A DNA stretch of 64,000 nucleotides from positions 682,001 to 746,000 of the forward strand of contig JACJID010000003.1 of NCBI GenBank assembly GCA_014138725.1, read 5' to 3'. Below are positions 1 to 64,000 of this stretch, piece after piece (positions within the stretch are counted from its first letter, which is position 1; the number at the start of each line of letters is the position of its first letter). The stretch is from Kutzneria viridogrisea (lineage in GTDB: Bacteria > Actinomycetota > Actinomycetes > Mycobacteriales > Pseudonocardiaceae). The notes beneath the pieces were generated by a model that was not told the DNA's origin, made no database searches, and saw only the letters and a program-made list of their open reading frames with translations. The translations under genes were made by a program, and so were the position numbers.

Positions 1-2
1 GT

Positions 3-2111
3 GGGCGCACCGCCGAGGCGATGGAGCAGTACCACCGGTTGCGCGGGCGGCTGGCCGAGGAGCTGGGCACCGATCCCGGTCCGCGGCTGCGCAAGCTGTA
101 CCAGCAGGTGCTGGCCACCGATCCCGAGCTGAGCGCACCCGAGGACACGGCAAGACCGGTGCCCAGGCAGCTGCCCGCCTCCCCGCAGCGGTTCACCGGG
201 CGGCAGGCCGAGCTGGACCGGTTGGACCGGGGCGGGCCAGTGGTCATCTCCGCGATCGACGGCACCGGCGGCATCGGCAAGACCTGGCTGGCCCTGCACT
301 GGGCGCACCGCAGGCTGGAGCTGTTCCCGGACGGGCAGCTCTACGTGAACCTGCGCGGGTTCGACCCCGCGGGCAGCCCGCTGACCCCGGAGGTCGCCGT
401 GCGCGGTTTCCTGGAGGCGCTGGGTGTGCCGCCCGCGGGCATCCCGGCCGAGTTGGACGCGCAGGTCGGGCTGTACCGGAGCCTGGTCGCCGACAAACAC
501 ATGCTGGTGCTGCTGGACAACGCCCGCGACACCGCGCAGGTGACCCCGCTGCTGCCCGGCAGCCCGAGTTGCACCGCGCTGGTGACCAGCCGCCTGCAAC
601 TGGCCGGGCTGGTGGTCAACCACGGCGCCACGCTGATGACCCTGGACCTGCTCGGCGACCAGGACGCGCGCCGGGTGCTGGTGAGCAGGCTGGACGAGCG
701 GCGAGTCGCCGCCGAGCCCGAGGCGGTGGCCGAACTGGTGCGCCGCTGCGCCGGTCTGCCGCTGGCCCTGGCCATCGTGGCCGCGCGGGCCGCGATGCAG
801 CCGGACACCCCGCTCGCCGTGCTGGCCGAGCAACTCGGCGAAGTGTCCCGATTGGACGGTTTCGATGCCGGGGAGCTGACCGCCAACCTGCGCGCGGTCT
901 TCGCCTGTTCCCTGCACGCCCTGTCCCCCGAGGCGGCCCAGGCGTTCCGGCTGCTCGGGCTGGTGCCCAGCGCCGACATCGGGCGGCACGCGGTGCGCAG
1001 CCTCACCGGGTGCGGCCGGGCGCAGCTGGACGAGTTGTGCCAGGCCCACCTCGTGCAGGAGCACGAGCCCGGCCGGTACCGGATGCACGACCTGGTGCGG
1101 CTGTTCGCGGGCGAGCAGGCCGCGGCGCTGGCGGACACCGAGGCCGTGACCCGGCTGGTGGACCACTACCTGCACACCGCGGAGCAGGCCGACCGGTGGC
1201 TGCAACCGGCCCGGGAGGAACTGGCCTGGGGCACGCCCGCACCGGGCTGCGTGCCCGAGCCGATCGCCGACTCGGCCCAGGCGCTGGCGTGGTTCGACGC
1301 GGAGCTGTCCTGCGTGCTGGCCGCTCAACGGCTGGCCCTGGACCACGGGCTGCACCGGCAGGCCTGGCAGTTGGCCTTCGCGCTGCGGATCTACCAGTGG
1401 CGGCGGATGCGGATGCGGGAACGGCGGCTCGGGCTGGAGGTGGCCGTCGCCGCGGCCGAGCGCACCGAGGACCAGTACGCCAAGGTGCTCACCCGGCACT
1501 TCCTGGGCTTCGCCATGGCCTGGGACGGGGAGTTCGAGCCGGGCGAGGCCATGATCCACGAGGCCGCCGCGCTGGCCGAGCGGCACGGGTTCCGCGGGCA
1601 ACTGGTGTCCGCGACGCACAGCCTCACCACCTGTGCCGCCTTCCGCAAGGACTTCGCCGAGGCCGTGCGGTACGCCGCCAAGACCATCGAACTGGCCGAG
1701 GGCGGGCCCGCGGGCCCGCTCGCCATGGCGCACGGCGCCTACGCGGCCTACTCCCTGCAACTGGGCAGGACCGAGGTCAGCCTGCGCCACAGCCAGATCG
1801 CGCTCGAGCTCTACCGGTCCATCCAGCACCGTGACGGTGAGGCCGACGCACTGGCCGGGGTTGCCCGCGTCCTGCTCGCCACCGGCCAACCCGAGCGTGC
1901 CGTCACCATGCTCCGCGAGTCCGTGGAGATCGCGCTGGAGGTCGGCAACACGCACAACGCCGCCACCATCTACGAATCGCTCGGCACCGGCCTGTGCCAG
2001 CTCGGCGACTCCGCCGCGGCACACCTCGCGTGGCAGCGCTCCGTGGACATGCACACCGCCCACGGCCGCACCGCGGAGGCCGACCGCGTCCGCGGCCTCA
2101 TGGGCCCGTGA
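3..2111 (+). CDS. AfsR/SARP-type regulator (BTAD tail, NB-ARC, TPR-like), 5' partial
   Basis: Large STAND-type transcriptional regulator whose start lies before the window: the frame is open from the first bases and begins inside a bacterial transcriptional activation domain (LGTDPGPRLRKLYQQVL). An NB-ARC ATPase follows, with P-loop GTGGIGKTWLA, a Walker B-like strand MLVLLDNARD and a GLPLAL motif. The last ~350 residues are helical and TPR-like. In this family an N-terminal winged helix, not visible here, binds direct repeats at promoters and commonly activates secondary metabolism or differentiation. No biosynthetic cluster is seen to the right, so no target can be named. It ends in a long hairpin shared with the convergent neighbour. 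Confidence 0.88.
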   Translation, partial: GRTAEAMEQYHRLRGRLAEELGTDPGPRLRKLYQQVLATDPELSAPEDTARPVPRQLPASPQRFTGRQAELDRLDRGGPVVISAIDGTGGIGKTWLALHWAHRRLELFPDGQLYVNLRGFDPAGSPLTPEVAVRGFLEALGVPPAGIPAELDAQVGLYRSLVADKHMLVLLDNARDTAQVTPLLPGSPSCTALVTSRLQLAGLVVNHGATLMTLDLLGDQDARRVLVSRLDERRVAAEPEAVAELVRRCAGLPLALAIVAARAAMQPDTPLAVLAEQLGEVSRLDGFDAGELTANLRAVFACSLHALSPEAAQAFRLLGLVPSADIGRHAVRSLTGCGRAQLDELCQAHLVQEHEPGRYRMHDLVRLFAGEQAAALADTEAVTRLVDHYLHTAEQADRWLQPAREELAWGTPAPGCVPEPIADSAQALAWFDAELSCVLAAQRLALDHGLHRQAWQLAFALRIYQWRRMRMRERRLGLEVAVAAAERTEDQYAKVLTRHFLGFAMAWDGEFEPGEAMIHEAAALAERHGFRGQLVSATHSLTTCAAFRKDFAEAVRYAAKTIELAEGGPAGPLAMAHGAYAAYSLQLGRTEVSLRHSQIALELYRSIQHRDGEADALAGVARVLLATGQPERAVTMLRESVEIALEVGNTHNAATIYESLGTGLCQLGDSAAAHLAWQRSVDMHTAHGRTAEADRVRGLMGP

Positions 2112-2112
2112 A

Positions 2113-2171
2113 GGTGCCATGAAAGTGCCGTTCCTGGCGTTGAACGCAATGAACGGCACTTTCATGGCACC
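2113..2171. terminator. Long hairpin, AAAGTGCCGT family, between convergent genes
   Basis: Two perfect 21-base arms (GGTGCCATGAAAGTGCCGTTC type, split here for length: GGTGCCATGAAAG then TGCCGTTC) flank a 17-base loop. It begins 1 base after the regulator stop and ends 5 bases before the convergent glycosyltransferase stop. It has no U tract, as is common for high-GC terminators. Same family as the hairpins near 22.2, 44.8, 52.3, 58.0 and 60.6 kb. Confidence 0.8.
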
Positions 2172-2176
2172 GGCCG

Positions 2177-3280
2177 TCACGGGCTCGGTGGCCGCCGACC
2201 GTCGACGAGCGCCGCCAACCGGGTCGCGCGGTCATGCCAGCGCCAGGAACCGGCCATCCACTCCCGGCCGGCCAGCCCCATCCTCGCGGCGGCACCGGGA
2301 TCGGCCAGCAGCCCGGCGAGCTGACCGGCCAGGTCCGGACCTGCCACGTGGCCGGTGACCCCGTCGAGCACCGCCTCGGGTGCACCGCCGAACCGGCCGG
2401 TGACCACGGGCAGCCCGCTGGCGGCGGCCTCCAGGTAGACCAGCCCCAGGCCCTCCACGTCCAGCCCCCGGCCGAGCGTGCGGCAGGGCATGGCGAACAC
2501 GTCACCGGCCGCGTAGTAGGCGGGCAGCTCACCGGCGGGCACGGCCCCGGCGAACACCACCCCGTCACCGGCCAGCGCGGTCAGCCGGGCGCGGTCCGGT
2601 CCGTCACCGACGAGCAGCAGCACGGCGCCGGGGACCCGCCTGCGGATCTCGGGCAGCGCGCGCAGCAGTTCGTCCTGGCCCTTGCGGCGGACGAGCCGGG
2701 ACACGCACAGCAGCACTGGCCGCGCGCCGAGCCCGTGCCTGCGGCGGATGTCCTCGCGGGCGCCCGCGTCGGGGCGGAACAGGTCCGTGTCCACGCCCGC
2801 GGGCAGGTGCTCCAGCGCGGCGAGCGGCCCGAACGCGGCGGCCGTCCTGGACCTGGTGTAGCGGCTGACGAAGGTCAGCACGTCGCAGTCGGCGCCGATG
2901 CGGCGTAGCGCCTGCCGCGCCCCGGGCAGCATGGACCAGCCCACCTCGTGCCCATGCGTGCTGGCGATCACCCGTGCCGCGGGCAGGTTCGGCGCCAGCA
3001 GGGCGAGCGGGGCACTCGCCCCGAACCACACCGCGTCGCAGCGGTACGCCCACAGCACCTCGCTGACCCGGCGGCGCACCCGGACCGTGGGCAGCACGAG
3101 CGGGGACGGGTCGCGTACCACGGGGAAGGGCTGGCGGGCGTCGAACGCCTCGCAGCCGGGCCAGCTCGGCGCGTAGACGACGAGGTCCGGGTGCAGCTGT
3201 GTGGCCAGCGCGTACAGGTAGGTCTGGATACCGCCGACCCGTGGCGGGAAGTCGTTGGTGACCAGCAGGGTCCTGCGCAC
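2177..3280 (-). CDS. GT4 glycosyltransferase, PimB'-like mannosyltransferase
   Basis: A 367-residue GT4-family glycosyltransferase. The N-terminal motif VTNDFPPRVGGIQTYL and the C-terminal EGLGLVYLE (E-x7-E) nucleotide-sugar signature closely resemble mycobacterial PimB' (Rv2188c), which adds the second mannose of phosphatidylinositol mannosides at the inner membrane face. The CVSRLVRRKGQDELLRAL stretch is typical of the donor-binding domain. I chose the GTG start because it opens directly on MRRTLLVTNDFPP-like sequence and lies 10 bases after the upstream peptidase stop. The open frame runs further upstream only as a shadow of that gene. The two genes probably form one transcript. The exact acceptor is inferred from similarity and locus. 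Confidence 0.82.
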   Translation of the reverse strand: MRRTLLVTNDFPPRVGGIQTYLYALATQLHPDLVVYAPSWPGCEAFDARQPFPVVRDPSPLVLPTVRVRRRVSEVLWAYRCDAVWFGASAPLALLAPNLPAARVIASTHGHEVGWSMLPGARQALRRIGADCDVLTFVSRYTRSRTAAAFGPLAALEHLPAGVDTDLFRPDAGAREDIRRRHGLGARPVLLCVSRLVRRKGQDELLRALPEIRRRVPGAVLLLVGDGPDRARLTALAGDGVVFAGAVPAGELPAYYAAGDVFAMPCRTLGRGLDVEGLGLVYLEAAASGLPVVTGRFGGAPEAVLDGVTGHVAGPDLAGQLAGLLADPGAAARMGLAGREWMAGSWRWHDRATRLAALVDGRRPPSP

Positions 3281-3290
3281 TCCGGTCAGG

Positions 3291-4580
3291 CTACAGCTCG
3301 GCGCGCAGGTACTCCTGCCAGCCTCGCACCAGGCCCTGGGTGTCCACGCCGAGCACCTCGTGCAGCGCGTCGTCCAGCGGTGCCTTGGGATCCCCGCCCG
3401 CCACGCGCTGGTAGAGCCGCACCAGCGCGGGCTGTCCGAAGGTCTCCGCCACGTACTGGTTGACCGTCCACGCCTCCTGGTAGGCCAGGTTGATCCGGCC
3501 GCCGCCAGCGGCGAAGTCGGCGTTGGAGGGCAGTTCGGTGGGCGGGGTGCCCGCACGGACCAGCCGCGCCACCTCGGCGGCGGCCTGCGGCATCGGGACG
3601 CCGCTGTCCCGGTAGCCCACGTAGTCCGCGAACCCCTCGAGCAGCCACATCGGCGTGCCGTCCACGGTGACCCCGCGCGCGGCGATGTGCGTCATCTCGT
3701 GCCGCAGCACCACGCTGAGCGAGGTGGCCGACAGCTTGCCCGCGTTGGCCGGGTTGAGCACCACCCGCTGGCCGACCGCCGAGCGGCTGGCGTGGTCGAC
3801 CCGGTCCGCGACCGCGACCGCCGCGATCGCGTCCACCGCGAACTCCGGCCCCACCAACGCCTTCAGCTCCGCCGACGAGTCGGGCAGCAGCACCGCGACC
3901 CGCTGCGGCCACTGCTTGCCCCACACCTGGCTGACCGCACGGACATCGGCGTCCAGTTCGGCCGCGATGCGCCTGCCCAGGTCGGCGTTCCCGGGGTGCG
4001 CCAACACAAATCCGTTGGCGGCGCGCAGCAGCACCAGCGGCCCGAAGTCCCAGGGTCCGCGCCAGGTCTGGTGCGACAGCGTGCTGTCCGAGGCCAGGTA
4101 CCAGTTCTGGCCGCGCCGCGCGAACAGGTAGGCCATCGGCTTGGCCGTGGTGCCCGGGTCCACTCCCGCCAGCGAGTAGTTCAGGTCGACCTGAGGGGCC
4201 CACAGCTCGTCCGCGGAGAAGGCTGTCGGAGCCTGGCTCACCTGGTTCGGGTCCAGCCGGTAGGTCCACGCCGAGAGCGGGACCCCGTCGAGGTTGTCGA
4301 ACAGGGACCGTTGCGCCGCACGGAACTCCGGGCTCGCCTGCGGGTCCACAGTGGACAGGAACTCGGCTCGGTCGCGGTGCAGGACCGCGTCGGAACGACG
4401 GCGCAGCAACTCCGTGACCGCCGCGGTCCGGGTGTCGGTGAGCGCCGGTGCCGCCTGCACCGAGGGCGTGGTCAGGGCGGGCGTCAGCGGCCCGGCGACC
4501 GGCTGCCGCAGGAGCAGCACGACAGCGCCGAGCAGTGCCAGGGCCACCGCGGCGACCAGCCACGCCCGAAATCGAGCCAT
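3291..4580 (-). CDS. Membrane-anchored gluzincin metallopeptidase (peptidase MA-like)
   Basis: A 429-residue protein with one N-terminal membrane segment or uncleaved signal (about residues 7-25), so the catalytic part is probably extracytoplasmic. A zinc-binding HEMTH (about residues 294-298) is followed 17 residues later by an acidic residue in LLEGFADY, the gluzincin arrangement. The region before it resembles the SnoaL/NTF2-like lead domain often found in actinobacterial peptidase-MA proteins. The substrate is unknown. Immediately upstream of the PimB'-like gene, with a 10-base gap, so likely co-transcribed. The ATG start gives a clean signal sequence. Confidence 0.72.
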   Translation of the reverse strand: MARFRAWLVAAVALALLGAVVLLLRQPVAGPLTPALTTPSVQAAPALTDTRTAAVTELLRRRSDAVLHRDRAEFLSTVDPQASPEFRAAQRSLFDNLDGVPLSAWTYRLDPNQVSQAPTAFSADELWAPQVDLNYSLAGVDPGTTAKPMAYLFARRGQNWYLASDSTLSHQTWRGPWDFGPLVLLRAANGFVLAHPGNADLGRRIAAELDADVRAVSQVWGKQWPQRVAVLLPDSSAELKALVGPEFAVDAIAAVAVADRVDHASRSAVGQRVVLNPANAGKLSATSLSVVLRHEMTHIAARGVTVDGTPMWLLEGFADYVGYRDSGVPMPQAAAEVARLVRAGTPPTELPSNADFAAGGGRINLAYQEAWTVNQYVAETFGQPALVRLYQRVAGGDPKAPLDDALHEVLGVDTQGLVRGWQEYLRAEL

Positions 4581-4631
4581 AGAGGCCAGATCCTAGGGCC
4601 AAGCGGGTCGCCGCGGTGTGTGCGAACCGCC

Positions 4632-5852
4632 TCAGAACTGGCCGCAGGTGCTGGTCGCGGCCTGACCGGTGAACCGGTCGTTGAGCCAGGTCGCGGAATC
4701 ACCGGCGGCCCCGAAGGCGGCCAGCGCGTGCGAGAAGAAGAGCGTGAACGAGGCGAGGTCCTTGAACTGCACGGTGCCGCCGAGCGAGCACCAGTCCTTG
4801 GCCAGCTGCTTGCCCTGCGCGTAGGGCAGGATGTCGTCGAGCGGGCTGTGTTCCACCAGCGTGGGCACCGAGGGCTTGACCGTGCCGAGCTTCAGGTCGG
4901 CCACCACGGACCTGAACGGTTCCTGGTCCAGGTAGGCCGACACCGGCCTGCCGTCCTTGGTGAGGCTGCTGGACTGCTTGAACGCGAACTTGAAGATCGC
5001 GTCCATCGTGCAGGACTTGCTGGCCTGTACGAACAGGTCGGCACCGGTGGAATTGGCCAGGTCGAGCATGTGCGTCTCGGGATAGGCCGTGTTGATGCCG
5101 ATCAGTGAGAAACCGAGGAATCCGAACGCGTACGAACCGTCCAGGCTTTTTGCCAGCACCGACTTGTCGGCGGGCGGCGCTCCCACGTAGGCGCCCTTGA
5201 CGTTCAGTTCCGGCGCGTAACTGGCGGCCAGTTCGGCGGCCGCGGCCGAGGCCCCACCGCCCTGCGAATAGCCGGTGATGCCGACGGGGCCGTTGGCGGG
5301 CAGTCCGGTGCCGGGCAGTCGCTGGGCCGCGCGCAGCACGTCCAGCACGGCATGGCCCTCGGCGGCGCGGATCACGTAGGTGTGCTCACCGGGTGTGCCC
5401 AGGCCCTGGTAGTCGGTCTGCGCGACGGCGATTCCCTTGTCCAGCAACGGGTTGATGAACGAGCCCTGCACGCTGGCGGTGATGTCCGAACTGCCGTCCC
5501 CGGCCAGGGTCTTGGACGGGGCGCACTGGTCGCCCATGCCCGCGGTGAACGGGGCGTAGGCCACGATCGGCCGCTGCCCCGGTCCGGTCCACGGCTTGCT
5601 TGGCACCAGAACGGTTCCGGTCACCGGGATCGGCTGATTCTTCGCGTCCCGTGACAAATACATGATGCGGGTCGCGGTTGCCCCGTTGTACTTCGAGGGC
5701 TGCGACTTGAGCACATCACCGTTCTGCCCGGCGGGCAACGGCGAGGGCGGGGTGTAGAACGCCTCGTCAGCGCTGGCGGGTACTGCCGCGACGGCCAGCA
5801 GGACGGCCGTCGCGGATGCCGTGACAAGAGCACGGCGAACCATAACGCGCAT
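4632..5852 (-). CDS. Secreted lipase/esterase, LIP family
   Basis: A 406-residue alpha/beta hydrolase with a signal peptide (cleavage likely after VPASA, residue ~27). The nucleophile elbow GYSQGG puts the catalytic Ser near residue 196; SPLDDILPY and FFSHALAAF are candidates for the Asp and His of the triad. Overall it matches the actinobacterial/fungal LIP secretory lipase family, acting outside the cell on acylglycerols or other esters. The ATG was chosen over an upstream in-frame start because GGGGAG sits 5 bases before it and the signal peptide begins there. Single gene; regulation not evident. Confidence 0.82.
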   Translation of the reverse strand: MRVMVRRALVTASATAVLLAVAAVPASADEAFYTPPSPLPAGQNGDVLKSQPSKYNGATATRIMYLSRDAKNQPIPVTGTVLVPSKPWTGPGQRPIVAYAPFTAGMGDQCAPSKTLAGDGSSDITASVQGSFINPLLDKGIAVAQTDYQGLGTPGEHTYVIRAAEGHAVLDVLRAAQRLPGTGLPANGPVGITGYSQGGGASAAAAELAASYAPELNVKGAYVGAPPADKSVLAKSLDGSYAFGFLGFSLIGINTAYPETHMLDLANSTGADLFVQASKSCTMDAIFKFAFKQSSSLTKDGRPVSAYLDQEPFRSVVADLKLGTVKPSVPTLVEHSPLDDILPYAQGKQLAKDWCSLGGTVQFKDLASFTLFFSHALAAFGAAGDSATWLNDRFTGQAATSTCGQF

Positions 5853-5962
5853 GCTTGCTCCCCATTGAGTGGCAATTCCGACCTGACGCGTCGGCACCAC
5901 ACTGGTGGGTAGCGGCAAAACCCGTCAAGACAGCACGGGAAAATGCGTGCGCTGCGACAAAA

Positions 5963-7012
5963 TCAGCCGACGATACGCTTGGCGCCGAAGTAGTTGCTGC
6001 TGGCCTGGGCCAGCGGAACCACCTTGACGTTCTGGCCGGTGGTCGGCGCGTGCACCACCATGCCGTCACCGACGACCATGGCCACGTGGTAGATGTTGGA
6101 CGCCGTGGTGCCGAAGAACACCAGGTCCCCCGGCTGCAACTCACCGCGGGACACCGACTTGCCCACCCCGTACTGGGCAGCGGCCGAGCGCGGCAGGCTC
6201 ACCCCGGCCATGCGGTAGGCGTACTGCATCAGCCCCGAGCAGTCGAAGCCACCGCCGGGGGTCTCCCCGCCCCACACGTAGGGGACGCCCCGCTGGCCCA
6301 GCGCGGCCTGCATGGCCACCCCGGCGGCACCCGAGGGCCCGATGAACGAGCCGAGGTCACCGGCGAAGCCCAGCGCCTCGCGGTCGGCCCCGGTGACCTT
6401 GGACAGCGCGGCCTTCGCCTCCGTGGCGGCCTTGTCCGCGTCCTTCTTCTTCTGGTCCAGCTCGGCAAGGAGCTTCTGCGCCGCGTCGGTGGCCGACTTG
6501 GCGCGCTGCTGCGCGTCGGCGGCCCGGGACTTGGCGTCGGCGGCCTTGGTCACCGCGGCGTCGTAGGTCTTGAGGATGTCCACGTTGCGCGAGGCCAGCA
6601 TCTCCAGCGCGGTGGACTGGTCCAGGAAGTCCTGGGCGGAGCGCCCGGAGAGCAGGGCGGACAGCTGGGTGAAGTTCGCGCCCTCGTAGGTCGCGGCGGC
6701 CAGCTTGTCCACCTGGCCGCGGAAGCGCTCCTCCTCGGCCTGCGCCGCGGTGAGGTCGCGCTGGGCGGTGGAGATGTCCGCGGTGGCCTTGTCGAACTCG
6801 GCCTGGTGCGCGGCGACGGCGTCCTTGGCGGCGAGGTACTGCTGGCCGATCTGCTCGGCCTGCTTGGCGACCTCGTCCAGGTGCTTGCGCGCGTCGGAGA
6901 CCGGGGCCGGGTCGGCGGTGGAGGGGGTCGCGCCCAGGCCGACACCCGCGGCGGTCACGGCCGTGACCGCCACCGCAGTGCGCATGACGTGCTTGAGTCG
7001 GGGGGTAGCCAC
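5963..7012 (-). CDS. NlpC/P60 peptidoglycan endopeptidase, secreted (copy A)
   Basis: Secreted cell-wall hydrolase of about 349 residues: signal peptide, a long helical coiled-coil region (~35-215) and a C-terminal NlpC/P60 domain with catalytic Cys in GFDCSGLMQYAY (~258) and His in YHVAMVVGDG (~309). Such proteins (M. tuberculosis RipA/Rv2190c type) cut the D-iGlu to diaminopimelate bond of stem peptides during growth and division; the coiled coil usually restrains activity. The GTG start aligns residue by residue with the paralogue upstream (ATPRLKH versus ASDRLKY). An upstream ATG lies inside the terminator hairpin and is rejected. Locus matches Rv2190c next to pimB'. Confidence 0.88.
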   Translation of the reverse strand: MATPRLKHVMRTAVAVTAVTAAGVGLGATPSTADPAPVSDARKHLDEVAKQAEQIGQQYLAAKDAVAAHQAEFDKATADISTAQRDLTAAQAEEERFRGQVDKLAAATYEGANFTQLSALLSGRSAQDFLDQSTALEMLASRNVDILKTYDAAVTKAADAKSRAADAQQRAKSATDAAQKLLAELDQKKKDADKAATEAKAALSKVTGADREALGFAGDLGSFIGPSGAAGVAMQAALGQRGVPYVWGGETPGGGFDCSGLMQYAYRMAGVSLPRSAAAQYGVGKSVSRGELQPGDLVFFGTTASNIYHVAMVVGDGMVVHAPTTGQNVKVVPLAQASSNYFGAKRIVG

Positions 7013-7049
7013 GGCGGGCAGGCTACTCCCGGCCACAGAACGCACCGGA

Positions 7050-7076
7050 GCCGACACCCCCGGTGAGGGTGTCGGC
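7050..7076. terminator. Hairpin between the two NlpC/P60 genes
   Basis: Perfect 10-base arms GCCGACACCC / GGGTGTCGGC around a 7-base loop, lying 18 bases after the stop of NlpC copy B (minus strand). It probably ends that transcript or dampens read-through into copy A. Confidence 0.6.
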
Positions 7077-7093
7077 CCTGGTGACAGCCTTGA

Positions 7094-8140
7094 TCAGCCG
7101 ACGATGCGCTTGGCGCCGAAGATGTCGCTGCCGGACTGGCCGATCGGCACGATCTTCACGGTCTCGCCCTCGGTGGGGGCGTGCACGACCTTGCCGGAAC
7201 CCACGTACATGGACACGTGGTGGATGTTGGAGGCGGTCGAGCCGTAGAAGACCAGGTCGCCGGGCTGGAGGGAGTCCATGGAGACGGACTTGCCCACGGT
7301 GTACTGCGCGGCGGCCGAACGCGGGATGGTGACCCCGGCCTGGGCGTAGGAGTAGAGCATCAGGCCCGAGCAGTCGAAGCCGCTGGGCGTGGTGCCGCCC
7401 CACACGTAGGGCACGCCGCGCTGGGCGACCGCGACGTTCATCGCGGTACCGGCCGCACCGGCGGGGCCGACGAACACGCCGTTGTCGCCGTTGCTGTTCA
7501 GCCCGTTCCTGGCCGCACCGGACAGCTGGTTGTAGGCGGCCTGGGACTTCGCGACGGCCGCGTCGGCGTCCTTCTTCTTCTGTTCCAGGTCAGCCACGAT
7601 CTTGGCGGCCGCGTCGGCGGCGTCGCTGGCGCGCTTCTGCGCGTCGGCAGCCTTGTTCTTGGCCTCGGTGGCCTTGTTGACCGCGGCGTCGTAGGTGCCG
7701 AGGATGTCGGCGTTGCGCGAGGCGATCATCTGCAACACGGTGGACTGGTCCAGGAAGTCCTGCGCGGACTGGCCGGACAGCAGGGCCGACAGCTGGGTGA
7801 ACTGCGCGCCGTCGTAGGTCGCGGCTGCGAGCTTGTCCACCTCGCCCCGGAACTGGCCCTCCTGCTTCTGGGCCGCATCGAGGTCCTTGCCGTACTTCTC
7901 GATGTCGTGGGTGGCCGTGTCCTTGGCGTCCTGCTTGGCCTTCAGGTCGTCCTTGGCGGCCAGGTACGCCTGCTGGGCCTTCTCGGCCGCGGCACTGGCG
8001 TCGTTGAGCTGCTTGAGCGCGTCCTGCTGGTTGGCGGGCGGGTCTGCGACCGCGGAACCGGGGTTCATGCTGACCACGGCGGCCACGGCGGTCATCGCCA
8101 GTGCACCGCGCATCGCGTACTTGAGTCGGTCCGACGCCAC
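7094..8140 (-). CDS. NlpC/P60 peptidoglycan endopeptidase, secreted (copy B)
   Basis: Paralogue of the next gene, same design: signal peptide, coiled coil with many Ala/Lys/Asp heptads, and a C-terminal NlpC/P60 domain with catalytic Cys in GFDCSGLMLYSY (~257) and His in NIHHVSMYVG (~308). The GTG start has AGGAG 11 bases upstream. The two proteins share long identical stretches (for example QFRGEVDKLAAATY versus RFRGQVDKLAAATY), so this is a recent tandem duplication. Its 5' leader of up to 300 bases may carry regulation (separate entry). Confidence 0.88.
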   Translation of the reverse strand: MASDRLKYAMRGALAMTAVAAVVSMNPGSAVADPPANQQDALKQLNDASAAAEKAQQAYLAAKDDLKAKQDAKDTATHDIEKYGKDLDAAQKQEGQFRGEVDKLAAATYDGAQFTQLSALLSGQSAQDFLDQSTVLQMIASRNADILGTYDAAVNKATEAKNKAADAQKRASDAADAAAKIVADLEQKKKDADAAVAKSQAAYNQLSGAARNGLNSNGDNGVFVGPAGAAGTAMNVAVAQRGVPYVWGGTTPSGFDCSGLMLYSYAQAGVTIPRSAAAQYTVGKSVSMDSLQPGDLVFYGSTASNIHHVSMYVGSGKVVHAPTEGETVKIVPIGQSGSDIFGAKRIVG

Positions 8141-8440
8141 TGCGGTGGTGTCTCCTCACATCGTTCGCCCGCACCGGTTCCCCCGATGAACCGAGATGGC
8201 GGTGACTGCGTGTCACCGGCCACCACGACCGGCTGGTCCCCACGAAGTCTCGGGTAGGTTACGAAAAGTGAGGCCGCTCGTCCACTAGCGGCTGTCAGCA
8301 AACAGGACGAACGGTCCACTAACTCGTTCGGAGTAGGGGTCGGATACCTGTGGTGGTGAACACACCCAGGCCGTTCACCTGGTCATGCGAACCGCTCACC
8401 GCGAAACCCCGTATGCGCAAGCCAGGGCACAGTTAACTGT
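8141..8440 (-). promoter_or_regulatory. Long leader/promoter region of the NlpC/P60 operon
   Basis: No gene seen. Read on the minus strand, about 50 bases before the GTG there is a stem CGGTTC/GAACCG enclosing ATCGGG, giving a GGGGGAACC string, then GGGCGAAC; such strings also occur in ydaO-type c-di-AMP riboswitches, which often precede actinobacterial wall hydrolases. The rest of that consensus is not convincingly placed, so the riboswitch is only a suggestion. Farther upstream GTCCACTA occurs twice as a direct repeat (around 8280 and 8314). Confidence 0.35.
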
Positions 8441-9805
8441 TCACACGCGCACGAGGCGGGCCAACAGCACCGCGGAGGGCACCGGGTGTGCACCCCGCCT
8501 GCGCACCGAGTCGGCCACCGCGCGGTCGGAGGTGACCACAACCACAGGCCGCCCCTCCGGCTCGGCGGTCACCAGCGCGCGGATCACGTCGTCGGCGAGC
8601 ACCCCGGGGTCGCTGAACAGCACCCGCACCCCGCGCGGGCTGGCCGAGGGCACCGCCACCACCCCGGCCCCGTCGAAGACCACCGTCACCTCGGCGCCGG
8701 TCCTGGCCGCCAGCACGGCCATCTGGTGCACCAGCCGGTCCCGCTGGTCGGCCAGCGGCAGCTCCGGGTAGCCCGTCTTGGTGACGTTGTAGCCATCCAC
8801 CACCAGGTGCACCGCGGGCAACGCGAGCAGCCGGTCCAGGGCCGCCGGGTCCTCCACCCGCCCTACCGCGCCCTGTGCGGCGGTCGCCCCCCGCACCATG
8901 TCGGCCGGACGCGGACCCGTGCCCCCGCCCAGCGCGAGTTCCCTGCGCAGCCCCGTCACCGCCCCGTCCAGGGTTTCCACCAGCAGGGCGAGCCGCACCT
9001 CGTCGGCCTGCCGCGCCTCGCGCGCCGACTGCCTGGCCACCTCCGCCTCGGCCGCCGCCCGGCGGGCCTTCGCCCGCTCCAACTCCGCGCGCTCCCGCTC
9101 CCGGTCGCGCTCCGCGGCCAGCGCCTTGACCTCGGCCTGTGCCTGCGTGCGCGCCCGATCCGCCTCGGTCGTCGCCGCCTCGGCCCGGTCCTTGGCCTCG
9201 CGGAGTTTGACGCCCTGTTCGCGCAAGCGTTTGCGCAGCCGCTCCAGCTCGGTGTCCCGCTCCTGCGCGAGCCGTGCCTCCGCGCCCTGCGTGGCGTCCA
9301 GTTCGCCGCGCAGCCGCTCCAGCTCCGACTCCAGCCGTTCCGCCCTGGTCACCGCGTTGTCCCGCTCCAGGCGCAGCTGTGCCTCGCCCGCCCGGCGCGC
9401 GACCAGTTCCAGGTAGTGCACCGCCACCGGGTCGCCCAGCAGCACCGCGGCCGTCGCCGCCGCGACCGGATCCGGGGCCGTCAGGTCCAGCACGCTGGGC
9501 CGGTGCTCCCGGCACCACTCCAGCACCGCCGTGCGGAACGCCGCGGAGTCGCGCAGACCCGCCAGCAGCGCGCCGCCCCCCAGCCGTGCCCGCTTGGCCG
9601 GGGCGAACCTCGCCACCGCCTTGACCTGCTGCGGGACGTCGACCCGCGCGAGCGCGCCCACCGCCTCGGCGCCGATCTCCGCCAGCCGCGAGCGCACGGC
9701 GTCGGGCAGCGCGGACCAATCCACTGTGGACGGCTCCTCCGCACCGTCCACGGCGGACAGCTCAGGCTCCTGACCCGGCTCATCGGGCTCGGCTGACGGC
9801 GACAC
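8441..9805 (-). CDS. NYN/YacP-like PIN-fold nuclease with coiled coil
   Basis: A 454-residue protein in three parts: an acidic N-terminal region with helical sequence (1-150), a very charged coiled coil (~150-260, repeated RAE/ERD/RLR), and a C-terminal PIN-like NYN domain starting at HLVVDGYNV. DGYN supplies the first metal-binding Asp; FDGAG, SDPGVLADD and TSDRAVADSV supply later acidic residues. The family (DUF901/YacP, Rae1-like) contains ribosome-associated endoribonucleases, so RNA cleavage is a fair inference. GTG start with a TAGCCT box 6 bases before it, hence probably leaderless. Confidence 0.78.
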   Translation of the reverse strand: MSPSAEPDEPGQEPELSAVDGAEEPSTVDWSALPDAVRSRLAEIGAEAVGALARVDVPQQVKAVARFAPAKRARLGGGALLAGLRDSAAFRTAVLEWCREHRPSVLDLTAPDPVAAATAAVLLGDPVAVHYLELVARRAGEAQLRLERDNAVTRAERLESELERLRGELDATQGAEARLAQERDTELERLRKRLREQGVKLREAKDRAEAATTEADRARTQAQAEVKALAAERDRERERAELERAKARRAAAEAEVARQSAREARQADEVRLALLVETLDGAVTGLRRELALGGGTGPRPADMVRGATAAQGAVGRVEDPAALDRLLALPAVHLVVDGYNVTKTGYPELPLADQRDRLVHQMAVLAARTGAEVTVVFDGAGVVAVPSASPRGVRVLFSDPGVLADDVIRALVTAEPEGRPVVVVTSDRAVADSVRRRGAHPVPSAVLLARLVRV

Positions 9806-9811
9806 CCCACA

Positions 9812-9817
9812 AGGCTA
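9812..9817 (-). promoter_or_regulatory. Leaderless -10 box of the NYN nuclease gene
   Basis: TAGCCT on the minus strand followed by six bases and the GTG start, so transcription likely starts at or next to the start codon. Confidence 0.6.
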
Positions 9818-9845
9818 GTGGTCACGCCTCGCCCCCACACCCCGC

Positions 9846-9957
9846 GAGTCCCGTCCTGGCGCACGCGAGTCCCGCTGAGCCGCACACGAGTCCCGGCCAG
9901 GGGCGCACGAGTCCCGGTGAGCAGCACACGAGTCCCGGCCGGGGGTGCACGAGTCCC
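9846..9957 (+). repeat. 21-bp phased GAGTCCC array, six copies
   Basis: GAGTCCC begins at 9846, 9867, 9888, 9909, 9930 and 9951, exactly every 21 bases. The 14 bases between cores are only loosely conserved (often ending GCACAC or GCGCAC). Same family as the arrays near 12.6-12.8 kb and 27.5 kb. It lies between two divergent genes, directly left of the multi-hairpin elements. The reading frame open across it is heptapeptide-like low-complexity sequence, which I do not consider a gene. Confidence 0.9.
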
Positions 9958-10001
9958 ACCCACCGACGCACGAGGCCACCCGACTCGCCCACCCCGCCCC
10001 C

Positions 10002-10136
10002 GCGTCTTCGCGCCGGTCTCTGGACCGCCGGCCCGAGATGATCACATCTGTCCAGTGATCATCTCGGGACAGGGAAGAGACCGGACCTCAGCGAAGACGC
10101 CGCGCCCCGGAGGGGCGCCAAGAACACAGCGGGCCC
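10002..10136 (+). repeat. Modular multi-hairpin repeat, copy 1 (3' truncated)
   Basis: Nested inverted repeats: GCGTCTTCGC/GCGAAGACGC outside, CGGTCTCT/AGAGACCG within, and an inner perfect 14-bp stem CCCGAGATGATCAC/GTGATCATCTCGGG with loop ATCTGTCCA. A second small hairpin GCGCCCC-GGA-GGGGCGC follows. It stops at GCGGGCCC where copy 2 begins in tandem. The same architecture with different but still complementary stems recurs in copies 2 and 3. Confidence 0.88.
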
Positions 10137-10346
10137 GCGTCTTCGCGCCGGTCTCTGGACCGCGGGCTCAGGTCGACCGCATCTGTCCAGCGGTCGACCT
10201 GAGACAAGGGAAGAGACCGGACCTCAGCGAAGACGCCGCGATCCGGAGGATCGCAGAGAGCGCAGCGGGCCCAGCATCCGACCAGGCCCGCTCGGGGCGC
10301 CCGCGTCAGTCCAGCGGGCGCCCCGAGCACCCCGCCAAGCGACCGC
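10137..10346 (+). repeat. Modular multi-hairpin repeat, copy 2 (fullest copy)
   Basis: Same outer stems as copy 1. The inner stem is CTCAGGTCGACCGC/GCGGTCGACCTGAG with the loop ATCTGTCCA unchanged, and the small hairpin is GCGATCC-GGA-GGATCGC. A third hairpin follows: 14-bp stem CTCGGGGCGCCCGC/GCGGGCGCCCCGAG with 9-base loop GTCAGTCCA. Stems change on both sides at once relative to the other copies while loops stay constant, which indicates selection on, or copying of, the folded structure. Confidence 0.9.
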
Positions 10347-10376
10347 CGCACACCGGAAACTGTCAGACCCACCCAC

Positions 10377-10382
10377 TAGCGT
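10377..10382 (+). promoter_or_regulatory. Leaderless -10 box of the DnaQ/GIY-YIG gene
   Basis: TAGCGT followed by eight bases and the ATG; no Shine-Dalgarno sequence is present, consistent with a leaderless message. Confidence 0.5.
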
Positions 10383-10390
10383 CCCCACCG

Positions 10391-12109
10391 ATGACCACGA
10401 CTGCCACCGACGACTCCCAGCTCTCGTTCGACGAGCTGGGCACACCGCTGCGCGAGACCACGTTCGTCGTGGTCGACCTGGAGACCACCGGGGGCAGGCA
10501 CGGCGAGGACGCGATCACCGAGATCGGCGCGGTGAAGGTGCGTGGCGGCGAGGTGCTGGGCGAGTTCGGCACCCTGGTGAACCCGGGGCGGCCCATCCCG
10601 CTGGAGATCGTGCGGCTGACCGGGATCACCGAGGCGATGGTCTATCCGGCTCCGCCGGTGGCCGAGGTGCTGCCCGCGTTCCTGGAGTTCGCGGCGGGTG
10701 CGGTGCTCGTGGCGCACAACGCGGGCTTCGACACGGGCTTCCTCAAGGCGGCCTGCACCCGGCACGGCTACGCGTGGCCGAAACCGCCGGTGCTGTGCAC
10801 GGTGAAGCTGGCCAGGCGGGTGCTCACCAGGGACGAGGCGCCCAGCTGCAAGTTGTCCGCGCTGGCGGCGATGTTCAGCGCGTCCACGACCCCGAACCAC
10901 CGCGCGCTGGACGACGCACGGGCCACTGTGGACGTGCTGCACGCCCTGCTGGAACGGCTCGGGCCGCTGGGTGTGCACTCGCTGGAGGAGCTGTTCGACT
11001 ACTTACCCGAGGTGACGCCCGCACAGCGCCGCAAGCGCACGCTGGCCGCGGGCCTGCCGAGCGCCTCCGGTGTCTACATGTTCCGGGGACCGTCGGAGGA
11101 GGTCCTGTACGTCGGGACCGCGAGCGACCTGCGCAGGCGGGTGCGGCAGTACTTCACCGGCAGCGAGAGCAGGGGGCGCATCCGGGAGATGGTCGCGCTG
11201 GCGACGCGGGTGGACACAGTGGTCTGTGCGCACTCGCTGGAGGCCGAGGTGCGTGAGTTGCGACTGCTGGCGGCGCACCGTCCCCAGTACAACCGGCGGT
11301 CGAAGAACCCGCAGGCGGGCTGGTGGGTGGTGCTCACCGAGGAGGCGTTCCCCCGGTTGTCGGTGGTGCGCCGGGCCAGGGACGGCGCGCTCGGCCCCTT
11401 CCGCACCCGCGGTGCCGCCGATTCGGCGGCCGCCGCGATCAGTGACGCCACCGGGCTGCGGACCTGCACCCAGCGGATCCCCGCCAAGGGGGCTCGGGGC
11501 ACGCCCTGCGCGCTGGCCGAGTTGGGCCGCTGCGGCGCACCGTGCGCGGGCCGACAGGACGTGGCGTCCTACGCCCTGGGCGCACAGGCCGTGCAGGACC
11601 TGGCCTCGGGGCAGAGCACCGCCCCGTTCGAACGGCTGGCCGCCCAGCTGGCGGAGTTGGCTGCCACGGAGCGGTTCGAGGAGGCTGCGCTGCGCCGTGA
11701 CCGGCTCGCCAACCTGGTGCGCGCCGTGGACCGCGGTCAGCGCATGGCGGCGTTGGCGGCGCTGCCGGAGGTCGTCGCCGCCCGTCCGGACGAGCACGGC
11801 GGCTGGGAGTTCGCCGTGGTGCGGCACGGCAGGTTGGCCTCAGCCGGAGTGGCCAGGCGGGGTACACCGCCCATGCCGGTGGTGGCGGCACTGGTCGCGG
11901 CCGCGGAGACCGTGCTGCCCGGTGAGGGCCCGCTGCGTGGTGCGCCCGCGGAGGAGACCGGGGTGGTGCTGCGCTGGCTAGCCAGGCAGGGCACCCGGCT
12001 GGTGCACTGCGACCAGCCCTGGTCGGTGCCTGTGCGGTCAGCGGCTGTCTGGCTGGACTGGGTGGACCGCGCCGTCGCGGGGAGAGGGGGCTACCAGGGC
12101 GCCAACTGA
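10391..12109 (+). CDS. DnaQ-type 3'-5' exonuclease fused to UvrC-like GIY-YIG domain
   Basis: A 572-residue fusion. The N-terminal ~180 residues are a DEDD exonuclease of the DNA polymerase III epsilon type (VVDLETTGG with D29/E31, later HNAGFD and HRALDDA). The middle is a GIY-YIG nuclease domain (SGVYMFRG...VLYVGTASDLRRRV). The C-terminal part resembles the cysteine-containing and helical middle region of UvrC, but UvrC's RNase-H-like endonuclease is absent. The architecture is that of Rv2191 and other actinobacterial proteins, presumed to act in DNA repair. The ATG is chosen because the DnaQ fold begins there; the upstream open frame runs through repeats. The last 72 bases overlap the convergent GNAT gene. 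Confidence 0.88.
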   Translation: MTTTATDDSQLSFDELGTPLRETTFVVVDLETTGGRHGEDAITEIGAVKVRGGEVLGEFGTLVNPGRPIPLEIVRLTGITEAMVYPAPPVAEVLPAFLEFAAGAVLVAHNAGFDTGFLKAACTRHGYAWPKPPVLCTVKLARRVLTRDEAPSCKLSALAAMFSASTTPNHRALDDARATVDVLHALLERLGPLGVHSLEELFDYLPEVTPAQRRKRTLAAGLPSASGVYMFRGPSEEVLYVGTASDLRRRVRQYFTGSESRGRIREMVALATRVDTVVCAHSLEAEVRELRLLAAHRPQYNRRSKNPQAGWWVVLTEEAFPRLSVVRRARDGALGPFRTRGAADSAAAAISDATGLRTCTQRIPAKGARGTPCALAELGRCGAPCAGRQDVASYALGAQAVQDLASGQSTAPFERLAAQLAELAATERFEEAALRRDRLANLVRAVDRGQRMAALAALPEVVAARPDEHGGWEFAVVRHGRLASAGVARRGTPPMPVVAALVAAAETVLPGEGPLRGAPAEETGVVLRWLARQGTRLVHCDQPWSVPVRSAAVWLDWVDRAVAGRGGYQGAN

Positions 12110-12568
12110 TCGGCTGAGTTCCACCCCGCCACCGCGCGGGCCGAAACCGAGGCTCTCGTAAAGGCCCCGGCCGTCTTCGGTGGCGTGTAGGTCGAGCGCG
12201 GGCACCTCGCGGGCGTCCAGTTCGGCGAGCAACGCCACCATGACCGCACGCGCCATGCCGTGCCGCCGCCACTGCGGGTCTGTGCAGACGTTGCTGATGT
12301 GCGCCGACACCCCGGTCGGGTTGCCGGGCCTGGGCACGCCCCGGCGCAGCTGTGCGAGCGCGGCACAGGCCAAGCCCTGACCCTCGGGCACGTCGATCAC
12401 CAGGCACACGAAGTCCGCGCCGCCCAGTTCGCGGGCGAAGTGGTCCACGCAGGGCTGACGCCACGAGGTGTCGGCCAGGTCCACACCCATCGCGGCGAAC
12501 ATGTGCTCACGCAGCCGCACCAACTCGTCGGCATCATCCGCGACCGCCGGTCGCACCGCCCAACTCAT
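12038..12568 (-). CDS. GNAT-family N-acetyltransferase
   Basis: A 176-residue GNAT protein: N-terminal AVRPAVADDADELVRLRE, the acetyl-CoA loop region QWRRHGMARAVMVALLAEL and a closing strand near GRGLYESLGFGPRGG. The substrate cannot be told. The ATG is at the start of the fold; the upstream in-frame codons run into repeat DNA. Its last 24 codons lie antisense to the end of the DnaQ/GIY-YIG gene; both frames look genuine, since the family alignment extends to YESLGFGPRG just before the overlap, although the tail beyond it (PSPRDGAVHP) is low-complexity. Confidence 0.75.
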   Translation of the reverse strand: MSWAVRPAVADDADELVRLREHMFAAMGVDLADTSWRQPCVDHFARELGGADFVCLVIDVPEGQGLACAALAQLRRGVPRPGNPTGVSAHISNVCTDPQWRRHGMARAVMVALLAELDAREVPALDLHATEDGRGLYESLGFGPRGGGVELSRSVGALVAPSPRDGAVHPVQPDSR

Positions 12569-12597
12569 GGGCCCACCGTATGACCCCACCACCCCGC

Positions 12598-12822
12598 GAG
12601 TCCCGCGCACAGGAGCATGAGTCCCGCCCAGCCGCCGCCGAGTCCCGCAGTGGTCTCGGGTGGATCAGCACCCAGGCACGGCGGAGAGCGGGATTCGCCC
12701 CCTGGAGGGCGGGACTCACGCACCCCAAAGCGGAACTCGCCCCCCAGAGAGCGGGACTCGCGCGCCCCAGAACGGGACTCGCCACCCAGACGACGGGACT
12801 CGCGCGCTGCGGGGCGGGACTC
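12598..12822. repeat. 21-bp phased GAGTCCC array with orientation switch
   Basis: Three forward GAGTCCC cores (12598, 12619, 12640) are followed by seven inverted cores GGGACTC or one-base variants (12690, 12711, 12732, 12753, 12774, 12795, 12816). Every step within each block is exactly 21 bases. The two blocks face each other across a 43-base spacer. The gap between the GNAT gene and the Lrp-type gene holds nothing else except the Lrp promoter. Confidence 0.9.
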
Positions 12823-12878
12823 GGGGTGGGTGGGGTGGCGCCTAGGATCGGAGGCCCACCAGCTGAGGAGGTCCCGTC

Positions 12879-13163
12879 GTGATCACGGCGATCGTGTTGA
12901 TCAAGGCTACCGCGGAGACGATCCCCGACGCGGCGCAGGCGATCGCCGACGTCGAGGGCGTGCAGGAGGTCTACTCCTGCGCGGGCGACGTCGATCTGAT
13001 CGCGCTGGTGAAGGTCGCCCAGCACGAGGACCTGGCAGCGCTGGTCCCCGGCGAGATCAGCAAGGTGCCCGGCGTGCTGTCCACCGACACGCACATCGCC
13101 TTCCGCTCCTACTCGCGGCGGGACACCGAGGACACCTTCTCGGCGGGCCTGGACGGCGCCTGA
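12879..13163 (+). CDS. Lrp/AsnC ligand-binding (RAM) domain protein
   Basis: A 94-residue stand-alone Lrp/AsnC C-terminal (RAM) domain without a helix-turn-helix: ITAIVLIKATAETIPDAAQAIADVEGVQEVYSCAGDVDLIALV shows the beta-alpha-beta ferredoxin-like pattern (quoted in two halves in the family: VLIKATAE and GDVDLIALVKV). Such proteins oligomerise and bind amino acids or similar ligands and may modulate full-length Lrp regulators. The GTG start has a strong GAGGAGGT 6 bases upstream, with a likely TAGGAT -10 box about 30 bases before the start. It converges on qcrB across a strong terminator. Confidence 0.85.
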   Translation: MITAIVLIKATAETIPDAAQAIADVEGVQEVYSCAGDVDLIALVKVAQHEDLAALVPGEISKVPGVLSTDTHIAFRSYSRRDTEDTFSAGLDGA

Positions 13164-13171
13164 GACCGCAC

Positions 13172-13216
13172 AACGAGTGAGGCCCCCAGCCGCAGTGGCT
13201 GGGGGCCTCACTCGTT
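13172..13216. terminator. Bidirectional terminator between Lrp-type gene and qcrB
   Basis: Perfect 20-base arms (AACGAGTGAGG + CCCCCAGCC and its complement) with loop GCAGT, placed between two convergent stops. One of the most stable hairpins in the window. Confidence 0.9.
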
Positions 13217-13225
13217 GCAGGAGCG

Positions 13226-14896
13226 TCAGTCCTTGGGGGCCTGAGCCTTGCCAGCCAGCTGCTTGGGCTGGTCCGCGGACTCCTCGTCGCTGTGCTGCGC
13301 GGCACGGGCCTTGGCCAGGGCAGCGGTCTCCTCGGCCGGGTCGGGGCTGAGGAAGCCACCCGCCACCGGCTCGCCCGCGGCACCGAGCTTGTTCATCTTC
13401 TTGGGCACGGGAGCGCCCTGGTAGGCCAGCTCCACCGGGTGGCCGTGGTCGTCCACCGGGCCCAGCGGCTGGTGCAGCTCGATGAACTCACCGTGCGGCA
13501 GCCGCTTGATGATGCCGGTCTCCACGCCGTGCTCGAGCACCTCGCGGTCACCGCGCTGCAGGCCGATGCAGATCCGGTAGGTCACCCAGTACGCCAGCGG
13601 CGGCAGGACCAGCAGGCCGATGCGGCCGATCCAGGTCGTCGCGTTCAACGAGATGTTGAACTTGTCGGCGATGATGTCGTTACCGCCGGCCAGCAGCGTG
13701 ACCATGAAGAACGTGATGGCCATCATGCCCAGGCTGGTGCGGACGGGCACGTCGCGCGGGCGCTGCAACAGGTTGTGGTGCGCCGTGTCCCCGGTGAGCT
13801 TGCGCTCGATCCACGGGTAGGCCGCGGCCAGACCGGTCAGCAGCGGGAGGCCCGCGATGAACGGCCAGAACGGCGCCGGGATCGTGTAGTCCCCGAGCGG
13901 GCCCAGGTGCAGGTAGGTCTCCCAGGCGGGCCACAGTCGGACCAGGCCGTCGGTCCAGCCCATGTACCAGTCGGGCTGCGAACCGGAGGAGATCTGCGCC
14001 GGGTTGTACGGGCCGAAGTTCCAGATCGGGTTGATCTGGAACAGGCCGCTCATGGCCGCCAGCACGCCGACCACGATGGCGAAGAAGCCGCCACCCTTGG
14101 CCGCGAACACCGGCATGATGCGCACGCCGACGACGTTGGTCTCCTTGCGGCGCACGCCGGGGAACTGCGTGTGCTTCTGGTACCAGACCAGCCCCAGGTG
14201 CACGGCGATCAGCGCGAGGATGATGGCCGGCAGCAGCAGGATGTGCAGCGTGTACATCCTGGGCACGATGACCGTGCCGGGGAACTCCGAACCGAACAGC
14301 AGGTACGCGGCCCAGGTGCCGATCACCGGGATCGACTCGATCAGGCCGAACATGACGCGCAGACCGGTACCGGACAGCAGGTCGTCGGGCAGGCCGTAGC
14401 CGAAGAAGCCCTCCATCGCGCCGAGCATGAACAGCACGACGCCGATGACCCAGTTGACCTCGCGCGGGCGGCGGAACGCACCGGTGAAGAAGATCCGGAG
14501 CATGTGCGCCACGATCGCCGACATGAACAGCAGCGCCGCCCAGTGGTGGATCTGCCGCACGAACAAACCGCCGCGGACCTCGAAGGACAGGTCCAGCGCG
14601 GACTGGAAGGCCCGCGACATGTTCACGCCGCGCAGGTTGGTGAAGGGACCGTTGTAGGTCACTTCCTGCATCGACGGGTCGAAGAACAGCGCCAGGTAGG
14701 TGCCGGACAGCAGCAGCACGATGAAGCTGTACAGCGCGATCTCACCGAGCAGGAAGGACCAGTGCGTCGGGAAGACCTTGTTCAGCTGGCGCCGCATGCC
14801 CTTGGCGAGGTGGTACCGGTCGTCGGCCCACTTCGCGGCGCCACCGGCGATCCGGGTCGCCGCGTTCACCGGCTTGGTCGGAGAGGTGCCGCTCAT
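13226..14896 (-). CDS. qcrB: Cytochrome bc1 complex cytochrome b subunit
   Basis: The 556-residue cytochrome b of the actinobacterial bcc complex, oxidising menaquinol at the membrane and passing electrons to the Rieske protein and QcrC. About eight or nine membrane helices. Heme-ligand His pairs are visible in [21 protein letters not shown] and [17 protein letters not shown]. The Qo loop reads PDWY, the actinobacterial form of PEWY. A long hydrophilic C-terminal tail (~100 residues ending in QAPKD), typical of actinobacteria, follows the last helix. Start overlaps the qcrA stop by four bases (ATGA). Third gene of qcrC-qcrA-qcrB. Confidence 0.97.
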
Positions 14897-16017
14897 GAGT
14901 TGCGCTCCCAGAAGGCGGGGCCGATCGGCTCGTTGAAGTCGGCCCTTGCCACGAAGTATCCGCTCTCGTCAACCGTGATCGGAAGCTGCGGCAGTGCGCG
15001 GGCCGCCGGGCCGAACACCGGCTTGGCGTACTCGAACACGTCGAACTGCGACTGGTGGCACGGGCAGAGCAGGCGCCCGGTCTGCTGCTCGTACAGCGAG
15101 GTCGGGCAGCCGAGGTGGGTGCAGATCTTGGAGTAGGCGTAGTAGTCGCCGTAGTTGTAGTCCTCCTGGCCCGCGCGCTTGGTCACGGCCTGGTCCGGGC
15201 GCAGCCGGATGAGCATGACCGGGTTGTCGGCGCGGTGCAGGGCGGCGGAGAGCTTCTCCTCGTCGTGCCGCTCCGACTCGCGGAACGGGAACACGGTCTC
15301 GAAGCCGCCCGCGTCCAGGTCCTCGGGGCGGATCAGCACGACGGCCTTGGGGTCACCGGTGTTGCGGCGCAGGTAGACCTTCTCGCCGTTCTGCGGCTTC
15401 CACCCGGTGTGCAGCAGCGAGTCCGGGGACTCCTTGTCCGCCCACGGGTTCTTCAGCATGCCGCCCAGGGGCAGCGCGACCAGGCCGAGACCCATCACGC
15501 CCGCGCCGAGACCGGCCGAACGCTTGACCAGGTTGCGGCGGGTGATGCCGCTGCGCACACCGGCGTCGGCCAGCTCGGCCAGCACCGTCTCCTGGTCGAC
15601 CTTGTCGGAGCCGCCGTCGTGGCGGTCCTGCACGGCCAGCTCGTGCGGGATGAACTTCTTGGTGTAGGTCAGCGCGCCGACACCCAGCGCCAGCACGGTC
15701 AGGCCCAGGAACAGGCCCACCAGCGGGGTGTAGAGGCTGTAGAGCAGGTGCCCCTCGGCGTTGGGCGACTCGTACTCCCAGGGCCAGAACAGGAACACGC
15801 CGAGGAAGGCCAGCCCGAACAGGGCGGCAAGCAGGAACCAGATGGCCACGCCGCGCTCGGCGCGCTTCTCGGCCTTGGTGCCCTTGACCGGCCACGGGTC
15901 CTCGTAGTGCACCAGCTCGACCCCGTCGAGCTTGGTGCCCAGCCGGACCAGCTGGTCACGGTCCATCTCCGCGAGCTCTGCCTCGGTGGGCAGCTTGTCC
16001 TCCTGCTCGCCACTCAT
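14893..16017 (-). CDS. qcrA: Rieske iron-sulfur subunit of the bcc complex
   Basis: A 374-residue actinobacterial Rieske protein: three membrane segments (about 57-77, 95-117, 168-187) and a C-terminal [2Fe-2S] domain. Ligands are C299/H301 in CTHLGC and C318/H321 in CPCH; C304 and C320 form the usual disulfide. RRNLVKR before the third helix is the Tat-type signal known for these proteins. It carries electrons from quinol to QcrC. The ATG is set by ATGA overlap with the qcrC stop and by similarity; the longer open frame is rejected. Confidence 0.96.
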
Positions 16018-16853
16018 GCCTTGGCTCCGATCCACAGGGTCACGCCGACCAGCGCGGCGATGCCCACGATCCACCCGATCAGGCCCTCGGAGATCGGGCC
16101 GAGCCCGCCGAGGGCGTTGCCGCCGGGGTTGTTGTTGCCGTCACTGACGGACTTGATGTACGCGATGATGTCCTTCTTCTCCGCCGGGGTGAGCTGGCGG
16201 TCGCCGAACACCGGCATGTTCTCCGGGCCGGTCAGCATCGCGGTGTAGATCTGGTCCTCGGTGACGCCCTCGAGCTCGGGCGCGAACTTGCCCGAGGAGA
16301 GCGCGCCGCCGCGGCCGGTGAAGCTGTGGCAGTTCGCGCAGTTGAGGCGGAACAGCTCGCCACCGCGTGCCGGGTCGTCACCGCGCAGCGCCTCACCGGT
16401 CTCGGTGGGCTTCTCCTTGCCGCCGCCGTGCGCCTGGATGTACGCGTCGATCGCGTCGATCTCCTCAGGCGTGAACTTGGCGGGCTTGCGGTTGGCCTCG
16501 GCGGTCTGCGCGGCCAGCGGCATGCGGCCGGTGGACAGCTGGAAGTAGGAGGCCGCGGAACCGACGCCGACCAGGCTGGGGCCGCGGTCCTTCACGCCCT
16601 CCAGGTTCTGGCCGTGACAGGTCACACAGGTGTTGTTGTAGAGCTGCTCGCCCTTCTGGAGGAGGGCGGAGGTGTCGGAGGCCTGCGCGGTCTGCGGCTC
16701 CGGCACGAACCCGGCGTACAGGGCCCCGGCGCCCAGCAGGGCGACGCCCAGGGCGAGCACACCGGAGATCCGCCGCTTGAGCTTCGACCGCGAGCGGGCG
16801 CGGCGGCCAGCCTTGGTCGTGCCCCCTGGCGAGGCGCTTGGCGTGGTGGTCAT
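16014..16853 (-). CDS. qcrC: Di-heme cytochrome c subunit of the bcc complex
   Basis: A 279-residue membrane-tethered di-heme cytochrome c with N-terminal anchor (~30-49), two CxxCH sites (CVTCH at 76-80 and CANCH at 172-176) and a C-terminal membrane helix. In actinobacteria it replaces soluble cytochrome c and delivers electrons straight to CtaC of the aa3 oxidase in a supercomplex. Methionine ligands are likely in GRMPL and ENMPVFG. It heads the overlapping qcrCAB unit; ctaE lies 46 bases upstream. Confidence 0.96.
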   Translation of the reverse strand: MTTTPSASPGGTTKAGRRARSRSKLKRRISGVLALGVALLGAGALYAGFVPEPQTAQASDTSALLQKGEQLYNNTCVTCHGQNLEGVKDRGPSLVGVGSAASYFQLSTGRMPLAAQTAEANRKPAKFTPEEIDAIDAYIQAHGGGKEKPTETGEALRGDDPARGGELFRLNCANCHSFTGRGGALSSGKFAPELEGVTEDQIYTAMLTGPENMPVFGDRQLTPAEKKDIIAYIKSVSDGNNNPGGNALGGLGPISEGLIGWIVGIAALVGVTLWIGAKA

Positions 16854-16899
16854 TGTTGCGGCAACCCTTGCTAGTCAGTTCGGGGCTGAACGCCCTACG

Positions 16900-17508
16900 T
16901 CAGGGGATCAGGTAGATGACGGCGAACAAGCCGATCCACACGATGTCGACGAAGTGCCAGTAATAGGACACGACAATCGCGGAGGTCGCCTGGGCAGGCG
17001 TGAACTTGCTCAGCTTGGTCCTGATGAGCAGGTAGACGAATGCGATCAGACCGCCGATGACGTGCAAGCCGTGGAAACCGGTTGTGAGGAAGAACACCGT
17101 GCCGAACGCGGAGCCCGCGATCGTGGTGCCCTCCTCGGCCAGGTTCCGGTACTCGTTGGCCTGGCCGAGCACGAAGATCGCACCCATCACCAGGGTCAGC
17201 AGGTACCAGCGGCGCAGGCCGAACACGTCGCCCTTCTCCGCCGCGAAAACACCCCACTGACAGGTGAAGGAGGAGGCCACGAGGATGACCGTGAACGGCA
17301 GCGCGTACGCCTTGTCCAGGTGCGTGGGCTCCGGCGGCCACACACCGACGTTCTGGGCCTTCACGGTGAAGAACATCGCGAACAGACCTGCGAAGAACAT
17401 CAGCTCGCTGGACAGCCACACGATGGTGCCCACGCTGACCATGTTGGGGCGGTTCAGCGAGTGGACTCGCTGACCGATGGGGGGCGCTGCCGTTGTCACG
17501 TCTCGCAT
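16900..17508 (-). CDS. ctaE: Cytochrome c oxidase subunit III
   Basis: A 202-residue, five-helix subunit III of the aa3 oxidase. [19 protein letters not shown] and [15 protein letters not shown] are near-invariant in actinobacteria. It stabilises subunit I and proton uptake. Start ATG (or the GTG three codons later) lacks a clear ribosome site. It precedes qcrC on the same strand, so ctaE-qcrC-qcrA-qcrB likely form one operon. ctaD (subunit I) is not in the window, as in mycobacteria where it is elsewhere. Confidence 0.95.
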
Positions 17509-17586
17509 TATTGCTTGCGGGAGATCGGCCCGCCCGGTCGGGTGGGTCGGTGCGCGGAGATCACGCAGAGATCACGGAGGGCACGG

Positions 17587-17979
17587 GTGCTCAACCGACT
17601 CCGGGCGCTGTGGCGTCGACCCCGGGAAATGCCGCTGGACGTGCGGGATCCCGATCTGGTGGTGGTCGCCGAGGCGTTCGACCTGGCAGAGGCCGATTCA
17701 GCGGTGCTGGCCCGTTCGGAGCAGTGGCGCGCCGAGGAGCAGGCCGTGCTCAGGCACCACCTGGTGCTGCCCGCGCGCGAGGTGGACCGGGCGCGGGAGG
17801 TACTCGCGCAGGACGGCTGGACGCTGGTGGAGTCCGGGCAGGGCGAGCCGGTGCCGCTGCACGCACTGCGCGCGCAGCGGTTGGACGTGCTCAGCTGCGC
17901 CCAGGAGCGGTCCCGGATGGCTGGGCTGGCACAACGGCTGGGCGGGGACTGGCTGGGGTGGGACGCACTGCAGACCTGA
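17587..17979 (+). CDS. Conserved hypothetical protein beside ctaE
   Basis: A 130-residue charged, soluble protein with no recognised domain; the central region (AEDS-like AVLARSEQWRAEEQAVLRHH) is helical and LPAREVDRAREVLAQDGWTL looks like an alpha/beta unit. The GTG start has GGAGG about seven bases upstream. A much longer frame reaching upstream is an antisense shadow of ctaE. Divergent from ctaE with 78 bases between, and followed closely by a receiver-like gene and trpD. Function unknown. Confidence 0.65.
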   Translation: MLNRLRALWRRPREMPLDVRDPDLVVVAEAFDLAEADSAVLARSEQWRAEEQAVLRHHLVLPAREVDRAREVLAQDGWTLVESGQGEPVPLHALRAQRLDVLSCAQERSRMAGLAQRLGGDWLGWDALQT

Positions 17980-17993
17980 AGGTGTGACACAGC

Positions 17994-17999
17994 TAGCAT
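17994..17999 (+). promoter_or_regulatory. Leaderless -10 box of the receiver-like gene
   Basis: TAGCAT, six bases, then the ATG; no ribosome site. This likely drives the receiver-like gene and trpD. Confidence 0.6.
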
Positions 18000-18005
18000 C
18001 CACCT

Positions 18006-18416
18006 ATGAGCGCGCAGACGTGGAAGATCCTGGTGTTCAGCCACCGGCCGGAGGTCCGCGAGGCGATCATCAACGCCGTGGGCCGGCGCCCGGCGCCCGA
18101 CCTGGGCAGGGTCGACTACCTGGAGGCCGCGACCATCACCGAGGTGCTCTACCACGTCGACGCGGGCGCGGTGGACCTGGCGATCCTCGACGGTGAGGCG
18201 CAGCCGACCGGCGGCATGGGCGTGTCCCGGCAGCTGAAGAACGAGATCACCAACTGCCCGCCGGTGGTCGTCGCGGTGCGTCGCAAGGACGACCGCTGGC
18301 TGGCCACCTGGTCGCAGGCCGACGCGGTGATCGTGCACCCGCTTGACCCGCTGGCCAGCGCGGAGACCGTGGCCGAGGTGCTGCGCTCCGTGCGGTTGCC
18401 CGCCGTCCAGGGATGA
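18006..18416 (+). CDS. Stand-alone response-regulator receiver-like protein
   Basis: A 136-residue protein with a CheY-like pattern: WKILVFSHRPEVREAI at the N-terminus and VDLAILDGEAQPTGGMGVSRQLK, where the Asp of AILDGEA is at the phospho-acceptor position. The N-terminal acidic pair and the late Lys of active receivers are not clear, so it may be a pseudo-receiver. There is no output domain. Its stop overlaps the trpD start by four bases, so the two are co-translated, but a functional link to tryptophan synthesis is unproven. Confidence 0.7.
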   Translation: MSAQTWKILVFSHRPEVREAIINAVGRRPAPDLGRVDYLEAATITEVLYHVDAGAVDLAILDGEAQPTGGMGVSRQLKNEITNCPPVVVAVRRKDDRWLATWSQADAVIVHPLDPLASAETVAEVLRSVRLPAVQG

Positions 18417-19456
18417 GCGCGCCCACCTGGCCCGGGCTGCTGGGCAAGCTGCTCGGCGGCGAGGACCTGGCAGGCGAGGAGTCCAGCTGGGCCATGGACC
18501 AGGTGATGTCCGGGCTGGCCACGCCCGCGCAGATCGCCGGGTTCGCGATCGCGCTGCGGGCCAAGGGCGAGACGCCCGAGGAGGTCGGCGGCCTGGCCGC
18601 CGCGATGCTGTCGCACGCGCGGCGGGTCGAGGTGGACGGCCAGGCCATCGACATCGTCGGCACCGGCGGGGACCAGGCGGCCACGGTCAACATCTCCACG
18701 ATGGCCGCGATCGTCACGGCCGCGGCCGGGGTGCCCGTGGTCAAGCACGGGGCGCGGGCCTCCTCTTCCAAGTCGGGCACCGGTGACGTGCTGGAGGCCC
18801 TCGGCGTGGCCATCGAGCTGTCCCCGGAGGCCGTCCGGCGCTGCGTCACCGAGCTGGGCATCGGCTTCTGCTTCGCGCCCGCCTACCACCCGGCGCTGCG
18901 CTACACCGCCGGTCCGCGCCGCGAGCTGGGCGTGCCGACCGCGTTCAACTTCCTCGGCCCGCTGACCAACCCCGCGCAGCCCAGGTACGGGCTGATCGGC
19001 TGCGCCAACCAGCGCATGGCCCCGGCGATGGCCGGGGTGTTCGCCCGGCGCGGGGCCGAGGTGCTGCTGGTGCGCGGTGATGATGGTCTCGATGAGATCA
19101 CCACCACGACCACCACTGCGGTGTGGATCACCAGCGGTGGCGCCGTGCGCACGGACAGCATCGACCCGTCCCGGCTGGGCGTGTCCCCGGCGACGCCCGA
19201 GCAGCTGCGTGGCGGCGACCCCGAGGTCAACGCCGAGGTGGTCCGCGAGCTGGTGGCCGGGCGGACCGGCCCGGTGCGTGACGCGGTGCTGCTCAACGCG
19301 GCCGGTGCCGTGGCGGTCTACCGGGGCCTGGGCGCGGACCTGCACGCCGACCTGGCCGCGGCGCTGGACGCCGTGGCCGATGCCGTGGACTCCGGCGCCG
19401 CGGCGGCCCTGTTGGAGCGCTGGATCACCCTCTCCAGCAAGCTGCACGAGGCCTGA
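18413..19456 (+). CDS. trpD: Anthranilate phosphoribosyltransferase
   Basis: A 347-residue TrpD joining anthranilate to PRPP, the second dedicated step of tryptophan synthesis. Signatures: GTGGDQAATVNIST (PRPP loop), KHGARASSSKSGTGDVLEAL and GPLTNPAQP. Length is normal. Located next to ctaE as in mycobacteria (Rv2192c), away from other trp genes. Start ATG is set by ATGA overlap with the receiver-like gene. Followed by the GTGTCGG repeat region and a convergent gene. Confidence 0.96.
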   Translation: MSAPTWPGLLGKLLGGEDLAGEESSWAMDQVMSGLATPAQIAGFAIALRAKGETPEEVGGLAAAMLSHARRVEVDGQAIDIVGTGGDQAATVNISTMAAIVTAAAGVPVVKHGARASSSKSGTGDVLEALGVAIELSPEAVRRCVTELGIGFCFAPAYHPALRYTAGPRRELGVPTAFNFLGPLTNPAQPRYGLIGCANQRMAPAMAGVFARRGAEVLLVRGDDGLDEITTTTTTAVWITSGGAVRTDSIDPSRLGVSPATPEQLRGGDPEVNAEVVRELVAGRTGPVRDAVLLNAAGAVAVYRGLGADLHADLAAALDAVADAVDSGAAAALLERWITLSSKLHEA

Positions 19457-19470
19457 GCCGCCACACGGGG

Positions 19471-19640
19471 TTTCCCCGCGTGTCGGACGTTGCGGTACCG
19501 CGTGTCGGCGCTTCCGGAGCGGTGTGTTCGCGCTTCCGGGACATGCTCTCGGCAGCTGGGAAACTGCCTCCGAGGCGCCGACACGCGGTACGCGAAGCGC
19601 CGACACGCGACGTTGGTGGCCACGCGTGTCGGCGGCTCCG
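19471..19640. repeat. GTGTCGG(CGCTTCC) repeat region between convergent genes
   Basis: Left half holds forward GTGTCGG-type units at 19480, 19502 and 19524 (22-base steps, two followed by CGCTTCCG); right half holds inverted GCGCCGACACGCG units. The centre is an imperfect dyad. It fills the space between trpD and the convergent DUF1501 gene. Same family near 40.9-41.1 and 46.6 kb. Confidence 0.8.
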
Positions 19641-19642
19641 GG

Positions 19643-20848
19643 TCAGGTGGCCAGCACGCCGTCGACACGGCCCTGGTGGCCGGCCAGCACCGCACCGGGG
19701 TCGGTGCCCAGCACGTCCTGGAGCAGGGTGGCGTAGACGTCACGGAAGTCGGTCGTGACGCGCAGATCACCGTTGTCCAGGTCGGTCAGGCTGGGCTGGT
19801 CCCCGTAGAAGCCGCCGCGCACGGTGTCGCCGACGAGGAAGACCGGGCCCGCCGTGCCGTGATCGGTCCCGTCGCTGGCGTTGGCGTGCACCCTGCGGCC
19901 GAACTCCGAGTACACCAGTGTGACGACCTGCTTGCCCCGGTCCGTGCGGCGCATCCTGGCGACGAAGCCCGACAGCGCGGAGTCCAGCTCGCCGAGCAAC
20001 CGCTGCTGGGTGCCGCGCTCGTCGGCGTGGGTGTCGAAGCCGCCGAGCGACACGGAGTAGGCCCGGGTCGGCACACCGGCTTCGACCAGGCCCGCGACCA
20101 CGTCCAACTGGGCGGCCAACTGCCCCTTGCCGCCGTCGTGGTCGTGTGTGGATCCACCGAGCTTGGCGGCGGTGGTGTGCAGGTCCGCCACCGAGCGGGC
20201 GGCCCGTGCCACCAGCGGGGACTCGCCCTGCTGGGGCTGGCCGAGCGCCTGGTAGGCGGCGCCGAGCGCACCTGTGGGCAGCTTGAGCCCGCTGACCGGC
20301 AGGCAGGCACCGGCCGCGCGCTGACCCGCCAGCAACGGGGGCAGCACCGGCTCGACCGACACGGCGCGCAGCGGGTCGTCCCCGGTGGCGTCCAGCCAGC
20401 GGCCGAGCCAGCCGGTCTGCGAGGCGGTCTGCGGCGAAGCGGTCTGCCAGATCGCCATGGACCGGAAGTGGCTGTGATCGGGCTTGGGGTAACCAACGCC
20501 ACGCAGCACGGCCAGCCGCTTGTCGTCCCAGAGCTTCTTGAGGCCCTTCATGCCGGGGTTCAGGCCCAGGTCCTCGCCCAGGTCCAGCACCTCTTCCGGC
20601 TTGTACGCCAGGTCCGGCCGCGCGTCCTGGTACGCCTTGTCCGCCGCGGGCACCACGGTGTTCAGGCCGTCGTTGCCGCCGTAGAGCGTGACCACGACCA
20701 GCACCCCGGCGTCCGGGGACAGGGGGTTCTGCGCGGCGGCGGTCATCAGCTGCGACCAGTCCACCCGGCTCGCGCCCAGCGCCAGCACCCCGGCCCCGGC
20801 CACGCCGGTGGCCAGCAGGAAGCCGCGCCGACCGAGTTTGCGCGTCAT
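19643..20848 (-). CDS. DUF1501 secreted protein with Tat signal
   Basis: A 401-residue DUF1501 (sulfatase-fold, alkaline phosphatase-like) protein. The N-terminus RKLGRRGFLLATG is a twin-arginine signal, so it is exported folded. YGGNDGLNTVVP, HSHFRSMAIWQTA, SLGGFDTHADE and DHGTAGP are family blocks with likely metal ligands. The enzymatic role is unknown. Overlaps the DUF1800 gene by ATGA, the usual pairing of these families. Inserted between trpD and ctaF relative to the mycobacterial order. Confidence 0.88.
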   Translation of the reverse strand: MTRKLGRRGFLLATGVAGAGVLALGASRVDWSQLMTAAAQNPLSPDAGVLVVVTLYGGNDGLNTVVPAADKAYQDARPDLAYKPEEVLDLGEDLGLNPGMKGLKKLWDDKRLAVLRGVGYPKPDHSHFRSMAIWQTASPQTASQTGWLGRWLDATGDDPLRAVSVEPVLPPLLAGQRAAGACLPVSGLKLPTGALGAAYQALGQPQQGESPLVARAARSVADLHTTAAKLGGSTHDHDGGKGQLAAQLDVVAGLVEAGVPTRAYSVSLGGFDTHADERGTQQRLLGELDSALSGFVARMRRTDRGKQVVTLVYSEFGRRVHANASDGTDHGTAGPVFLVGDTVRGGFYGDQPSLTDLDNGDLRVTTDFRDVYATLLQDVLGTDPGAVLAGHQGRVDGVLAT

Positions 20849-22119
20849 GTGCTCACCACGTATTCCGGCGCGCAGGCCGCCACGGCGACCAGGGCAGCGC
20901 CCTTGAGCTTGGACAGGGCGGCCGAGGTGCGCTGGCTCCAGGCGTCCACGCCCAGCAGGCGGCGTGCGTCCTCGGCGTTGGCCACGTGCGCCAGGTCGGC
21001 GTGCTGGGTGATCAGCTGGGCCAGGTGCAGCCTGGCCAGGTCCGCCGAGGTGGTCAGCCAGGACTGACCGGCGGGCCAGCCGCCGACGCTGGGCGGCTCG
21101 AACGGGACCTGGCCCATGCCGCGCAGCTCGGCCAGCAGCTGCGTGCTCGGCAGCTTGCTCGGGACCACGTCGAGCGCCCGCATCAGGCCGACGGCCCACT
21201 CCACGGGCTGCTTGACCAGCGCGGTGCCCGGGTCCCTGAACGCCGGTTCGGCGACCAGCGCCCGCAGCAGGCCCGTCACGTCCCGGCCGGGCCCGTACCC
21301 GGCGACGAGCCGGTTCAGCGCGTCAGCCGGGACCGGGTCACTGCTGACGAGCCGGAACCACAGCCTGGACGCGATGAACCGGGGCGAATCCGCACGGCCC
21401 AGCAGCACGTCCACCAGCGAGTTGGCGTCCAGCGGCCCGGTGGTGCCCAGCACCGTCTTGGCCCCGCCGTCGTGCCGTTTGGCCACGAGGTTGGCCTTGA
21501 CCGCCGCGCGGTCCACGGTCCAGCCGGTCAGCGCGCGGGCCGCCTCGCGCACGTCGTTCTCGGTGTAGTGCCCGATGCCCAGCGCGAACAGCTCCATGAA
21601 CTCGCGGGCCAGGTTCTCGTTGGGCGAGCCCGAGCGGTTGTCCTGGCCGTCCAGCCACAGCAGCAGCGCCGGATCGGTCACCATGGACTTCGCCAGCGCG
21701 GTGAAGGAGCCGGCGCCGAGCTGCCGCTGCTGCTGGTTCTGCCGCAGCATCAGCCGAGGGCCCCGCACCTTCTGCTCGCCGGTGGCGAAGTGGCCGTGCC
21801 AGAACCAGGTGAGCCGTTCCGGCAGCGCGGCCTTGACCGTGACCATGCGGTCCAGCCACCACAGGCCCGCCTTCAGCTCCTGCTGCCGCAGCGCCTGTTG
21901 CGCCTGCTTGCGCTCGGCGGGGCTGGCCTGCTTGCCCGGTCTGCCGGGATCCGGTCCCAGGTCGGGCATTGTCACGGGGTCAGGGGTCGCTCCGAGCACG
22001 GTCTGCACCGCCGCGGTGAAGCCGCCGGCCGCCAGCTGGTCCAGCTCCGCTGGCCGCGGGCCGAAACCCAGCCGGTCCAGCAGTCGCCGCGTGGCGGCCC
22101 GTTCGTCGAGTAAGGGCAC
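20845..22119 (-). CDS. DUF1800 family protein
   Basis: A 424-residue DUF1800 protein (RRLLDRLGFGPRP at the start; LTWFWHGHFATGEQKV, NENLAREFMELFALGIGHYTENDV and the PSVGGWPAGQSWLTT block). Function is unknown; these genes nearly always stand next to a DUF1501 gene, and the two may act together outside the cell or in surface polymer handling. No clear signal peptide. GTG start without a strong ribosome site. A 24-bp perfect hairpin lies between it and ctaF. Confidence 0.88.
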   Translation of the reverse strand: MPLLDERAATRRLLDRLGFGPRPAELDQLAAGGFTAAVQTVLGATPDPVTMPDLGPDPGRPGKQASPAERKQAQQALRQQELKAGLWWLDRMVTVKAALPERLTWFWHGHFATGEQKVRGPRLMLRQNQQQRQLGAGSFTALAKSMVTDPALLLWLDGQDNRSGSPNENLAREFMELFALGIGHYTENDVREAARALTGWTVDRAAVKANLVAKRHDGGAKTVLGTTGPLDANSLVDVLLGRADSPRFIASRLWFRLVSSDPVPADALNRLVAGYGPGRDVTGLLRALVAEPAFRDPGTALVKQPVEWAVGLMRALDVVPSKLPSTQLLAELRGMGQVPFEPPSVGGWPAGQSWLTTSADLARLHLAQLITQHADLAHVANAEDARRLLGVDAWSQRTSAALSKLKGAALVAVAACAPEYVVST

Positions 22120-22196
22120 CAGCCAATGCTCGCCAACCCCGCCGCCGGACGCAGCGCCGTACGCCCTTCGCTCAGCAACCCTTCAGGAGCCCAAAC

Positions 22197-22249
22197 GCCG
22201 TGAAGGTGGCTTTCGCTGCGTTGAACGCAGCGAAAGCCACCTTCACGGC
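22197..22249. terminator. Long hairpin, GTGGC variant of the AAAGTGCC family
   Basis: Perfect 24-base arms (GCCGTGAAGGTGG + CTTTCGCTGCG and complement) around loop TTGAA. Sits 11 bases beyond the ctaF stop on the minus strand, so it serves as the ctaC-ctaF terminator. Confidence 0.85.
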
Positions 22250-22260
22250 ACGAGGAGGGG

Positions 22261-22659
22261 TCAGTCGTGGTTGGGGCCGGTGTGGTACTCGAACACCAGG
22301 CCGCCGACCATGATCAGGATGATGATCACCGAGATGACCAGCATCCAGACCTGGAAGAAGGCCAGGGACAGGCCACCCATGGCGGCGGCCAGCGCCAGGC
22401 CGAAGGGCCAGTAGCTGCCCGGGCTGAAGAAGCCCAGCTCACCGGCGCCGTCGCTGATCTCGGCCTCCGGGTCGTCCTCGGGACGCTCGGTGATGCGGCG
22501 CGAGATGAACCGGAAGTAGGTGCCCACGATCAGGCACAGGCCGCCGGTCAGGGTCAGGCCGACGATGCCGACCGGCTCCTTGGCCCACAGGCCGTAGAAG
22601 ATGGCCACCAGGAAGCAGAAACCGGCGACGATCTCGAAGAGGCGCGCTTCGATCTTCAT
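22261..22659 (-). CDS. ctaF: Actinobacterial cytochrome c oxidase subunit IV
   Basis: A 132-residue protein with about four membrane helices, the actinobacteria-specific subunit IV of the aa3 oxidase (MKIEARLFE at the start; SPGSYWPFGLALAAA and VGGLVFEYHTGPNHD near the end). It follows ctaC with a 10-base gap, as in mycobacteria (Rv2199c/Rv2200c). The ATG is chosen by similarity; the longer frame reads into ctaC. Confidence 0.93.
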   Translation of the reverse strand: MKIEARLFEIVAGFCFLVAIFYGLWAKEPVGIVGLTLTGGLCLIVGTYFRFISRRITERPEDDPEAEISDGAGELGFFSPGSYWPFGLALAAAMGGLSLAFFQVWMLVISVIIILIMVGGLVFEYHTGPNHD

Positions 22660-22669
22660 GGACGGTGCC

Positions 22670-23584
22670 TCAGCTTCCCGTGCGAGCGGTGCGGTCGGTG
22701 TTGAACGGGTGCGTGGTGACCGCCACCGGGCTGCACAGCTCACCGCAGTTCATCGCGGACAGCGCCTCGGCGGCCGAGTACGGCTTGCCGGTCTTGGCGT
22801 TGATCTGCGTGCGCAGCTTCATGAACTTGTCGAACAGCTCCGGCGAGAGCGCGCGGACCTCGAAGTTCATCGCCGAGTGGTACACACCGCACAGCTCGGC
22901 GCAGCGGCCGACGAAGGCCCCCTGCTGGTCGATCGTGTTCTGGAAGGCCCAGTCCTGGTTGTTCTTCTCCGGCGAGGGGAACACGTCGCGCTTGAAGTTG
23001 AACTGCGGCACCCAGAACGAGTGGATCACGTCGGTGGAGCGCAGGTTGTACTGCACCCACTTCGTGGTCGGCAGCACGAGCAGCGGGATCTCCGAGCTGG
23101 AGCCCACGGTGCGCACCGGCTGACCGTCGGGGGTCTTGTAGCCGGGGTACTCGAACTGCCAGTTCCACTGGAAGGCCACCACGTTGACGTTCACGTCCGG
23201 CGTGTGGCTCTTGTCGGTGACCGAGTTCTCGGTCGTGGCGGTGAAGTAGAACAGCACGGCCACGATGACCACCGGGATGACCGTGTAGACGATCTCCAGC
23301 GGGTGGTTGTACTGCAACTGCTTGGGCAGTTCCTCGCCGCGCTTGCGGTGGAACACCACCGGCCACAGGATCAGCACCGCGGTGATCAGGCCGATCACCA
23401 GGGCGGCGATGACCGCGCCGGTCCACAGGTTGCGCATGTCGTCGGCCTGCGGGGTGACGCCCTGCGGCCAGCCGAACCTCAGAACCTCATCAGTGGAACA
23501 GCCGGTAGCCGCCACCGCGACCAGGCCCACCAGCCCGGCTACCTTGGCGATCCGGGCCGCCCGCGTGCCTTCCATCAGGCCCAC
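22670..23584 (-). CDS. ctaC: Cytochrome c oxidase subunit II (lipoprotein, CuA)
   Basis: Subunit II of the aa3 oxidase, about 304 residues: lipoprotein signal ending AVAATGC, two membrane helices and a periplasmic cupredoxin domain with the CuA site CAELCGVYHSAM. It receives electrons from QcrC. The GTG start is preferred because AGGAGG lies nine bases before it and the lipoprotein signal starts there. A second possible start, an in-frame ATG 29 codons upstream placed five bases after a TAGGCT box, could yield a longer leaderless product. Confidence 0.94.
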   Translation of the reverse strand: MGLMEGTRAARIAKVAGLVGLVAVAATGCSTDEVLRFGWPQGVTPQADDMRNLWTGAVIAALVIGLITAVLILWPVVFHRKRGEELPKQLQYNHPLEIVYTVIPVVIVAVLFYFTATTENSVTDKSHTPDVNVNVVAFQWNWQFEYPGYKTPDGQPVRTVGSSSEIPLLVLPTTKWVQYNLRSTDVIHSFWVPQFNFKRDVFPSPEKNNQDWAFQNTIDQQGAFVGRCAELCGVYHSAMNFEVRALSPELFDKFMKLRTQINAKTGKPYSAAEALSAMNCGELCSPVAVTTHPFNTDRTARTGS

Positions 23585-23903
23585 AGCGCGATGCCTCCTT
23601 GGTGATAACCACTCTCGCGGCGCGGGAACGGACGCCGTGACGAGCTGTGACGGCACCCAGCCGTCAGTCATGCGGGAGCCTAACCCAGACCACCCACACC
23701 CACCCCTCGGGGGTGATCGCCAGGGGTGGCCCCGTTTGCCCTGGCTGTGGCCCCGCTCACTGTCCCGCCCCACCTGGGACAACCACCGGGCACCGTGAGC
23801 CGTCCTGCATGCGACGACCAAGCGAACCCGGTGCGGCGGTCACCGGCATACTGGGCGCCACACCAGGGGTTCGCTAGCTCACACAGGAGAGGTGCGTTTA
23901 GGC
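23585..23903. promoter_or_regulatory. Divergent promoter region ctaC / asnB
   Basis: A 319-base gap without its own gene. On the minus strand TAGGCT (23677-23682) is a good -10 box for ctaC. A short CACCCCTCGGGGGTG hairpin and a related CAGGGGTGG lie in the middle. The asnB side has CATACT about 45 bases before the start and AGGAGAGG before the GTG. No recognised operator. Confidence 0.55.
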
Positions 23904-25832
23904 GTGTGCGGTCTGCTTGGACTGATCTGTCCCACCGAGAACGCCGCCCAGCAGGCGCGTTCTGCGGTCGCCGAGGCACTGCACTGCCAGCGGCACCGTG
24001 GCCCGGACGAGGCCGCGACCTGGCAGGGCGGCGAGGTGGTGTTCGGCTTCAACCGGTTGTCGATCATCGACCTGGAGCACTCCCACCAGCCGTTGCTGTG
24101 GGGCCCGCCGGGTGAGGAGGGCCGCTACGCGCTGGCCTTCAACGGTGAGATCTACAACTACATCGAGCTGCGCGCCGAGCTGATCGAGAAGTACGGCGCC
24201 CAGTTCAACACCGACGGTGACGGCGAGGTCATCGTGGTGGCGTTCCACTACATGGGCGCCGCCGCGGTCAGCCGCCTGCGCGGCATGTTCGCCTTCATGA
24301 TCTGGGACAGCCAGCGCAAGGTGGTCTTCGGCGCGCGCGACCCGTTCGGCATCAAGCCGCTGTACTACGCGGTCGGCCAGGGCGGCCTGGCCATGTCCAG
24401 CGAGAAGAAGAGCGTGCTTGAGCTCGCGCCGACCCTGGGCGTGGAGCCGAAGCTGGACCGCAGGGCGCTACAGCACTACCTGATCCTGCAGTACGTGCCG
24501 GAGCCGGAGTCGCTGAACACGCACGTGCGCAGGCTGGAGTCGGGCACCTCGTTCACCTACTCCCCCGGCGGGGAGCTGGTCACCGAGCGCTACTTCGTCC
24601 CGCGGTTCCGCCCGCGCGCGATGCACGGCCCCGCCGACGCCACCAAGCTGCACGCCGACATCGCCGACGCCCTGCGCGACTCGGTGGCCAAGCACATGCG
24701 CGCCGACGTGACGGTCGGCTCGTTCCTGTCCGGTGGCATCGACTCCACGGCCATCGCGGCGCTGGCCAAGGAGCACAACCCGGACCTGATCGCCTTCACC
24801 ACCGGCTTCGAGCGGGCCGGCTACTCCGAGGTGGACGTGGCCGCCGAGTCGGCCGCCGCGATCGGTGTGAAGCACGTGGTGCGCACGGTGACGGCGGCGG
24901 AGATGATGGAGTCGCTGCCGCTGATCGTCTGGTACCTGGACGACCCGGTGGCCGACCCGGCCCTGGTGCCGCTGTGGTTCATCGCCCGCGAGGCCCGCAA
25001 GCACGTCAAGGTGGTGCTCTCCGGTGAGGGCGCCGACGAGCTGTTCGGCGGGTACACGATCTACCGCGAGCCGCTGTCGCTGGCCGCCTTCGAGAAGGTG
25101 CCCGGCTCGCTGCGCGGGATCATGGGCAAGGTGTCCACCCGCATCCCCGAGGGGGTGCGCGGCAAGGACCTGCTGCGCCGCGGCGCGCTCACCCTGGAGC
25201 AGCGCTACTACGGCAACGCCCGGATCTTCCGCGACGACCAGCTGCGCCAGGTGCTGCGCACCTACAGCCCGGCCGTCACGCACGCCGACGCCACCGCCAA
25301 GCCGTACCGCGAGTCGGCGGGCTGGGACCCGGTGAGCCGGATGCAGCACGTGGACCTGTTCACCTGGCTGCGCGGGGACATCCTGGTCAAGGCGGACAAG
25401 GTCACCATGGCCAACTCGCTGGAGCTGCGGGTGCCGTTCCTGGACAACGAGGTGTTCCGGGTCGCCTCCCAGGTGCCGCTGGAGCAGAAGCTCACCAGGG
25501 AGACCACGAAGTACGGGCTGCGCCAGGCGCTGCGCGAGATCATCCCGGGGCACGTGCTCAACCGGCGCAAGCTGGGCTTCCCGGTGCCGATCCGGCACTG
25601 GCTGCGGGAGGACATGCACGGCTGGGCCGTGGACATCGTGCGCCAGTCGCAGACCGACCACCTGATCGACAAGCAGGCCGTGCTGGCGATCATCGAGGAG
25701 CACCGCGCCGGTGTGCTCGACCACAGCCGCCGGATCTGGGCCCTGCTGGTGTTCATGATCTGGCACGGCATCTTCACCGAGGGCCGGATCCGCCCGGAGA
25801 TCCCCGAGCCGCAGTACCCGGTCAAGCTCTGA
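23904..25832 (+). CDS. asnB: Glutamine-hydrolysing asparagine synthetase
   Basis: A 642-residue class II amidotransferase. The GTG start is chosen because the next codon is the catalytic Cys: VCGLLGL, which becomes the N-terminal nucleophile once Met is removed; the open frame four codons longer would bury it. The N-terminal glutaminase (DEAATWQ, FNGEIYNY) feeds ammonia to the C-terminal synthetase with PPi loop SGGIDST. It makes asparagine, or amidates diaminopimelate as LtsA-like proteins do. Same position beside ctaC as Rv2201. Ribosome site AGGAGAGG ends 11 bases upstream. Confidence 0.94.
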   Translation: MCGLLGLICPTENAAQQARSAVAEALHCQRHRGPDEAATWQGGEVVFGFNRLSIIDLEHSHQPLLWGPPGEEGRYALAFNGEIYNYIELRAELIEKYGAQFNTDGDGEVIVVAFHYMGAAAVSRLRGMFAFMIWDSQRKVVFGARDPFGIKPLYYAVGQGGLAMSSEKKSVLELAPTLGVEPKLDRRALQHYLILQYVPEPESLNTHVRRLESGTSFTYSPGGELVTERYFVPRFRPRAMHGPADATKLHADIADALRDSVAKHMRADVTVGSFLSGGIDSTAIAALAKEHNPDLIAFTTGFERAGYSEVDVAAESAAAIGVKHVVRTVTAAEMMESLPLIVWYLDDPVADPALVPLWFIAREARKHVKVVLSGEGADELFGGYTIYREPLSLAAFEKVPGSLRGIMGKVSTRIPEGVRGKDLLRRGALTLEQRYYGNARIFRDDQLRQVLRTYSPAVTHADATAKPYRESAGWDPVSRMQHVDLFTWLRGDILVKADKVTMANSLELRVPFLDNEVFRVASQVPLEQKLTRETTKYGLRQALREIIPGHVLNRRKLGFPVPIRHWLREDMHGWAVDIVRQSQTDHLIDKQAVLAIIEEHRAGVLDHSRRIWALLVFMIWHGIFTEGRIRPEIPEPQYPVKL

Positions 25833-25840
25833 ACACGCGG

Positions 25841-25870
25841 AAGGGCCCCTCCGATCGCGGAGGGGCCCTT
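25841..25870. terminator. Terminator between asnB and adenosine kinase
   Basis: Perfect 13-base arms AAGGGCCCCTCCG / CGGAGGGGCCCTT around ATCG, between two convergent stops. Confidence 0.88.
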
Positions 25871-25880
25871 CGCCGTCGGG

Positions 25881-27179
<1,299 letters not shown>

Positions 27180-27253
27180 TCCCCCACACATGCCAGGGAC
27201 GGCACACCGACTGGTGTGCCGCCCCTCGTCGGCTTCCCCCGCCTCGCGCAACC

Positions 27254-27482
27254 GCGTCTTCGCGCCGGTCCCGCGTCTTCGCGCCGGTCTCTGGACCGCG
27301 GGCCCACGATGATCACATCTGTCCAGTGATCATCGTGGGACAAGGGAAGAGACCGGGTCAGAGCGAAGACGCCGCGCCCCGGAGGGGCGCAGAGAGCGAA
27401 GCGGGCACAGCCATCAGTACCGAACCCACGCCCGCTCGGGAGAGCCCGCATCAGTCCAGCGGGCGACCCGAGCACCCCGTCG
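27254..27482 (+). repeat. Modular multi-hairpin repeat, copy 3
   Basis: Third copy of the element at 10.0-10.3 kb. Its first 17 bases (GCGTCTTCGCGCCGGTC) are duplicated. Inner stem CCCACGATGATCAC/GTGATCATCGTGGG keeps loop ATCTGTCCA; the small hairpin GCGCCCC-GGA-GGGGCGC and a third stem-loop with loop ATCAGTCCA follow, the last with an internal bulge. It lies between convergent genes and runs into a GAGTCCC array. Confidence 0.88.
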
Positions 27483-27488
27483 GAGACC

Positions 27489-27554
27489 GGGACTCACGCA
27501 CGTCTGACCGGGACTCGCGGCGTTGGGCGCGAGTCCCGCCCTGAGCAGGGACTC
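27489..27554. repeat. 21-bp phased GAGTCCC array, mixed orientation
   Basis: Cores GGGACTC at 27489 and 27510, GAGTCCC at 27531, and GGGACTC at 27548. The first three keep 21-base steps although the third is inverted. The last one overlaps the stop codon of the HesB-type gene. Confidence 0.8.
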
Positions 27555-27924
27555 AGTGGAACGAGTCTCCACACGCGCAGGACCCGCCCGCGTTCGGGTT
27601 GTCGATCGTGAAGCCCTGCTTCTCGATGGTGTCGACGAAGTCGATCGTCGCGCCCTGCACGTACGGCGCGCTCATCCGGTCCACGGCGACCTCGATGCCG
27701 CCGAAGTCGCGCAGCAGGTCCCCGTCGAGCGAGCGCTCGTCGAAGAACAGCTGGTAGCGCAGACCGGCGCAGCCACCGGGCTGGACGGCGATGCGCAGGC
27801 GCATGTCGTCGCGGCCCTCCTGGTCCAGCAGCGCCTTGGCCTTGGCCGCGGCCGCGTCGGTGAGCGTGACGCCGTGGGTCTGCTCCTCGGTCTTGGTCGC
27901 CTCGGCGGCGGTCTCCTGGCTCAT
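27553..27924 (-). CDS. HesB/ErpA-type A-type Fe-S carrier
   Basis: A 123-residue A-type iron-sulfur carrier/insertion protein. Conserved cysteines are in GGCAGLRY and in SCACGDSF near the C-terminus, which together bind an Fe-S cluster handed to client apoproteins. Matches Rv2204c in sequence and place. Start ATG with GAGGAG four bases before it. Clients nearby could include LipA, but that is inference. Confidence 0.9.
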   Translation of the reverse strand: MSQETAAEATKTEEQTHGVTLTDAAAAKAKALLDQEGRDDMRLRIAVQPGGCAGLRYQLFFDERSLDGDLLRDFGGIEVAVDRMSAPYVQGATIDFVDTIEKQGFTIDNPNAGGSCACGDSFH

Positions 27925-28018
27925 GACTCTCCTCGACGTCCTGCAAAGGGCATGTACACCTGTGGCAACACCGGTGCACGCGTGCGCATTCCCTCCCATG
28001 GTCGCACAACCTCGCGGC

Positions 28019-29053
28019 TCACCGGCGTGGCGTGCTGGACCACTGCCCCGCGACGTGCTCGGCGAGGCCGCGCAGGGTGCCCGCCGGGTCGTCCAGCGCG
28101 GCCCGCACGGAGCCGACGTGCTGGGCGACCGCGTAGGCCGCCTCGACGCCCACGGCGCCCATCTCGCGGCGGCCCACACTGACCTGACCTGCGAGGACGA
28201 GGCAGGGCACACCGCGCTCGGCGGCACCGGAGGCCACGGCGGTGACGAGCTTGCCGCGCAGTGACTGCCAGTCGAAGCTGCCCTCCCCGGTGACGGCCAG
28301 CTCGCAGTCGTCCAGCGCGGCGTCCAGCCCGGTGAGCTCGCGCACGAGCCCGGCGCCGGAGGTCAGCTCGGCGCCCAGCGCCAGCAGGCCCGCGCCGAGC
28401 CCACCGGCGGCACCGGCGCCCGGCAGGTCCCGCACGTCCCGGCCCGCGAGCTGGGCCAGTTCCCCGGCCCAGGCCGTCATGCGGGCTTCGAGTCGCCGCA
28501 CCGCGTCCGGGTCGGCGCCCTTCTGCGGGCCGAACACGTGGGCGGCCCCGTGCGGCCCGAGCAGTGGGTTCTGCACGTCGGAGGCGGCGACCAGGCGCAG
28601 GCCGGGCCGTTGACGGCCCAGCGCGGCGATCATGCCCGCGCCCCCGTCGGTGCTGCCCGAGCCGCCCAGCCCGATGACGGCGGTGTGCATGCCCGCTGCC
28701 CGCACGGCGGCGAGCAGCTCGCCAACGCCCCGGGTGTCGGCGCGTTCCGGCTCGCGGCCACCGGTGAGGTGCAGGCCGCACGCCTGGGCCGACTCCACGT
28801 AACCGGTGCCCTCGTGTTCCAGCCAGGTGGCGGTGACCGGCTCGCCGAGCGGCCCGGTGACGACCAGCTCGTGCCGTTGGCCGCCCAGCGCGGTGTGCAG
28901 CACGTCCACGAACCCGGGGCCGCCGTCGGACAGCGGCCGGAGCAGGAGCTGGTCCGCGGGGGCCGCGGACCGCCAGCCCTCGGCCATGGCCTGGGCGGCC
29001 TCGCGGGCGGTCAGCGTGCCGCCGAAGCAGTCCGGAGCGAGCAGTACGCGCAC
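28019..29053 (-). CDS. Glycerate kinase (GlxK family)
   Basis: A 344-residue glycerate kinase type II: APDCFGGTLTAREAAQAMAEG, LSDGGPGFVDVL, GLGGSGSTDGGAGM and TGEGSFDWQSLRGK are the family blocks for ATP and substrate binding. It makes 2- or 3-phosphoglycerate from glycerate. Equivalent to Rv2205c and in the same place. GTG start with TAGGTT eight bases ahead, so possibly leaderless. Confidence 0.9.
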   Translation of the reverse strand: MRVLLAPDCFGGTLTAREAAQAMAEGWRSAAPADQLLLRPLSDGGPGFVDVLHTALGGQRHELVVTGPLGEPVTATWLEHEGTGYVESAQACGLHLTGGREPERADTRGVGELLAAVRAAGMHTAVIGLGGSGSTDGGAGMIAALGRQRPGLRLVAASDVQNPLLGPHGAAHVFGPQKGADPDAVRRLEARMTAWAGELAQLAGRDVRDLPGAGAAGGLGAGLLALGAELTSGAGLVRELTGLDAALDDCELAVTGEGSFDWQSLRGKLVTAVASGAAERGVPCLVLAGQVSVGRREMGAVGVEAAYAVAQHVGSVRAALDDPAGTLRGLAEHVAGQWSSTPRR

Positions 29054-29094
29054 GCTCGGGGAACCTACCGGCAGTGGCCGGGGACACCCTGTCC

Positions 29095-29100
29095 TACCCT
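29095..29100 (+). promoter_or_regulatory. Leaderless -10 box of the DUF3043 gene
   Basis: TACCCT, six bases, then GTG. The minus-strand box for the divergent glycerate kinase (TAGGTT) lies about 30 bases to the left. Confidence 0.55.
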
Positions 29101-29106
29101 GGACAG

Positions 29107-29748
29107 GTGAGGTTCTTGCGCCGCAACCAAGCCGACAGCACCACCACCGCCGAAGAAGGGGCGGTGGACATCGAGCCGTCGGCAGACGGGGCCAAGGGTC
29201 ACACGCCGGGCAAGGGCAGGCCGACCCCCAAGCGCCGCGACGCCGAGGGCCGCAGGCGTGGCCCGGTTCCGCCGCCCCCGCGCACGTTCCGCGAGGCCAG
29301 GGCGCGCGGCACGCTGACCAAGGAGCAGCGCCGCCAGGAGGCCGCCGACCGCCGTCAGAAGATGATGGCCGGTGACGACCGCTACCTGATGCCCAAGGAC
29401 CGGGGCCCGGCCAAGGCGCTGGCCCGCGACATCATCGACTCGCGGCGCAACCTGATGGGCCTGTTCCTGTTCATGGCCCTGGTGGTGCTGGCCACCTACC
29501 CGATCAACATCATCTGGCCGGAGCTGTACATCCAGTCCTACGTGATGCTGGCCTGCATCGCGTTCCTGCTGGCCATGGTGATCGAGGCGGTCATGCTGGG
29601 CCGGATCGTGGCCAGGAAGGTGCGGGAGAAGTACCCGGACGACCTGACCAGGACCACCTCCTTCATCTGGTACACGTTCACCCGCGCCAGCCAGGCCCGC
29701 AGGCTGCGGGTGCCCAAGCCGAGGGTGCGTGCCGGCGAGGCGGTCTGA
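29107..29748 (+). CDS. DUF3043 membrane protein
   Basis: A 213-residue actinobacterial DUF3043 protein: very basic, Pro/Arg/Lys-rich N-terminal half (KGRPTPKRRDAEGRRRGP, then AADRRQKMMAGDDRYL and KDRGPAKALARDIIDSRRN), two membrane helices (about 120-140 and 148-170), and a short basic C-terminus. Role unknown. Matches Rv2206 in place. The GTG is preferred over an ATG 11 codons upstream because it opens on the family's FLRRN-type start at leaderless spacing from a TACCCT box. Confidence 0.82.
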   Translation: MRFLRRNQADSTTTAEEGAVDIEPSADGAKGHTPGKGRPTPKRRDAEGRRRGPVPPPPRTFREARARGTLTKEQRRQEAADRRQKMMAGDDRYLMPKDRGPAKALARDIIDSRRNLMGLFLFMALVVLATYPINIIWPELYIQSYVMLACIAFLLAMVIEAVMLGRIVARKVREKYPDDLTRTTSFIWYTFTRASQARRLRVPKPRVRAGEAV

Positions 29749-29783
29749 ACCACAATTCGTGAGCTGGGCTAACGAACTCGGAC

Positions 29784-29789
29784 TAGGCT
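29784..29789 (+). promoter_or_regulatory. Leaderless -10 box of the aldo-keto reductase gene
   Basis: TAGGCT, six bases, then ATG; no ribosome site. Confidence 0.6.
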
Positions 29790-29795
29790 TCGGGC

Positions 29796-30782
29796 ATGGA
29801 GTTCCGTCGTCTCGGCCGTAGCGGCCTCTCGGTCAGCGAGATCTCGTACGGCAACTGGATCACTCACGGCTCACAGGTCGAGGAAGACCGGGCCAAGGCT
29901 TGTGTGCACGCGGCGCTGGACGAGGGCATAACGACCTTCGACACCGCCGACGTGTACGCCAACACGGCGGCCGAGTCGGTGCTCGGCCGCGCCCTGGCCG
30001 GTCAGCGCCGGGAGAGCGTGGAGATCTTCACCAAGGTCTTCTGGCCCACCGGCCCGGGCGGTCCCAACGACAAGGGCCTGGGCCGCAAGCACATCATGGA
30101 GTCGGCCAACGCCTCGCTGCGCCGGCTGGGCACCGACTACGTGGACCTCTACCAGGCGCACCGCTTCGACCGGACCGTGCCGCTGGAGGAGACCTTCCTG
30201 GCCTTCTCCGACCTGGTCCGCCAGGGCAAGGTGCTCTACGTGGGCGTCTCGGAGTGGAACGCCGAGCAGATCGCCAGGGGCGCGGCCATCGCGCGTGAGC
30301 TGAACGTGCCGCTGATCTCCAACCAGCCCCAGTACTCGATGCTGTGGCGGGTCATCGAGTCCCAGGTGGTGCCCACCAGCGAGCGCGAGGGCATCAGCCA
30401 GATCGTCTGGTCCCCGATCGCCCAGGGCGTGCTGACCGGCAAGTACCTGCCCGGCCAGCCCGCGCCGGAGGGCTCACGGGCCACCGACGAGAACGGCCGC
30501 AACTTCGTGTCCCGGTTCCTGCGCGACGACCTGCTGGAGAAGGTCCAGCAGCTCAAGCCGCTGGCCCAGGAGGCGGGGCTGAGCATGGCCCAGCTCGCGG
30601 TGGCCTGGGTGCTGCAGAACCCGAACGTGGCCTCGGCGATCATCGGCGCGACCCGCCCCGAGCAGGTCAGCGAGAACGTCAAGGCGGCCGGGGTGAAGCT
30701 GGAGCCCGAGCTGCTGGAGCGCATCGACAAGGTGCTCGAGGGCGTGGTGCAGGACGACCCGAGGCTGACCGTCAGCCCGTAG
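29796..30782 (+). CDS. Aldo-keto reductase, Kv-beta-like family
   Basis: A 328-residue NADPH-dependent aldo-keto reductase resembling voltage-gated K-channel beta subunits and YghZ-type enzymes. The catalytic tetrad is visible: Asp and Tyr in FDTADVYANTAAE, Lys in EIFTKVFWP, His in LYQAHRFD. NPNVASAIIGATRPEQVSEN is the cofactor-binding end. The substrate is unknown. Single gene ended by a strong hairpin. Confidence 0.9.
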   Translation: MEFRRLGRSGLSVSEISYGNWITHGSQVEEDRAKACVHAALDEGITTFDTADVYANTAAESVLGRALAGQRRESVEIFTKVFWPTGPGGPNDKGLGRKHIMESANASLRRLGTDYVDLYQAHRFDRTVPLEETFLAFSDLVRQGKVLYVGVSEWNAEQIARGAAIARELNVPLISNQPQYSMLWRVIESQVVPTSEREGISQIVWSPIAQGVLTGKYLPGQPAPEGSRATDENGRNFVSRFLRDDLLEKVQQLKPLAQEAGLSMAQLAVAWVLQNPNVASAIIGATRPEQVSENVKAAGVKLEPELLERIDKVLEGVVQDDPRLTVSP

Positions 30783-30793
30783 TCGCGAAGTCG

Positions 30794-30823
30794 GGAGGGC
30801 CGGTCCGCGCGGACCGGCCCTCC
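30794..30823. terminator. Terminator after the aldo-keto reductase gene
   Basis: Perfect 13-base arms GGAGGGCCGGTCC / GGACCGGCCCTCC with a four-base loop, 12 bases past the stop codon. Confidence 0.85.
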
Positions 30824-30868
30824 TCGTCATGCCGGGTCAGGCCAGTTCCTCCTTGCCGGACAACGCGG

Positions 30869-31066
30869 TCACGGCGCGTGCAGGCTCATCGGGCCGTAGA
30901 TCACGTCCGCGCCCTCGATCAGCGTGACCTGGTCGACCCCCGCGTCGGCCAGGTCCGAGAACTCGGCGCTGAGCCAGTCCTCGGCCTCCTGCCTGTCCTC
31001 GAACACCTCGTCGGGACCGGGCACCTCGTTGCCGTCGAGATCGCTGTACCGCCACCGGAACGCCAT
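30869..31066 (-). CDS. Small conserved actinobacterial protein, 65 residues
   Basis: A 65-residue protein (FRWRYSDLDGNEVPG at the start, VIYGPMSLHAP at the end) of a type I recognise as widespread and conserved in actinobacteria, often beside cobalamin genes; its function is not known. Acidic, with FEDRQEAEDWLSAEF as one helix. ATG with TACCTT seven bases before it, so leaderless. Divergent from cobU with overlapping promoter boxes. Confidence 0.78.
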   Translation of the reverse strand: MAFRWRYSDLDGNEVPGPDEVFEDRQEAEDWLSAEFSDLADAGVDQVTLIEGADVIYGPMSLHAP

Positions 31067-31073
31067 ACCGGCA

Positions 31074-31083
31074 AAGGTAGCCT
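31074..31083. promoter_or_regulatory. Overlapping divergent -10 boxes, small ORF / cobU
   Basis: AAGGTAGCCT holds TACCTT on the minus strand and TAGCCT on the plus strand, sharing two bases, with starts 7 and 8 bases away. The two genes therefore compete for one promoter site. Confidence 0.6.
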
Positions 31084-31091
31084 GACCACCT

Positions 31092-31616
31092 GTGCGATCA
31101 GTGCGGACACTCGTGCTCGGTGGCGCGCGGTCCGGCAAGTCCGCGCACGCCGAGGGACTCGTCTCGGCGGACGAGCAGGTCACCTACGTGGCCACCGGCA
31201 GGCGTGATCCCGGCGACGCCGCCTGGCAGGCCCGCATCGCGGCGCACGTCAGCCGCAGGCCCGCGCACTGGCGCACGGTGGAGGCAGGCGACCTGCCTCC
31301 CGTGCTGGCCGCGGCCACGGGAACGCTGCTGGTGGACGACATCGCGACCTGGCTGACCGGGGCCCTGGACGACACCGGGGCCTGGGACGGGGACCTGTCC
31401 GGGGCGCGGGCCCGCTGCGAGGAACTGGTCGCCGCCGTGCGGGCCTGCCCGTCCAAGATCGTTCTGGTGTCCGCCGAGGTCGGGTTGGGCGTGGTGCCCG
31501 CGACCCCCTCTGGCAGGCTCTTCCGCGACGAGCTGGGCTCGCTCAACGCGAGGCTGGCCGAGGTGTGCGACGAGGTGCTGCTGCTCGTCGCCGGTGTCCC
31601 GCTGCGGCTTCGCTGA
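31092..31616 (+). CDS. cobU: Adenosylcobinamide kinase / guanylyltransferase
   Basis: A 174-residue CobU with P-loop [20 protein letters not shown], the [11 protein letters not shown] block around the GTP-binding His, and LVDDIATWL. It phosphorylates adenosylcobinamide and adds GMP, preparing the nucleotide-loop step of B12 synthesis. First gene of cobU-cobT-cobS. GTG start at leaderless distance from TAGCCT. No cobalamin riboswitch is visible before it. Confidence 0.93.
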
Positions 31617-31626
31617 GAGGATTGCC

Positions 31627-32703
31627 TTGACCGAGATCGAGTTCCCCGCCGTCATGCCGCCGGACGCCGCTGCCCGGCGGGAAGCCGTGGCACGGCACGA
31701 GAAGCTCACCAAGCCAGCCGGTTCACTTGGCAGGCTGGAGGAGCTGGGCGTGTGGGTCGCGGCCTGCCAGAGCAGCTGCCCGCCCAAGCCGTTCGCGCGG
31801 CCCAGAGTCGTGGTGTTCGCGGGCGACCACGGCATCGCCAGGCACGGGGTCTCGGCCTACCCCAGCGAGGTCACCGGCCAGATGGTGGCCAACTTCCTCA
31901 CCGGGGGCGCGGCGGTCAACGTGCTGGCCGGGGTCGCGGGCGCCACCGTGCGCGTGGTGGACCTGGCGGTGGACGCCGACACCCCGGAACGGGTCAGCGC
32001 GCACAAGGTGCGGCGTTCCAGCGGGTCCATCGACCGCGAGGACGCGCTCACCGAGGAACAGGTGCACGCCGCGCTGGTCGCGGGCAGGGCCATCGCCGAC
32101 GAGGAGGTCGACGGCGGGGCCGACCTGCTGATCGCGGGCGACATGGGCATCGGCAACACCACCCCCGCCTCGGTGCTGATCGCCGCGCTGACCGGTGAGG
32201 AGCCGGTGGCCGTGGTGGGCAGGGGCACCGGCATCGACGACACCGCGTGGATGCGCAAGGCCGCCGCGATCCGCGACGCGCTGCGCAGGGCCCGCACCGT
32301 GATCAGTGACCCGGTCGCCCTGCTGCGCACCGCCGGTGGCGCCGACCTGGCCGCGATGGCCGGGTTCCTGGCGCAGGCCGCGATCCGCCGCACGCCGGTG
32401 CTGCTGGACGGGCTGGTCGTCGGCGCCGCCGCGCTGGTCGCCGAGGACCTCGCGCCCGGCGCCCGCGAGTGGTGGGTCGCCGGGCACCGCTCCGCCGAGC
32501 CCGCGCACGGCTTCGTGCTCAGCCACCTCGGGCTCACCCCGGTCGTCGAGTTCGGCATGCGCCTGGGCGAGGGCTCCGGCGCACTGGTCGCACTGCCCGT
32601 GCTGACCATGGCCACCAAGGTGCTCAGCGAGATGGCCACCTTCGAAGACGCTGGGGTGTCCACCGCCGAGGCCGAACTCACCTCCGGCCCCGTCGAGGAG
32701 TGA
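31627..32703 (+). CDS. cobT: Nicotinate-nucleotide-dimethylbenzimidazole phosphoribosyltransferase
   Basis: A 358-residue CobT that activates the lower ligand base to alpha-ribazole phosphate. Family blocks: [45 protein letters not shown] and the catalytic Glu in [11 protein letters not shown]. The TTG start is chosen because GAGAGG lies six bases before it just after the cobU stop; an alternative GTG lies inside cobU. Overlaps cobS by one base (TGATG). Confidence 0.93.
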
Positions 32704-33434
32704 TGCGCGGCCTGCGGCTGGCCCTGTCCTGGCTGACCGTGCTGCCGGTGCCCGCCCCCGAGGTGGACGGGCGCAGCGGGGCCCGGGCCATCAGCTGGGC
32801 GCCGGTGGTCGGACTGCTGCTCGGCGGGCTCGCTTCCGGGCTGTTGCTCGGGCTCGGCCTGCTCGGCGCCCCGCCACTGCTGGCCGGGCTGCTCGTGGTC
32901 GCCGCGCTGGCCCTGCTCACCCGGGGCATGCACCTGGACGGGCTGGCCGACACTGCCGACGGCCTCGGTTGCTACGGGCCGCCCGAACGCGCGCTGGCCG
33001 TCATGAAGGACGGTGGTGCGGGGCCCTTCGCCGTGGTCACGCTCATCCTCGTGCTCGGTGTGCAGGCCACCGGCATGTCCGCCGACCGCTGGGGCGCCCT
33101 GCTCCTCGCCGTCACCACCGGGCGGATCGCCTTCACCTGGTGCTGCCGCCGCGGGGTGCCCGCCGCCCGGCCGACCGGCCTCGGCGCGCTCGTCGCCGAC
33201 ACCCAGCCGCTGGCCATACCCGTGTCCTGGACCCTGGCGGCTCTCGGTGGCGCCTGGTTCGCCGTACCCGGACACCCCTGGCTCGGCCCCGTCGCCGTGC
33301 TGCTCGCGACCGGCGTGCCGGTGCTGCTCGTCCACCACGCCCGGCGCCGCTTCGGCGGGGTCACCGGCGACGTGCTCGGCGCCGCCTGCGAACTCGGCAC
33401 GACGGTGGTGCTGGTGGTGTGCTCACTGGGCTAG
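32703..33434 (+). CDS. cobS: Adenosylcobalamin-5'-phosphate synthase
   Basis: A 243-residue membrane protein with about six helices, joining adenosylcobinamide-GDP to alpha-ribazole (phosphate). The signature HLDGLADTADGLGCYG and the RALAVMKDGGAGPF block are clear. The start is fixed by TGATG coupling with cobT. Last gene of the salvage/late-assembly unit, which suggests the cell can finish B12 from cobinamide; the corrin ring genes are not in the window. Confidence 0.93.
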   Translation: MRGLRLALSWLTVLPVPAPEVDGRSGARAISWAPVVGLLLGGLASGLLLGLGLLGAPPLLAGLLVVAALALLTRGMHLDGLADTADGLGCYGPPERALAVMKDGGAGPFAVVTLILVLGVQATGMSADRWGALLLAVTTGRIAFTWCCRRGVPAARPTGLGALVADTQPLAIPVSWTLAALGGAWFAVPGHPWLGPVAVLLATGVPVLLVHHARRRFGGVTGDVLGAACELGTTVVLVVCSLG

Positions 33435-33457
33435 CACTACTTGTCAGACCCCCGGCC

Positions 33458-33463
33458 TAGCGT
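33458..33463 (+). promoter_or_regulatory. Leaderless -10 box of a GNAT gene
   Basis: TAGCGT, seven bases, then ATG. Confidence 0.55.
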
Positions 33464-33470
33464 CGAGTGC

Positions 33471-33992
33471 ATGACAGAGATCCGGCTGAGGCCATGGGCA
33501 GCGCAGGACCTGCCGCTGCTGCGCGCGCAGAACACCGCGGAGATGACGGCTCACCTGGGCGGGCCGGAGGCGGAGAGCGCGCTGCTGGACCGACATCGCA
33601 GGTACCTGGACACGACCGAGCCGGGCCAGATGTACGTGGTGCTGCTCGACGAGGTGGCGGCGGGCGGGATCGGCTACTGGGAGAGGCAGTGGCGGGGCGA
33701 GCTGGTCTACGAGACCGGCTGGCATGTGCTGCCGGGGTTCCAGGGACGCGGCATCGCCTCGCGGGCGGCCGCGCAGGTGGCCCGGTTGGCGGCGGCCGAG
33801 GGCGTGCACCGGGAACTGCACGCGTTCCCGCCGGTGACCAACGGAGCCTCGATCGCCGTGTGCCGGAAGGCGGGGTTCAGCCTGCGCGGGGAGTGCGACT
33901 TCGAATACCCGAAGGGCACCTGGATCCGTTGCGAGGACTGGTGGTTGCCGCTGACGCGTGCCCCTCAGGGACCTGCGGGGCACGCGTCATGA
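33471..33992 (+). CDS. GNAT-family acetyltransferase (RimJ/RimL-like)
   Basis: A 173-residue GNAT protein: TEIRLRPWAAQDLPLLRAQN at the start, the cofactor loop PGFQGRGIASRAAAQV and the closing NGASIAVCRKAGFSLRGECD, as in the RimJ/RimL branch that modifies protein N-termini or small amines. The substrate is unknown. Follows cobS by 36 bases but has its own promoter box. Converges closely (6 bases) on ilvE. Confidence 0.82.
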   Translation: MTEIRLRPWAAQDLPLLRAQNTAEMTAHLGGPEAESALLDRHRRYLDTTEPGQMYVVLLDEVAAGGIGYWERQWRGELVYETGWHVLPGFQGRGIASRAAAQVARLAAAEGVHRELHAFPPVTNGASIAVCRKAGFSLRGECDFEYPKGTWIRCEDWWLPLTRAPQGPAGHAS

Positions 33993-33997
33993 CGGCA

Positions 33998-35098
33998 TCA
34001 GCCCAGCGGGACCATCCAGCCGTGCTTGTCGGCGACGACGCCGCGCTGCAGGCCGGTGAGGGTCTCCCGCAGCTTCATGGTCACCTCGCCCGCCTGGCCG
34101 CCGCCGATGGCGAACTCGCCCCCGGCGTGCTTGGCGCTGCCCACGGGGGTGATCACGGCGGCCGTGCCGCAGGCGAACACCTCGGTCAGCTCACCGGTCT
34201 CGGCCTTCTTCTCCCACTCCTCGGTGGAGATCTTGCGCTCCTCCACGGCGTAGCCGAGGTCGCTGGCCAGCCGCAACAGGGAGTCGCGGGTGATGCCGGG
34301 CAGCAGGGCGCCGGACAGCTCGGGCGTGACCACCTTGGCGTTGGCGCCGGAGCCGAGCACGAAGAACAGGTTCATCCCGCCCATCTCCTCGACCCAGTGC
34401 CGCTCCACGGCGTCCAGCCAGACGACCTGGTCACAGCCCTGCGCGGCGGCCTGGGCCTGGGCCTGCAGCGAGGCGGCGTAGTTGCCAGCGCACTTGGCGG
34501 CGCCGGTGCCACCGGGCGCGGCGCGCACGTACTCGGTGCACAGCCACACGCTCACCGGCTTGAGGCCACCGGAGAAGTAGGACCCGGCGGGCGAGGCGAT
34601 CAGCGTGTACAGGTACTCCTTCGCGGGCCGCACCCCCAGCCCCTTCTCGGTGGAGATCATGAACGGCCGCAGGTAGAGCGACTCCTCCTGCTGGGTGGGC
34701 ACCCACCGGCCGTCCACGGCCAGCAGTTCCCGCAGCGAGCCGAGGAACAGCTCGTCGGGCAGTTCGGGCATCGCGAGCCTGCGCGCGGAGGCGCGGAAGC
34801 GCTCGGCGTTGGCCTCGGGGCGGAACGAGGCGATGGAGCCGTCGGCGTGGCGGTAAGCCTTGAGCCCCTCGAAGATCGCCTGTCCGTAGTGCAGCACCAT
34901 GGCCGCCGGATCGAGCTCCAGCGTCTGGTAAGGCCGCACGGTGGCGTCGTGCCAACCCTGCTCCGTGTTCCAGCTGACCGTCACCATGTGGTCGGTGAAG
35001 TGCTGTCCGAAGCCCGGCTTGGCCAGTACCTCGGCCACCCGCTCCGGGGTCGCCGGGTTGGGGTGCGGGGTACGGGTGAACAAGCTGCCTGGCGTCAT
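33998..35098 (-). CDS. ilvE: Branched-chain amino acid aminotransferase
   Basis: A 366-residue class IV PLP aminotransferase, last step of Ile, Leu and Val synthesis. The PLP Lys is in [26 protein letters not shown] and [10 protein letters not shown] are family blocks. Same place as Rv2210c. ATG start. Monocistronic; the DUF402 gene lies 75 bases upstream on the same strand. Confidence 0.95.
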
Positions 35099-35173
35099 GC
35101 GCTCAGGCTAACCCCTCACCGGCCAGCAGAAAATCGTCATCCCGAGGATCGGACGTCCAACCATCTCATCGAG

Positions 35174-35791
35174 CTACCACCCGGTGGCGGGCAGCGTCGG
35201 CGCAGGCCAGGACGGGTCGGGCCGGAAGTCGCACCAGGTGCCGTCGAAGGGGAACCGGGCCGCCTCGGCCAGCGCGATCAGCCGCTCCCCCTCCGCGCGC
35301 AGCTGCGCGAGGTGCTCGGCGGTCATCCGCCCGGCGTCCACCGAGGCGTCGGCCTCGTCCTCGTCCTTCCACTCCCACCGGCGGTCCGGCTCGACCCACA
35401 CGTCCAGCGCGCCGTCCACCCGGTCCACAGTGGACTCACCGCGGCCCAGCGGGATCTCCAGGTTCACGTACCAGCCGAGGAACTCGCCCGCCGAGTCGAA
35501 GAACCACCAGGTGCTGGACCACTCGTTGTCGTCGACCACCCGCAGGGTGGAGGTGCGCCGCCAGGTGTCCGGGAAGCGCTTGCGGGGCGTGGTGAACCGG
35601 ACCTCCAGCGGCAGGTCCCTGGGGTCGGTGCCGTCCTCCAGCCGGGTGCCGACGATCGGCGTGTCCCTGGGCAGCCAGCCGACCAGCCGCTGACCGTCGT
35701 CGGAGAGCACGCGCAGCGGGTGGACCTGGCCCAGCGAGCCGTCGAGCCGGCAGAACCGCAGCAGCGCGGTGTCCCCCTCGGTCCAGATCAC
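35174..35791 (-). CDS. DUF402 (FomD-like) protein
   Basis: A 205-residue DUF402 protein; family members are nucleotide phosphatases or barrel proteins related to Fom[28 protein letters not shown] and the acidic stretch [16 protein letters not shown] are characteristic, with acidic residues that may bind metal. GTG start overlaps the gcvT stop (GTGA), so it is translationally coupled; a link with glycine cleavage is unproven. Confidence 0.75.
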
Positions 35792-36891
35792 CGGACGTGC
35801 GATTCGACGAAGGGCGGCTTCACGACCTCACAGCGCAGCGAACGGCCGCGCACGTCGAGCACCAGCTCGGTCCCCGGGGGCACCGCGCCGTCCAGCAGGG
35901 CCAGCGCGATCCCGGTCCGCAGCGTGGGCGAGAACGTGCCGGAGGTGGTCTCGCCGATCCTGCCGCCACCCGTGTCCAGCACCGCCATGCCCGCCCTGGG
36001 CACACCCCGGTCCAGTGCGCGCAGCCCATGCAGGCGCCGCGCGGGCCCGTTCTCCTTCTCCGCGCGCAACGCCTCGTGCCCCCAGAACCCCGGCTTCTTC
36101 CAGCCCACGGCCCAGCCCGCACCGGCCTGCACCGGGCTGATCTCCAGCGAGAGGTCCTGGCCGTGCAGGGGGTAGCCCATCTCGGTGCGCAGCGTGTCCC
36201 GCGCGCCGAGCCCGCACGGCTTGCCGCCCAGCGGTTCGGCGGCGGCCAGCAGGGCGTGCCACAGCGCGGTCGTGTCGGCCCAGCGCGGCAACAGCTCGTA
36301 GCCGTGCTCCCCGGTGTAGCCGGTGCGGCACACGCGGACCGGGGTACCGGCGAAGCTCGCGTCGGCGAAGGCCATGTACTCCAGCTCGGTGGGCAGGCCG
36401 AGCGCGGCGAGGACCTCAGCCGAACGCGGGCCCTGCACGGCCAGCACCCCGTGCTCGCGGTGCTGGTCGGTGACGGTGATCCCGGCAGGTGCCTGGGCGG
36501 CGAGCAGCTCGCAGACCCGCGCGGTGTTGGCCGCGTTGGGCACCAGGAACACCTCCTCGGCGCCCACCAGGTAGGCGATCAGGTCGTCCACCACGCCGCC
36601 GGAATCGGTGCAGCACAAGGTGTACTGCGCCTTGCCGGGTGCGATGCGGCCCAGGTCGTTGGTCAGCGCGGAGTTGACGAACTCGGCGGCGCCCGGCCCG
36701 GCGACCAGGGCCTTGCCCAGGTGCGACACGTCGAAGACGCCGACGGACTCGCGCACCGCTGTGTGCTCGGCGACGACACCGCCCTCGGCGTACTGGATGG
36801 GCATCTGCCAGCCGCCGAACGGGGCGAACGTGGCCTTCAGCTCGGTGTGGGCGGCGTGCAGCGGGCTCAGCAGCAACGAGGTGTCCGTCAC
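35788..36891 (-). CDS. gcvT: Glycine cleavage system T protein
   Basis: A 367-residue aminomethyltransferase moving the methylene group from the lipoyl arm of GcvH to tetrahydrofolate. Typical features: [44 protein letters not shown] and the Asp-containing [19 protein letters not shown]. No gcvP or gcvH nearby, as in mycobacteria (Rv2211c stands alone). GTG start overlaps the permease stop by four bases. Confidence 0.94.
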
Positions 36892-38120
36892 GCCACGCGA
36901 CGGTACAGGCCCAGGGCGCCCGCACCGAGGAGAACCGCCAGCACGGTGACGCCGAGATAGGTGGGCGCCATGGTCATGCCCAGCAGCACCGACAGGCCGA
37001 GCCCGAAACAGGCGCTGCGCATCGGCCAGGTGCGGTCCTCCTTGAGCAGGATCCGGGCCGCGGCGTTGGTGAAGGCGTAGTAGGCGAGCATCGCGCAGGC
37101 GGCGAACCCGATCGCGTCGGGCGTGCCGACCAGCAGGACCAGCACGGCGACGAGGGCGCCGCAGACCCAGCCGGAGACCCGGGCCGAACGCAGCGGGCCG
37201 GGCAGGTCCCCGTCGGCGGCCACGGCCGACACGGTGCGGCGCAGGCTGGACAGGACGAGCAGCAGGGAGGTCACGGCGGCCACGGCGGCACCGGCCACCA
37301 CCAGCGGCCCGAGCCAGGCCCCGTCGGCGGCGACCACGGCCTCGCGCAGTGGCACGCGGGACAGCGCGAGCCTGGTCGGCCCGAGCTGGCGCAGCAGGGC
37401 ACCGCCGACGGTCAGGTAGCAGGCCAGCACGACCAGCAGCAGCACCGGGATCGCCACGTGCAACCTGCGCGCGGAGTGGCTTGGCTCGTCCAGGTCGGGC
37501 GCGGTGATCCGCTCGAAACCCAGGTAGGCGAACAGCATCGTGCCCGCCGCGGGCAACAGCCCCCGGGGGTCGTCGGCGTCAGGCGCGTTCACGACCTCGG
37601 GCGCGGGCACGGCGAAGCAGGTCGCCACGACCAGCGCCAGCACGACCAACACGACCAGGACCGCGATCCAGCTCAGCCGCGTGCTCAGCTTGACCCCGGT
37701 GACCTCCAGCGCGACGGCCACCGCCAGCACCCCGAGCGCGCCCAGCAGCGGCCGGTCCGGGGTCACGTAGGCGCCGAAGGTGCCCGCGACGGCAGCCGCG
37801 GCGGCGGCCCGGCCGGCGATCGAGGCGCTGCCCGCCATCCGTCCCGGCCAGCGTCCGAGCTGGCGCGCGGCGTACCGGTAACCGGCGCCCGGCCCGGGGT
37901 AGGCGCGGGACTGGTCGGCGGTGGAGAAGGCGCTGCACAGGGCGAGCAGCCCGGCCACGACCACACCGACGAGCAGGTAGCCGCCCGCGGCGGCGGAGGC
38001 GGGGGCGAGCCCGGCGAACAGACCGGCCCCGAGCGTGCCGCACAGCCCGGTGACCACAATGCCGGGAACCGACAGGTCCGTTCGGACCATTCGCGTCACC
38101 CTCACCACATTGTCAGACAC
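36888..38120 (-). CDS. APC-family amino acid permease
   Basis: A 410-residue, roughly 12-helix amino acid/polyamine/organocation transporter; [17 protein letters not shown] and [16 protein letters not shown] match the conserved helix 1 and helix 2-3 regions. The substrate is unknown; coupling to gcvT by overlapping stop and start suggests an amino acid such as glycine. The start is uncertain: GTG as given, or an ATG ten codons later just before VRTDLSVPG. Confidence 0.82.
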
Positions 38121-38210
38121 GGACTGTGCGGCACAGCCACCTGTCGCGTGACACCTGAGCAGAAGTAGTTAGCATCGGTCACCGTTCTCAATAACCGTCG
38201 AGGAGCTACC

Positions 38211-39704
38211 GTGACCGCGCCGAAGCTAGCACTGACAGAGAGTGACCTCGTTGGCCTGGCGGCCGACGCAGTGGTCATCGGCACCCTCCAGGGAACCGGT
38301 GGGGTCACCCTGGCTCCGGGAGCCGAGGCCGTCGCGGCGGCGTTCGACGGCGGCCTGCCCAAGCTGCTGGAGCTGCTGGGTGCCACCGGCAAGGCCGAGG
38401 AGGTCGTCCGGGTGCCCGCGGGCGACAAGCTGGCCACCGATCTGCTGATCGCGGTGGGCCTGGGCAAGCCGGAGGCAGAGGGCGAGGTCACCGCCGAGCA
38501 GGTGCGCCGCGCCGCGGGCGCCTCGGGCCGGGCCGTCGCCGGGCTGAAGAAGGTGGCCTCCGCGCTGTCCGCGCTGGACCTGGGTGCCGCCGTGGAGGGC
38601 ACGGTGCTGGGCGCCTACACCTTCACCCAGTACAAGTCCGACGCGGGCAAGGCCCCGGTCGGCAAGGTGGAGTTCCTCGCCGCGGGCGGGGCCACCAAGG
38701 AGCACAAGGCCACGCTCAAGGCGCACACCGCCATCGCCGAGGCCGTGGCCACCGCGCGCGACTTCGTCAACACCCCGCCGAACGACCTGTTCCCGGGCAG
38801 CTTCGCGGACCGGGCCGCCGAGCTGGGCAAGGCCGCGGGCCTGGAGGTCGAGGTCCTGGACGAGAAGGCCCTGCGCAAGGAGGGCTACGGCGGCGTGCTC
38901 GGCGTGGGCGGCGGCTCGGAGCGCCAGCCGCGCCTGGTCCGGCTGCGCTACGTGGGCCCGAAGGCGCGCAAGAAGGTGGCGCTGGTCGGCAAGGGCATCA
39001 CCTTCGACACCGGCGGCATCTCGATCAAGCCCGCCGCGGGCATGGAGGAGATGAGCTCGGACATGGGCGGCGCGGCGGCGGTCATCGCCACCGTGGTGCT
39101 CGCGGCCAAGCTGAAGTACCCGCTGGAGGTCGTGGCCACCGTGCCGATGGCCGAGAACATGCCCTCCGGTGCGGCCTACCGCCCCGGTGACGTGCTGACC
39201 ATGTTCGGCGGCAAGACGGTGGAGGTGCTCAACACCGACGCCGAGGGCAGGCTGATCCTGGCCGACGCGATCGTGCGGGCCTGCCAGGACGACCCGGACT
39301 ACCTGATCGAGACCTCCACGCTGACCGGCGCCCAGGTCGTGGCGCTGGGCAAGCGGACCTCGGGCGTCATGGGCTCCGAGGAGTTCCGCGACCGGGTCGC
39401 CGAGCTCGGCAGCGCGGTGGGCGAGAACTCCTGGGCGATGCCGCTGCCCGAGGAGCTGCGGGCGGACCTGGACTCGCGGCTGGCGGACCTGGCCAACATC
39501 ACCGGCCACCGCTTCGGCGGCATGCTCGCCGCCGGGGTGTTCCTGCGCGAGTTCGTGGCCGAGGGCGTGCAGTGGGCGCACATCGACGTCGCGGGCCCGG
39601 CGTTCAACTCCGGTGGGGCGCACGGCTACACCAGCAAGGGCGGGACCGGGGTCCCGGTGCGCACGATGGCCGCCGTGCTGGCCGACATCGCCGCGAACGA
39701 CTGA
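38211..39704 (+). CDS. pepA: Leucyl aminopeptidase, M17 family
   Basis: A 497-residue cytosolic dinuclear-metal aminopeptidase. Catalytic and metal residues are in [15 protein letters not shown] and [13 protein letters not shown]. It removes N-terminal residues from peptides and may help glutathione- or mycothiol-conjugate turnover. Equals Rv2213 (pepB) in place. GTG start with GAGGAG five bases upstream. Confidence 0.95.
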
Positions 39705-39719
39705 GCTGACGACAGGACA

Positions 39720-39753
39720 CCCCGTGGGACGCGGTCCGCCGCGTCCCATGGGG
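39720..39753. terminator. Terminator between pepA and a small convergent gene
   Basis: Fifteen-base arms CCCCGTGGGACGCGG / CCGCGTCCCATGGGG with a single mismatch and a TCCG loop. Confidence 0.8.
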
Positions 39754-39759
39754 GAAGTC

Positions 39760-39969
39760 CTACTCGGCGATCCTGGTGCGGCCCGTCCAGCCGTAGAGCG
39801 GCACCGACCCCTCGCCCAGCTGCCGGTTCACACCGGTGTACCGGAAGTGTTCGTAGCCGTTTCCGCGGTGGAATTTCAACACGTGATCCAGGTTGTCGAC
39901 GTGCTGCACCGCGTCGATTTCCTGAGAATCGACCGGCCCACCTGAGAGCAGTACCCTGATCGTTTCCAC
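39760..39969 (-). CDS. Small DUF5988-like protein, 69 residues
   Basis: A 69-residue protein with VLLSGGPVDSQEIDAVQHVD, then GNGYEHFRYTG and WTGRTRIAE at the end, the pattern I know from small actinomycete DUF5988-type proteins that usually occur in polyketide or peptide natural-product clusters. No such cluster is visible here, so this is an isolated copy. GTG start with AGGAG eight bases upstream. Function unknown; family assignment from memory. Confidence 0.65.
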   Translation of the reverse strand: METIRVLLSGGPVDSQEIDAVQHVDNLDHVLKFHRGNGYEHFRYTGVNRQLGEGSVPLYGWTGRTRIAE

Positions 39970-40112
39970 TGTGCTGACTCCTCGCGCTCAGGAAACGGTG
40001 TTCTCGCTGTGATCCGTTTCACTTGCACGATCGAGATTAAAGACGGGTGAACGGGGCCACAACCCCTAGAGGACCCCTGAAGCACCCCCTGCCCAGACTT
40101 GTATACAGCTGG

Positions 40113-40118
40113 CATACT
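40113..40118 (+). promoter_or_regulatory. Promoter box of the OsmC/ArsR pair
   Basis: CATACT, six bases, then the ATG (leaderless). Just upstream, GTATA-CAGCTG-GCATAC is an imperfect dyad around a CAGCTG palindrome that overlaps the -10 box and could be the operator of the neighbouring ArsR-type protein. Confidence 0.45.
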
Positions 40119-40124
40119 GGCTGC

Positions 40125-40568
40125 ATGCGATCACACGGATACCAGGTCGAAGTGGTCTGGACGGGCAACACCGGCAGCGGGACGGCCTCGCCACGCGGCT
40201 ACGAACGGGCGCACGAGGTGCGCGTTCCCGGCAAGCCGGTGCTGCTCGGATCCTCGGACCCGGCCTTCCGGGGCGATCCCGGCAGGCACAACCCGGAGGA
40301 CCTGCTGGTGGCCTCGCTGTCCCAGTGCCACATGCTGTGGTTCCTCGGGCTGGCCGCGGCCGAGGGCGTGGTCGTCACGGCCTACACCGACCGGGCGGTG
40401 GGCACGATGGTCGAGCAGGCCGACGGCAGCGGCCGGTTCACCGAGGTCGTGCTGCACCCCGAGGTGGTCTCGGACGCGAATGCGGAACAACTCGCACGGC
40501 TGCACGAAACCGCGCACAACAAGTGCTTCATCGCCAACTCGGTGAATTTCCCGGTCCGCCTCGGATAA
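40125..40568 (+). CDS. OsmC/Ohr-family peroxiredoxin-like protein
   Basis: A 147-residue OsmC-fold protein with the two redox cysteines in SLSQCHMLWFL and NKCFIANSV, the pair that reduces organic hydroperoxides. HNPEDLLVASL is the family core. The ATG is chosen by fold start and by the promoter box six bases before it. Seventeen bases separate it from the ArsR-type regulator, so the two form a small operon, plausibly a peroxide defence with its own repressor. Confidence 0.86.
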   Translation: MRSHGYQVEVVWTGNTGSGTASPRGYERAHEVRVPGKPVLLGSSDPAFRGDPGRHNPEDLLVASLSQCHMLWFLGLAAAEGVVVTAYTDRAVGTMVEQADGSGRFTEVVLHPEVVSDANAEQLARLHETAHNKCFIANSVNFPVRLG

Positions 40569-40585
40569 CCGGTATCCTCGGCCCC

Positions 40586-40897
40586 GTGCGGATGTTGCCG
40601 GAACCCGAGGTCGACGAGATCGAGCTGCCCGCGGTCCTGTTCGCGCTCAGCGACCCGTTCCGCCTGGCGATCGTGTCCGCGCTGCGCGACGGCGGGGAGC
40701 GGCCCTCGGGCGAACTGGCCGGGGACACGCCCAAGTCCACGCACAGCCACCACCTGCGCACCTTGCGCGAGGCCGGGGTCACGCGAACCCGCCAGGTCGG
40801 TACCCGGTGCATGATCTCGCTGCGCGCCGACGCACTCCACGCGCGCTTCCCCGGACTGCTCGACGCCGTGCTAACGGCCACCCCCGTCACCGCCTGA
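40586..40897 (+). CDS. ArsR-type winged helix regulator
   Basis: A 103-residue ArsR/SmtB-like regulator: ELPAVLFALSDPFRLAIVSALRDG, then the recognition helix KSTHSHHLRTLREAGVTRTR and the wing QVGTRCMISLR. A Cys in the wing might sense redox state. GTG start (an ATG two codons later is possible), with TATCCT seven bases before it. Likely controls the preceding OsmC gene and itself. Confidence 0.8.
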   Translation: MRMLPEPEVDEIELPAVLFALSDPFRLAIVSALRDGGERPSGELAGDTPKSTHSHHLRTLREAGVTRTRQVGTRCMISLRADALHARFPGLLDAVLTATPVTA

Positions 40898-40910
40898 CCC
40901 CAAACACACC

Positions 40911-41072
40911 GCGTGTCGGCGCTTCCCGGCCCGCGTGTCGGCGCTTCCGGGCGGCGTGTCCGCGCTTGACGGCATGTTTCCCAGATCACGGGATTTCGCA
41001 CCGGAAATGCGAACACACCGCGTCGGAACGTCCGACACGCGATACCGGAAGCGCCGACACGCGGCGCCACAC
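40911..41072. repeat. GTGTCGG(CGCTTCC) repeat region between convergent genes
   Basis: Forward GTGTCGGCGCTTCC units at 40913, 40935 and a variant at 40956 (22- and 21-base steps), then inverted CCGACACGCG units at 41032 and 41054, with GGAAGCGCCGACACGC near the end. The middle (ATGTTTCCCAGATCACGG) is not repeated. Same layout as the copy after trpD. Confidence 0.82.
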
Positions 41073-41082
41073 CGTGAGCCGG

Positions 41083-41418
41083 TCAGTCCTCGGTGCGGCG
41101 GCGCTCGGCCTTGAGCCGCGCGGTGTACTCGCGCATGCGCTTGGGGTAGCCGATCCGTGACACCTCGTAGACCGGGATGCCGAGCTTGCGGCCCAGACGG
41201 AACGCGCCCTCCACCCCGTCGATGCGGCGGCGGGTCCACTCCCCGTCGTGAGCGACCAACACCACAGTGGTCTCGGTCACCGTGGTCTTGGGCTCCACAT
41301 ACCCCTCGACCCCGCGCCGGGTCCCGGCCCAGGCCTCCAGGTGGGCGGTGTCCTGGGAACTCGACGTCCTGGTCGTGCCGGCACGCCCCGTCCTGCGGAA
41401 ACGATCGAACAAGCCCAC
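41083..41418 (-). CDS. Conserved hypothetical protein upstream of lpdA
   Basis: A 111-residue basic protein beginning GLFDRFRRTGRAG, with VTETTVVLVAHDGEWTRRRI and VPVYEVSRIGYPKRMREY-like segments (IPVYEVSRIGYPKRM). It is an actinobacterial type found next to lipoamide dehydrogenase genes; function unknown. The GTG start has GGAGGAGG about seven bases upstream; the longer open frame is antisense to the lpdA leader. Confidence 0.7.
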   Translation of the reverse strand: MGLFDRFRRTGRAGTTRTSSSQDTAHLEAWAGTRRGVEGYVEPKTTVTETTVVLVAHDGEWTRRRIDGVEGAFRLGRKLGIPVYEVSRIGYPKRMREYTARLKAERRRTED

Positions 41419-41611
41419 AGCGGCCTCCTCCAGCGCTCCTCCAGGGTAGATCCTGCCAGCAGCGACCTCGTCTGGGTGTGAAACCGGGCAGTTCCCTCCC
41501 CCGGTCGGGGCAAGCGCGGCCACGTGGTGACAAGATGGGTAAGAGATCGCGCGCGCACACGCGCGACACATGCAGACCCGAATTGCCACTGTTGCCAGTC
41601 GAGGAGAACCC

Positions 41612-42982
41612 GTGACCGACACCTCCGCCGACCTTGTGATCCTGGGCGGCGGCTCGGGCGGATACGCCTGTGCCTTCCGCGCCGCTGAGCTCGGCCTGTC
41701 CGTGATCCTGGTCGAGAAGGACAAGCTCGGGGGCACCTGCCTCCACCGCGGGTGCATCCCGACCAAGGCCCTGTTGCACGCCGCCGAGATCGCCGACGTC
41801 GCCCGCGAGGGTGACAAGTTCGGCGTGAAGAGCGCGCTGGAGGGCATCGACATCGCCGGCGTGAACTCCTACAAGGACACCATCGTCGCCGGGCTCTACA
41901 AGGGCGTGCAGGGTCTGTTCAAGGCCCACAAGGTCACCGTCGTGGAGGGCGCGGGCACCGTCGTCGGCCCGAACACCGTCGAGGTGAACGGCCAGCGCTA
42001 CACCGGCAAGAACCTGGTGCTGGCCACCGGTTCCTACGCCAAGAGCCTGCCCGGCCTGGAGATCGGCGGCCGGATCATCACCAGCGACCAGGCGCTGAAC
42101 CTGGACTACGTGCCGGAGAAGGTCGTCGTGCTGGGCGGCGGCGTGATCGGCGTGGAGTTCGCCAGCGTGTGGGCCTCCTTCGGCGCCGAGGTGACCATCG
42201 TCGAGGCCCTGCCCCGCCTGGTGCCCGCCGAGGACGAGTGGGCCTCCAAGCAGCTGGAGCGTGCCTTCCGCAAGCGCGGCATCAAGTTCAAGACCGGCGT
42301 GCGCTTCACCGGCGCGACGCAGACCGAGACCGGCGTGACCGTCAGCGTGGAGACCGGCGAGCAGTTCGAGGCCGACCTGCTGCTGGTGGCCGTCGGCCGC
42401 GGCCCGAACACCGCGGGCCACGGCTACGAGAACATCGGCCTTGCCATGGACCGCGGCTTCGTGCTGACCGACGAGCGGCTGCGCACCAACGTGCCCGGCG
42501 TGTACGCCGTCGGCGACATCGTGCCCGGCCTCCAGCTGGCGCACCGCGGTTTCCAGCAGGGCATCTTCGTGGCCGAGGACATCGCGGGCCGCAACCCGAG
42601 GGTCATCGACGAGGCGGGCATCCCGCGCGTCACGTACTGCAACCCCGAGGTCGCCTCGGTCGGCCTGACCGAGGCCGCCGCCAAGGAGAAGTACGGCTCG
42701 GCCGAGACCTACGTGCTCAGCCTGGCCGCCAACGGCAAGTCGCAGATCCTGAAGACCTCCGGCGGGGTGAAGCTGGTCAAGTCCCCGGAGGGCTCCGTGG
42801 TCGGCGTGACCCTGGTCGGTGAGCGGGTCGGCGAGCTGATCGGCGAGGCCCAGTTGATCTACAACTGGGAGGCCACCGCCGAGGACGTCGCGCCGCTGAT
42901 CCACGCACACCCCACCCAGAACGAAGCCCTCGGCGAGGCGTTCCTCGCCCTGGCCGGCAAGCCGCTGCACGTGCACGGCTGA
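41612..42982 (+). CDS. lpdA: Dihydrolipoyl dehydrogenase (E3)
   Basis: A 456-residue FAD flavoprotein that reoxidises dihydrolipoyl groups of 2-oxoacid dehydrogenases and the glycine system. FAD site GGGSGGYACAFRAAELG, redox disulfide GGTCLHRGCIPTK, NAD site LGGGVIGVEFASVW and C-terminal catalytic HAHPTQNEALGE are all present. The GTG start follows GAGGAG by six bases. Stands directly before sucB (54-base gap), likely one operon. Confidence 0.96.
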   Translation: MTDTSADLVILGGGSGGYACAFRAAELGLSVILVEKDKLGGTCLHRGCIPTKALLHAAEIADVAREGDKFGVKSALEGIDIAGVNSYKDTIVAGLYKGVQGLFKAHKVTVVEGAGTVVGPNTVEVNGQRYTGKNLVLATGSYAKSLPGLEIGGRIITSDQALNLDYVPEKVVVLGGGVIGVEFASVWASFGAEVTIVEALPRLVPAEDEWASKQLERAFRKRGIKFKTGVRFTGATQTETGVTVSVETGEQFEADLLLVAVGRGPNTAGHGYENIGLAMDRGFVLTDERLRTNVPGVYAVGDIVPGLQLAHRGFQQGIFVAEDIAGRNPRVIDEAGIPRVTYCNPEVASVGLTEAAAKEKYGSAETYVLSLAANGKSQILKTSGGVKLVKSPEGSVVGVTLVGERVGELIGEAQLIYNWEATAEDVAPLIHAHPTQNEALGEAFLALAGKPLHVHG

Positions 42983-43036
42983 CACGTCGGCACAAGTCAG
43001 CCACGCGAGCAACGAGCACGAGGAGTCAGAAAACCC

Positions 43037-44785
43037 ATGGCCTTCTCCGTCCAGATGCCGGCACTCGGCGAGAGTGTCACGGAGGGCACCGTCACCCGCT
43101 GGCTCAAGCAGGAGGGTGAGCAGGTCGAGGTCGACGAGCCCTTGCTGGAGGTCTCCACCGACAAGGTGGACACCGAGATCCCGTCCCCCGCGGCGGGCGT
43201 CCTGCAGAAGATCGTCGTCCAGGAGGACGAGACCGTCGAGGTCGGCGCCGAGCTGGCGCTGATCGGCGACGGTGCCGCCCCCGCCGCACCGGCCCCGGCC
43301 CCCGCTCCGGCACCGCAGGCCGCCGCCCCGGCCCCGGTTCAGGCCCCGGCGCCCGCCGCCGCGCCCGCTCCGGCACCGGCACCGGCCCCGGCCGCGTCCT
43401 CCGGTCCCGCCGAGGGCACCGAGATCACCATGCCCGCGCTCGGTGAGAGCGTCACCGAGGGCACCGTCACCCGCTGGCTCAAGCAGGTCGGCGACAAGGT
43501 GGAGGTGGACGAGCCGCTGCTGGAGGTCTCCACCGACAAGGTGGACACCGAGATCCCCAGCCCCGCGGCGGGCGTTCTGCTGGAGATCACCGCGGGCGAG
43601 GATGAGACCGTCGAGGTCGGCGGCAAGCTGGCCGTGATCGGCTCCGGCGCCCCCGCCCAGGCCGCTGCTCCCGCAGCTGCCCCGGCACCGGCTCCGGCCG
43701 CCGCCCCGGCACCTGCCCCCGCTCCGGCACCGGCCCCGCAGGCCGCTGCCCCGGCTCCCGCCCCGGCACCGGCTCCCGCCCCGCAGGCGGCTGCCCCGGC
43801 TCCGGCCGCCGAGGAGGAGTCGGCCAACGGCGCGCCGTACGTCACTCCGCTGGTGCGCAAGCTGGCCTCGGAGAACAAGATCGACCTGAACTCGGTGAAG
43901 GGCACCGGGGTCGGTGGCCGCATCCGCAAGCAGGACGTCATCGCCGCCGTGGAGGCCGCCAAGGCTCCCGCTCCGGCACCGGCCCCCGCTGCCGCCCCGG
44001 CTCCGGCCGCGGCCAGCTCGGCCCCGTCGGCACCCGTGGCCCCGTCCGCCGAGGCCGCGGCGCTGCGCGGCACCACGCAGAAGATGACGCGCATCCGGCA
44101 GACCATCGCCAAGCGCATGGTGGAGTCGCTGCACGTCTCCGCGCAGCTCACCACCGTGGTCGAGGTGGACATCACCCGCATCGCGCGGCTGCGCGACCGG
44201 GCGAAGCGGGCCTTCGAGGCGCGGGAGGGCGTGAAGCTGTCCTTCCTGCCGTTCTTCGCCAAGGCGGCCGTCGAGGCGCTCAAGCAGCACCCGCAGCTCA
44301 ACGCCTCCATCAACGACGAGACGATGGAGGTCACCTACCACGGTGCCGAGCACCTGAGCATCGCGGTGGACTCGCCGCGCGGCCTGATGGTGCCGGTGAT
44401 CCACAACGCCGGTGACCTGAACATCGCCGGGCTGGCCCGCAAGATCGCCGACCTGGCCGAGCGCACCCGCGGCAACAAGATCAAGCCCGACGAGCTGTCC
44501 GGCGGCACGTTCACGCTGACCAACACCGGCAGCCGGGGCGCGCTGTTCGACACGCCGATCCTGAACCAGCCGCAGGTCGGCATGCTCGGCACGGGTGCGG
44601 TCGTCAAGCGCCCGGTCGTGGTGGCCGACGAGGCGGGCGGCGACACCATCGCCATCCGCTCCATGGTGTTCCTGGCCCTGTCCTACGACCACCGCCTGGT
44701 GGACGGCGCGGACGCGGCCCGCTTCCTCACCACGGTCAAGCACCGCCTCGAGGAAGGCGCTTTCGAGGCCGACCTGGGCCTGTAA
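43037..44785 (+). CDS. sucB: 2-oxoacid dehydrogenase E2, two lipoyl domains
   Basis: A 582-residue dihydrolipoyl acyltransferase. Two lipoyl domains (about 1-75 and 134-210), each with the lipoylated Lys in STDKVDTEI, are joined by long Ala/Pro linkers; a peripheral-subunit-binding domain ([26 protein letters not shown]) and the catalytic domain ending [16 protein letters not shown] follow. In actinobacteria this protein serves as E2 of pyruvate and possibly 2-oxoglutarate dehydrogenase (DlaT, Rv2215). The repeated linker DNA is itself repetitive. lipB and lipA, which make its cofactor, lie just downstream. Confidence 0.94.
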
Positions 44786-44796
44786 GCACATGCCAT

Positions 44797-44839
44797 GAAA
44801 GTGCCGTATGAGACGTCTGATGTCTCATACGGCACTTTC
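44797..44839. terminator. Long hairpin, AAAGTGCCGTATGAGAC variant, after sucB
   Basis: Perfect 18-base arms GAAAGTGCCGTATGAGAC and complement around GTCTGAT, 11 bases past the sucB stop. Confidence 0.82.
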
Positions 44840-44889
44840 GCGTCACACCCTGTTGTGCGGGGCCCGGGGTGGTGCACCACGATCAGTAC

Positions 44890-45780
44890 ATGCGAGTGGT
44901 GATCGCGGGCTCCTCGGGCCTGATCGGTACGGCCCTGGTGCTGGCGCTGCGACAGGCCGGGCACGAGGTGGTCCGCCTGGTGCGCAGGCGGCCGAACGCC
45001 CCCGACGAGCGGTTCTGGGACCCGCCGGCCGGTGAGCTGGCCGAGGGCGCGCTGGACGGTGCGGACGCGGTGGTGAACCTGTGCGGCACGGGCATCGCCG
45101 ACAAGCGGTGGAGCCAGGCCCGCAAGCAGGCCCTGCTCGACTCGCGTACCGAGCCGACCGAGGTGCTGGCCGCCGCCGTGCTGGAACACGGGGTTCCGGT
45201 GCTGGTCAGCGGTTCGGCCGTGGGCTACTACGGGGACTGCGGCGCGCGGGTCGTCGACGAGTCCTCCCCTTCGGGCAAGGGTTTCCTGGCCGAGCTGTGC
45301 CGCGAGTGGGAGGCCGCCGCCTCGCCCGCCGCGCAGAACCGCCTGGTGCTGCTGCGCACCGGGCTGGTGCTGTCCGAGTCCGGTGGGCTGCTGGGCAAGC
45401 TGCGCCCACTGTTCTCCTTGCTGCTGGGCGGCAAGCTCGGTGACGGCAGGCAGTACATGCCGTGGATCTCCCTGGACGACCACGTCGCCGCGATCCGCTT
45501 CGCCCTGGAGCACGAGCAGATCAGCGGGCCGCTCAACCTGACCGGGCCCACGCCGGTGAGCAACGCCGAGTTCACCCGCGAACTGGGCGCGGCGCTGGGC
45601 AGGCCCGCGCCGTGGGCCGTGCCCGGTTTCGCCATGCGCGCGGTGCTCGGTGAGCTGGCCGACGAGGCGCTGCTGTCCGGCCAGCGCGCGGTGCCCGCGG
45701 CCCTGCTGGCCCAGGGCTTCACCTTCCAGCACGAGACGCTGGCCACGGCCCTGGCGGAGGTTGTCGGAGCTCAGGCGTAG
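44890..45780 (+). CDS. TIGR01777 family NAD-dependent epimerase-like protein
   Basis: A 296-residue extended-SDR fold protein of the TIGR01777/DUF1731 type: Rossmann motif [32 protein letters not shown] and the [11 protein letters not shown] block. The substrate is unknown. Matches Rv2216 between sucB and lipB, a very stable neighbourhood that hints at a role near lipoate metabolism. The ATG opens on the Rossmann strand. Stop overlaps the lipB start by one base. Confidence 0.88.
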
Positions 45781-46532
45781 TGTCGACAGACGTGAGCCGA
45801 GCAGACACCTCCTGCCGCGCCTGGGCCGAACCGGTGCAGGTGCGCGACCTGGGCACCATCGACTACCTCGAGGCCTGGGAACTGCAGCGGGAACTGGCGC
45901 ACGCGCGTGCCGAGGGCACCGGCCCGGACACGCTGCTGCTGCTGGAGCACCCGTCCACCTACACCGCCGGCAAGCGCACCGAGCCCGAGGACCGCCCGCA
46001 GGACGGCACCCCGGTGATCGACGTGGACCGCGGCGGCAAGATCACCTGGCACGGGCCCGGCCAGCTGGTGGGCTATCCCATCGTGCAGCTGTCCGACCCG
46101 GTGGACGTGGTCGACTACGTGCGGCGCATCGAGCAGGCGCTGATCCACGTGTGCGACCAGCTGGGACTGGCCACCGGCCGGGTGGACGGTCGCAGCGGGG
46201 TGTGGCTGGCCGCCACCGAGTCCCGGCCGGAGCGCAAGATCGCCGCGATCGGCATCCGCGTGCAGCGCGGGGTCACCATGCACGGCCTGGAGATCAACTG
46301 CAACGCCGACCTGGCCGCCTTCGACAAGATCGTGCCCTGCGGCATCCGCGACGCCGGGGTCACCTCGCTGTCGCTGGAGCTGGGCCGCGAGGTGACTGTG
46401 GCTGAGGTACAGCCGCTCGTGCGGGAGGCGGTGCTCGCCGCGCTGGAGGGCAGCCTCCAGGTCAGCGAGCGCTTCATCCCGCGCGAGGGCGGCCCGCAGG
46501 CCGCCGGGGTCACCTTCGCCCTCCAGGGCTGA
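45780..46532 (+). CDS. lipB: Octanoyl-[acyl carrier protein] transferase
   Basis: A 250-residue LipB that moves octanoyl from ACP to the lipoyl domains, first step of lipoate synthesis. Motifs: [17 protein letters not shown], catalytic Lys in [10 protein letters not shown] and acyl-carrying Cys in [16 protein letters not shown] start overlaps the previous stop; a GTG four codons later is also possible. Directly serves SucB encoded upstream. Confidence 0.95.
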
Positions 46533-46577
46533 TCCGACCAGCCTGCGGCACCAGTTCCGACGTGGTCCAACCAGCAC

Positions 46578-46640
46578 CGCGTGTCGGCGTCTCGTGGCGT
46601 GCGTGTCGGCGGGCGCCGACACGCCGCACCGGTGCGGGCG
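46578..46640. repeat. Short GTGTCGGCG repeat region between convergent genes
   Basis: Two forward GCGTGTCGGCG units followed at once by inverted CGCCGACACGC form a compact dyad between lipB and the convergent TetR gene. Small member of the family seen at 19.5 and 40.9 kb; it may act as the terminator. Confidence 0.7.
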
Positions 46641-46642
46641 GG

Positions 46643-47302
46643 TCAGCGGTGGCGCCGCCGGGACCGGCCGGTGGACTCCTCGGCTGCCACGGCGGCCTCG
46701 GGTTTGCGCAGGCCCTCGATCACCCGGATGGTGGACCGGATCACGTCCTCACTGGTGCGGCGCGGGTCGGCCGCGCTGGCGATCATCGAGGCCCCCGCGG
46801 ACAGCGCCCCGTAGAGCAGGCGGGCGGTGACCTCCAGCGGCAGCTCGTCGATCTCCCCGGTCTCGATCAGCGCCTGCACCGTGGAGCGGATCATGCCGAA
46901 GCTGAAGTGCTCCTCGGCCTCCCGCCAGCGGGCCCAGCCCATCACCACGGGGGCCTCGTGCACCACGATGCGCTGGAACGAGGGGTCCAGGCAGACCCGC
47001 ACGTAGCCGCGTAGCCCGGCCATGGCCACCTCCCACGGGTGACCGGGACCGCTCACGATCTCGCCGAGCCGGCTCATCGCCTTGGTCTCCACGGCGTCGA
47101 AGGCGGCCTCGAACAGGGCCTGCTTACCGCTGAAGTGGTGGTAGAGGGCGCCCTTGGTCACCCGCGCCCGCTTGGCGACCTCGTCCAGGGACGTGCCCGC
47201 GTAGCCGCGCTTGGTGAACAGTTCCACGGCGCTGTCCACCAGGGCGTCCCTGGTGGATTCGGAGTACTCGAGTCGTCTGGACCGCACTGTCGCCACGCTC
47301 AC
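46643..47302 (-). CDS. TetR-family regulator
   Basis: A 219-residue TetR repressor. The helix-turn-helix is clear: ELFTKRGYAGTSLDEVAKRA and KGALYHHFSGKQALFEA. The ligand domain is not diagnostic. The start is GTG as given or the GTG two codons later. The gap to the divergent hypothetical gene holds a 28-base dyad that is its likely operator. Confidence 0.87.
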   Translation of the reverse strand: MSVATVRSRRLEYSESTRDALVDSAVELFTKRGYAGTSLDEVAKRARVTKGALYHHFSGKQALFEAAFDAVETKAMSRLGEIVSGPGHPWEVAMAGLRGYVRVCLDPSFQRIVVHEAPVVMGWARWREAEEHFSFGMIRSTVQALIETGEIDELPLEVTARLLYGALSAGASMIASAADPRRTSEDVIRSTIRVIEGLRKPEAAVAAEESTGRSRRRHR

Positions 47303-47313
47303 AACTGTAACGA

Positions 47314-47341
47314 CATACCGCCGGTACGTACCCATGGTATG
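47314..47341. promoter_or_regulatory. 28-base dyad, likely TetR operator
   Basis: CATACC, three bases, perfect palindrome GGTACGTACC, three bases, GGTATG; arms and centre are all symmetric. Two further GGTATG half-sites follow at 47366 and 47384. The site lies 12 bases from the TetR start and upstream of the divergent gene. Confidence 0.7.
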
Positions 47342-47416
47342 TTGTGCGTGTTGGACCGTACCGAGGGTATGCCGAAGACTGAAGGTATGACCCCGGTCAC
47401 GAGGGAGGAGGTAGCC

Positions 47417-47917
47417 ATGAGCTGGAACGACTTCTACCGCCGGCGTGACGTGATCGACGCGACGCTGCGGCAGGCCCGTCGCAATCCTGACGGCGCCGTG
47501 GCCTTCGAGGAGATCCCGCACGCCGCCGAGGTGTTCACCGGCACCGAGGAACTGCTGGCGGCACTGCACTACAAGTGGACGCAGCTGCTGACCGGCCACA
47601 TCGGCCTGGCCCTGTCGGCCGCCGAGCAGAGCCCGAACGCGGACCGGGTCGAGGCCGTCGCCTCGGCGTGGCGCCGCGCGGCGAACGAGAACCAGGCCCT
47701 GCGCCGGGTGCTCGAGGCCAACGCGGGGCCCGCACTGGACGCCGCGAACGCCCGTGAGCAGCGCATGCTCGCCCTGTCGGCCGGGCTGGCCGAACTGACC
47801 GAGCCCGCCGAGGAGATCGAGCGCATCGGCGCGGCGTTCCTGGCCCTGGTGCACAGCACCCCGGCCGCCCCGAGCAGGACCACCGGCAAGCGCGGACTGG
47901 CCCGGCTGCTGGGCTGA
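47417..47917 (+). CDS. Hypothetical protein controlled with TetR
   Basis: A 166-residue mostly helical, soluble protein (SWNDFYRRRDVIDATLRQAR at the start; GALAFLALVHS-like end AAFLALVHSTPAAPSRT). I do not recognise the family. Strong GGAGGAGG ribosome site five bases before the ATG. Divergent from TetR with GGTATG half-sites in its leader, so probably the regulated gene. Confidence 0.72.
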   Translation: MSWNDFYRRRDVIDATLRQARRNPDGAVAFEEIPHAAEVFTGTEELLAALHYKWTQLLTGHIGLALSAAEQSPNADRVEAVASAWRRAANENQALRRVLEANAGPALDAANAREQRMLALSAGLAELTEPAEEIERIGAAFLALVHSTPAAPSRTTGKRGLARLLG

Positions 47918-47988
47918 ATCCCCGGACTGAGCTGGGACGCACGCTCCAACGAGGGGGCGTGTGACCCCGCACACCCGACCGGCCAGCG

Positions 47989-47994
47989 TAAGGT
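47989..47994 (+). promoter_or_regulatory. Leaderless -10 box of lipA
   Basis: TAAGGT, six bases, then GTG; no ribosome site. Confidence 0.6.
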
Positions 47995-48000
47995 AATCGT

Positions 48001-49005
48001 GTGACTGTGGTGCCCGAGGGTCGGAAGCTGCTGCGGCTGGAGATCCGCAACAGTCAGACGCCGATCGAGAAGAAGCCCTCCTGGATCAAGACCCGCGCCA
48101 AGATGGGCCCCGAGTTCCGGGAGCTCAAGGGCCTGGTCAAGCGCGAGGGCCTGCACACGGTGTGCGAAGAGGCCGGTTGTCCCAACATCTACGAGTGCTG
48201 GGAAGACCGCGAGGCCACCTTCCTCATCGGCGGCGACCAGTGCACCCGGCGCTGCGACTTCTGCCAGATCGACACCGGCAAGCCCGCGGAGTTCGACCGC
48301 GAGGAGCCCCGTCGGGTGGCCGAGTCGGTGCAGGCGATGGGCCTGCGCTACTCCACCGTCACCGGGGTGGCCCGCGACGACCTGCCCGACGGCGGCGCCT
48401 GGCTGTACGCCGAGACCGTGCGCCAGATCCACACGCTCAACCCGGGCACCGGCGTGGAGCTGCTGATCCCCGACTTCAACGCGGAGCCGGGCCAGCTCGC
48501 CGAGGTGTTCTCTTCGCGCCCCGAGGTGCTCGCGCACAACCTGGAGACGGTGCCGCGCATCTTCAAGCGCATCCGGCCCGCGTTCCGCTACGAGCGCTCG
48601 CTGAAGGTCATCACGATGGCCCGTGAGGCCGGGCTGGTCACCAAGTCCAACCTGATCCTGGGCATGGGCGAGACCCCCGAAGAGGTCACCGAGGCGCTAC
48701 GCGACCTGCACGAGGCGGGCTGCGAGATCATCACGATCACCCAGTACCTGCGGCCCAGCCCGCGCCACCACCCGGTGGAGCGCTGGGTCAAGCCCGAGGA
48801 GTTCGTCGCGCACTCCAAGGACGCCGAGGAGATCGGCTTCTCCGGAGTGATGGCCGGTCCGCTGGTGCGCTCCTCGTACCGCGCTGGTCGGCTCTACGCC
48901 CAGGCCGTGCAGCGGCGTGGCGAGCAGCTGCCGGAGAACCTACGGCACCTGTTGCAGGCCGGCTCGGCGGCCCAGGAGGCCAGCTCTCTGCTCGCCCCGC
49001 GCTGA
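48001..49005 (+). CDS. lipA: Lipoyl synthase
   Basis: A 334-residue radical SAM enzyme inserting two sulfurs into protein-bound octanoyl groups. The auxiliary cluster cysteines are in [12 protein letters not shown], the radical SAM cluster in CTRRCDFC, and RSSY near the C-terminus is the conserved auxiliary-cluster Ser. It completes the pathway begun by LipB. GTG start. The stop is 4 bases from the convergent monooxygenase stop. Confidence 0.97.
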
Positions 49006-49009
49006 CCCA

Positions 49010-50323
49010 CTACGAGGACAGGAGCTGCGCCACCACCTGGCGCAGCTCCTTCGTCGTTGTCGGACCCGTTGAGCACCAGGCGATGTAGCCGTCCGGCCGG
49101 ACCAGCACCGTCTTGTCCCCGTAGGGGATCTCGGTGAATCCCGGCCCAATCTTGTCCACTGTGGACACACCGCCGCCGAGCCACACGTGCGGCGCCCGGT
49201 GTCCGACCTGGACGGTCGGCACGTAGCCTTCGGTCGGGAGCCGAGGCTGCTCGCCGTACACCGCCCCCAGCAGCAACTCATCGTCAATGCGGTAGCCGCC
49301 ACGGGCCCTGCTGTTCGCCAGCGAGATGTCGATCACCTGACGGGCGATCGGACGCCGCTCCGCTTCGTAGCCCTCCAGCAACGCGGGCTCCGCCCAGCCG
49401 GAGGTGACCGCGGCCAGCCGCCACGCCAGGTTCGCCACGTCCCCGATCCCGGTGTTCATGCCATGGCCGCCGGTCGGCGGGATCGTGTGCGCCGCGTCCC
49501 CCGCCAGCAGCACTCGCCCGCGCCGGTAGGCCGCCGCGAGCTGTGCGTCCATGCGCCAGGTCATCGTGTCGCGGATCGTCACCGGCAGGTCCGGGATGCC
49601 CGCCGCCCCGCGCACCAGTTCCACGAGGTCACCCGGCTCGGGACCCAACGGGTACTGGTAGATCCAGTGCCGGTCGTTGTCCACCGCGAGGAAGCCGCCC
49701 ACCGCCGGTGGCGTCAGGAAGTACGAGGCGCTGGCCCGGTCGGCCACCACCTCGCCCAGCGGCGCCTCGAAGCGGACGCTCAGGTAGCGCCCCAACCCGG
49801 TCGGCCCCACCATCTCGATGCCCGCCGCCGCCCGCACCCCGCTGGCCGCTCCGTCACAGCCCACCAGCCAGTCCGCTTCGAGGCGCCGCCCATCGGTGAG
49901 CACTGCTCGCAAGCCAGTGCGGTGCTCACTGAACTCCGCGAGCCGTGCGCCGAACCAGCCCTCCGCATGGCGGCGCAGGATCGGTTCCAGTGCGTCCTGC
50001 GCGCAGACCAGCCCTGGCGACGGGGTGTTCCGCTGCTCCGTCGGTGTTGTGCCCGTTCGCGTGTAGTCCGGGTCCACCAGGCTCCGCCCCCGGTAGAAGT
50101 GCACGCTTGAGGCTGGTAGGCCCGCCGCACGGATCTCCGCTTCCAGGCCGCAGCGGCGGAACGTCTCCATCGAACTCGCCGCCACACCGCGCGCCTTCGG
50201 GTGCACTGAGGGCTGCTCACGCGCTTCCAGCAGCACGTGGTCCACACCGTGCCACTTGAGCAGGATCGACAGGGTCAACCCCACCGGCCCGCCACCCACG
50301 ATCAGGACCGCAGTCCGTTTCAC
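49010..50323 (-). CDS. FAD-dependent aromatic-type monooxygenase
   Basis: A 437-residue class A flavin monooxygenase (PheA/TfdB-like): FAD site GGGPVGLTLSILL, GCDGAASGVR and LLAGDAAHTIPPTGGHGMNTG. Such enzymes hydroxylate phenols or polyketides using NAD(P)H. The C-terminal thioredoxin-like domain of the longest members is short here. The GTG start opens on the Rossmann fold; the longer frame passes through hairpin repeats. A dyad 13 bases upstream and a divergent CGNR gene suggest local regulation. Confidence 0.85.
   Translation of the reverse strand: MKRTAVLIVGGGPVGLTLSILLKWHGVDHVLLEAREQPSVHPKARGVAASSMETFRRCGLEAEIRAAGLPASSVHFYRGRSLVDPDYTRTGTTPTEQRNTPSPGLVCAQDALEPILRRHAEGWFGARLAEFSEHRTGLRAVLTDGRRLEADWLVGCDGAASGVRAAAGIEMVGPTGLGRYLSVRFEAPLGEVVADRASASYFLTPPAVGGFLAVDNDRHWIYQYPLGPEPGDLVELVRGAAGIPDLPVTIRDTMTWRMDAQLAAAYRRGRVLLAGDAAHTIPPTGGHGMNTGIGDVANLAWRLAAVTSGWAEPALLEGYEAERRPIARQVIDISLANSRARGGYRIDDELLLGAVYGEQPRLPTEGYVPTVQVGHRAPHVWLGGGVSTVDKIGPGFTEIPYGDKTVLVRPDGYIAWCSTGPTTTKELRQVVAQLLSS
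49021..49049. terminator. Hairpin for lipA inside the end of the monooxygenase gene
   Basis: Perfect 11-base arms GGAGCTGCGCC / GGCGCAGCTCC, 16 bases past the lipA stop, but within the last codons of the convergent gene (coding for ELRQVVAQLL). One sequence serves both uses. Confidence 0.6.
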
Positions 50324-50335
50324 TTCACCACCCCC

Positions 50336-50364
50336 GTAACGCCAAACTTCCAGTTTGACGTTAC
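50336..50364. promoter_or_regulatory. Dyad operator upstream of the monooxygenase
   Basis: GTAACGCCAAAC and GTTTGACGTTAC around TTCCA: 11 of 12 positions pair. It lies 13 bases before the monooxygenase start. A related half-site pair precedes the divergent CGNR gene. Confidence 0.7.
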
Positions 50365-50388
50365 CACGCGCGGTGAGCGCGCCACGAC

Positions 50389-50651
50389 CGCCGCGAAGGT
50401 GGCTTTCACTGCGCTGAACGCAGCGAATGGTCCTTTCGCGGCGTGTTTCGGCGGCGCCAGGAAGGTGGCCTTTATGACGTTGGGCGTCTCGAACGGCACC
50501 TTCGTGACACGGGCGCGGAGCGAGCGGGCAGCCCGCTTGCGGTGCGGCACCGCCGCGAAGGTGGCCTTCGTGGCGCGCGGCGCGTGTCTCCACGCCGTAA
50601 CGAATGTGCCCTTTGAGACGTTCAACGTCCCGAACGGCACCTTCCTGGGAT
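50389..50651. repeat. Cluster of degenerate AAGGTGGC/GTGCC hairpin repeats
   Basis: Four decayed members of the long-hairpin family lie in a row (from about 50389, 50455, 50552 and 50594), with mismatched arms such as GCGAAGGTGGCTTTC versus GAATGGTCCTTTCGC. The third looks like a half unit. They fill the space between the divergent monooxygenase and CGNR genes; nothing else is seen in this 377-base gap except the operators. Confidence 0.75.
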
Positions 50652-50662
50652 CCGCGCGCGCC

Positions 50663-50691
50663 GTAACGGCAAACAACAACATGGGCGTTAC
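50663..50691. promoter_or_regulatory. Operator-like pair upstream of the CGNR gene
   Basis: GTAACGGCAAAC repeats the left arm of the monooxygenase operator; CGTTAC 11 bases on repeats the outer part of the right arm and overlaps the gene's -10 box. Confidence 0.6.
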
Positions 50692-50694
50692 GAT
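50689..50694 (+). promoter_or_regulatory. Leaderless -10 box of the CGNR gene
   Basis: TACGAT, six bases, then GTG. It overlaps the CGTTAC half-site, so binding there would block transcription. Confidence 0.55.
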
Positions 50695-50700
50695 CACGGG

Positions 50701-51210
50701 GTGAACCCCCGGGGCCTGTACTTCCTGGTCGAGTTGGCGAACTCCCCCGCCGCCTCGACGGACGAGCTGAAGGCGCTGTTGCGCAAGCACGGCGACACAG
50801 GGCCCGAGCTGACGGAGTTCGGCGCGGACAGGTTGCGCCAAGCGGCGAGCGAACTGGTGGCCCTGCTGTCCTTGCGGGACGAGGACGAGATCGCGGCGGG
50901 CATCAACGCACTGCTGGACAGGTACGGCACGCGCCCACACCTGGTGCGCATGCCGGGGCGCCCGTGGTCGATGCACGCCAAGGAACCCTCGACCACGGAC
51001 CGGGCGGAGTGGTTGCTGTCCACGGCAGCCCTGGCCCTGGGCCTGTGGATGAGCGATCGCGGCTACCCGGCGTGGGGGTCCTGCGCGGCACCGGACTGCG
51101 GTCGGTTCTTCGTGGACACCGGACGTCGTGCCCGCCAGGTGTACTGCTCGACGCGCTGCGGGACGCGGGTCAGGGTCGCCGCCCACCGGGAAAAGCGCCA
51201 GGACGGCTGA
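50701..51210 (+). CDS. CGNR zinc-finger (ABATE domain) regulator
   Basis: A 169-residue protein: N-terminal ABATE-type stress-sensing domain (NPRGLYFLVELANSPAA at the start) and a C-terminal CGNR-type zinc finger (CAAPDCGRFFVDTG...VYCSTRCGTRVRVAAHR) with four Cys for zinc and a basic DNA-binding end. Here the motif reads CGTR rather than CGNR. Divergent from the FAD monooxygenase and sharing operator-like sequence with it, so the likely regulator of that gene. Confidence 0.85.
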   Translation: MNPRGLYFLVELANSPAASTDELKALLRKHGDTGPELTEFGADRLRQAASELVALLSLRDEDEIAAGINALLDRYGTRPHLVRMPGRPWSMHAKEPSTTDRAEWLLSTAALALGLWMSDRGYPAWGSCAAPDCGRFFVDTGRRARQVYCSTRCGTRVRVAAHREKRQDG

Positions 51211-52254
51211 TCAGCCGGTGACCAGTTCACCGACCCGCACGCCGTCGAGCTCGCGGACGAAGTCGGCGCCGAAGGCCGTGGAGGGCGTGTGCGCGCCGGG
51301 GGCCACCTCGCCGGCGAGCAGGTGGCCGACGGCGCGCAGCACGGCGTCGGCGGTGAGCGAATAACCGTTGGGCCCGCTCAGTGTGAGCGAGGCCCGCTTG
51401 CCTTCGGCGTCGCGGACCTCTCCCCACACCTCGCTGCGGCTGGACTGCCTGGCCTGCTGGCTGGGACCGGGCAGCAGGCTGATGACCCGCTTGGCGACGG
51501 CCTGGCTGACGGGCAGTCGCAGCAACGGGGCGAGCAGGCCCTGTGCGGTCCCCGCGGCGGAGGGCAACGCCGTGTAGGTGACGATGTTGGGGATCCCGGT
51601 GGAGCGGTAGGCGGTGCTGACGTCGCCCCACGGGATGGACGCGACCGAGCGCGGCCTGCTCGGGAACTCGGCGACCAGTCGTCGGCTGCCGACCGGGTCG
51701 GGCCGCAACTGGCCGTCGACGCGGACCCGGCCGCCGGAGGCCATGCCCTCCACGGAACTCTTGAGCGTGCCGGGGCTGATGCCGCCGCCGACCAGGAACG
51801 CGAGGTCCAGGTGGGTCGCGGTGGGCAGCGCCTTGGCCAGCAGCGCGGCGATGCCGTCGGTGGGCACCACGTCGAACCCGGCACCGGGCAGCAGCACCAC
51901 GCCCGCCTGCTCGGCCTCCCCGGCGCGGGCGAAGACCTGCTCGAACACGTCGATCTCGCCGGTGATGTCCACGTAGTGCGTGCCGGTGGCCAGGCAGGCG
52001 TCGACAACGGGCCGCGCGGTGGCCGAGAACGGGCCCGCGCAGTGCACGACCAAGTCCACATCGGACAGTGCCGCGCGCAGACCGGCCGGGTCGGTCAGGT
52101 CCGCGATCCGGTGCGGCAGACCGAGTTCGGCCGCCAGCGGGGCGATCTTCTGCGCCGAACGCCCGGCCAGCAGCGGTTGTTCACCGCGCTGCACGGCCAG
52201 GCGCGCGACCAGTTCTCCGGTGTAACCGTTCGCGCCGTACACCATCCACGCCAT
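51211..52254 (-). CDS. Saccharopine dehydrogenase-like / trans-acting enoyl reductase-like protein
   Basis: A 347-residue Rossmann-fold oxidoreductase: VYGANGYTGELVARLA, VHCAGPFSATARPVVDACLATGTHYVDITGE-type sequence (HCAGPFS, YVDITGE) and GAGFDVVPTDG. Relatives include mycobacterial Rv2449c and the trans-acting enoyl reductase of phthiocerol lipids. The substrate is unknown. Its stop directly abuts the CGNR gene stop (convergent). Upstream lies a 25-bp perfect hairpin that ends the next gene. Confidence 0.82.
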   Translation of the reverse strand: MAWMVYGANGYTGELVARLAVQRGEQPLLAGRSAQKIAPLAAELGLPHRIADLTDPAGLRAALSDVDLVVHCAGPFSATARPVVDACLATGTHYVDITGEIDVFEQVFARAGEAEQAGVVLLPGAGFDVVPTDGIAALLAKALPTATHLDLAFLVGGGISPGTLKSSVEGMASGGRVRVDGQLRPDPVGSRRLVAEFPSRPRSVASIPWGDVSTAYRSTGIPNIVTYTALPSAAGTAQGLLAPLLRLPVSQAVAKRVISLLPGPSQQARQSSRSEVWGEVRDAEGKRASLTLSGPNGYSLTADAVLRAVGHLLAGEVAPGAHTPSTAFGADFVRELDGVRVGELVTG

Positions 52255-52279
52255 ACCGCGAGTATGGCACCGGCCTCTG

Positions 52280-52334
52280 TGTCATGAAAGTGCCGTTTGA
52301 GACACCAGATGTCTCAAACGGCACTTTCATGACA
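52280..52334. terminator. Long hairpin, AAAGTGCCGTTTGAGACA variant
   Basis: Perfect 25-base arms (TGTCATGAAAGTG + CCGTTTGAGACA and complement) around CCAGA. It starts 3 bases after the stop of the secreted propeller gene on the minus strand. It is the longest perfect arm of the family in this window. Confidence 0.88.
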
Positions 52335-52337
52335 TCT

Positions 52338-53459
52338 CTAGGGGGCGGTGGCGCGGAGGATGGCGAGGCCGGGGGTGCCGAGGGTGCGGACCTTGGTGTT
52401 GGTGATCACGGCCCAGGCGGTGTTACCGCTGGGCGTGGCGGCGACGGCGATGGCCACGGTCTGCCCGCCGGCGAGCGCGGTGGGCAGGGCGTAGTTGGTC
52501 CAGGCGTGGCCGTTCCACCGGTCGAGCGAGCCGAAGGTGGGGCGGGGGCTGCCCGACGGCGGGTAGGTGCGGCCCGCGGCCCACAGGTTGCCGCTGGGGT
52601 CCCCGCTGATCGAGTCCACGCTGCGGCGCTTGCTCGGGTCGGTGGGGATGGCGGGCAGCGTGGTCCAGGCACCGCCGCTGCGCTGGGCGATCTCGCGCGC
52701 GGCGACGGTCCACACGCGGCTGCCGCTGACGGACAGGCTCTCCGCGTCGAACAGCCCGGCGGGCGAGCGGTCGGTCCAGCCGTGGCCGTCCCAGTGCTGG
52801 ACGGCGGCGACCAGGTCCGTGCCGGTGCCGATGGTCTTCCAGCCGCTGGCCCACACGTCGTTCGGGGCGGTGGCGGAGATCGCGGTGAAGTAGAGCCGAC
52901 TCGTGCCGCCCGCGGGCACGGGCACGGTGGCCCAGGCGTGGCCGTCGTAGTGCAGCACGAGCGGGGTGGGGTCGTCGAAGGTGCGACCGCCGACGGCCCA
53001 CACGTCCTTGGGGCCGGAGGCGGACACCGAGTTGAGGAAGCCGTCGGCGAAGCCGGGCACGCTCACCTCGGTGACGCCGTGGCTGGACCCGTGCACGATC
53101 ACGGGCTGTACCACGGAGTTGCGGCTGCCCACGGCCCACACCTCGTCGGCGGCGACCGCGCTGACCGAGGCCAGGTAGCCATCCGTGCTCGGCGCGGGCA
53201 CGAGGCTCCAGGCGTGGCCGTCCCAGCGTTCGACCAGGGCGCCGGTGGGTGTGGCGCCGACGACCCAGGCGTGGTTCTCACCGAAGGTGGTGACAGCACT
53301 GAGCGTGCTGCCCTCGGGCAGTGCCGGTGAGGGCACGACGCGGAAGCTCGGGCCGGGACCGGCACCGGCCGTCGGGCCGGTCACCCCCAGCGCGGTTGCG
53401 GCTCCCACCACGGCGACAACGAGCAGGCGGCCGATCCGGCCGGACGCGGCAGATCCCAT
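52338..53459 (-). CDS. Secreted beta-propeller-like protein
   Basis: A 373-residue exported protein: signal peptide (RLLVVAVVGAATALGV, cleavage near GPTAGA) followed by about six repeats of the type 'DGHAW..VP....SVSAVAADEVWAVG' (DVWAVGGRT, DVWASGWKT, NLWAAGRTY), a sialidase/Kelch-like propeller. No catalytic residues are apparent; binding or surface function is likely. ATG chosen at the signal peptide; the longer frame is antisense to the M48 gene. Confidence 0.75.
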   Translation of the reverse strand: MGSAASGRIGRLLVVAVVGAATALGVTGPTAGAGPGPSFRVVPSPALPEGSTLSAVTTFGENHAWVVGATPTGALVERWDGHAWSLVPAPSTDGYLASVSAVAADEVWAVGSRNSVVQPVIVHGSSHGVTEVSVPGFADGFLNSVSASGPKDVWAVGGRTFDDPTPLVLHYDGHAWATVPVPAGGTSRLYFTAISATAPNDVWASGWKTIGTGTDLVAAVQHWDGHGWTDRSPAGLFDAESLSVSGSRVWTVAAREIAQRSGGAWTTLPAIPTDPSKRRSVDSISGDPSGNLWAAGRTYPPSGSPRPTFGSLDRWNGHAWTNYALPTALAGGQTVAIAVAATPSGNTAWAVITNTKVRTLGTPGLAILRATAP

Positions 53460-53533
53460 TGGGACACCATGACAAATCGGGACAGGTCCGGACAGGAGCG
53501 CAAGGGCAGCCGGGAAGTGCGTTCGAGCAGAGC

Positions 53534-54343
53534 TCAGTCGCGGGGGCCGAACCAGCCGCAGGTCCGCTCGGGGTCGAGAACGGCGTTGCGGCGCAAGGAC
53601 AACGGCGGGTGGCTGACCTGAGCCCACAAGCGCAGCAACGGGTTCGCGGTGCGCAGCCGACCGAAGGTCTCAATGGCGGCTACGGCCGACCGCTGTCCGG
53701 CGCAACGGCTGCCGATCCGATCGCAGTCCAGTTCCCGCGACCAGGTGTAGGTGGTGGCAAGCCCCAGCACGGCGAGTACACCGACCGCCCAGCCCGCGGG
53801 CGGCAGCACCCACACGGTCAGCGCGAGCGTGGTGACCAGGTAGACGGCCACCACGGTCTGCCGCAGGCTGTCGTGCCTGGCGACGTGGCCGAGTTCGTGC
53901 GCCACCACGAAAGTAGTGGCAAGTGGGACCTGTTCCAGCAGCCCGTCGTTGAGCAGGACCACGGCGTGCCTGCCCGCGCGGTAGGAGCGGCCGACGGCCC
54001 GGGTGCCGACCCGCACCCGGACGTCGGGGATGCCCGCCAGCGCGACCCCGGCCGCCAGTTGCGGTGCCAGCAGCGCGGGCCGCAAAGCCCTGCTGCGGCA
54101 CACCTGGCGCAGCCGGGCGAGCCGGATGATCACCGCGAGCGCGAGCAGGGCCATCGGCACGTCCACCGCGAAACCCAGTACCCGCAGGGCTTGCGCCCCG
54201 GATAGCCAGGCCAGCAGCGCCGCCGCGGCCAGGTAGGTCAGGCTGACGGCGAGCAGCCAGCGGACGAGCTGCCCGTCCTTGGGCAGCGCGGCGCCGACCA
54301 CCTGTTCGTCAGCCGGTACCGGCTGTTCCTCCACCGTCGCCAC
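53534..54343 (-). CDS. M48-family membrane metallopeptidase
   Basis: A 269-residue integral membrane zinc peptidase with about four helices. HELGH with the following RHDSLRQ, and the third ligand Glu in SRELDCDR, match the M48/M56-type active site facing the cytosol or membrane. M56 relatives usually pair with a BlaI repressor; none is here. GTG start six bases after TACGCT (leaderless). Confidence 0.82.
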   Translation of the reverse strand: MATVEEQPVPADEQVVGAALPKDGQLVRWLLAVSLTYLAAAALLAWLSGAQALRVLGFAVDVPMALLALAVIIRLARLRQVCRSRALRPALLAPQLAAGVALAGIPDVRVRVGTRAVGRSYRAGRHAVVLLNDGLLEQVPLATTFVVAHELGHVARHDSLRQTVVAVYLVTTLALTVWVLPPAGWAVGVLAVLGLATTYTWSRELDCDRIGSRCAGQRSAVAAIETFGRLRTANPLLRLWAQVSHPPLSLRRNAVLDPERTCGWFGPRD

Positions 54344-54349
54344 TCCGGC

Positions 54350-54355
54350 AGCGTA
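54350..54355 (-). promoter_or_regulatory. Leaderless -10 box of the M48 peptidase gene
   Basis: TACGCT on the minus strand, six bases, then GTG. Confidence 0.55.
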
Positions 54356-54425
54356 CTTCCGTTCGGACTAAAACAGCCTCCGCGACCAAGACGTTATGAA
54401 GTCGATTCGCGACACAGGGTGACGC

Positions 54426-56753
54426 TCACCCTCGGGTTCGCAAAATCGTCGTGCTCAGGTGCGGATCCGCAACGATCTGGGCTTGACTGAACTTTTCCTG
54501 CACCCAAAGTCCCCTGCCGAACAGGTCGGTTTGGTCCCCGTGGTGCGGGGAGTCAGGATTGGCCGACTGGGAGTAGGTCAGCAGGGTCCTGGCCACCGGA
54601 CCGCTCTGGCGCAGCTCCACCGACATCACGAAGCTGGAGCCGAAGCTGATCGCTGGGAAGCGCCCGTCCGCACCGAGCAGTTGCGCACCCCCGAGGCTGC
54701 TGGTGATGTCGTAGCAGCCCTCGCCGTTGCCACAGCCGGGAACTGCCTTGTCGTCCCCTGCGGCAGCCGTGTACTGGGCCGCCGACAACGGGGCGTCCAG
54801 CGGCACGTGCAGTGCCCGCATCCGTTGCACCGCATCGGCCAACGCGGTGCGCATGGCGGGGCTCGCGGTGTTCAGTGTGTTGGGCGTGGTGGCCGGGTGA
54901 GCCGGGTCGAAGGGCACGGTCCACAGGTCGGTGGCGCGGGTGGCGGGCAGCCAGAACTGGCGCCACAGCACGGCTCCCCTGCTGTCCAGGTTGCCGCGCA
55001 GGTCCCAGTTGGCCAGCGCGGTGCACGCCTCGCGCACGTCGACCTGCTCACCGTTGCTCGCGGTCAGCGTGGACTGGCCGCGGCACAGGGACACCACCGA
55101 GTCGCGGGCCAACTCCCCGCTGAGGTTGCGGTTGCCCATCAGCGCCTGCCAGGTGGTCGGCCCGCTGAAACCGGGGGCGCCGAGCCCGTCGGTCCCGTTG
55201 AGCCTGCGCGCGATGGTGTCCAGGCCCAGCCGGGTGCGCGGGCTGCGCTGGGTGCCGGACAGGCCGTAGATCTTGGGCAGGCCGGTGATCGGCGCGGCCG
55301 GGTTGGTCAGCCAGAAGCTGTCGTTGCTGTTGGTGACGTAGTCCGCGCGCTGCAACGAGGGGTTGGCACGCGGCCCGAAGATGCCGGAGGTGACGGCATC
55401 CGGGTCGCTGCCCCACTGACAGTCCGAAGTGGACCCGTCCAGCACGGTCAGCGCCGGGTAGACCTGTTTGCCGTACGGGCTGTTCACGCAGCGGGCGGCC
55501 TGGGCGTCGGTCACGTGCGGCACCACCGAGGCGTCGGCGTAGTAGGCGGTGCCGGTGCTGTCGCTGGCCATCGTGTTGACGAACGGGATGCCCTGGTAGC
55601 GGTCCTGCGCGGCGCGCAACTGGGCCACGGAGTCGGACTGGGCCATGGCCAGCCACTCGTTGCTCGACCGTCCATTGTCGACACTGGCCCCGCGCACGGC
55701 GTAGGCCGTGTCGGCAGTCCAGTTGCCGCCGAGCACCGGGCCGTAGCGGGAGTCGTGCACGGTGCGCTCGGCCGTGCCGCCGCCGGGTAGCGGCACCCGC
55801 ACGGTGCGGGCGGCCATGCGCTCCGCCTTGCCGTCCACCAGGTAGCTGGTCGGGTCGCCGGGCACGAGGTGCAGTTCGTACAGGGTGAAGCGCTGCGCGG
55901 TGGACACGGTGTGCGTCCACGCCAGGTGCTCGGTGTGTCCGATCGCGACGAACGGCAGGCCGTAGAGGCTGGCCCCGCTCACGTTGAGCACGCCGGGGAT
56001 CGTCAGCTGCACCTGGTAGAACCGGTTGGCGCCCAGCCAGGGGAAGTGCGGGTTGGCCAGCAGCACCCCGTAGCCGCCCTGGCTGCCCTCGCGGCCGACG
56101 GCGATGCCGTTGCTGCCCAGGTCGGGGTTGACGGCGCTGTGCGGGACCGTGCCCGGGGCAGCCGGGGCCGAGTTGGCGATCTGCCGCTGGAAGCGGTCCA
56201 GCCCGCCGAACTGGTTGAGGTAGTACAGGAGCAGGTCCAGGTCATCGGTGGTGATCGGCCGCACCCAGGGCTTGGCGCGGCAGGTCGGGTCGGGCAGGTT
56301 GGCCACGCCGGTCCGCGCCAGGTACTCGTTGACCCCGGCCACGTAGCCGCTGATCATCTGGCGGACCTGCCGGGTGGGCCCGAGCGGGGCGGGCTGGGCC
56401 ATCGCGCGCCGCGGCTGCCCGGTGTCGTTGACCGAGCGGTGGAACACGTCGCTGTCCAGGTTGCTCAGCGGCCCGCTGAGCTGGTCCCCCGCGTCGGCGT
56501 CCGGGCCCAGGTAACGGGAGCGCTCGCCGGTGACGGTCAGCACGGTGTCGGCCAGGGTGCACAGGTTGTCCTGTGCGAAGGCGTAGCCGTAGCCGTGGCC
56601 CAGGTCGGTGAAACCGCTCGCGGTGATGTGCGGGATGCCGTACTCGGTGCGCTGGATCAGCACCCCGCGCGAGCCGTCCTCGGTGGCCGCCGCGGTGCCC
56701 GCGGTCAGCGTGACGGCGGTCAGCGCGGCGAGCAGGGCACGGACGAACCTCAT
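54426..56753 (-). CDS. Secreted penicillin/AHL acylase (Ntn hydrolase)
   Basis: A 775-residue proenzyme of the aculeacin A acylase/PvdQ group. Signal peptide (RFVRALLAALTAVTLTAGTAA), alpha chain, spacer, and a beta chain expected to begin at Ser214 in LGSNGIAVG, the autocatalytically exposed nucleophile; LLANPHFPW and GHTEHLAWTHTV are typical beta-chain blocks. Such enzymes cleave long acyl chains from acyl-homoserine lactones, lipopeptides or penicillins. The ATG has GGGGGAAG close upstream. Divergent from the thiolase. Confidence 0.88.
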   Translation of the reverse strand: MRFVRALLAALTAVTLTAGTAAATEDGSRGVLIQRTEYGIPHITASGFTDLGHGYGYAFAQDNLCTLADTVLTVTGERSRYLGPDADAGDQLSGPLSNLDSDVFHRSVNDTGQPRRAMAQPAPLGPTRQVRQMISGYVAGVNEYLARTGVANLPDPTCRAKPWVRPITTDDLDLLLYYLNQFGGLDRFQRQIANSAPAAPGTVPHSAVNPDLGSNGIAVGREGSQGGYGVLLANPHFPWLGANRFYQVQLTIPGVLNVSGASLYGLPFVAIGHTEHLAWTHTVSTAQRFTLYELHLVPGDPTSYLVDGKAERMAARTVRVPLPGGGTAERTVHDSRYGPVLGGNWTADTAYAVRGASVDNGRSSNEWLAMAQSDSVAQLRAAQDRYQGIPFVNTMASDSTGTAYYADASVVPHVTDAQAARCVNSPYGKQVYPALTVLDGSTSDCQWGSDPDAVTSGIFGPRANPSLQRADYVTNSNDSFWLTNPAAPITGLPKIYGLSGTQRSPRTRLGLDTIARRLNGTDGLGAPGFSGPTTWQALMGNRNLSGELARDSVVSLCRGQSTLTASNGEQVDVREACTALANWDLRGNLDSRGAVLWRQFWLPATRATDLWTVPFDPAHPATTPNTLNTASPAMRTALADAVQRMRALHVPLDAPLSAAQYTAAAGDDKAVPGCGNGEGCYDITSSLGGAQLLGADGRFPAISFGSSFVMSVELRQSGPVARTLLTYSQSANPDSPHHGDQTDLFGRGLWVQEKFSQAQIVADPHLSTTILRTRG

Positions 56754-56812
56754 GCTTCCCCCAAGTGTTCGCACGATCGCCGAGCGTAGCACCGCACGCC
56801 CTTTCGTAACCA

Positions 56813-56826
56813 AGCAAGTGCTTGGT
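56813..56826. promoter_or_regulatory. KstR2-type operator before the FadA6-like gene
   Basis: The 14 bases AGCAAGTGCTTGGT fit the published KstR2 consensus AnCAAGnnCTTGnT exactly; the extended site from 56809 is the perfect 8-base dyad ACCAAGCA-AG-TGCTTGGT. It overlaps the -10 box of the thiolase gene. Confidence 0.7.
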
Positions 56827-56831
56827 AGCCT
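56826..56831 (+). promoter_or_regulatory. Leaderless -10 box of the thiolase gene
   Basis: TAGCCT, seven bases, then ATG; its first base is the last base of the operator. Confidence 0.55.
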
Positions 56832-56838
56832 GGCTGGC

Positions 56839-57990
56839 ATGGCGGAGGCATACCTGGTGGACGCGGTGCGCACCCCCGTCGGCAGGCGGGGCGGCGGCCT
56901 GGCCGGGGTGCACCCGGCCGACCTGGGCGCGCACGTGCTGCGGGAACTGGTCCGGCGCACCGGGATCGACCCCGCGGCCGTGGACGACGTGGTGTTCGGC
57001 TGCGTGGACGCGGTCGGCGCGCAGGCGGGCAACCTCGGCCGCACGGCCTGGCTCGCGGCCGGACTGCCCGAGCAGGTCCCGGGCGTCACGGTGGACCGCC
57101 AGTGCGGCTCCTCCCAGCAGGCGGTGCACTTCGCCGCACAGGCGGTGCTGTCCGGCACGGCGGACCTGGTCGTGGCCGGTGGGGCGCAGAACATGTCGGC
57201 GATCCCGATCAGCTCGGCGATGACCCTGGGCAGCGGTCTTGGCTTCCCGGAACCGTTCCGGGGCAGCGCCGGGTGGACGGCCCGCTACGGCACGCAGGAG
57301 ATCTCGCAGTTCCGCGGCGCGGAGCTGATCGCGCAGCGCTGGGGCCTGAGCCGCGAGGTGATGGAGCAGTACGCCGTGCGCTCGCACGAGCGGGCCCTCG
57401 CGGCGCGCCGTGACGGCATGTTCGACCGGGAAATCGTTGCGCTCAACGGGGTCGTGCGCGACGAGGGACCTCGCGAGCCGGACTGGGACAAGATCCGGTC
57501 GCTGCCGCCGCTGCGGCCCGGCGGGCGGTTGACCGCCGCGATGGCCAGTCAGATCAGCGACGGGGCCGCGGCCCTGCTGGTCGCTTCGGAGCGGGCACTG
57601 AGTACGCACAACCTCGTGCCACGAGCCCGTTTGCACCACATCTCGGCGCGCGGGGCCGACCCCGTGCTGATGCTCACGGGGCCGATCCCGGCCACGGAGT
57701 ACGCGCTGGCCAGGGCGGGCATGTCCATCGGGGACATCGACCTGGTGGAGATCAACGAGGCGTTCGCCCCCGTCGTGCTGGCCTGGCTGGCCGAGACCGG
57801 GGCCGACCCGGACAGGGTCAACCCGGTCGGCGGGGCGATCGCACTGGGCCACCCGCTGGGGGCCACCGGTGCGCGGCTGATGACCACGCTGCTCAACCAG
57901 CTCGAACGCACCGGTGGCCGCTACGGGTTGCAGACCATGTGCGAGGGCGGCGGCACGGCGAACGTGACGATCGTGGAGCGCATGTCATGA
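56839..57990 (+). CDS. fadA6: Acetyl-CoA acyltransferase, FadA6-like thiolase
   Basis: A 383-residue thiolase with nucleophile C89 in DRQCGSSQQA, INEAFAP, GGAIALGHPLGATGAR (His) and CEGGGTANVTI (acid/base Cys). Blocks such as QISQFRG-like EISQFRGAELIAQRWGLSRE and RARLHHISARGADPVLMLTGP are characteristic of FadA6 (Rv3556c), the thiolase of late cholesterol C/D-ring breakdown. The KstR2-type operator supports this. No other HIP-pathway genes are visible. The last codon and stop overlap an inserted hairpin repeat. Confidence 0.88.
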   Translation: MAEAYLVDAVRTPVGRRGGGLAGVHPADLGAHVLRELVRRTGIDPAAVDDVVFGCVDAVGAQAGNLGRTAWLAAGLPEQVPGVTVDRQCGSSQQAVHFAAQAVLSGTADLVVAGGAQNMSAIPISSAMTLGSGLGFPEPFRGSAGWTARYGTQEISQFRGAELIAQRWGLSREVMEQYAVRSHERALAARRDGMFDREIVALNGVVRDEGPREPDWDKIRSLPPLRPGGRLTAAMASQISDGAAALLVASERALSTHNLVPRARLHHISARGADPVLMLTGPIPATEYALARAGMSIGDIDLVEINEAFAPVVLAWLAETGADPDRVNPVGGAIALGHPLGATGARLMTTLLNQLERTGGRYGLQTMCEGGGTANVTIVERMS

Positions 57991-58021
57991 AAGTGCCGTA
58001 TGCGACATCTGATGTCGCATA
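57981..58021. repeat. Truncated AAAGTGCCGTATGCGACATC hairpin at the thiolase stop
   Basis: The left arm starts inside the gene and supplies the final Ser and stop (TCA TGA); inner arms GTGCCGTATGCGACATC and complement are perfect over 17 bases, but the outer right arm (TTTCATGACA) is missing. May still work as a terminator. Confidence 0.8.
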
Positions 58022-58249
58022 CGGCACGCGACACTGACGGGGCCTTCGGCGACCTGGACGAGCCGCAGGAACAGCTCTACGCCGCCGAGGGGCCGCCGGA
58101 CCTGCCCGATCCTGAGTCCTGCACCGATCTGTGCCCGGAGGGGTCCCCGGCGCCTCGATCACCGAGCGGGTGGAGTACCGGGTGCCGCAACTGCCCGGCT
58201 GGGCCACCGGCAGGCCCAGTGGCCCAGTCCCGTCAGCTGGGCATGCTGC
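58022..58249. other. Intergenic, possible gene remnant
   Basis: GC-rich stretch with coding-like composition but no full gene: one frame reads DLDEPQEQLYAAEGPPDLPD, another continues ITERVEYRVPQLPGWATG after a shift. I cannot name a parent family. It lies downstream of both flanking genes. Confidence 0.35.
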
Positions 58250-59101
58250 TCAGGACGCCTTAGCCCGGACTCCCTTGAGCGTCACCATGACCAGGGACAG
58301 GGTGATGATCGCCTCGGCCCAGAAGAAGGCGCAGTAGTCGATCAGCGAGCCGATCGGCGGCAGGCCGGGCGCTGCGTTGCGGAAACCCACCAGCGCGAAC
58401 AGGGTGGCCGCCATCCAGCCCAGCGCGGGCCAGACCAGCCCGAGCTTGCGCCGCATGATGTGCACCGCCCCGCCGAGCACCGACAGGCCCAGCGCCCACA
58501 TCACGATGCCCTGGAACCAGGCCAGGAAGAACGTGCTGCGCGAGCGCTTGACCTCCAGGTCCGCGGTCACCTCGCCGTCACCGGTCTGCTGCGCGGTGGG
58601 CCTGGTGATGAACCCGGGGTCGTGGTCGCTGACGTTCAACAGCACCGGCGCGGGCACCCCGGCCGTCTCCGCGCCGAAGTAGAGCTGGGTGGTGTACCGG
58701 TCGAAGGGGAAGAAGGACACGACCCCGTTCAGCGGTACGCGCAGTTCCCGCGCGGTGATCCGCTCATGCGCCTTGAAGGTCAGCGGAGCCGTGGTCAGCG
58801 AGGAGGTCTCCACCACCAGGTCCTTGGCGGGTGCGGTCTCGTTCCCGTTGTCGGCGTAGGAGCCCCGGGGCATGACGAGCACCTGGAGCACCATCTCGCG
58901 CGGGGCCGCGTCCACCCGCTGCACGGTCGTCAGGACGTTGACGGCGTTGCCCGGGTGCGACTCGTCACCGATCGTGTAGTCCACGTTGCGGCTGGAGAAC
59001 TCGCTGAAGAAACCGAGTGCGCCCAGACCCACCGCGAGCACCACCCCGATGGGCACAACGAAGTAGGGCCACCTGCGCCGTTTGACCTCTTGCTCGGACA
59101 C
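58250..59101 (-). CDS. DUF4436 membrane protein
   Basis: A 283-residue DUF4436 protein: one N-terminal helix (WPYFVVPIGVVLAVGLGALG), an extracytoplasmic beta-rich part (VDYTIGDES, VPLNGVVSFFPFDRYTTQLYF) and three C-terminal helices (GIVMWALGLSVLGG, WPALGWMAATLFALVG, AFFWAEAIITLSLVMV). Function unknown. GTG start with TAGCTT seven bases before it (leaderless). The longer frame upstream is a shadow. Confidence 0.82.
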   Translation of the reverse strand: MSEQEVKRRRWPYFVVPIGVVLAVGLGALGFFSEFSSRNVDYTIGDESHPGNAVNVLTTVQRVDAAPREMVLQVLVMPRGSYADNGNETAPAKDLVVETSSLTTAPLTFKAHERITARELRVPLNGVVSFFPFDRYTTQLYFGAETAGVPAPVLLNVSDHDPGFITRPTAQQTGDGEVTADLEVKRSRSTFFLAWFQGIVMWALGLSVLGGAVHIMRRKLGLVWPALGWMAATLFALVGFRNAAPGLPPIGSLIDYCAFFWAEAIITLSLVMVTLKGVRAKAS

Positions 59102-59108
59102 GGCGCTC

Positions 59109-59114
59109 AAGCTA
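59109..59114 (-). promoter_or_regulatory. Leaderless -10 box of the DUF4436 gene
   Basis: TAGCTT on the minus strand, seven bases, then GTG. Confidence 0.5.
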
Positions 59115-59335
59115 GGGCAGTCGGGCGTCCCGCGCCAACGCCGCGGCGGACCACGGCGTCGGCGGGTTCGGGAGCGGGTCTCACCAGATCTTGTCGCGCA
59201 TGGCGGCCACCTCCCCGCTGGCGGCTTGGGTGTCGGCTTCAGCACATGGTCGGCAACCTGGTTGGCGGCTGACACCTGTTCAACGCGCAATTACCGTCCG
59301 ATCCGGCACCGCGTGGATCACTCGGGGGGCTGAAG

Positions 59336-60595
59336 ATGCGCGCTTGGGCACTGTGGAAGCTGCCTCGCACAGCGGTGGCCTACGTGCTGCTCATCGAGCT
59401 GATCGCGCTCGCGTTGATCACCGTTACCGCAGGTCAGCCGGTACGCGAGGAGCAGTGGATCAGCGCTGGCGCCGTGCTGGCCGCGGCCGTGGCGCACCTG
59501 CACCTGAGCCACTCCACCGAGCGGATCCGCCGCGACCACAGCCACCTGCCGCACGTGGACCTGTGCTCGATCTGGACGCTGGCCGGGGCGCTGCTGCTGC
59601 CCGCGCTGCCCGAGGTCCTGCTCGTGCTCGCCATCTACGCGCACCGCTGGTGGCTGGTGGGCCGCTGGGACGCGAGCAGGCCGCCGCACCGCACCCTGTT
59701 CACCGCCGCGATGATGATCGTCACCGCACTGGCCGTGGTGGCGGTCAGCTCCGCGACCGGGCTGTCGGCGCACCTGGCCGCCGGCCGCCTCGCGGGCTGG
59801 GGCCCGATGGCCGCACTGCTCGCCGCGATGGCCGTGCAGTGGCTGGTGAACACCGCGCTGGTCGCGGGCATCATCCTGATCACCGCGAAGCTGCGCCGCA
59901 GGCGGGACGCCGTGGGCAGCGGCCCCGACAACCTGCTCGAACTGGCCCAGTTGGTGCTCGGCGGGTTCACCGCGCTGGCCACCGCCTGGTGGCCGGGCTT
60001 CGCGCTGCTGATGGCCGTGCCGATGGTCGCACTGCACCGGACCGTGCTGCTGCACCAGCTGCAACTGGCCGCCCGCACCGATGACAAGACGGGCCTGCTC
60101 AACGCAACGACCTGGCACCAGCAGGCCCAGGTCGAACTGGTGCGGGCCCGGCAGGAGAACCGCCCGCTGGGCCTGCTCATGATCGACCTGGACCACTTCT
60201 CCCAGGTCAACAACGTGCACGGGCACCTCGCCGGGGACGCCGTGCTGCGGGCCGTGGCCAGGCTGCTCGGCGGGGCGGTGCGGCGCGGGGACTCGGTCGG
60301 CCGGTTCGGCGGTGAGGAGTTCGCCGTGCTGCTGCCCGGTATCGACCAGGCCGGGGCGCTGGCCGTGGCCGAACGCATCCGCGCCCAGGTCCGCGCGCTG
60401 GTGGTCGACTCGATCAGCGGGTTCACCGTGTCGGTCGGCGTGGCCGTCCACCCGGCCGTGGACGAGGACTCCGTGGACGGCCTGATCGCCGCCGCCGACA
60501 CCGCCCTGTACGCCGCCAAGGACGCCGGCCGCGACCTGGTCCGCCTCGCGGGCGGCCACCGGGGCCTCCGCTGGCTGCCCACCAACCGGAACTGA
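59336..60595 (+). CDS. Membrane diguanylate cyclase (GGDEF)
   Basis: A 419-residue protein: about six membrane helices in the first 240 residues, then a GGDEF domain (TDDKTGLLNATTWHQ, LMIDLDHFSQVNN, FGGEEFAVLLP). The active-site GGEEF is intact and RRGD five residues before it is an RxxD inhibitory site, so c-di-GMP synthesis with feedback control is likely. No EAL domain. ATG with GGGGGGCT about five bases upstream. In actinomycetes c-di-GMP holds back development via BldD. Confidence 0.9.
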   Translation: MRAWALWKLPRTAVAYVLLIELIALALITVTAGQPVREEQWISAGAVLAAAVAHLHLSHSTERIRRDHSHLPHVDLCSIWTLAGALLLPALPEVLLVLAIYAHRWWLVGRWDASRPPHRTLFTAAMMIVTALAVVAVSSATGLSAHLAAGRLAGWGPMAALLAAMAVQWLVNTALVAGIILITAKLRRRRDAVGSGPDNLLELAQLVLGGFTALATAWWPGFALLMAVPMVALHRTVLLHQLQLAARTDDKTGLLNATTWHQQAQVELVRARQENRPLGLLMIDLDHFSQVNNVHGHLAGDAVLRAVARLLGGAVRRGDSVGRFGGEEFAVLLPGIDQAGALAVAERIRAQVRALVVDSISGFTVSVGVAVHPAVDEDSVDGLIAAADTALYAAKDAGRDLVRLAGGHRGLRWLPTNRN

Positions 60596-60607
60596 CCCGC
60601 GCGCGGT

Positions 60608-60660
60608 GTCATGAAGGTGCCGTTCACGGCGTTGAACGCCGTGAACGGCACCTTCATGAC
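60608..60660. terminator. Long hairpin, AAGGTGCCGTTCACGGCG variant
   Basis: Perfect 24-base arms around TTGAA, between the convergent GGDEF and FG-GAP genes, 12 and 3 bases from their stops. Confidence 0.88.
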
Positions 60661-60663
60661 ATG

Positions 60664-61974
60664 TCAGCGGGCCGAGTTGGCGGGGGTCGTCGGCACGAGC
60701 GCACCCGGTGTGGCGGCCCAGGTGGCGAAGTCGCCGATGTAGGTGTTGGTCACGGAGTAGGAGCCGTTGCCGTTGGAGAAGGCCACGGGCAGGGTGTTCC
60801 AGCCCGGGGTGCCGGTCAGCGCGATGTCGGAGCGCCGGTCCCCGTTGAAGTCGCCGACAATGACGCGCGCGCCGGTGGCCGCCCAGGCAGCGAAGTCGCC
60901 GACGTAGTTGTTCGTGACGGAGAACGAACCGTTGCCGCTGGAGAACGCAGTCGGCAACGTGTTCCACCCCGCAGTACCGGTCAACGCGACATCAGTACGG
61001 CCGTCACCGTTGAAATCACCCGTCACAACACGAGCACCGGTTGCCGCCCACGCGGCGAAGTCACCGATGTAGGAATTGCTCACCGTGTAGGAGCCGTTGC
61101 CATTGGAGGTGGCAATCGGCAGGGTGTTCCAACCGGACGTGCCGGTCAGCGCGACATCGGTCTTGCCGTCACCGTTGAAGTCACCGGTCAGCACGCGCGC
61201 GCCGGTCGCCGCCCACGCGGCGAAATCGCCAACGTAGTTGTTCGTGACGGAGAACGAACCGTTGCCGTTGGAGAACGCAGTCGGCAACGTGTTCCACCCC
61301 GCAGTACCGGTCAACGCGATATCCGTGCGGCCGTCACCGTTGAAATCGCCGGTGACCACGTGGGCACCGGTTGCCGACCAGGCGGCGAAATCACCGATGT
61401 AGGTGTTGGTCACGGAGAACGAGCCGTTGCCGTTGGACAGCGCCACGGGCAGGGTGTTCCAGCCGGAGCCGCCGGTCAGCGCGATGTCGGTGCGGCCGTC
61501 ACCGTTGAAGTCACCGGTCACGGCCTTGACGCCCGGTGTGGCGGCCCAGGTGGCGAAGTCGCCGATGAAGGCGTTGGACACGGTGTAGTCGCCGTTGCCG
61601 TTGGAGGTGGCGATCGGCAGGGTGTTCCACCCGGCGACACCGGTCAGCGCGACATCGGTCTTGCCGTCACCGTTGAAGTCACCGGTCAGCACCGTCACGC
61701 CAGGACTTGCCGCCCAGGTGGCGAAATCACCGACACGGGAATTGGTAACGTTGAACGAACCGTTGCCGTTGGAAAAGGCGGTCGGCAACGTGTTCCACCC
61801 CGGAACACCGGTCAGCGCGACATCCGTTCGGCCGTTGCCGTCGTAATCCGTTCCGACCAGAGCGGGCACGGCCGCCTGCTTGGCCGGTACGGCACCTGCC
61901 ATTCCTGTTGAACCTACAACAATGGGAATCGCCGCGGCGAGCAGTACAGCGGCAACACGTCTGAGTGCAGTCAT
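60664..61974 (-). CDS. Secreted seven-bladed FG-GAP/VCBS propeller
   Basis: A 436-residue exported protein: signal peptide (VAAVLLAAAIPIVVG) and then seven tandem repeats of 55-56 residues, each with the calcium loop DFNGDGxTDxALTG, GWNTLPxAxSNGNGS and YIGDFAAWAATG. Seven repeats make one closed beta-propeller like integrin-alpha or the fungal PVL lectin; no enzyme domain is attached, so a sugar- or surface-binding role is likely. The repeats are nearly identical also at DNA level. ATG preceded by AAGGGG. The last loop is degenerate (GDRRSD). Confidence 0.9.
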   Translation of the reverse strand: MTALRRVAAVLLAAAIPIVVGSTGMAGAVPAKQAAVPALVGTDYDGNGRTDVALTGVPGWNTLPTAFSNGNGSFNVTNSRVGDFATWAASPGVTVLTGDFNGDGKTDVALTGVAGWNTLPIATSNGNGDYTVSNAFIGDFATWAATPGVKAVTGDFNGDGRTDIALTGGSGWNTLPVALSNGNGSFSVTNTYIGDFAAWSATGAHVVTGDFNGDGRTDIALTGTAGWNTLPTAFSNGNGSFSVTNNYVGDFAAWAATGARVLTGDFNGDGKTDVALTGTSGWNTLPIATSNGNGSYTVSNSYIGDFAAWAATGARVVTGDFNGDGRTDVALTGTAGWNTLPTAFSSGNGSFSVTNNYVGDFAAWAATGARVIVGDFNGDRRSDIALTGTPGWNTLPVAFSNGNGSYSVTNTYIGDFATWAATPGALVPTTPANSAR

Positions 61975-62104
61975 GGGTCCATCCCCTTGATGGTCTGGTG
62001 ACCTGCGAACGCCCTTGACGAGGGCCACCACCAATCCTGCCCAGGCGGGACAGTCCGGAACAATCAACCAAATCCCCGATCGCGCCTGCGGCGAACGGTC
62101 TCGG

Positions 62105-62737
62105 TCATCGCCAGGAACGCAGCCCAGCGGTCAGTTCGTCCATACAGCGCACCACGAGCCGTGATGGCGAGCCCGCGCCGATGTCCGGGGCGTCGGTGGC
62201 GGCCCACGCCTGCATGGTCACCCGCACAGCGGTCACGGCGGCGGCAGCGGTCAGCCGCAGCGTGACCGGGTCCACGTCCTCGCCGACCCGCAGCGCCAGC
62301 GCCTCGACCAGCTGTTCCTCCGCGTCGTGGTTGACCTTGAGCCACACCGCGCGCAGCGCGTGGTCGGCCTGCACGGCGCGGAGCAGGCCCCTGGTGCAGC
62401 GCATCACCTCGGCGGACTCGTCCCCGGTCGGGGTCAGGCCCCGTACCGCCGCCTGTTGCAGGGCGAGCCGCAGCGACTGCTCCGGCGGGACCTCGGCCAG
62501 GTACGACACCCAGCGGCACGCCGTGTCCGCGAGCAGCGGCAGTACGGCGTCCTGTTTTGTGGGGAAGTAGCGGTAGTAGGTGCGCAGCGAGATGCCCGCG
62601 GCACGCGCGATGCTCTCCGCCGTGGTGCCGTCGGCCCCGCGCTCGGCGAACAGGGCCGCGGCCACCTGAGTGATCTCTGTCTGGGTCGTGGCACGGCGAC
62701 GCTCGGTCAGCGACGGGCGGTGGTGGAACTCGGCCAC
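62105..62737 (-). CDS. TetR-family regulator
   Basis: A 210-residue TetR protein with helix-turn-helix ALFAERGADGTTAESIARAAG and SLRTYYRYFPTKQDAV. The C-terminal domain is of the type seen with regulators of efflux or fatty acid genes, but the ligand is unknown. The GTG is preferred over an upstream ATG because GAGGAG lies nine bases before it. Between a propeller gene and another TetR gene on the same strand. Confidence 0.86.
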   Translation of the reverse strand: MAEFHHRPSLTERRRATTQTEITQVAAALFAERGADGTTAESIARAAGISLRTYYRYFPTKQDAVLPLLADTACRWVSYLAEVPPEQSLRLALQQAAVRGLTPTGDESAEVMRCTRGLLRAVQADHALRAVWLKVNHDAEEQLVEALALRVGEDVDPVTLRLTAAAAVTAVRVTMQAWAATDAPDIGAGSPSRLVVRCMDELTAGLRSWR

Positions 62738-62807
62738 GGACGGACACTCCTCGGCGGATCGGCGAATCACTCGATCATGTCACGCCGTGTCACGGTGTCG
62801 TGGAATG

Positions 62808-63386
62808 TCACCTGCCCAATCCGGCCAGCGCGGCCTCGGCGATGGCCCCGGCCTGCTCGGGGCCGATCGGGGCGACCCCGCTGACCAGCCGGTAGATCAC
62901 CGGACCGAACAACAGGTCGATGGCCACCTCCACGTCCACCTCGGCGCGCACCTCACCCCGCGCCAGCGCGCGCCGCCACAGCACGCGGATCGCCTCGCGC
63001 CGTCCCGCGAGGAACCGCTCGCGCAGCAACCGCCCGGCCTGCGGGTCGGCGGTGGCACCGGCCAGCAACTGGGCGAACACGGCCCCGGCCGGGCTGGCGT
63101 GGAACGCGCACACCAACCGGAGCTGCTCGGTGAGGTCACCGCGCGCGGACCCCGTGTCCGGCAACGGAACCGTACGGGCCATGTGCTCGGCGAACGCGTC
63201 GATCGCCACGCAGGTGCGGTTCGGCCAGTGCTTGTAGATCGTCGCCTTGCTCACCCCGGACCTGGCGTTGATCGCGTCCACCGTGGCGGCGGTGAGCCCG
63301 CCCGCCATGAGCAGCTCACCGGCCGCCTTGAGCACCGCCGCGCGCACCCGTGCACTACGCGAGCCGGGCTTGGGTTCAGCCGTCAT
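62808..63386 (-). CDS. TetR-family regulator coupled to an SDR gene
   Basis: A 192-residue TetR regulator: LLMAGGLTAATVDAINARSG and SKATIYKHWPNRTCVAIDAF form the helix-turn-helix, with a TetR_C-type effector domain. Its start overlaps the end of the SDR gene by 11 bases, so the two are co-transcribed and this repressor probably controls the SDR unit that begins outside the window. Confidence 0.88.
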   Translation of the reverse strand: MTAEPKPGSRSARVRAAVLKAAGELLMAGGLTAATVDAINARSGVSKATIYKHWPNRTCVAIDAFAEHMARTVPLPDTGSARGDLTEQLRLVCAFHASPAGAVFAQLLAGATADPQAGRLLRERFLAGRREAIRVLWRRALARGEVRAEVDVEVAIDLLFGPVIYRLVSGVAPIGPEQAGAIAEAALAGLGR

Positions 63387-64000
63387 GGCCGGTGGACAGC
63401 GCGAGCTCGCGCCACTGGTCGAGCTCGCGCGCCACGTGGTCCAGCTTGGCCTGCACGCGCTGCACGCTGTCGGCGCCCAGTTGCAGGCGCAGCGGCGGGT
63501 CGTCCACGGTGCCCACGGTGATGATCGCGGCGGCGGCCTTGACCGGGTCGCCGGGCTGGCCGTGGTTGTTGCCCGCCACGCCCGAGGCGACCCTGCCCGC
63601 GGTGCCCGCGTAGTCCTCGATCGAGTTCGCAGCCCGGTGCAGGGAGCTTCCGTCGAGGAAGTCGGTACGGAACGCGCCCGGCTCCACGATGATCACGCGC
63701 ACACCCAGTGGGGCCAGTTCCTCGGCCATGGCCTCGCTGAGCCCCTCCACGGCGAACTTCGTCGCCCCGTAGACGCCCCAGCCCGCGCGCTGGGTGAAGC
63801 CGCCGACCGAGCTGATGTTGATCACCCGCCCGGAGCGCTGCGCGCGCAGCACCGGCAGCACGGCGCGGGTCACCGCGAGCAGCCCGTGCACGTTGGTGTC
63901 GAAGACCGCGCGCACCTCCGCGTCGGTGGCCTCCTCGACAGCGCCGAGCAGGCCGCGACCCGCGTTGTTGACCAGCACGTCGATACCGCAGAAGCGGGTC
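63376..64000 (-). CDS. Short-chain dehydrogenase/reductase, 5' partial
   Basis: C-terminal ~208 residues of a classical SDR; the N-terminal cofactor glycine motif lies beyond the right edge. Visible are VLVNNAGRG, the catalytic Ser in NISSVGG, YGATK (Tyr and Lys) and EPGAFRTDF. Substrate unknown; NAD(P)H-dependent. Coupled to the following TetR gene. Confidence 0.88.
   Translation of the reverse strand, partial: TRFCGIDVLVNNAGRGLLGAVEEATDAEVRAVFDTNVHGLLAVTRAVLPVLRAQRSGRVINISSVGGFTQRAGWGVYGATKFAVEGLSEAMAEELAPLGVRVIIVEPGAFRTDFLDGSSLHRAANSIEDYAGTAGRVASGVAGNNHGQPGDPVKAAAAIITVGTVDDPPLRLQLGADSVQRVQAKLDHVARELDQWRELALSTGHDG

Follow-up and report, generated by a model that had tools for sequence, protein, structure and literature searches.

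The described systems closest to the element analyzed here are the REP/REPIN sequences with their RAYT transposases, REPs that carry a CGTC tag, the IS200/IS605 insertion sequences, and MITEs together with other small mobile sequences such as RU-1. Insertion sequences of the IS200/IS605 type join beside a short target without a duplication. They carry subterminal secondary structures, as stated in the available parts of two articles (PMC8266576, PMC6006769), and the available part of the former describes the RAYT transposase as recognizing the REP hairpin as a single strand and making its cut next to the hairpin, at CT or CA (PMC8266576). The CGTC-tagged REPs are portrayed, in excerpts of one study, as single stems of 8–9 bp with an unpaired CGTC tag, which lie mostly downstream of genes and seem to have no dedicated transposase; these excerpts list five phyla, do not contain the word Actinobacteria, and mention untagged REP-like sequences in M. 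tuberculosis (PMC3733652). Palindromic repeats with no known mobilizing enzyme are a recognized gap.

The element described below was found in a 64-kb window of the Kutzneria viridogrisea genome, that is, the whole stretch of DNA that was analyzed. It resembles REP/REPIN sequences in being palindromic, intergenic, and present in high copy number, but it differs from them in its length of about 130 nt, its four helices, the lack of a GTAG tag, and a CWG-like target beside the tail, 7–9 nt from the last hairpin (P4), and no intact RAYT was found in the seven Kutzneria genomes. With the CGTC-tagged REPs, as far as the excerpts characterize them, it shares the palindromes, the position mostly downstream of genes, and the lack of an associated transposase gene. 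Its subterminal secondary structures and its apparent joining beside a short target without a duplication are reminiscent of IS200/IS605, but it contains no transposase gene and, judged by eye, no guide sequence. Like MITEs and RU-1, it is short, non-autonomous, and intergenic, but it shows no duplication at a clean site and has an asymmetric end formed by P4 and the tail. No description of the element was recognized in a literature search that had most subscription journals and bioRxiv preprints outside its scope, nor do the available parts of two papers on Kutzneria genomes contain one (PMC10232511, PMC4210621). We rate it as a new, family-wide form of palindromic non-autonomous mobile DNA.

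Architecture of the element

The unit, referred to as module A, is about 130 nt long, is composed of four helices (P1–P4) and a 3′ tail, and is present in three copies in the window, all of which were recovered as full sense copies when the window was scanned with a covariance model (R1). P1 has 10 bp (GCGTCTTCGC/GCGAAGACGC in the window copies), P2 has 9 bp (CGGTCTCT/AGAGACCG), and P3 has 14–16 bp with variable letters. Together, P1–P3 form one long hairpin, whose internal loop has the 5′ strand GGACCGCN and the 3′ strand AAGGGA, and the small, GC-rich P4 hairpin and the tail, which ends near ...CAACA, complete the unit. The first-pass annotation, made from the letters alone, had described an outer and a second stem common to the three copies (P1 and P2), inner 14-bp stems that differ yet pair perfectly around one loop (P3), and a small hairpin altered on both sides (P4), and all of these are found in the sequence as described. 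The P3 arms are 100% complementary in each of the three copies, have a different sequence in each, and enclose the common loop ATCTGTCCA.

All features are on the forward strand. Copy 1 (9996–10125; 132.3 bits with R1, 118.9 bits with a second model, R2) has the 5′ arm of P1 at 10002–10011 (partner 10091–10100), the 5′ arm of P2, CCGGTCTCT, at 10013–10021 (partner 10076–10084), the 14-bp P3 hairpin at 10032–10068 with its loop at 10046–10054, and the P4 hairpin GCGCCCC-GGA-GGGGCGC at 10102–10118. Copy 2 (10131–10261; 144.2 bits with R1) has the 5′ arm of P1 at 10137–10146 (partner 10227–10236), the 14-bp P3 hairpin at 10167–10203, and the P4 hairpin GCGATCC-GGA-GGATCGC at 10238–10254. Folded as RNA, copy 2 surpasses each of 200 shuffled sequences in stability (z −6.49), and the other strand folded as DNA yields a similar value (z −6.54 versus shuffles). 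Copy 3 (27267–27397; 143.6 bits with R1) has its 14-bp P3 hairpin at 27303–27339. This copy had been noted before, but the start given for it, 27254, lies inside a tandem duplicate, 19 nt long, of the element's 5′ end (27252–27270), and the 5′ arm of the copy itself is at 27273.

A third 14-bp stem, which had been assigned to the same element, is indeed present (10290–10328), but it belongs to a separate module B and not to module A. Module B is a single hairpin, here with 14–15 bp and the loop GTCAGTCCA, which gives a weak, P3-like match to R1 (E 0.00063). It often follows module A on the 3′ side in the K. viridogrisea genome, and behind copy 3 it is represented by an imperfect stem with the loop ATCAGTCCA (27434–27473).

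Two minor features of the ends were also noted. The initial 19 nt of the element occur as two or three tandem 5′ repeats in the window (27252–27289) and at the loci L013, L016, L009, and L014 (the last with a change), and at L174 P4 and the tail are duplicated at the 3′ end. These tandem end repeats suggest slippage or end-specific copying. In addition, a CGAGTCCCG motif recurs with a 21-nt period to the left of the element (9845–9991), and the reverse motif CGGGACTCG is found to the right of copy 3 (about 27485–27560). By eye, mirrored motif arrays of a similar kind surround other copies in the K. viridogrisea genome; together, such arrays could pair across the element.

Distribution within the Pseudonocardiaceae

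A BLAST search with the window element revealed 29 places in the K. viridogrisea genome, partial and antisense matches included. Copy 2 with module B matched in five of six other Kutzneria genomes and in none of 34 further genomes from the family and the order, with up to 20 candidates scored per genome. A search of phages and plasmids with copy 2 gave no match. The covariance models, both of which were applied within the family Pseudonocardiaceae, extended this range. R1 yielded 309 matches (E up to 0.01) in six of seven Kutzneria genomes, namely 25 in K. viridogrisea and 108, 15, 41, 56, and 64 in the others, and zero in one Kutzneria genome of 4.7 Mb. Beyond Kutzneria, it reached three genomes of two other genera when 120 family genomes were scanned. 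The iterated model R2, which includes the non-Kutzneria sequences reached by R1, found matches in 57 of 297 genomes, representing 7 of 46 genera; at most 11 candidates were scored per genome, which makes the copy numbers minimum values, and the remaining 240 genomes had no match among the candidates scored. Alignment A1 leaves out two copies with long loops (L035 and L053) as well as some near-duplicates. A separate pattern scan returned 75 stretches, of which three Kutzneria genomes account for 42; two of the other 33 (L118 and L125) were given to R1 and did not match.

Thus, the covariance-model search that had been proposed on the basis of the three window copies yielded many further copies, which are mostly intergenic by our own gene calls (5 of the 86 copies from Kutzneria overlap with a predicted ORF). 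A lack of additional copies, stem changes that break pairing, and an Rfam match were looked for as grounds against the original reading, and none was found. No Rfam family matched the window at the gathering score, and when the limits were relaxed for the element region and for four loci, all matches stayed below that score.

Mobility, junction, and target

The presence and absence of the element can be compared at one clean site in a non-Kutzneria genus, for which 24 genomes are available. Two of these carry a full copy (G281 and G260), three carry internally deleted copies (G228, G305, and G253), and 19 are empty; the sequence was read for 17 of the empty genomes, for the two with full copies, and for G228 and G305, and G253 was judged by match coordinates. 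The filled site reads CACAAA-GCGAG...CATCCAACA-CTGGCAGG, and in the empty site, CACAAA(G/C)C-CTGGCAGG, the flanks are directly joined. At this site, a CTGG directly adjoins the tail ...CAACA, and because the CTG is also present in the empty sites, it is host sequence. No target-site duplication was detected at this single clean site when the 17 empty sequences were compared. The bases preceding the empty junction are GC in 7 and CC in 10 of the 17 sequences, leaving 1–2 nt unexplained, and the GC could be an excision footprint. This is the only perfectly clean site, and it may reflect either insertion or precise loss.

Within Kutzneria, three syntenic stretches of 200–220 kb show species-specific presence of the element and of other hairpin elements. 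Here, short stretches of unrelated sequence occupy the empty sites, where the element would be, and intergenic divergence blurs the ends. Taken together, the element is almost certainly mobile, and joining without a duplication is likely to be the general rule.

The nature of the target was assessed with 77 non-Kutzneria copies, which remained after removal of 4 antisense rows from a set of 81. A C[AT]G triplet is present in an 8-nt window at the tail in 54 of these copies, compared with 23, 11, and 16 in three control windows. The pattern NCNG starts 7–9 nt behind P4 in 70 of the 77 copies, a count without a control for a loose pattern that is often expected by chance; the target claim therefore rests on the C[AT]G count. 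On the 5′ side, a C at position −1 (frequency 0.86) is the sole conserved position. The lack of a duplication together with a short target close to a subterminal hairpin is characteristic of IS200/IS605-like insertion, and it is found here at the one clean site and, as far as the triplet is concerned, in the 54 copies.

Some copies retain P1, P4, and the tail but are devoid of P3 or of the inner hairpin (L176 in G137, and L345 and L346 in G228 and G305, respectively), as expected of hairpin deletion during replication.

Genomic placement

With gene calls from our own script, 82 of 86 Kutzneria copies could be placed relative to their neighbors: 29 are in convergent gaps, 19 in codirectional gaps in the same orientation, 20 in codirectional gaps in the opposite orientation, and 14 in divergent gaps. 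The corresponding values for 76 placeable copies of the 77 from outside Kutzneria are 26, 25, 12, and 13. For 38 non-Kutzneria copies, the downstream neighbor faces the tail, and in 25 of these its stop codon lies −6 to +4 nt from the end of the model. The tetramer at the junction is TCAG (CTGA on the other strand) in 11 of the 77 copies, and at three GroEL-like and three GlpK-like genes the TGA at the junction was recognized by eye as the stop codon of the gene. The position at gene ends is likely to reflect both target choice and survival, as landing at a TGA stop codon is harmless.

Next to the ribosomal protein L1 gene, the intergenic gap contains the element in three genera and in both orientations (L266, L268, L273, L315, and L052/L119); it is opposite to its neighbors at L266 and codirectional with them at L273 and L315. 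In a broader survey, clusters were formed from 369 proteins whose genes lie no more than 600 nt from a copy. Among the up to 25 clusters considered that were common to at least two loci, the largest, judged by eye, were ABC transporter ATPases, ribosomal protein L1, a response-regulator-like protein, SARP-like regulators, L11, and NusG, and no transposase was recognized. In two genomes, no origin marker usable for a replication-strand test was recognized in the initial 6 kb. The 6-kb region at the start of a complete chromosome (L254, G006:C1:1-6000) contains no ORF of at least 300 aa, which is odd at a GC content of about 70%.

Covariation and strand asymmetry

The first-pass annotation had concluded from the changes on both sides of the stems that the fold matters, and the covariation is indeed far above both controls, shuffled sequences and slid partners. 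Across 32 Kutzneria sequences (14 from K. viridogrisea), 95.8% of the cells are paired and 29 of 46 pairs have changed on both sides; the shuffles gave 78.5% and 19.9 pairs, and only 31–39% of the cells were paired with slid partners. For 30 sequences, of which 27 come from other genera, the values are 96.6% and 37 of 42 pairs, again far above the controls, in an alignment that was fitted to the model and thus leans towards structure. In addition, the arms of P3 have changed together at sites that are filled in two species; between L142 and L145, four both-sided changes and no broken pair were counted by eye. Such joint jumps can have their source in selection or in template switching, which is reported, in the available part of one article, to make and mend stems during replication (PMC8794818).

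Strong covariation is also what a functional structured RNA would show, that is, a transcribed sRNA or 3′-UTR element that exerts its function as RNA, with its copying being secondary. The loop and internal-loop letters are conserved within Kutzneria and copies adjoin stop codons, in line with such a role, but the P3 loops differ between genera. Moreover, the codirectional gaps of Kutzneria show no preference for either orientation (19 versus 20), the preference outside Kutzneria is weak (25 versus 12), no Rfam family reached threshold in the window and matches elsewhere were below it, and the precise presence or absence at the clean site speaks against this explanation as well. Genuine RNA tolerates G-U pairs and does not tolerate A-C, so that the two counts bear on the question as well. 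The stems of 31 K. viridogrisea tRNAs contain 29 G-U and no A-C, although the tRNA finder may itself disfavor A-C. For the element, 65 distinct copies from sister Kutzneria species, obtained by removing 5 antisense or weak rows of 100 and then duplicates, contain 14 G-U and 11 A-C, and the 14 copies of K. viridogrisea contain none and 2, respectively. Thus, there is no sign of strand-specific folding in the subfamily to which the window copies belong.

The copies from outside Kutzneria show a clear bias. Their G-U to A-C ratio is 18 to 5 in 25 rows (after removal of 5 reference rows of 30, three from Kutzneria and two from G137) and 82 to 18 in the 77 copies, with the caveat that the model selects and aligns the copies, P3 included, and can thereby favor G-U. 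Part of the excess stems from blocks of nine copies at two P2 pairs that look inherited within one genome. The counts suggest that one strand folds in the relatives. However, G-T is the mildest mismatch in single-stranded DNA, too, and the excess therefore does not discriminate between RNA and single-stranded DNA. On balance, we consider a functional RNA unlikely. The earlier alternative of a structured RNA or a DNA cruciform can thus be narrowed in part: mobility and the host target at the junction favor a DNA element, and the strand test cannot separate RNA from single-stranded DNA.

Two other proposals were abandoned. A family-wide lack of strand-specific folding, deduced from flat G-U and A-C counts, applies only to Kutzneria, in view of the 82:18 ratio outside. 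A pseudoknot between the GTCC of the P3 loop and a GGAC of the internal loop has 85.9% of its cells paired but no both-sided change, and the loop is lost in other genera.

Mobilization and proposed mechanism

The element probably constitutes a family of non-autonomous palindromic mobile DNA elements of the Pseudonocardiaceae that would be served by an enzyme encoded elsewhere. One strand would fold when it becomes single-stranded, in replication or as an intermediate of transfer, and the enzyme would recognize the hairpins and the tail. The unit would then be joined beside a CWG-like triplet, in the manner of the IS200/IS605 and REP systems, and the copies that survive would be mainly those just past stop codons. 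Joint change in the two arms of a stem might result from selection acting on the hairpin, from repair that uses the hairpin as its template (template switching), or from both. The lack of a duplication, the asymmetric end, the subterminal hairpin 7–9 nt from the target, and the strand bias outside Kutzneria all point to single-strand joining; for a single-stranded DNA intermediate as such, we regard the chances as evenly balanced. Somewhat more doubtful, though worth considering, is that these are a new class of hairpin elements which move as a folded single strand by means other than a known Y1/RAYT enzyme, such as an unrecognized nuclease-ligase or host replication and repair, and which are directed to TGA stop codons by way of CWG. 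If this targeting is true, the element lands harmlessly at gene ends.

The identity of the mobilizing enzyme bears on the relationship to classical REP/REPIN sequences moved by a resident RAYT (Y1) transposase. The palindromic structure and the intergenic location downstream of genes would fit this origin, and Y1_Tnp matches are present in 11 of the 24 genomes of the clean-site genus. However, no intact Y1 (HUH) transposase was found in the seven Kutzneria genomes: Y1_Tnp is absent from six and represented by a 58-aa fragment in the seventh (G003), and it is also absent from G072 and G208, which have 5 and 7 R2 matches, respectively. Nor was the element found at any of nine Y1 places examined, that is, 8 of the 24 places in the clean-site genus and the G003 fragment; with Y1 missing in Kutzneria and the element absent at Y1 places, a resident RAYT was rejected as the mover. 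A match to a described REP family, which would have spoken against the original reading, was examined via the defining tag: neither GTAG nor CGTC is present at either end, according to the base frequencies of the 77 non-Kutzneria copies, and four helices over about 130 nt take the place of the single 20–40 bp hairpin of REPs. We therefore hold a classical REP/RAYT system to be decidedly improbable.

A classical MITE, in which a DDE transposase reads the P1 arms as terminal inverted repeats, is less probable still. The P1 arms are inverted repeats and copies are numerous, but terminal inverted repeats at both ends are lacking, since P4 and the tail extend past one P1 arm, at one end only, and yet lie within the inserted segment. 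The absence of a target-site duplication at the clean site likewise speaks against a MITE of the DDE type, which was rejected, and is reminiscent of single-strand insertion of the IS200/IS605 or REP kind. That the copies are bidirectional terminators or other 3′-end hairpins of local origin and immobile is hardly credible. The hairpins are very stable and near stop codons, and 29 of 82 placed Kutzneria copies are in convergent gaps, but the tail is A/C-rich without a T-rich stretch behind P4 (base frequencies, 77 copies) and homologous copies occur at unrelated sites. The exact empty sites largely refute this explanation of their origin, although inserted copies may act as terminators.

For non-autonomous mobile DNA, the clean empty site, the hundreds of copies, and the defined junction make the question of the mobilizing enzyme testable. 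The results are also a warning for surveys of non-coding RNAs, since strong covariation on both sides of a stem is not by itself a sign of a functional RNA in the intergenic DNA of bacteria.

Other repeats were observed in the Kutzneria stretches compared. Two more dispersed repeats of about 150–160 nt are present in G001 (L215:2390-2546 and L215:8144-8306), with many matches and with empty sites in sister species; the second overlaps long-loop copies that are also matched by R1. Further intergenic hairpins, with GCGAGTCCCGC...GCGGGACTCGC arms or TGTCAGGAAGGGGCCC-like arms, fill gaps in G002 (around positions 149629 and 197143 in the joined stretch) where a sister species carries the element or nothing.
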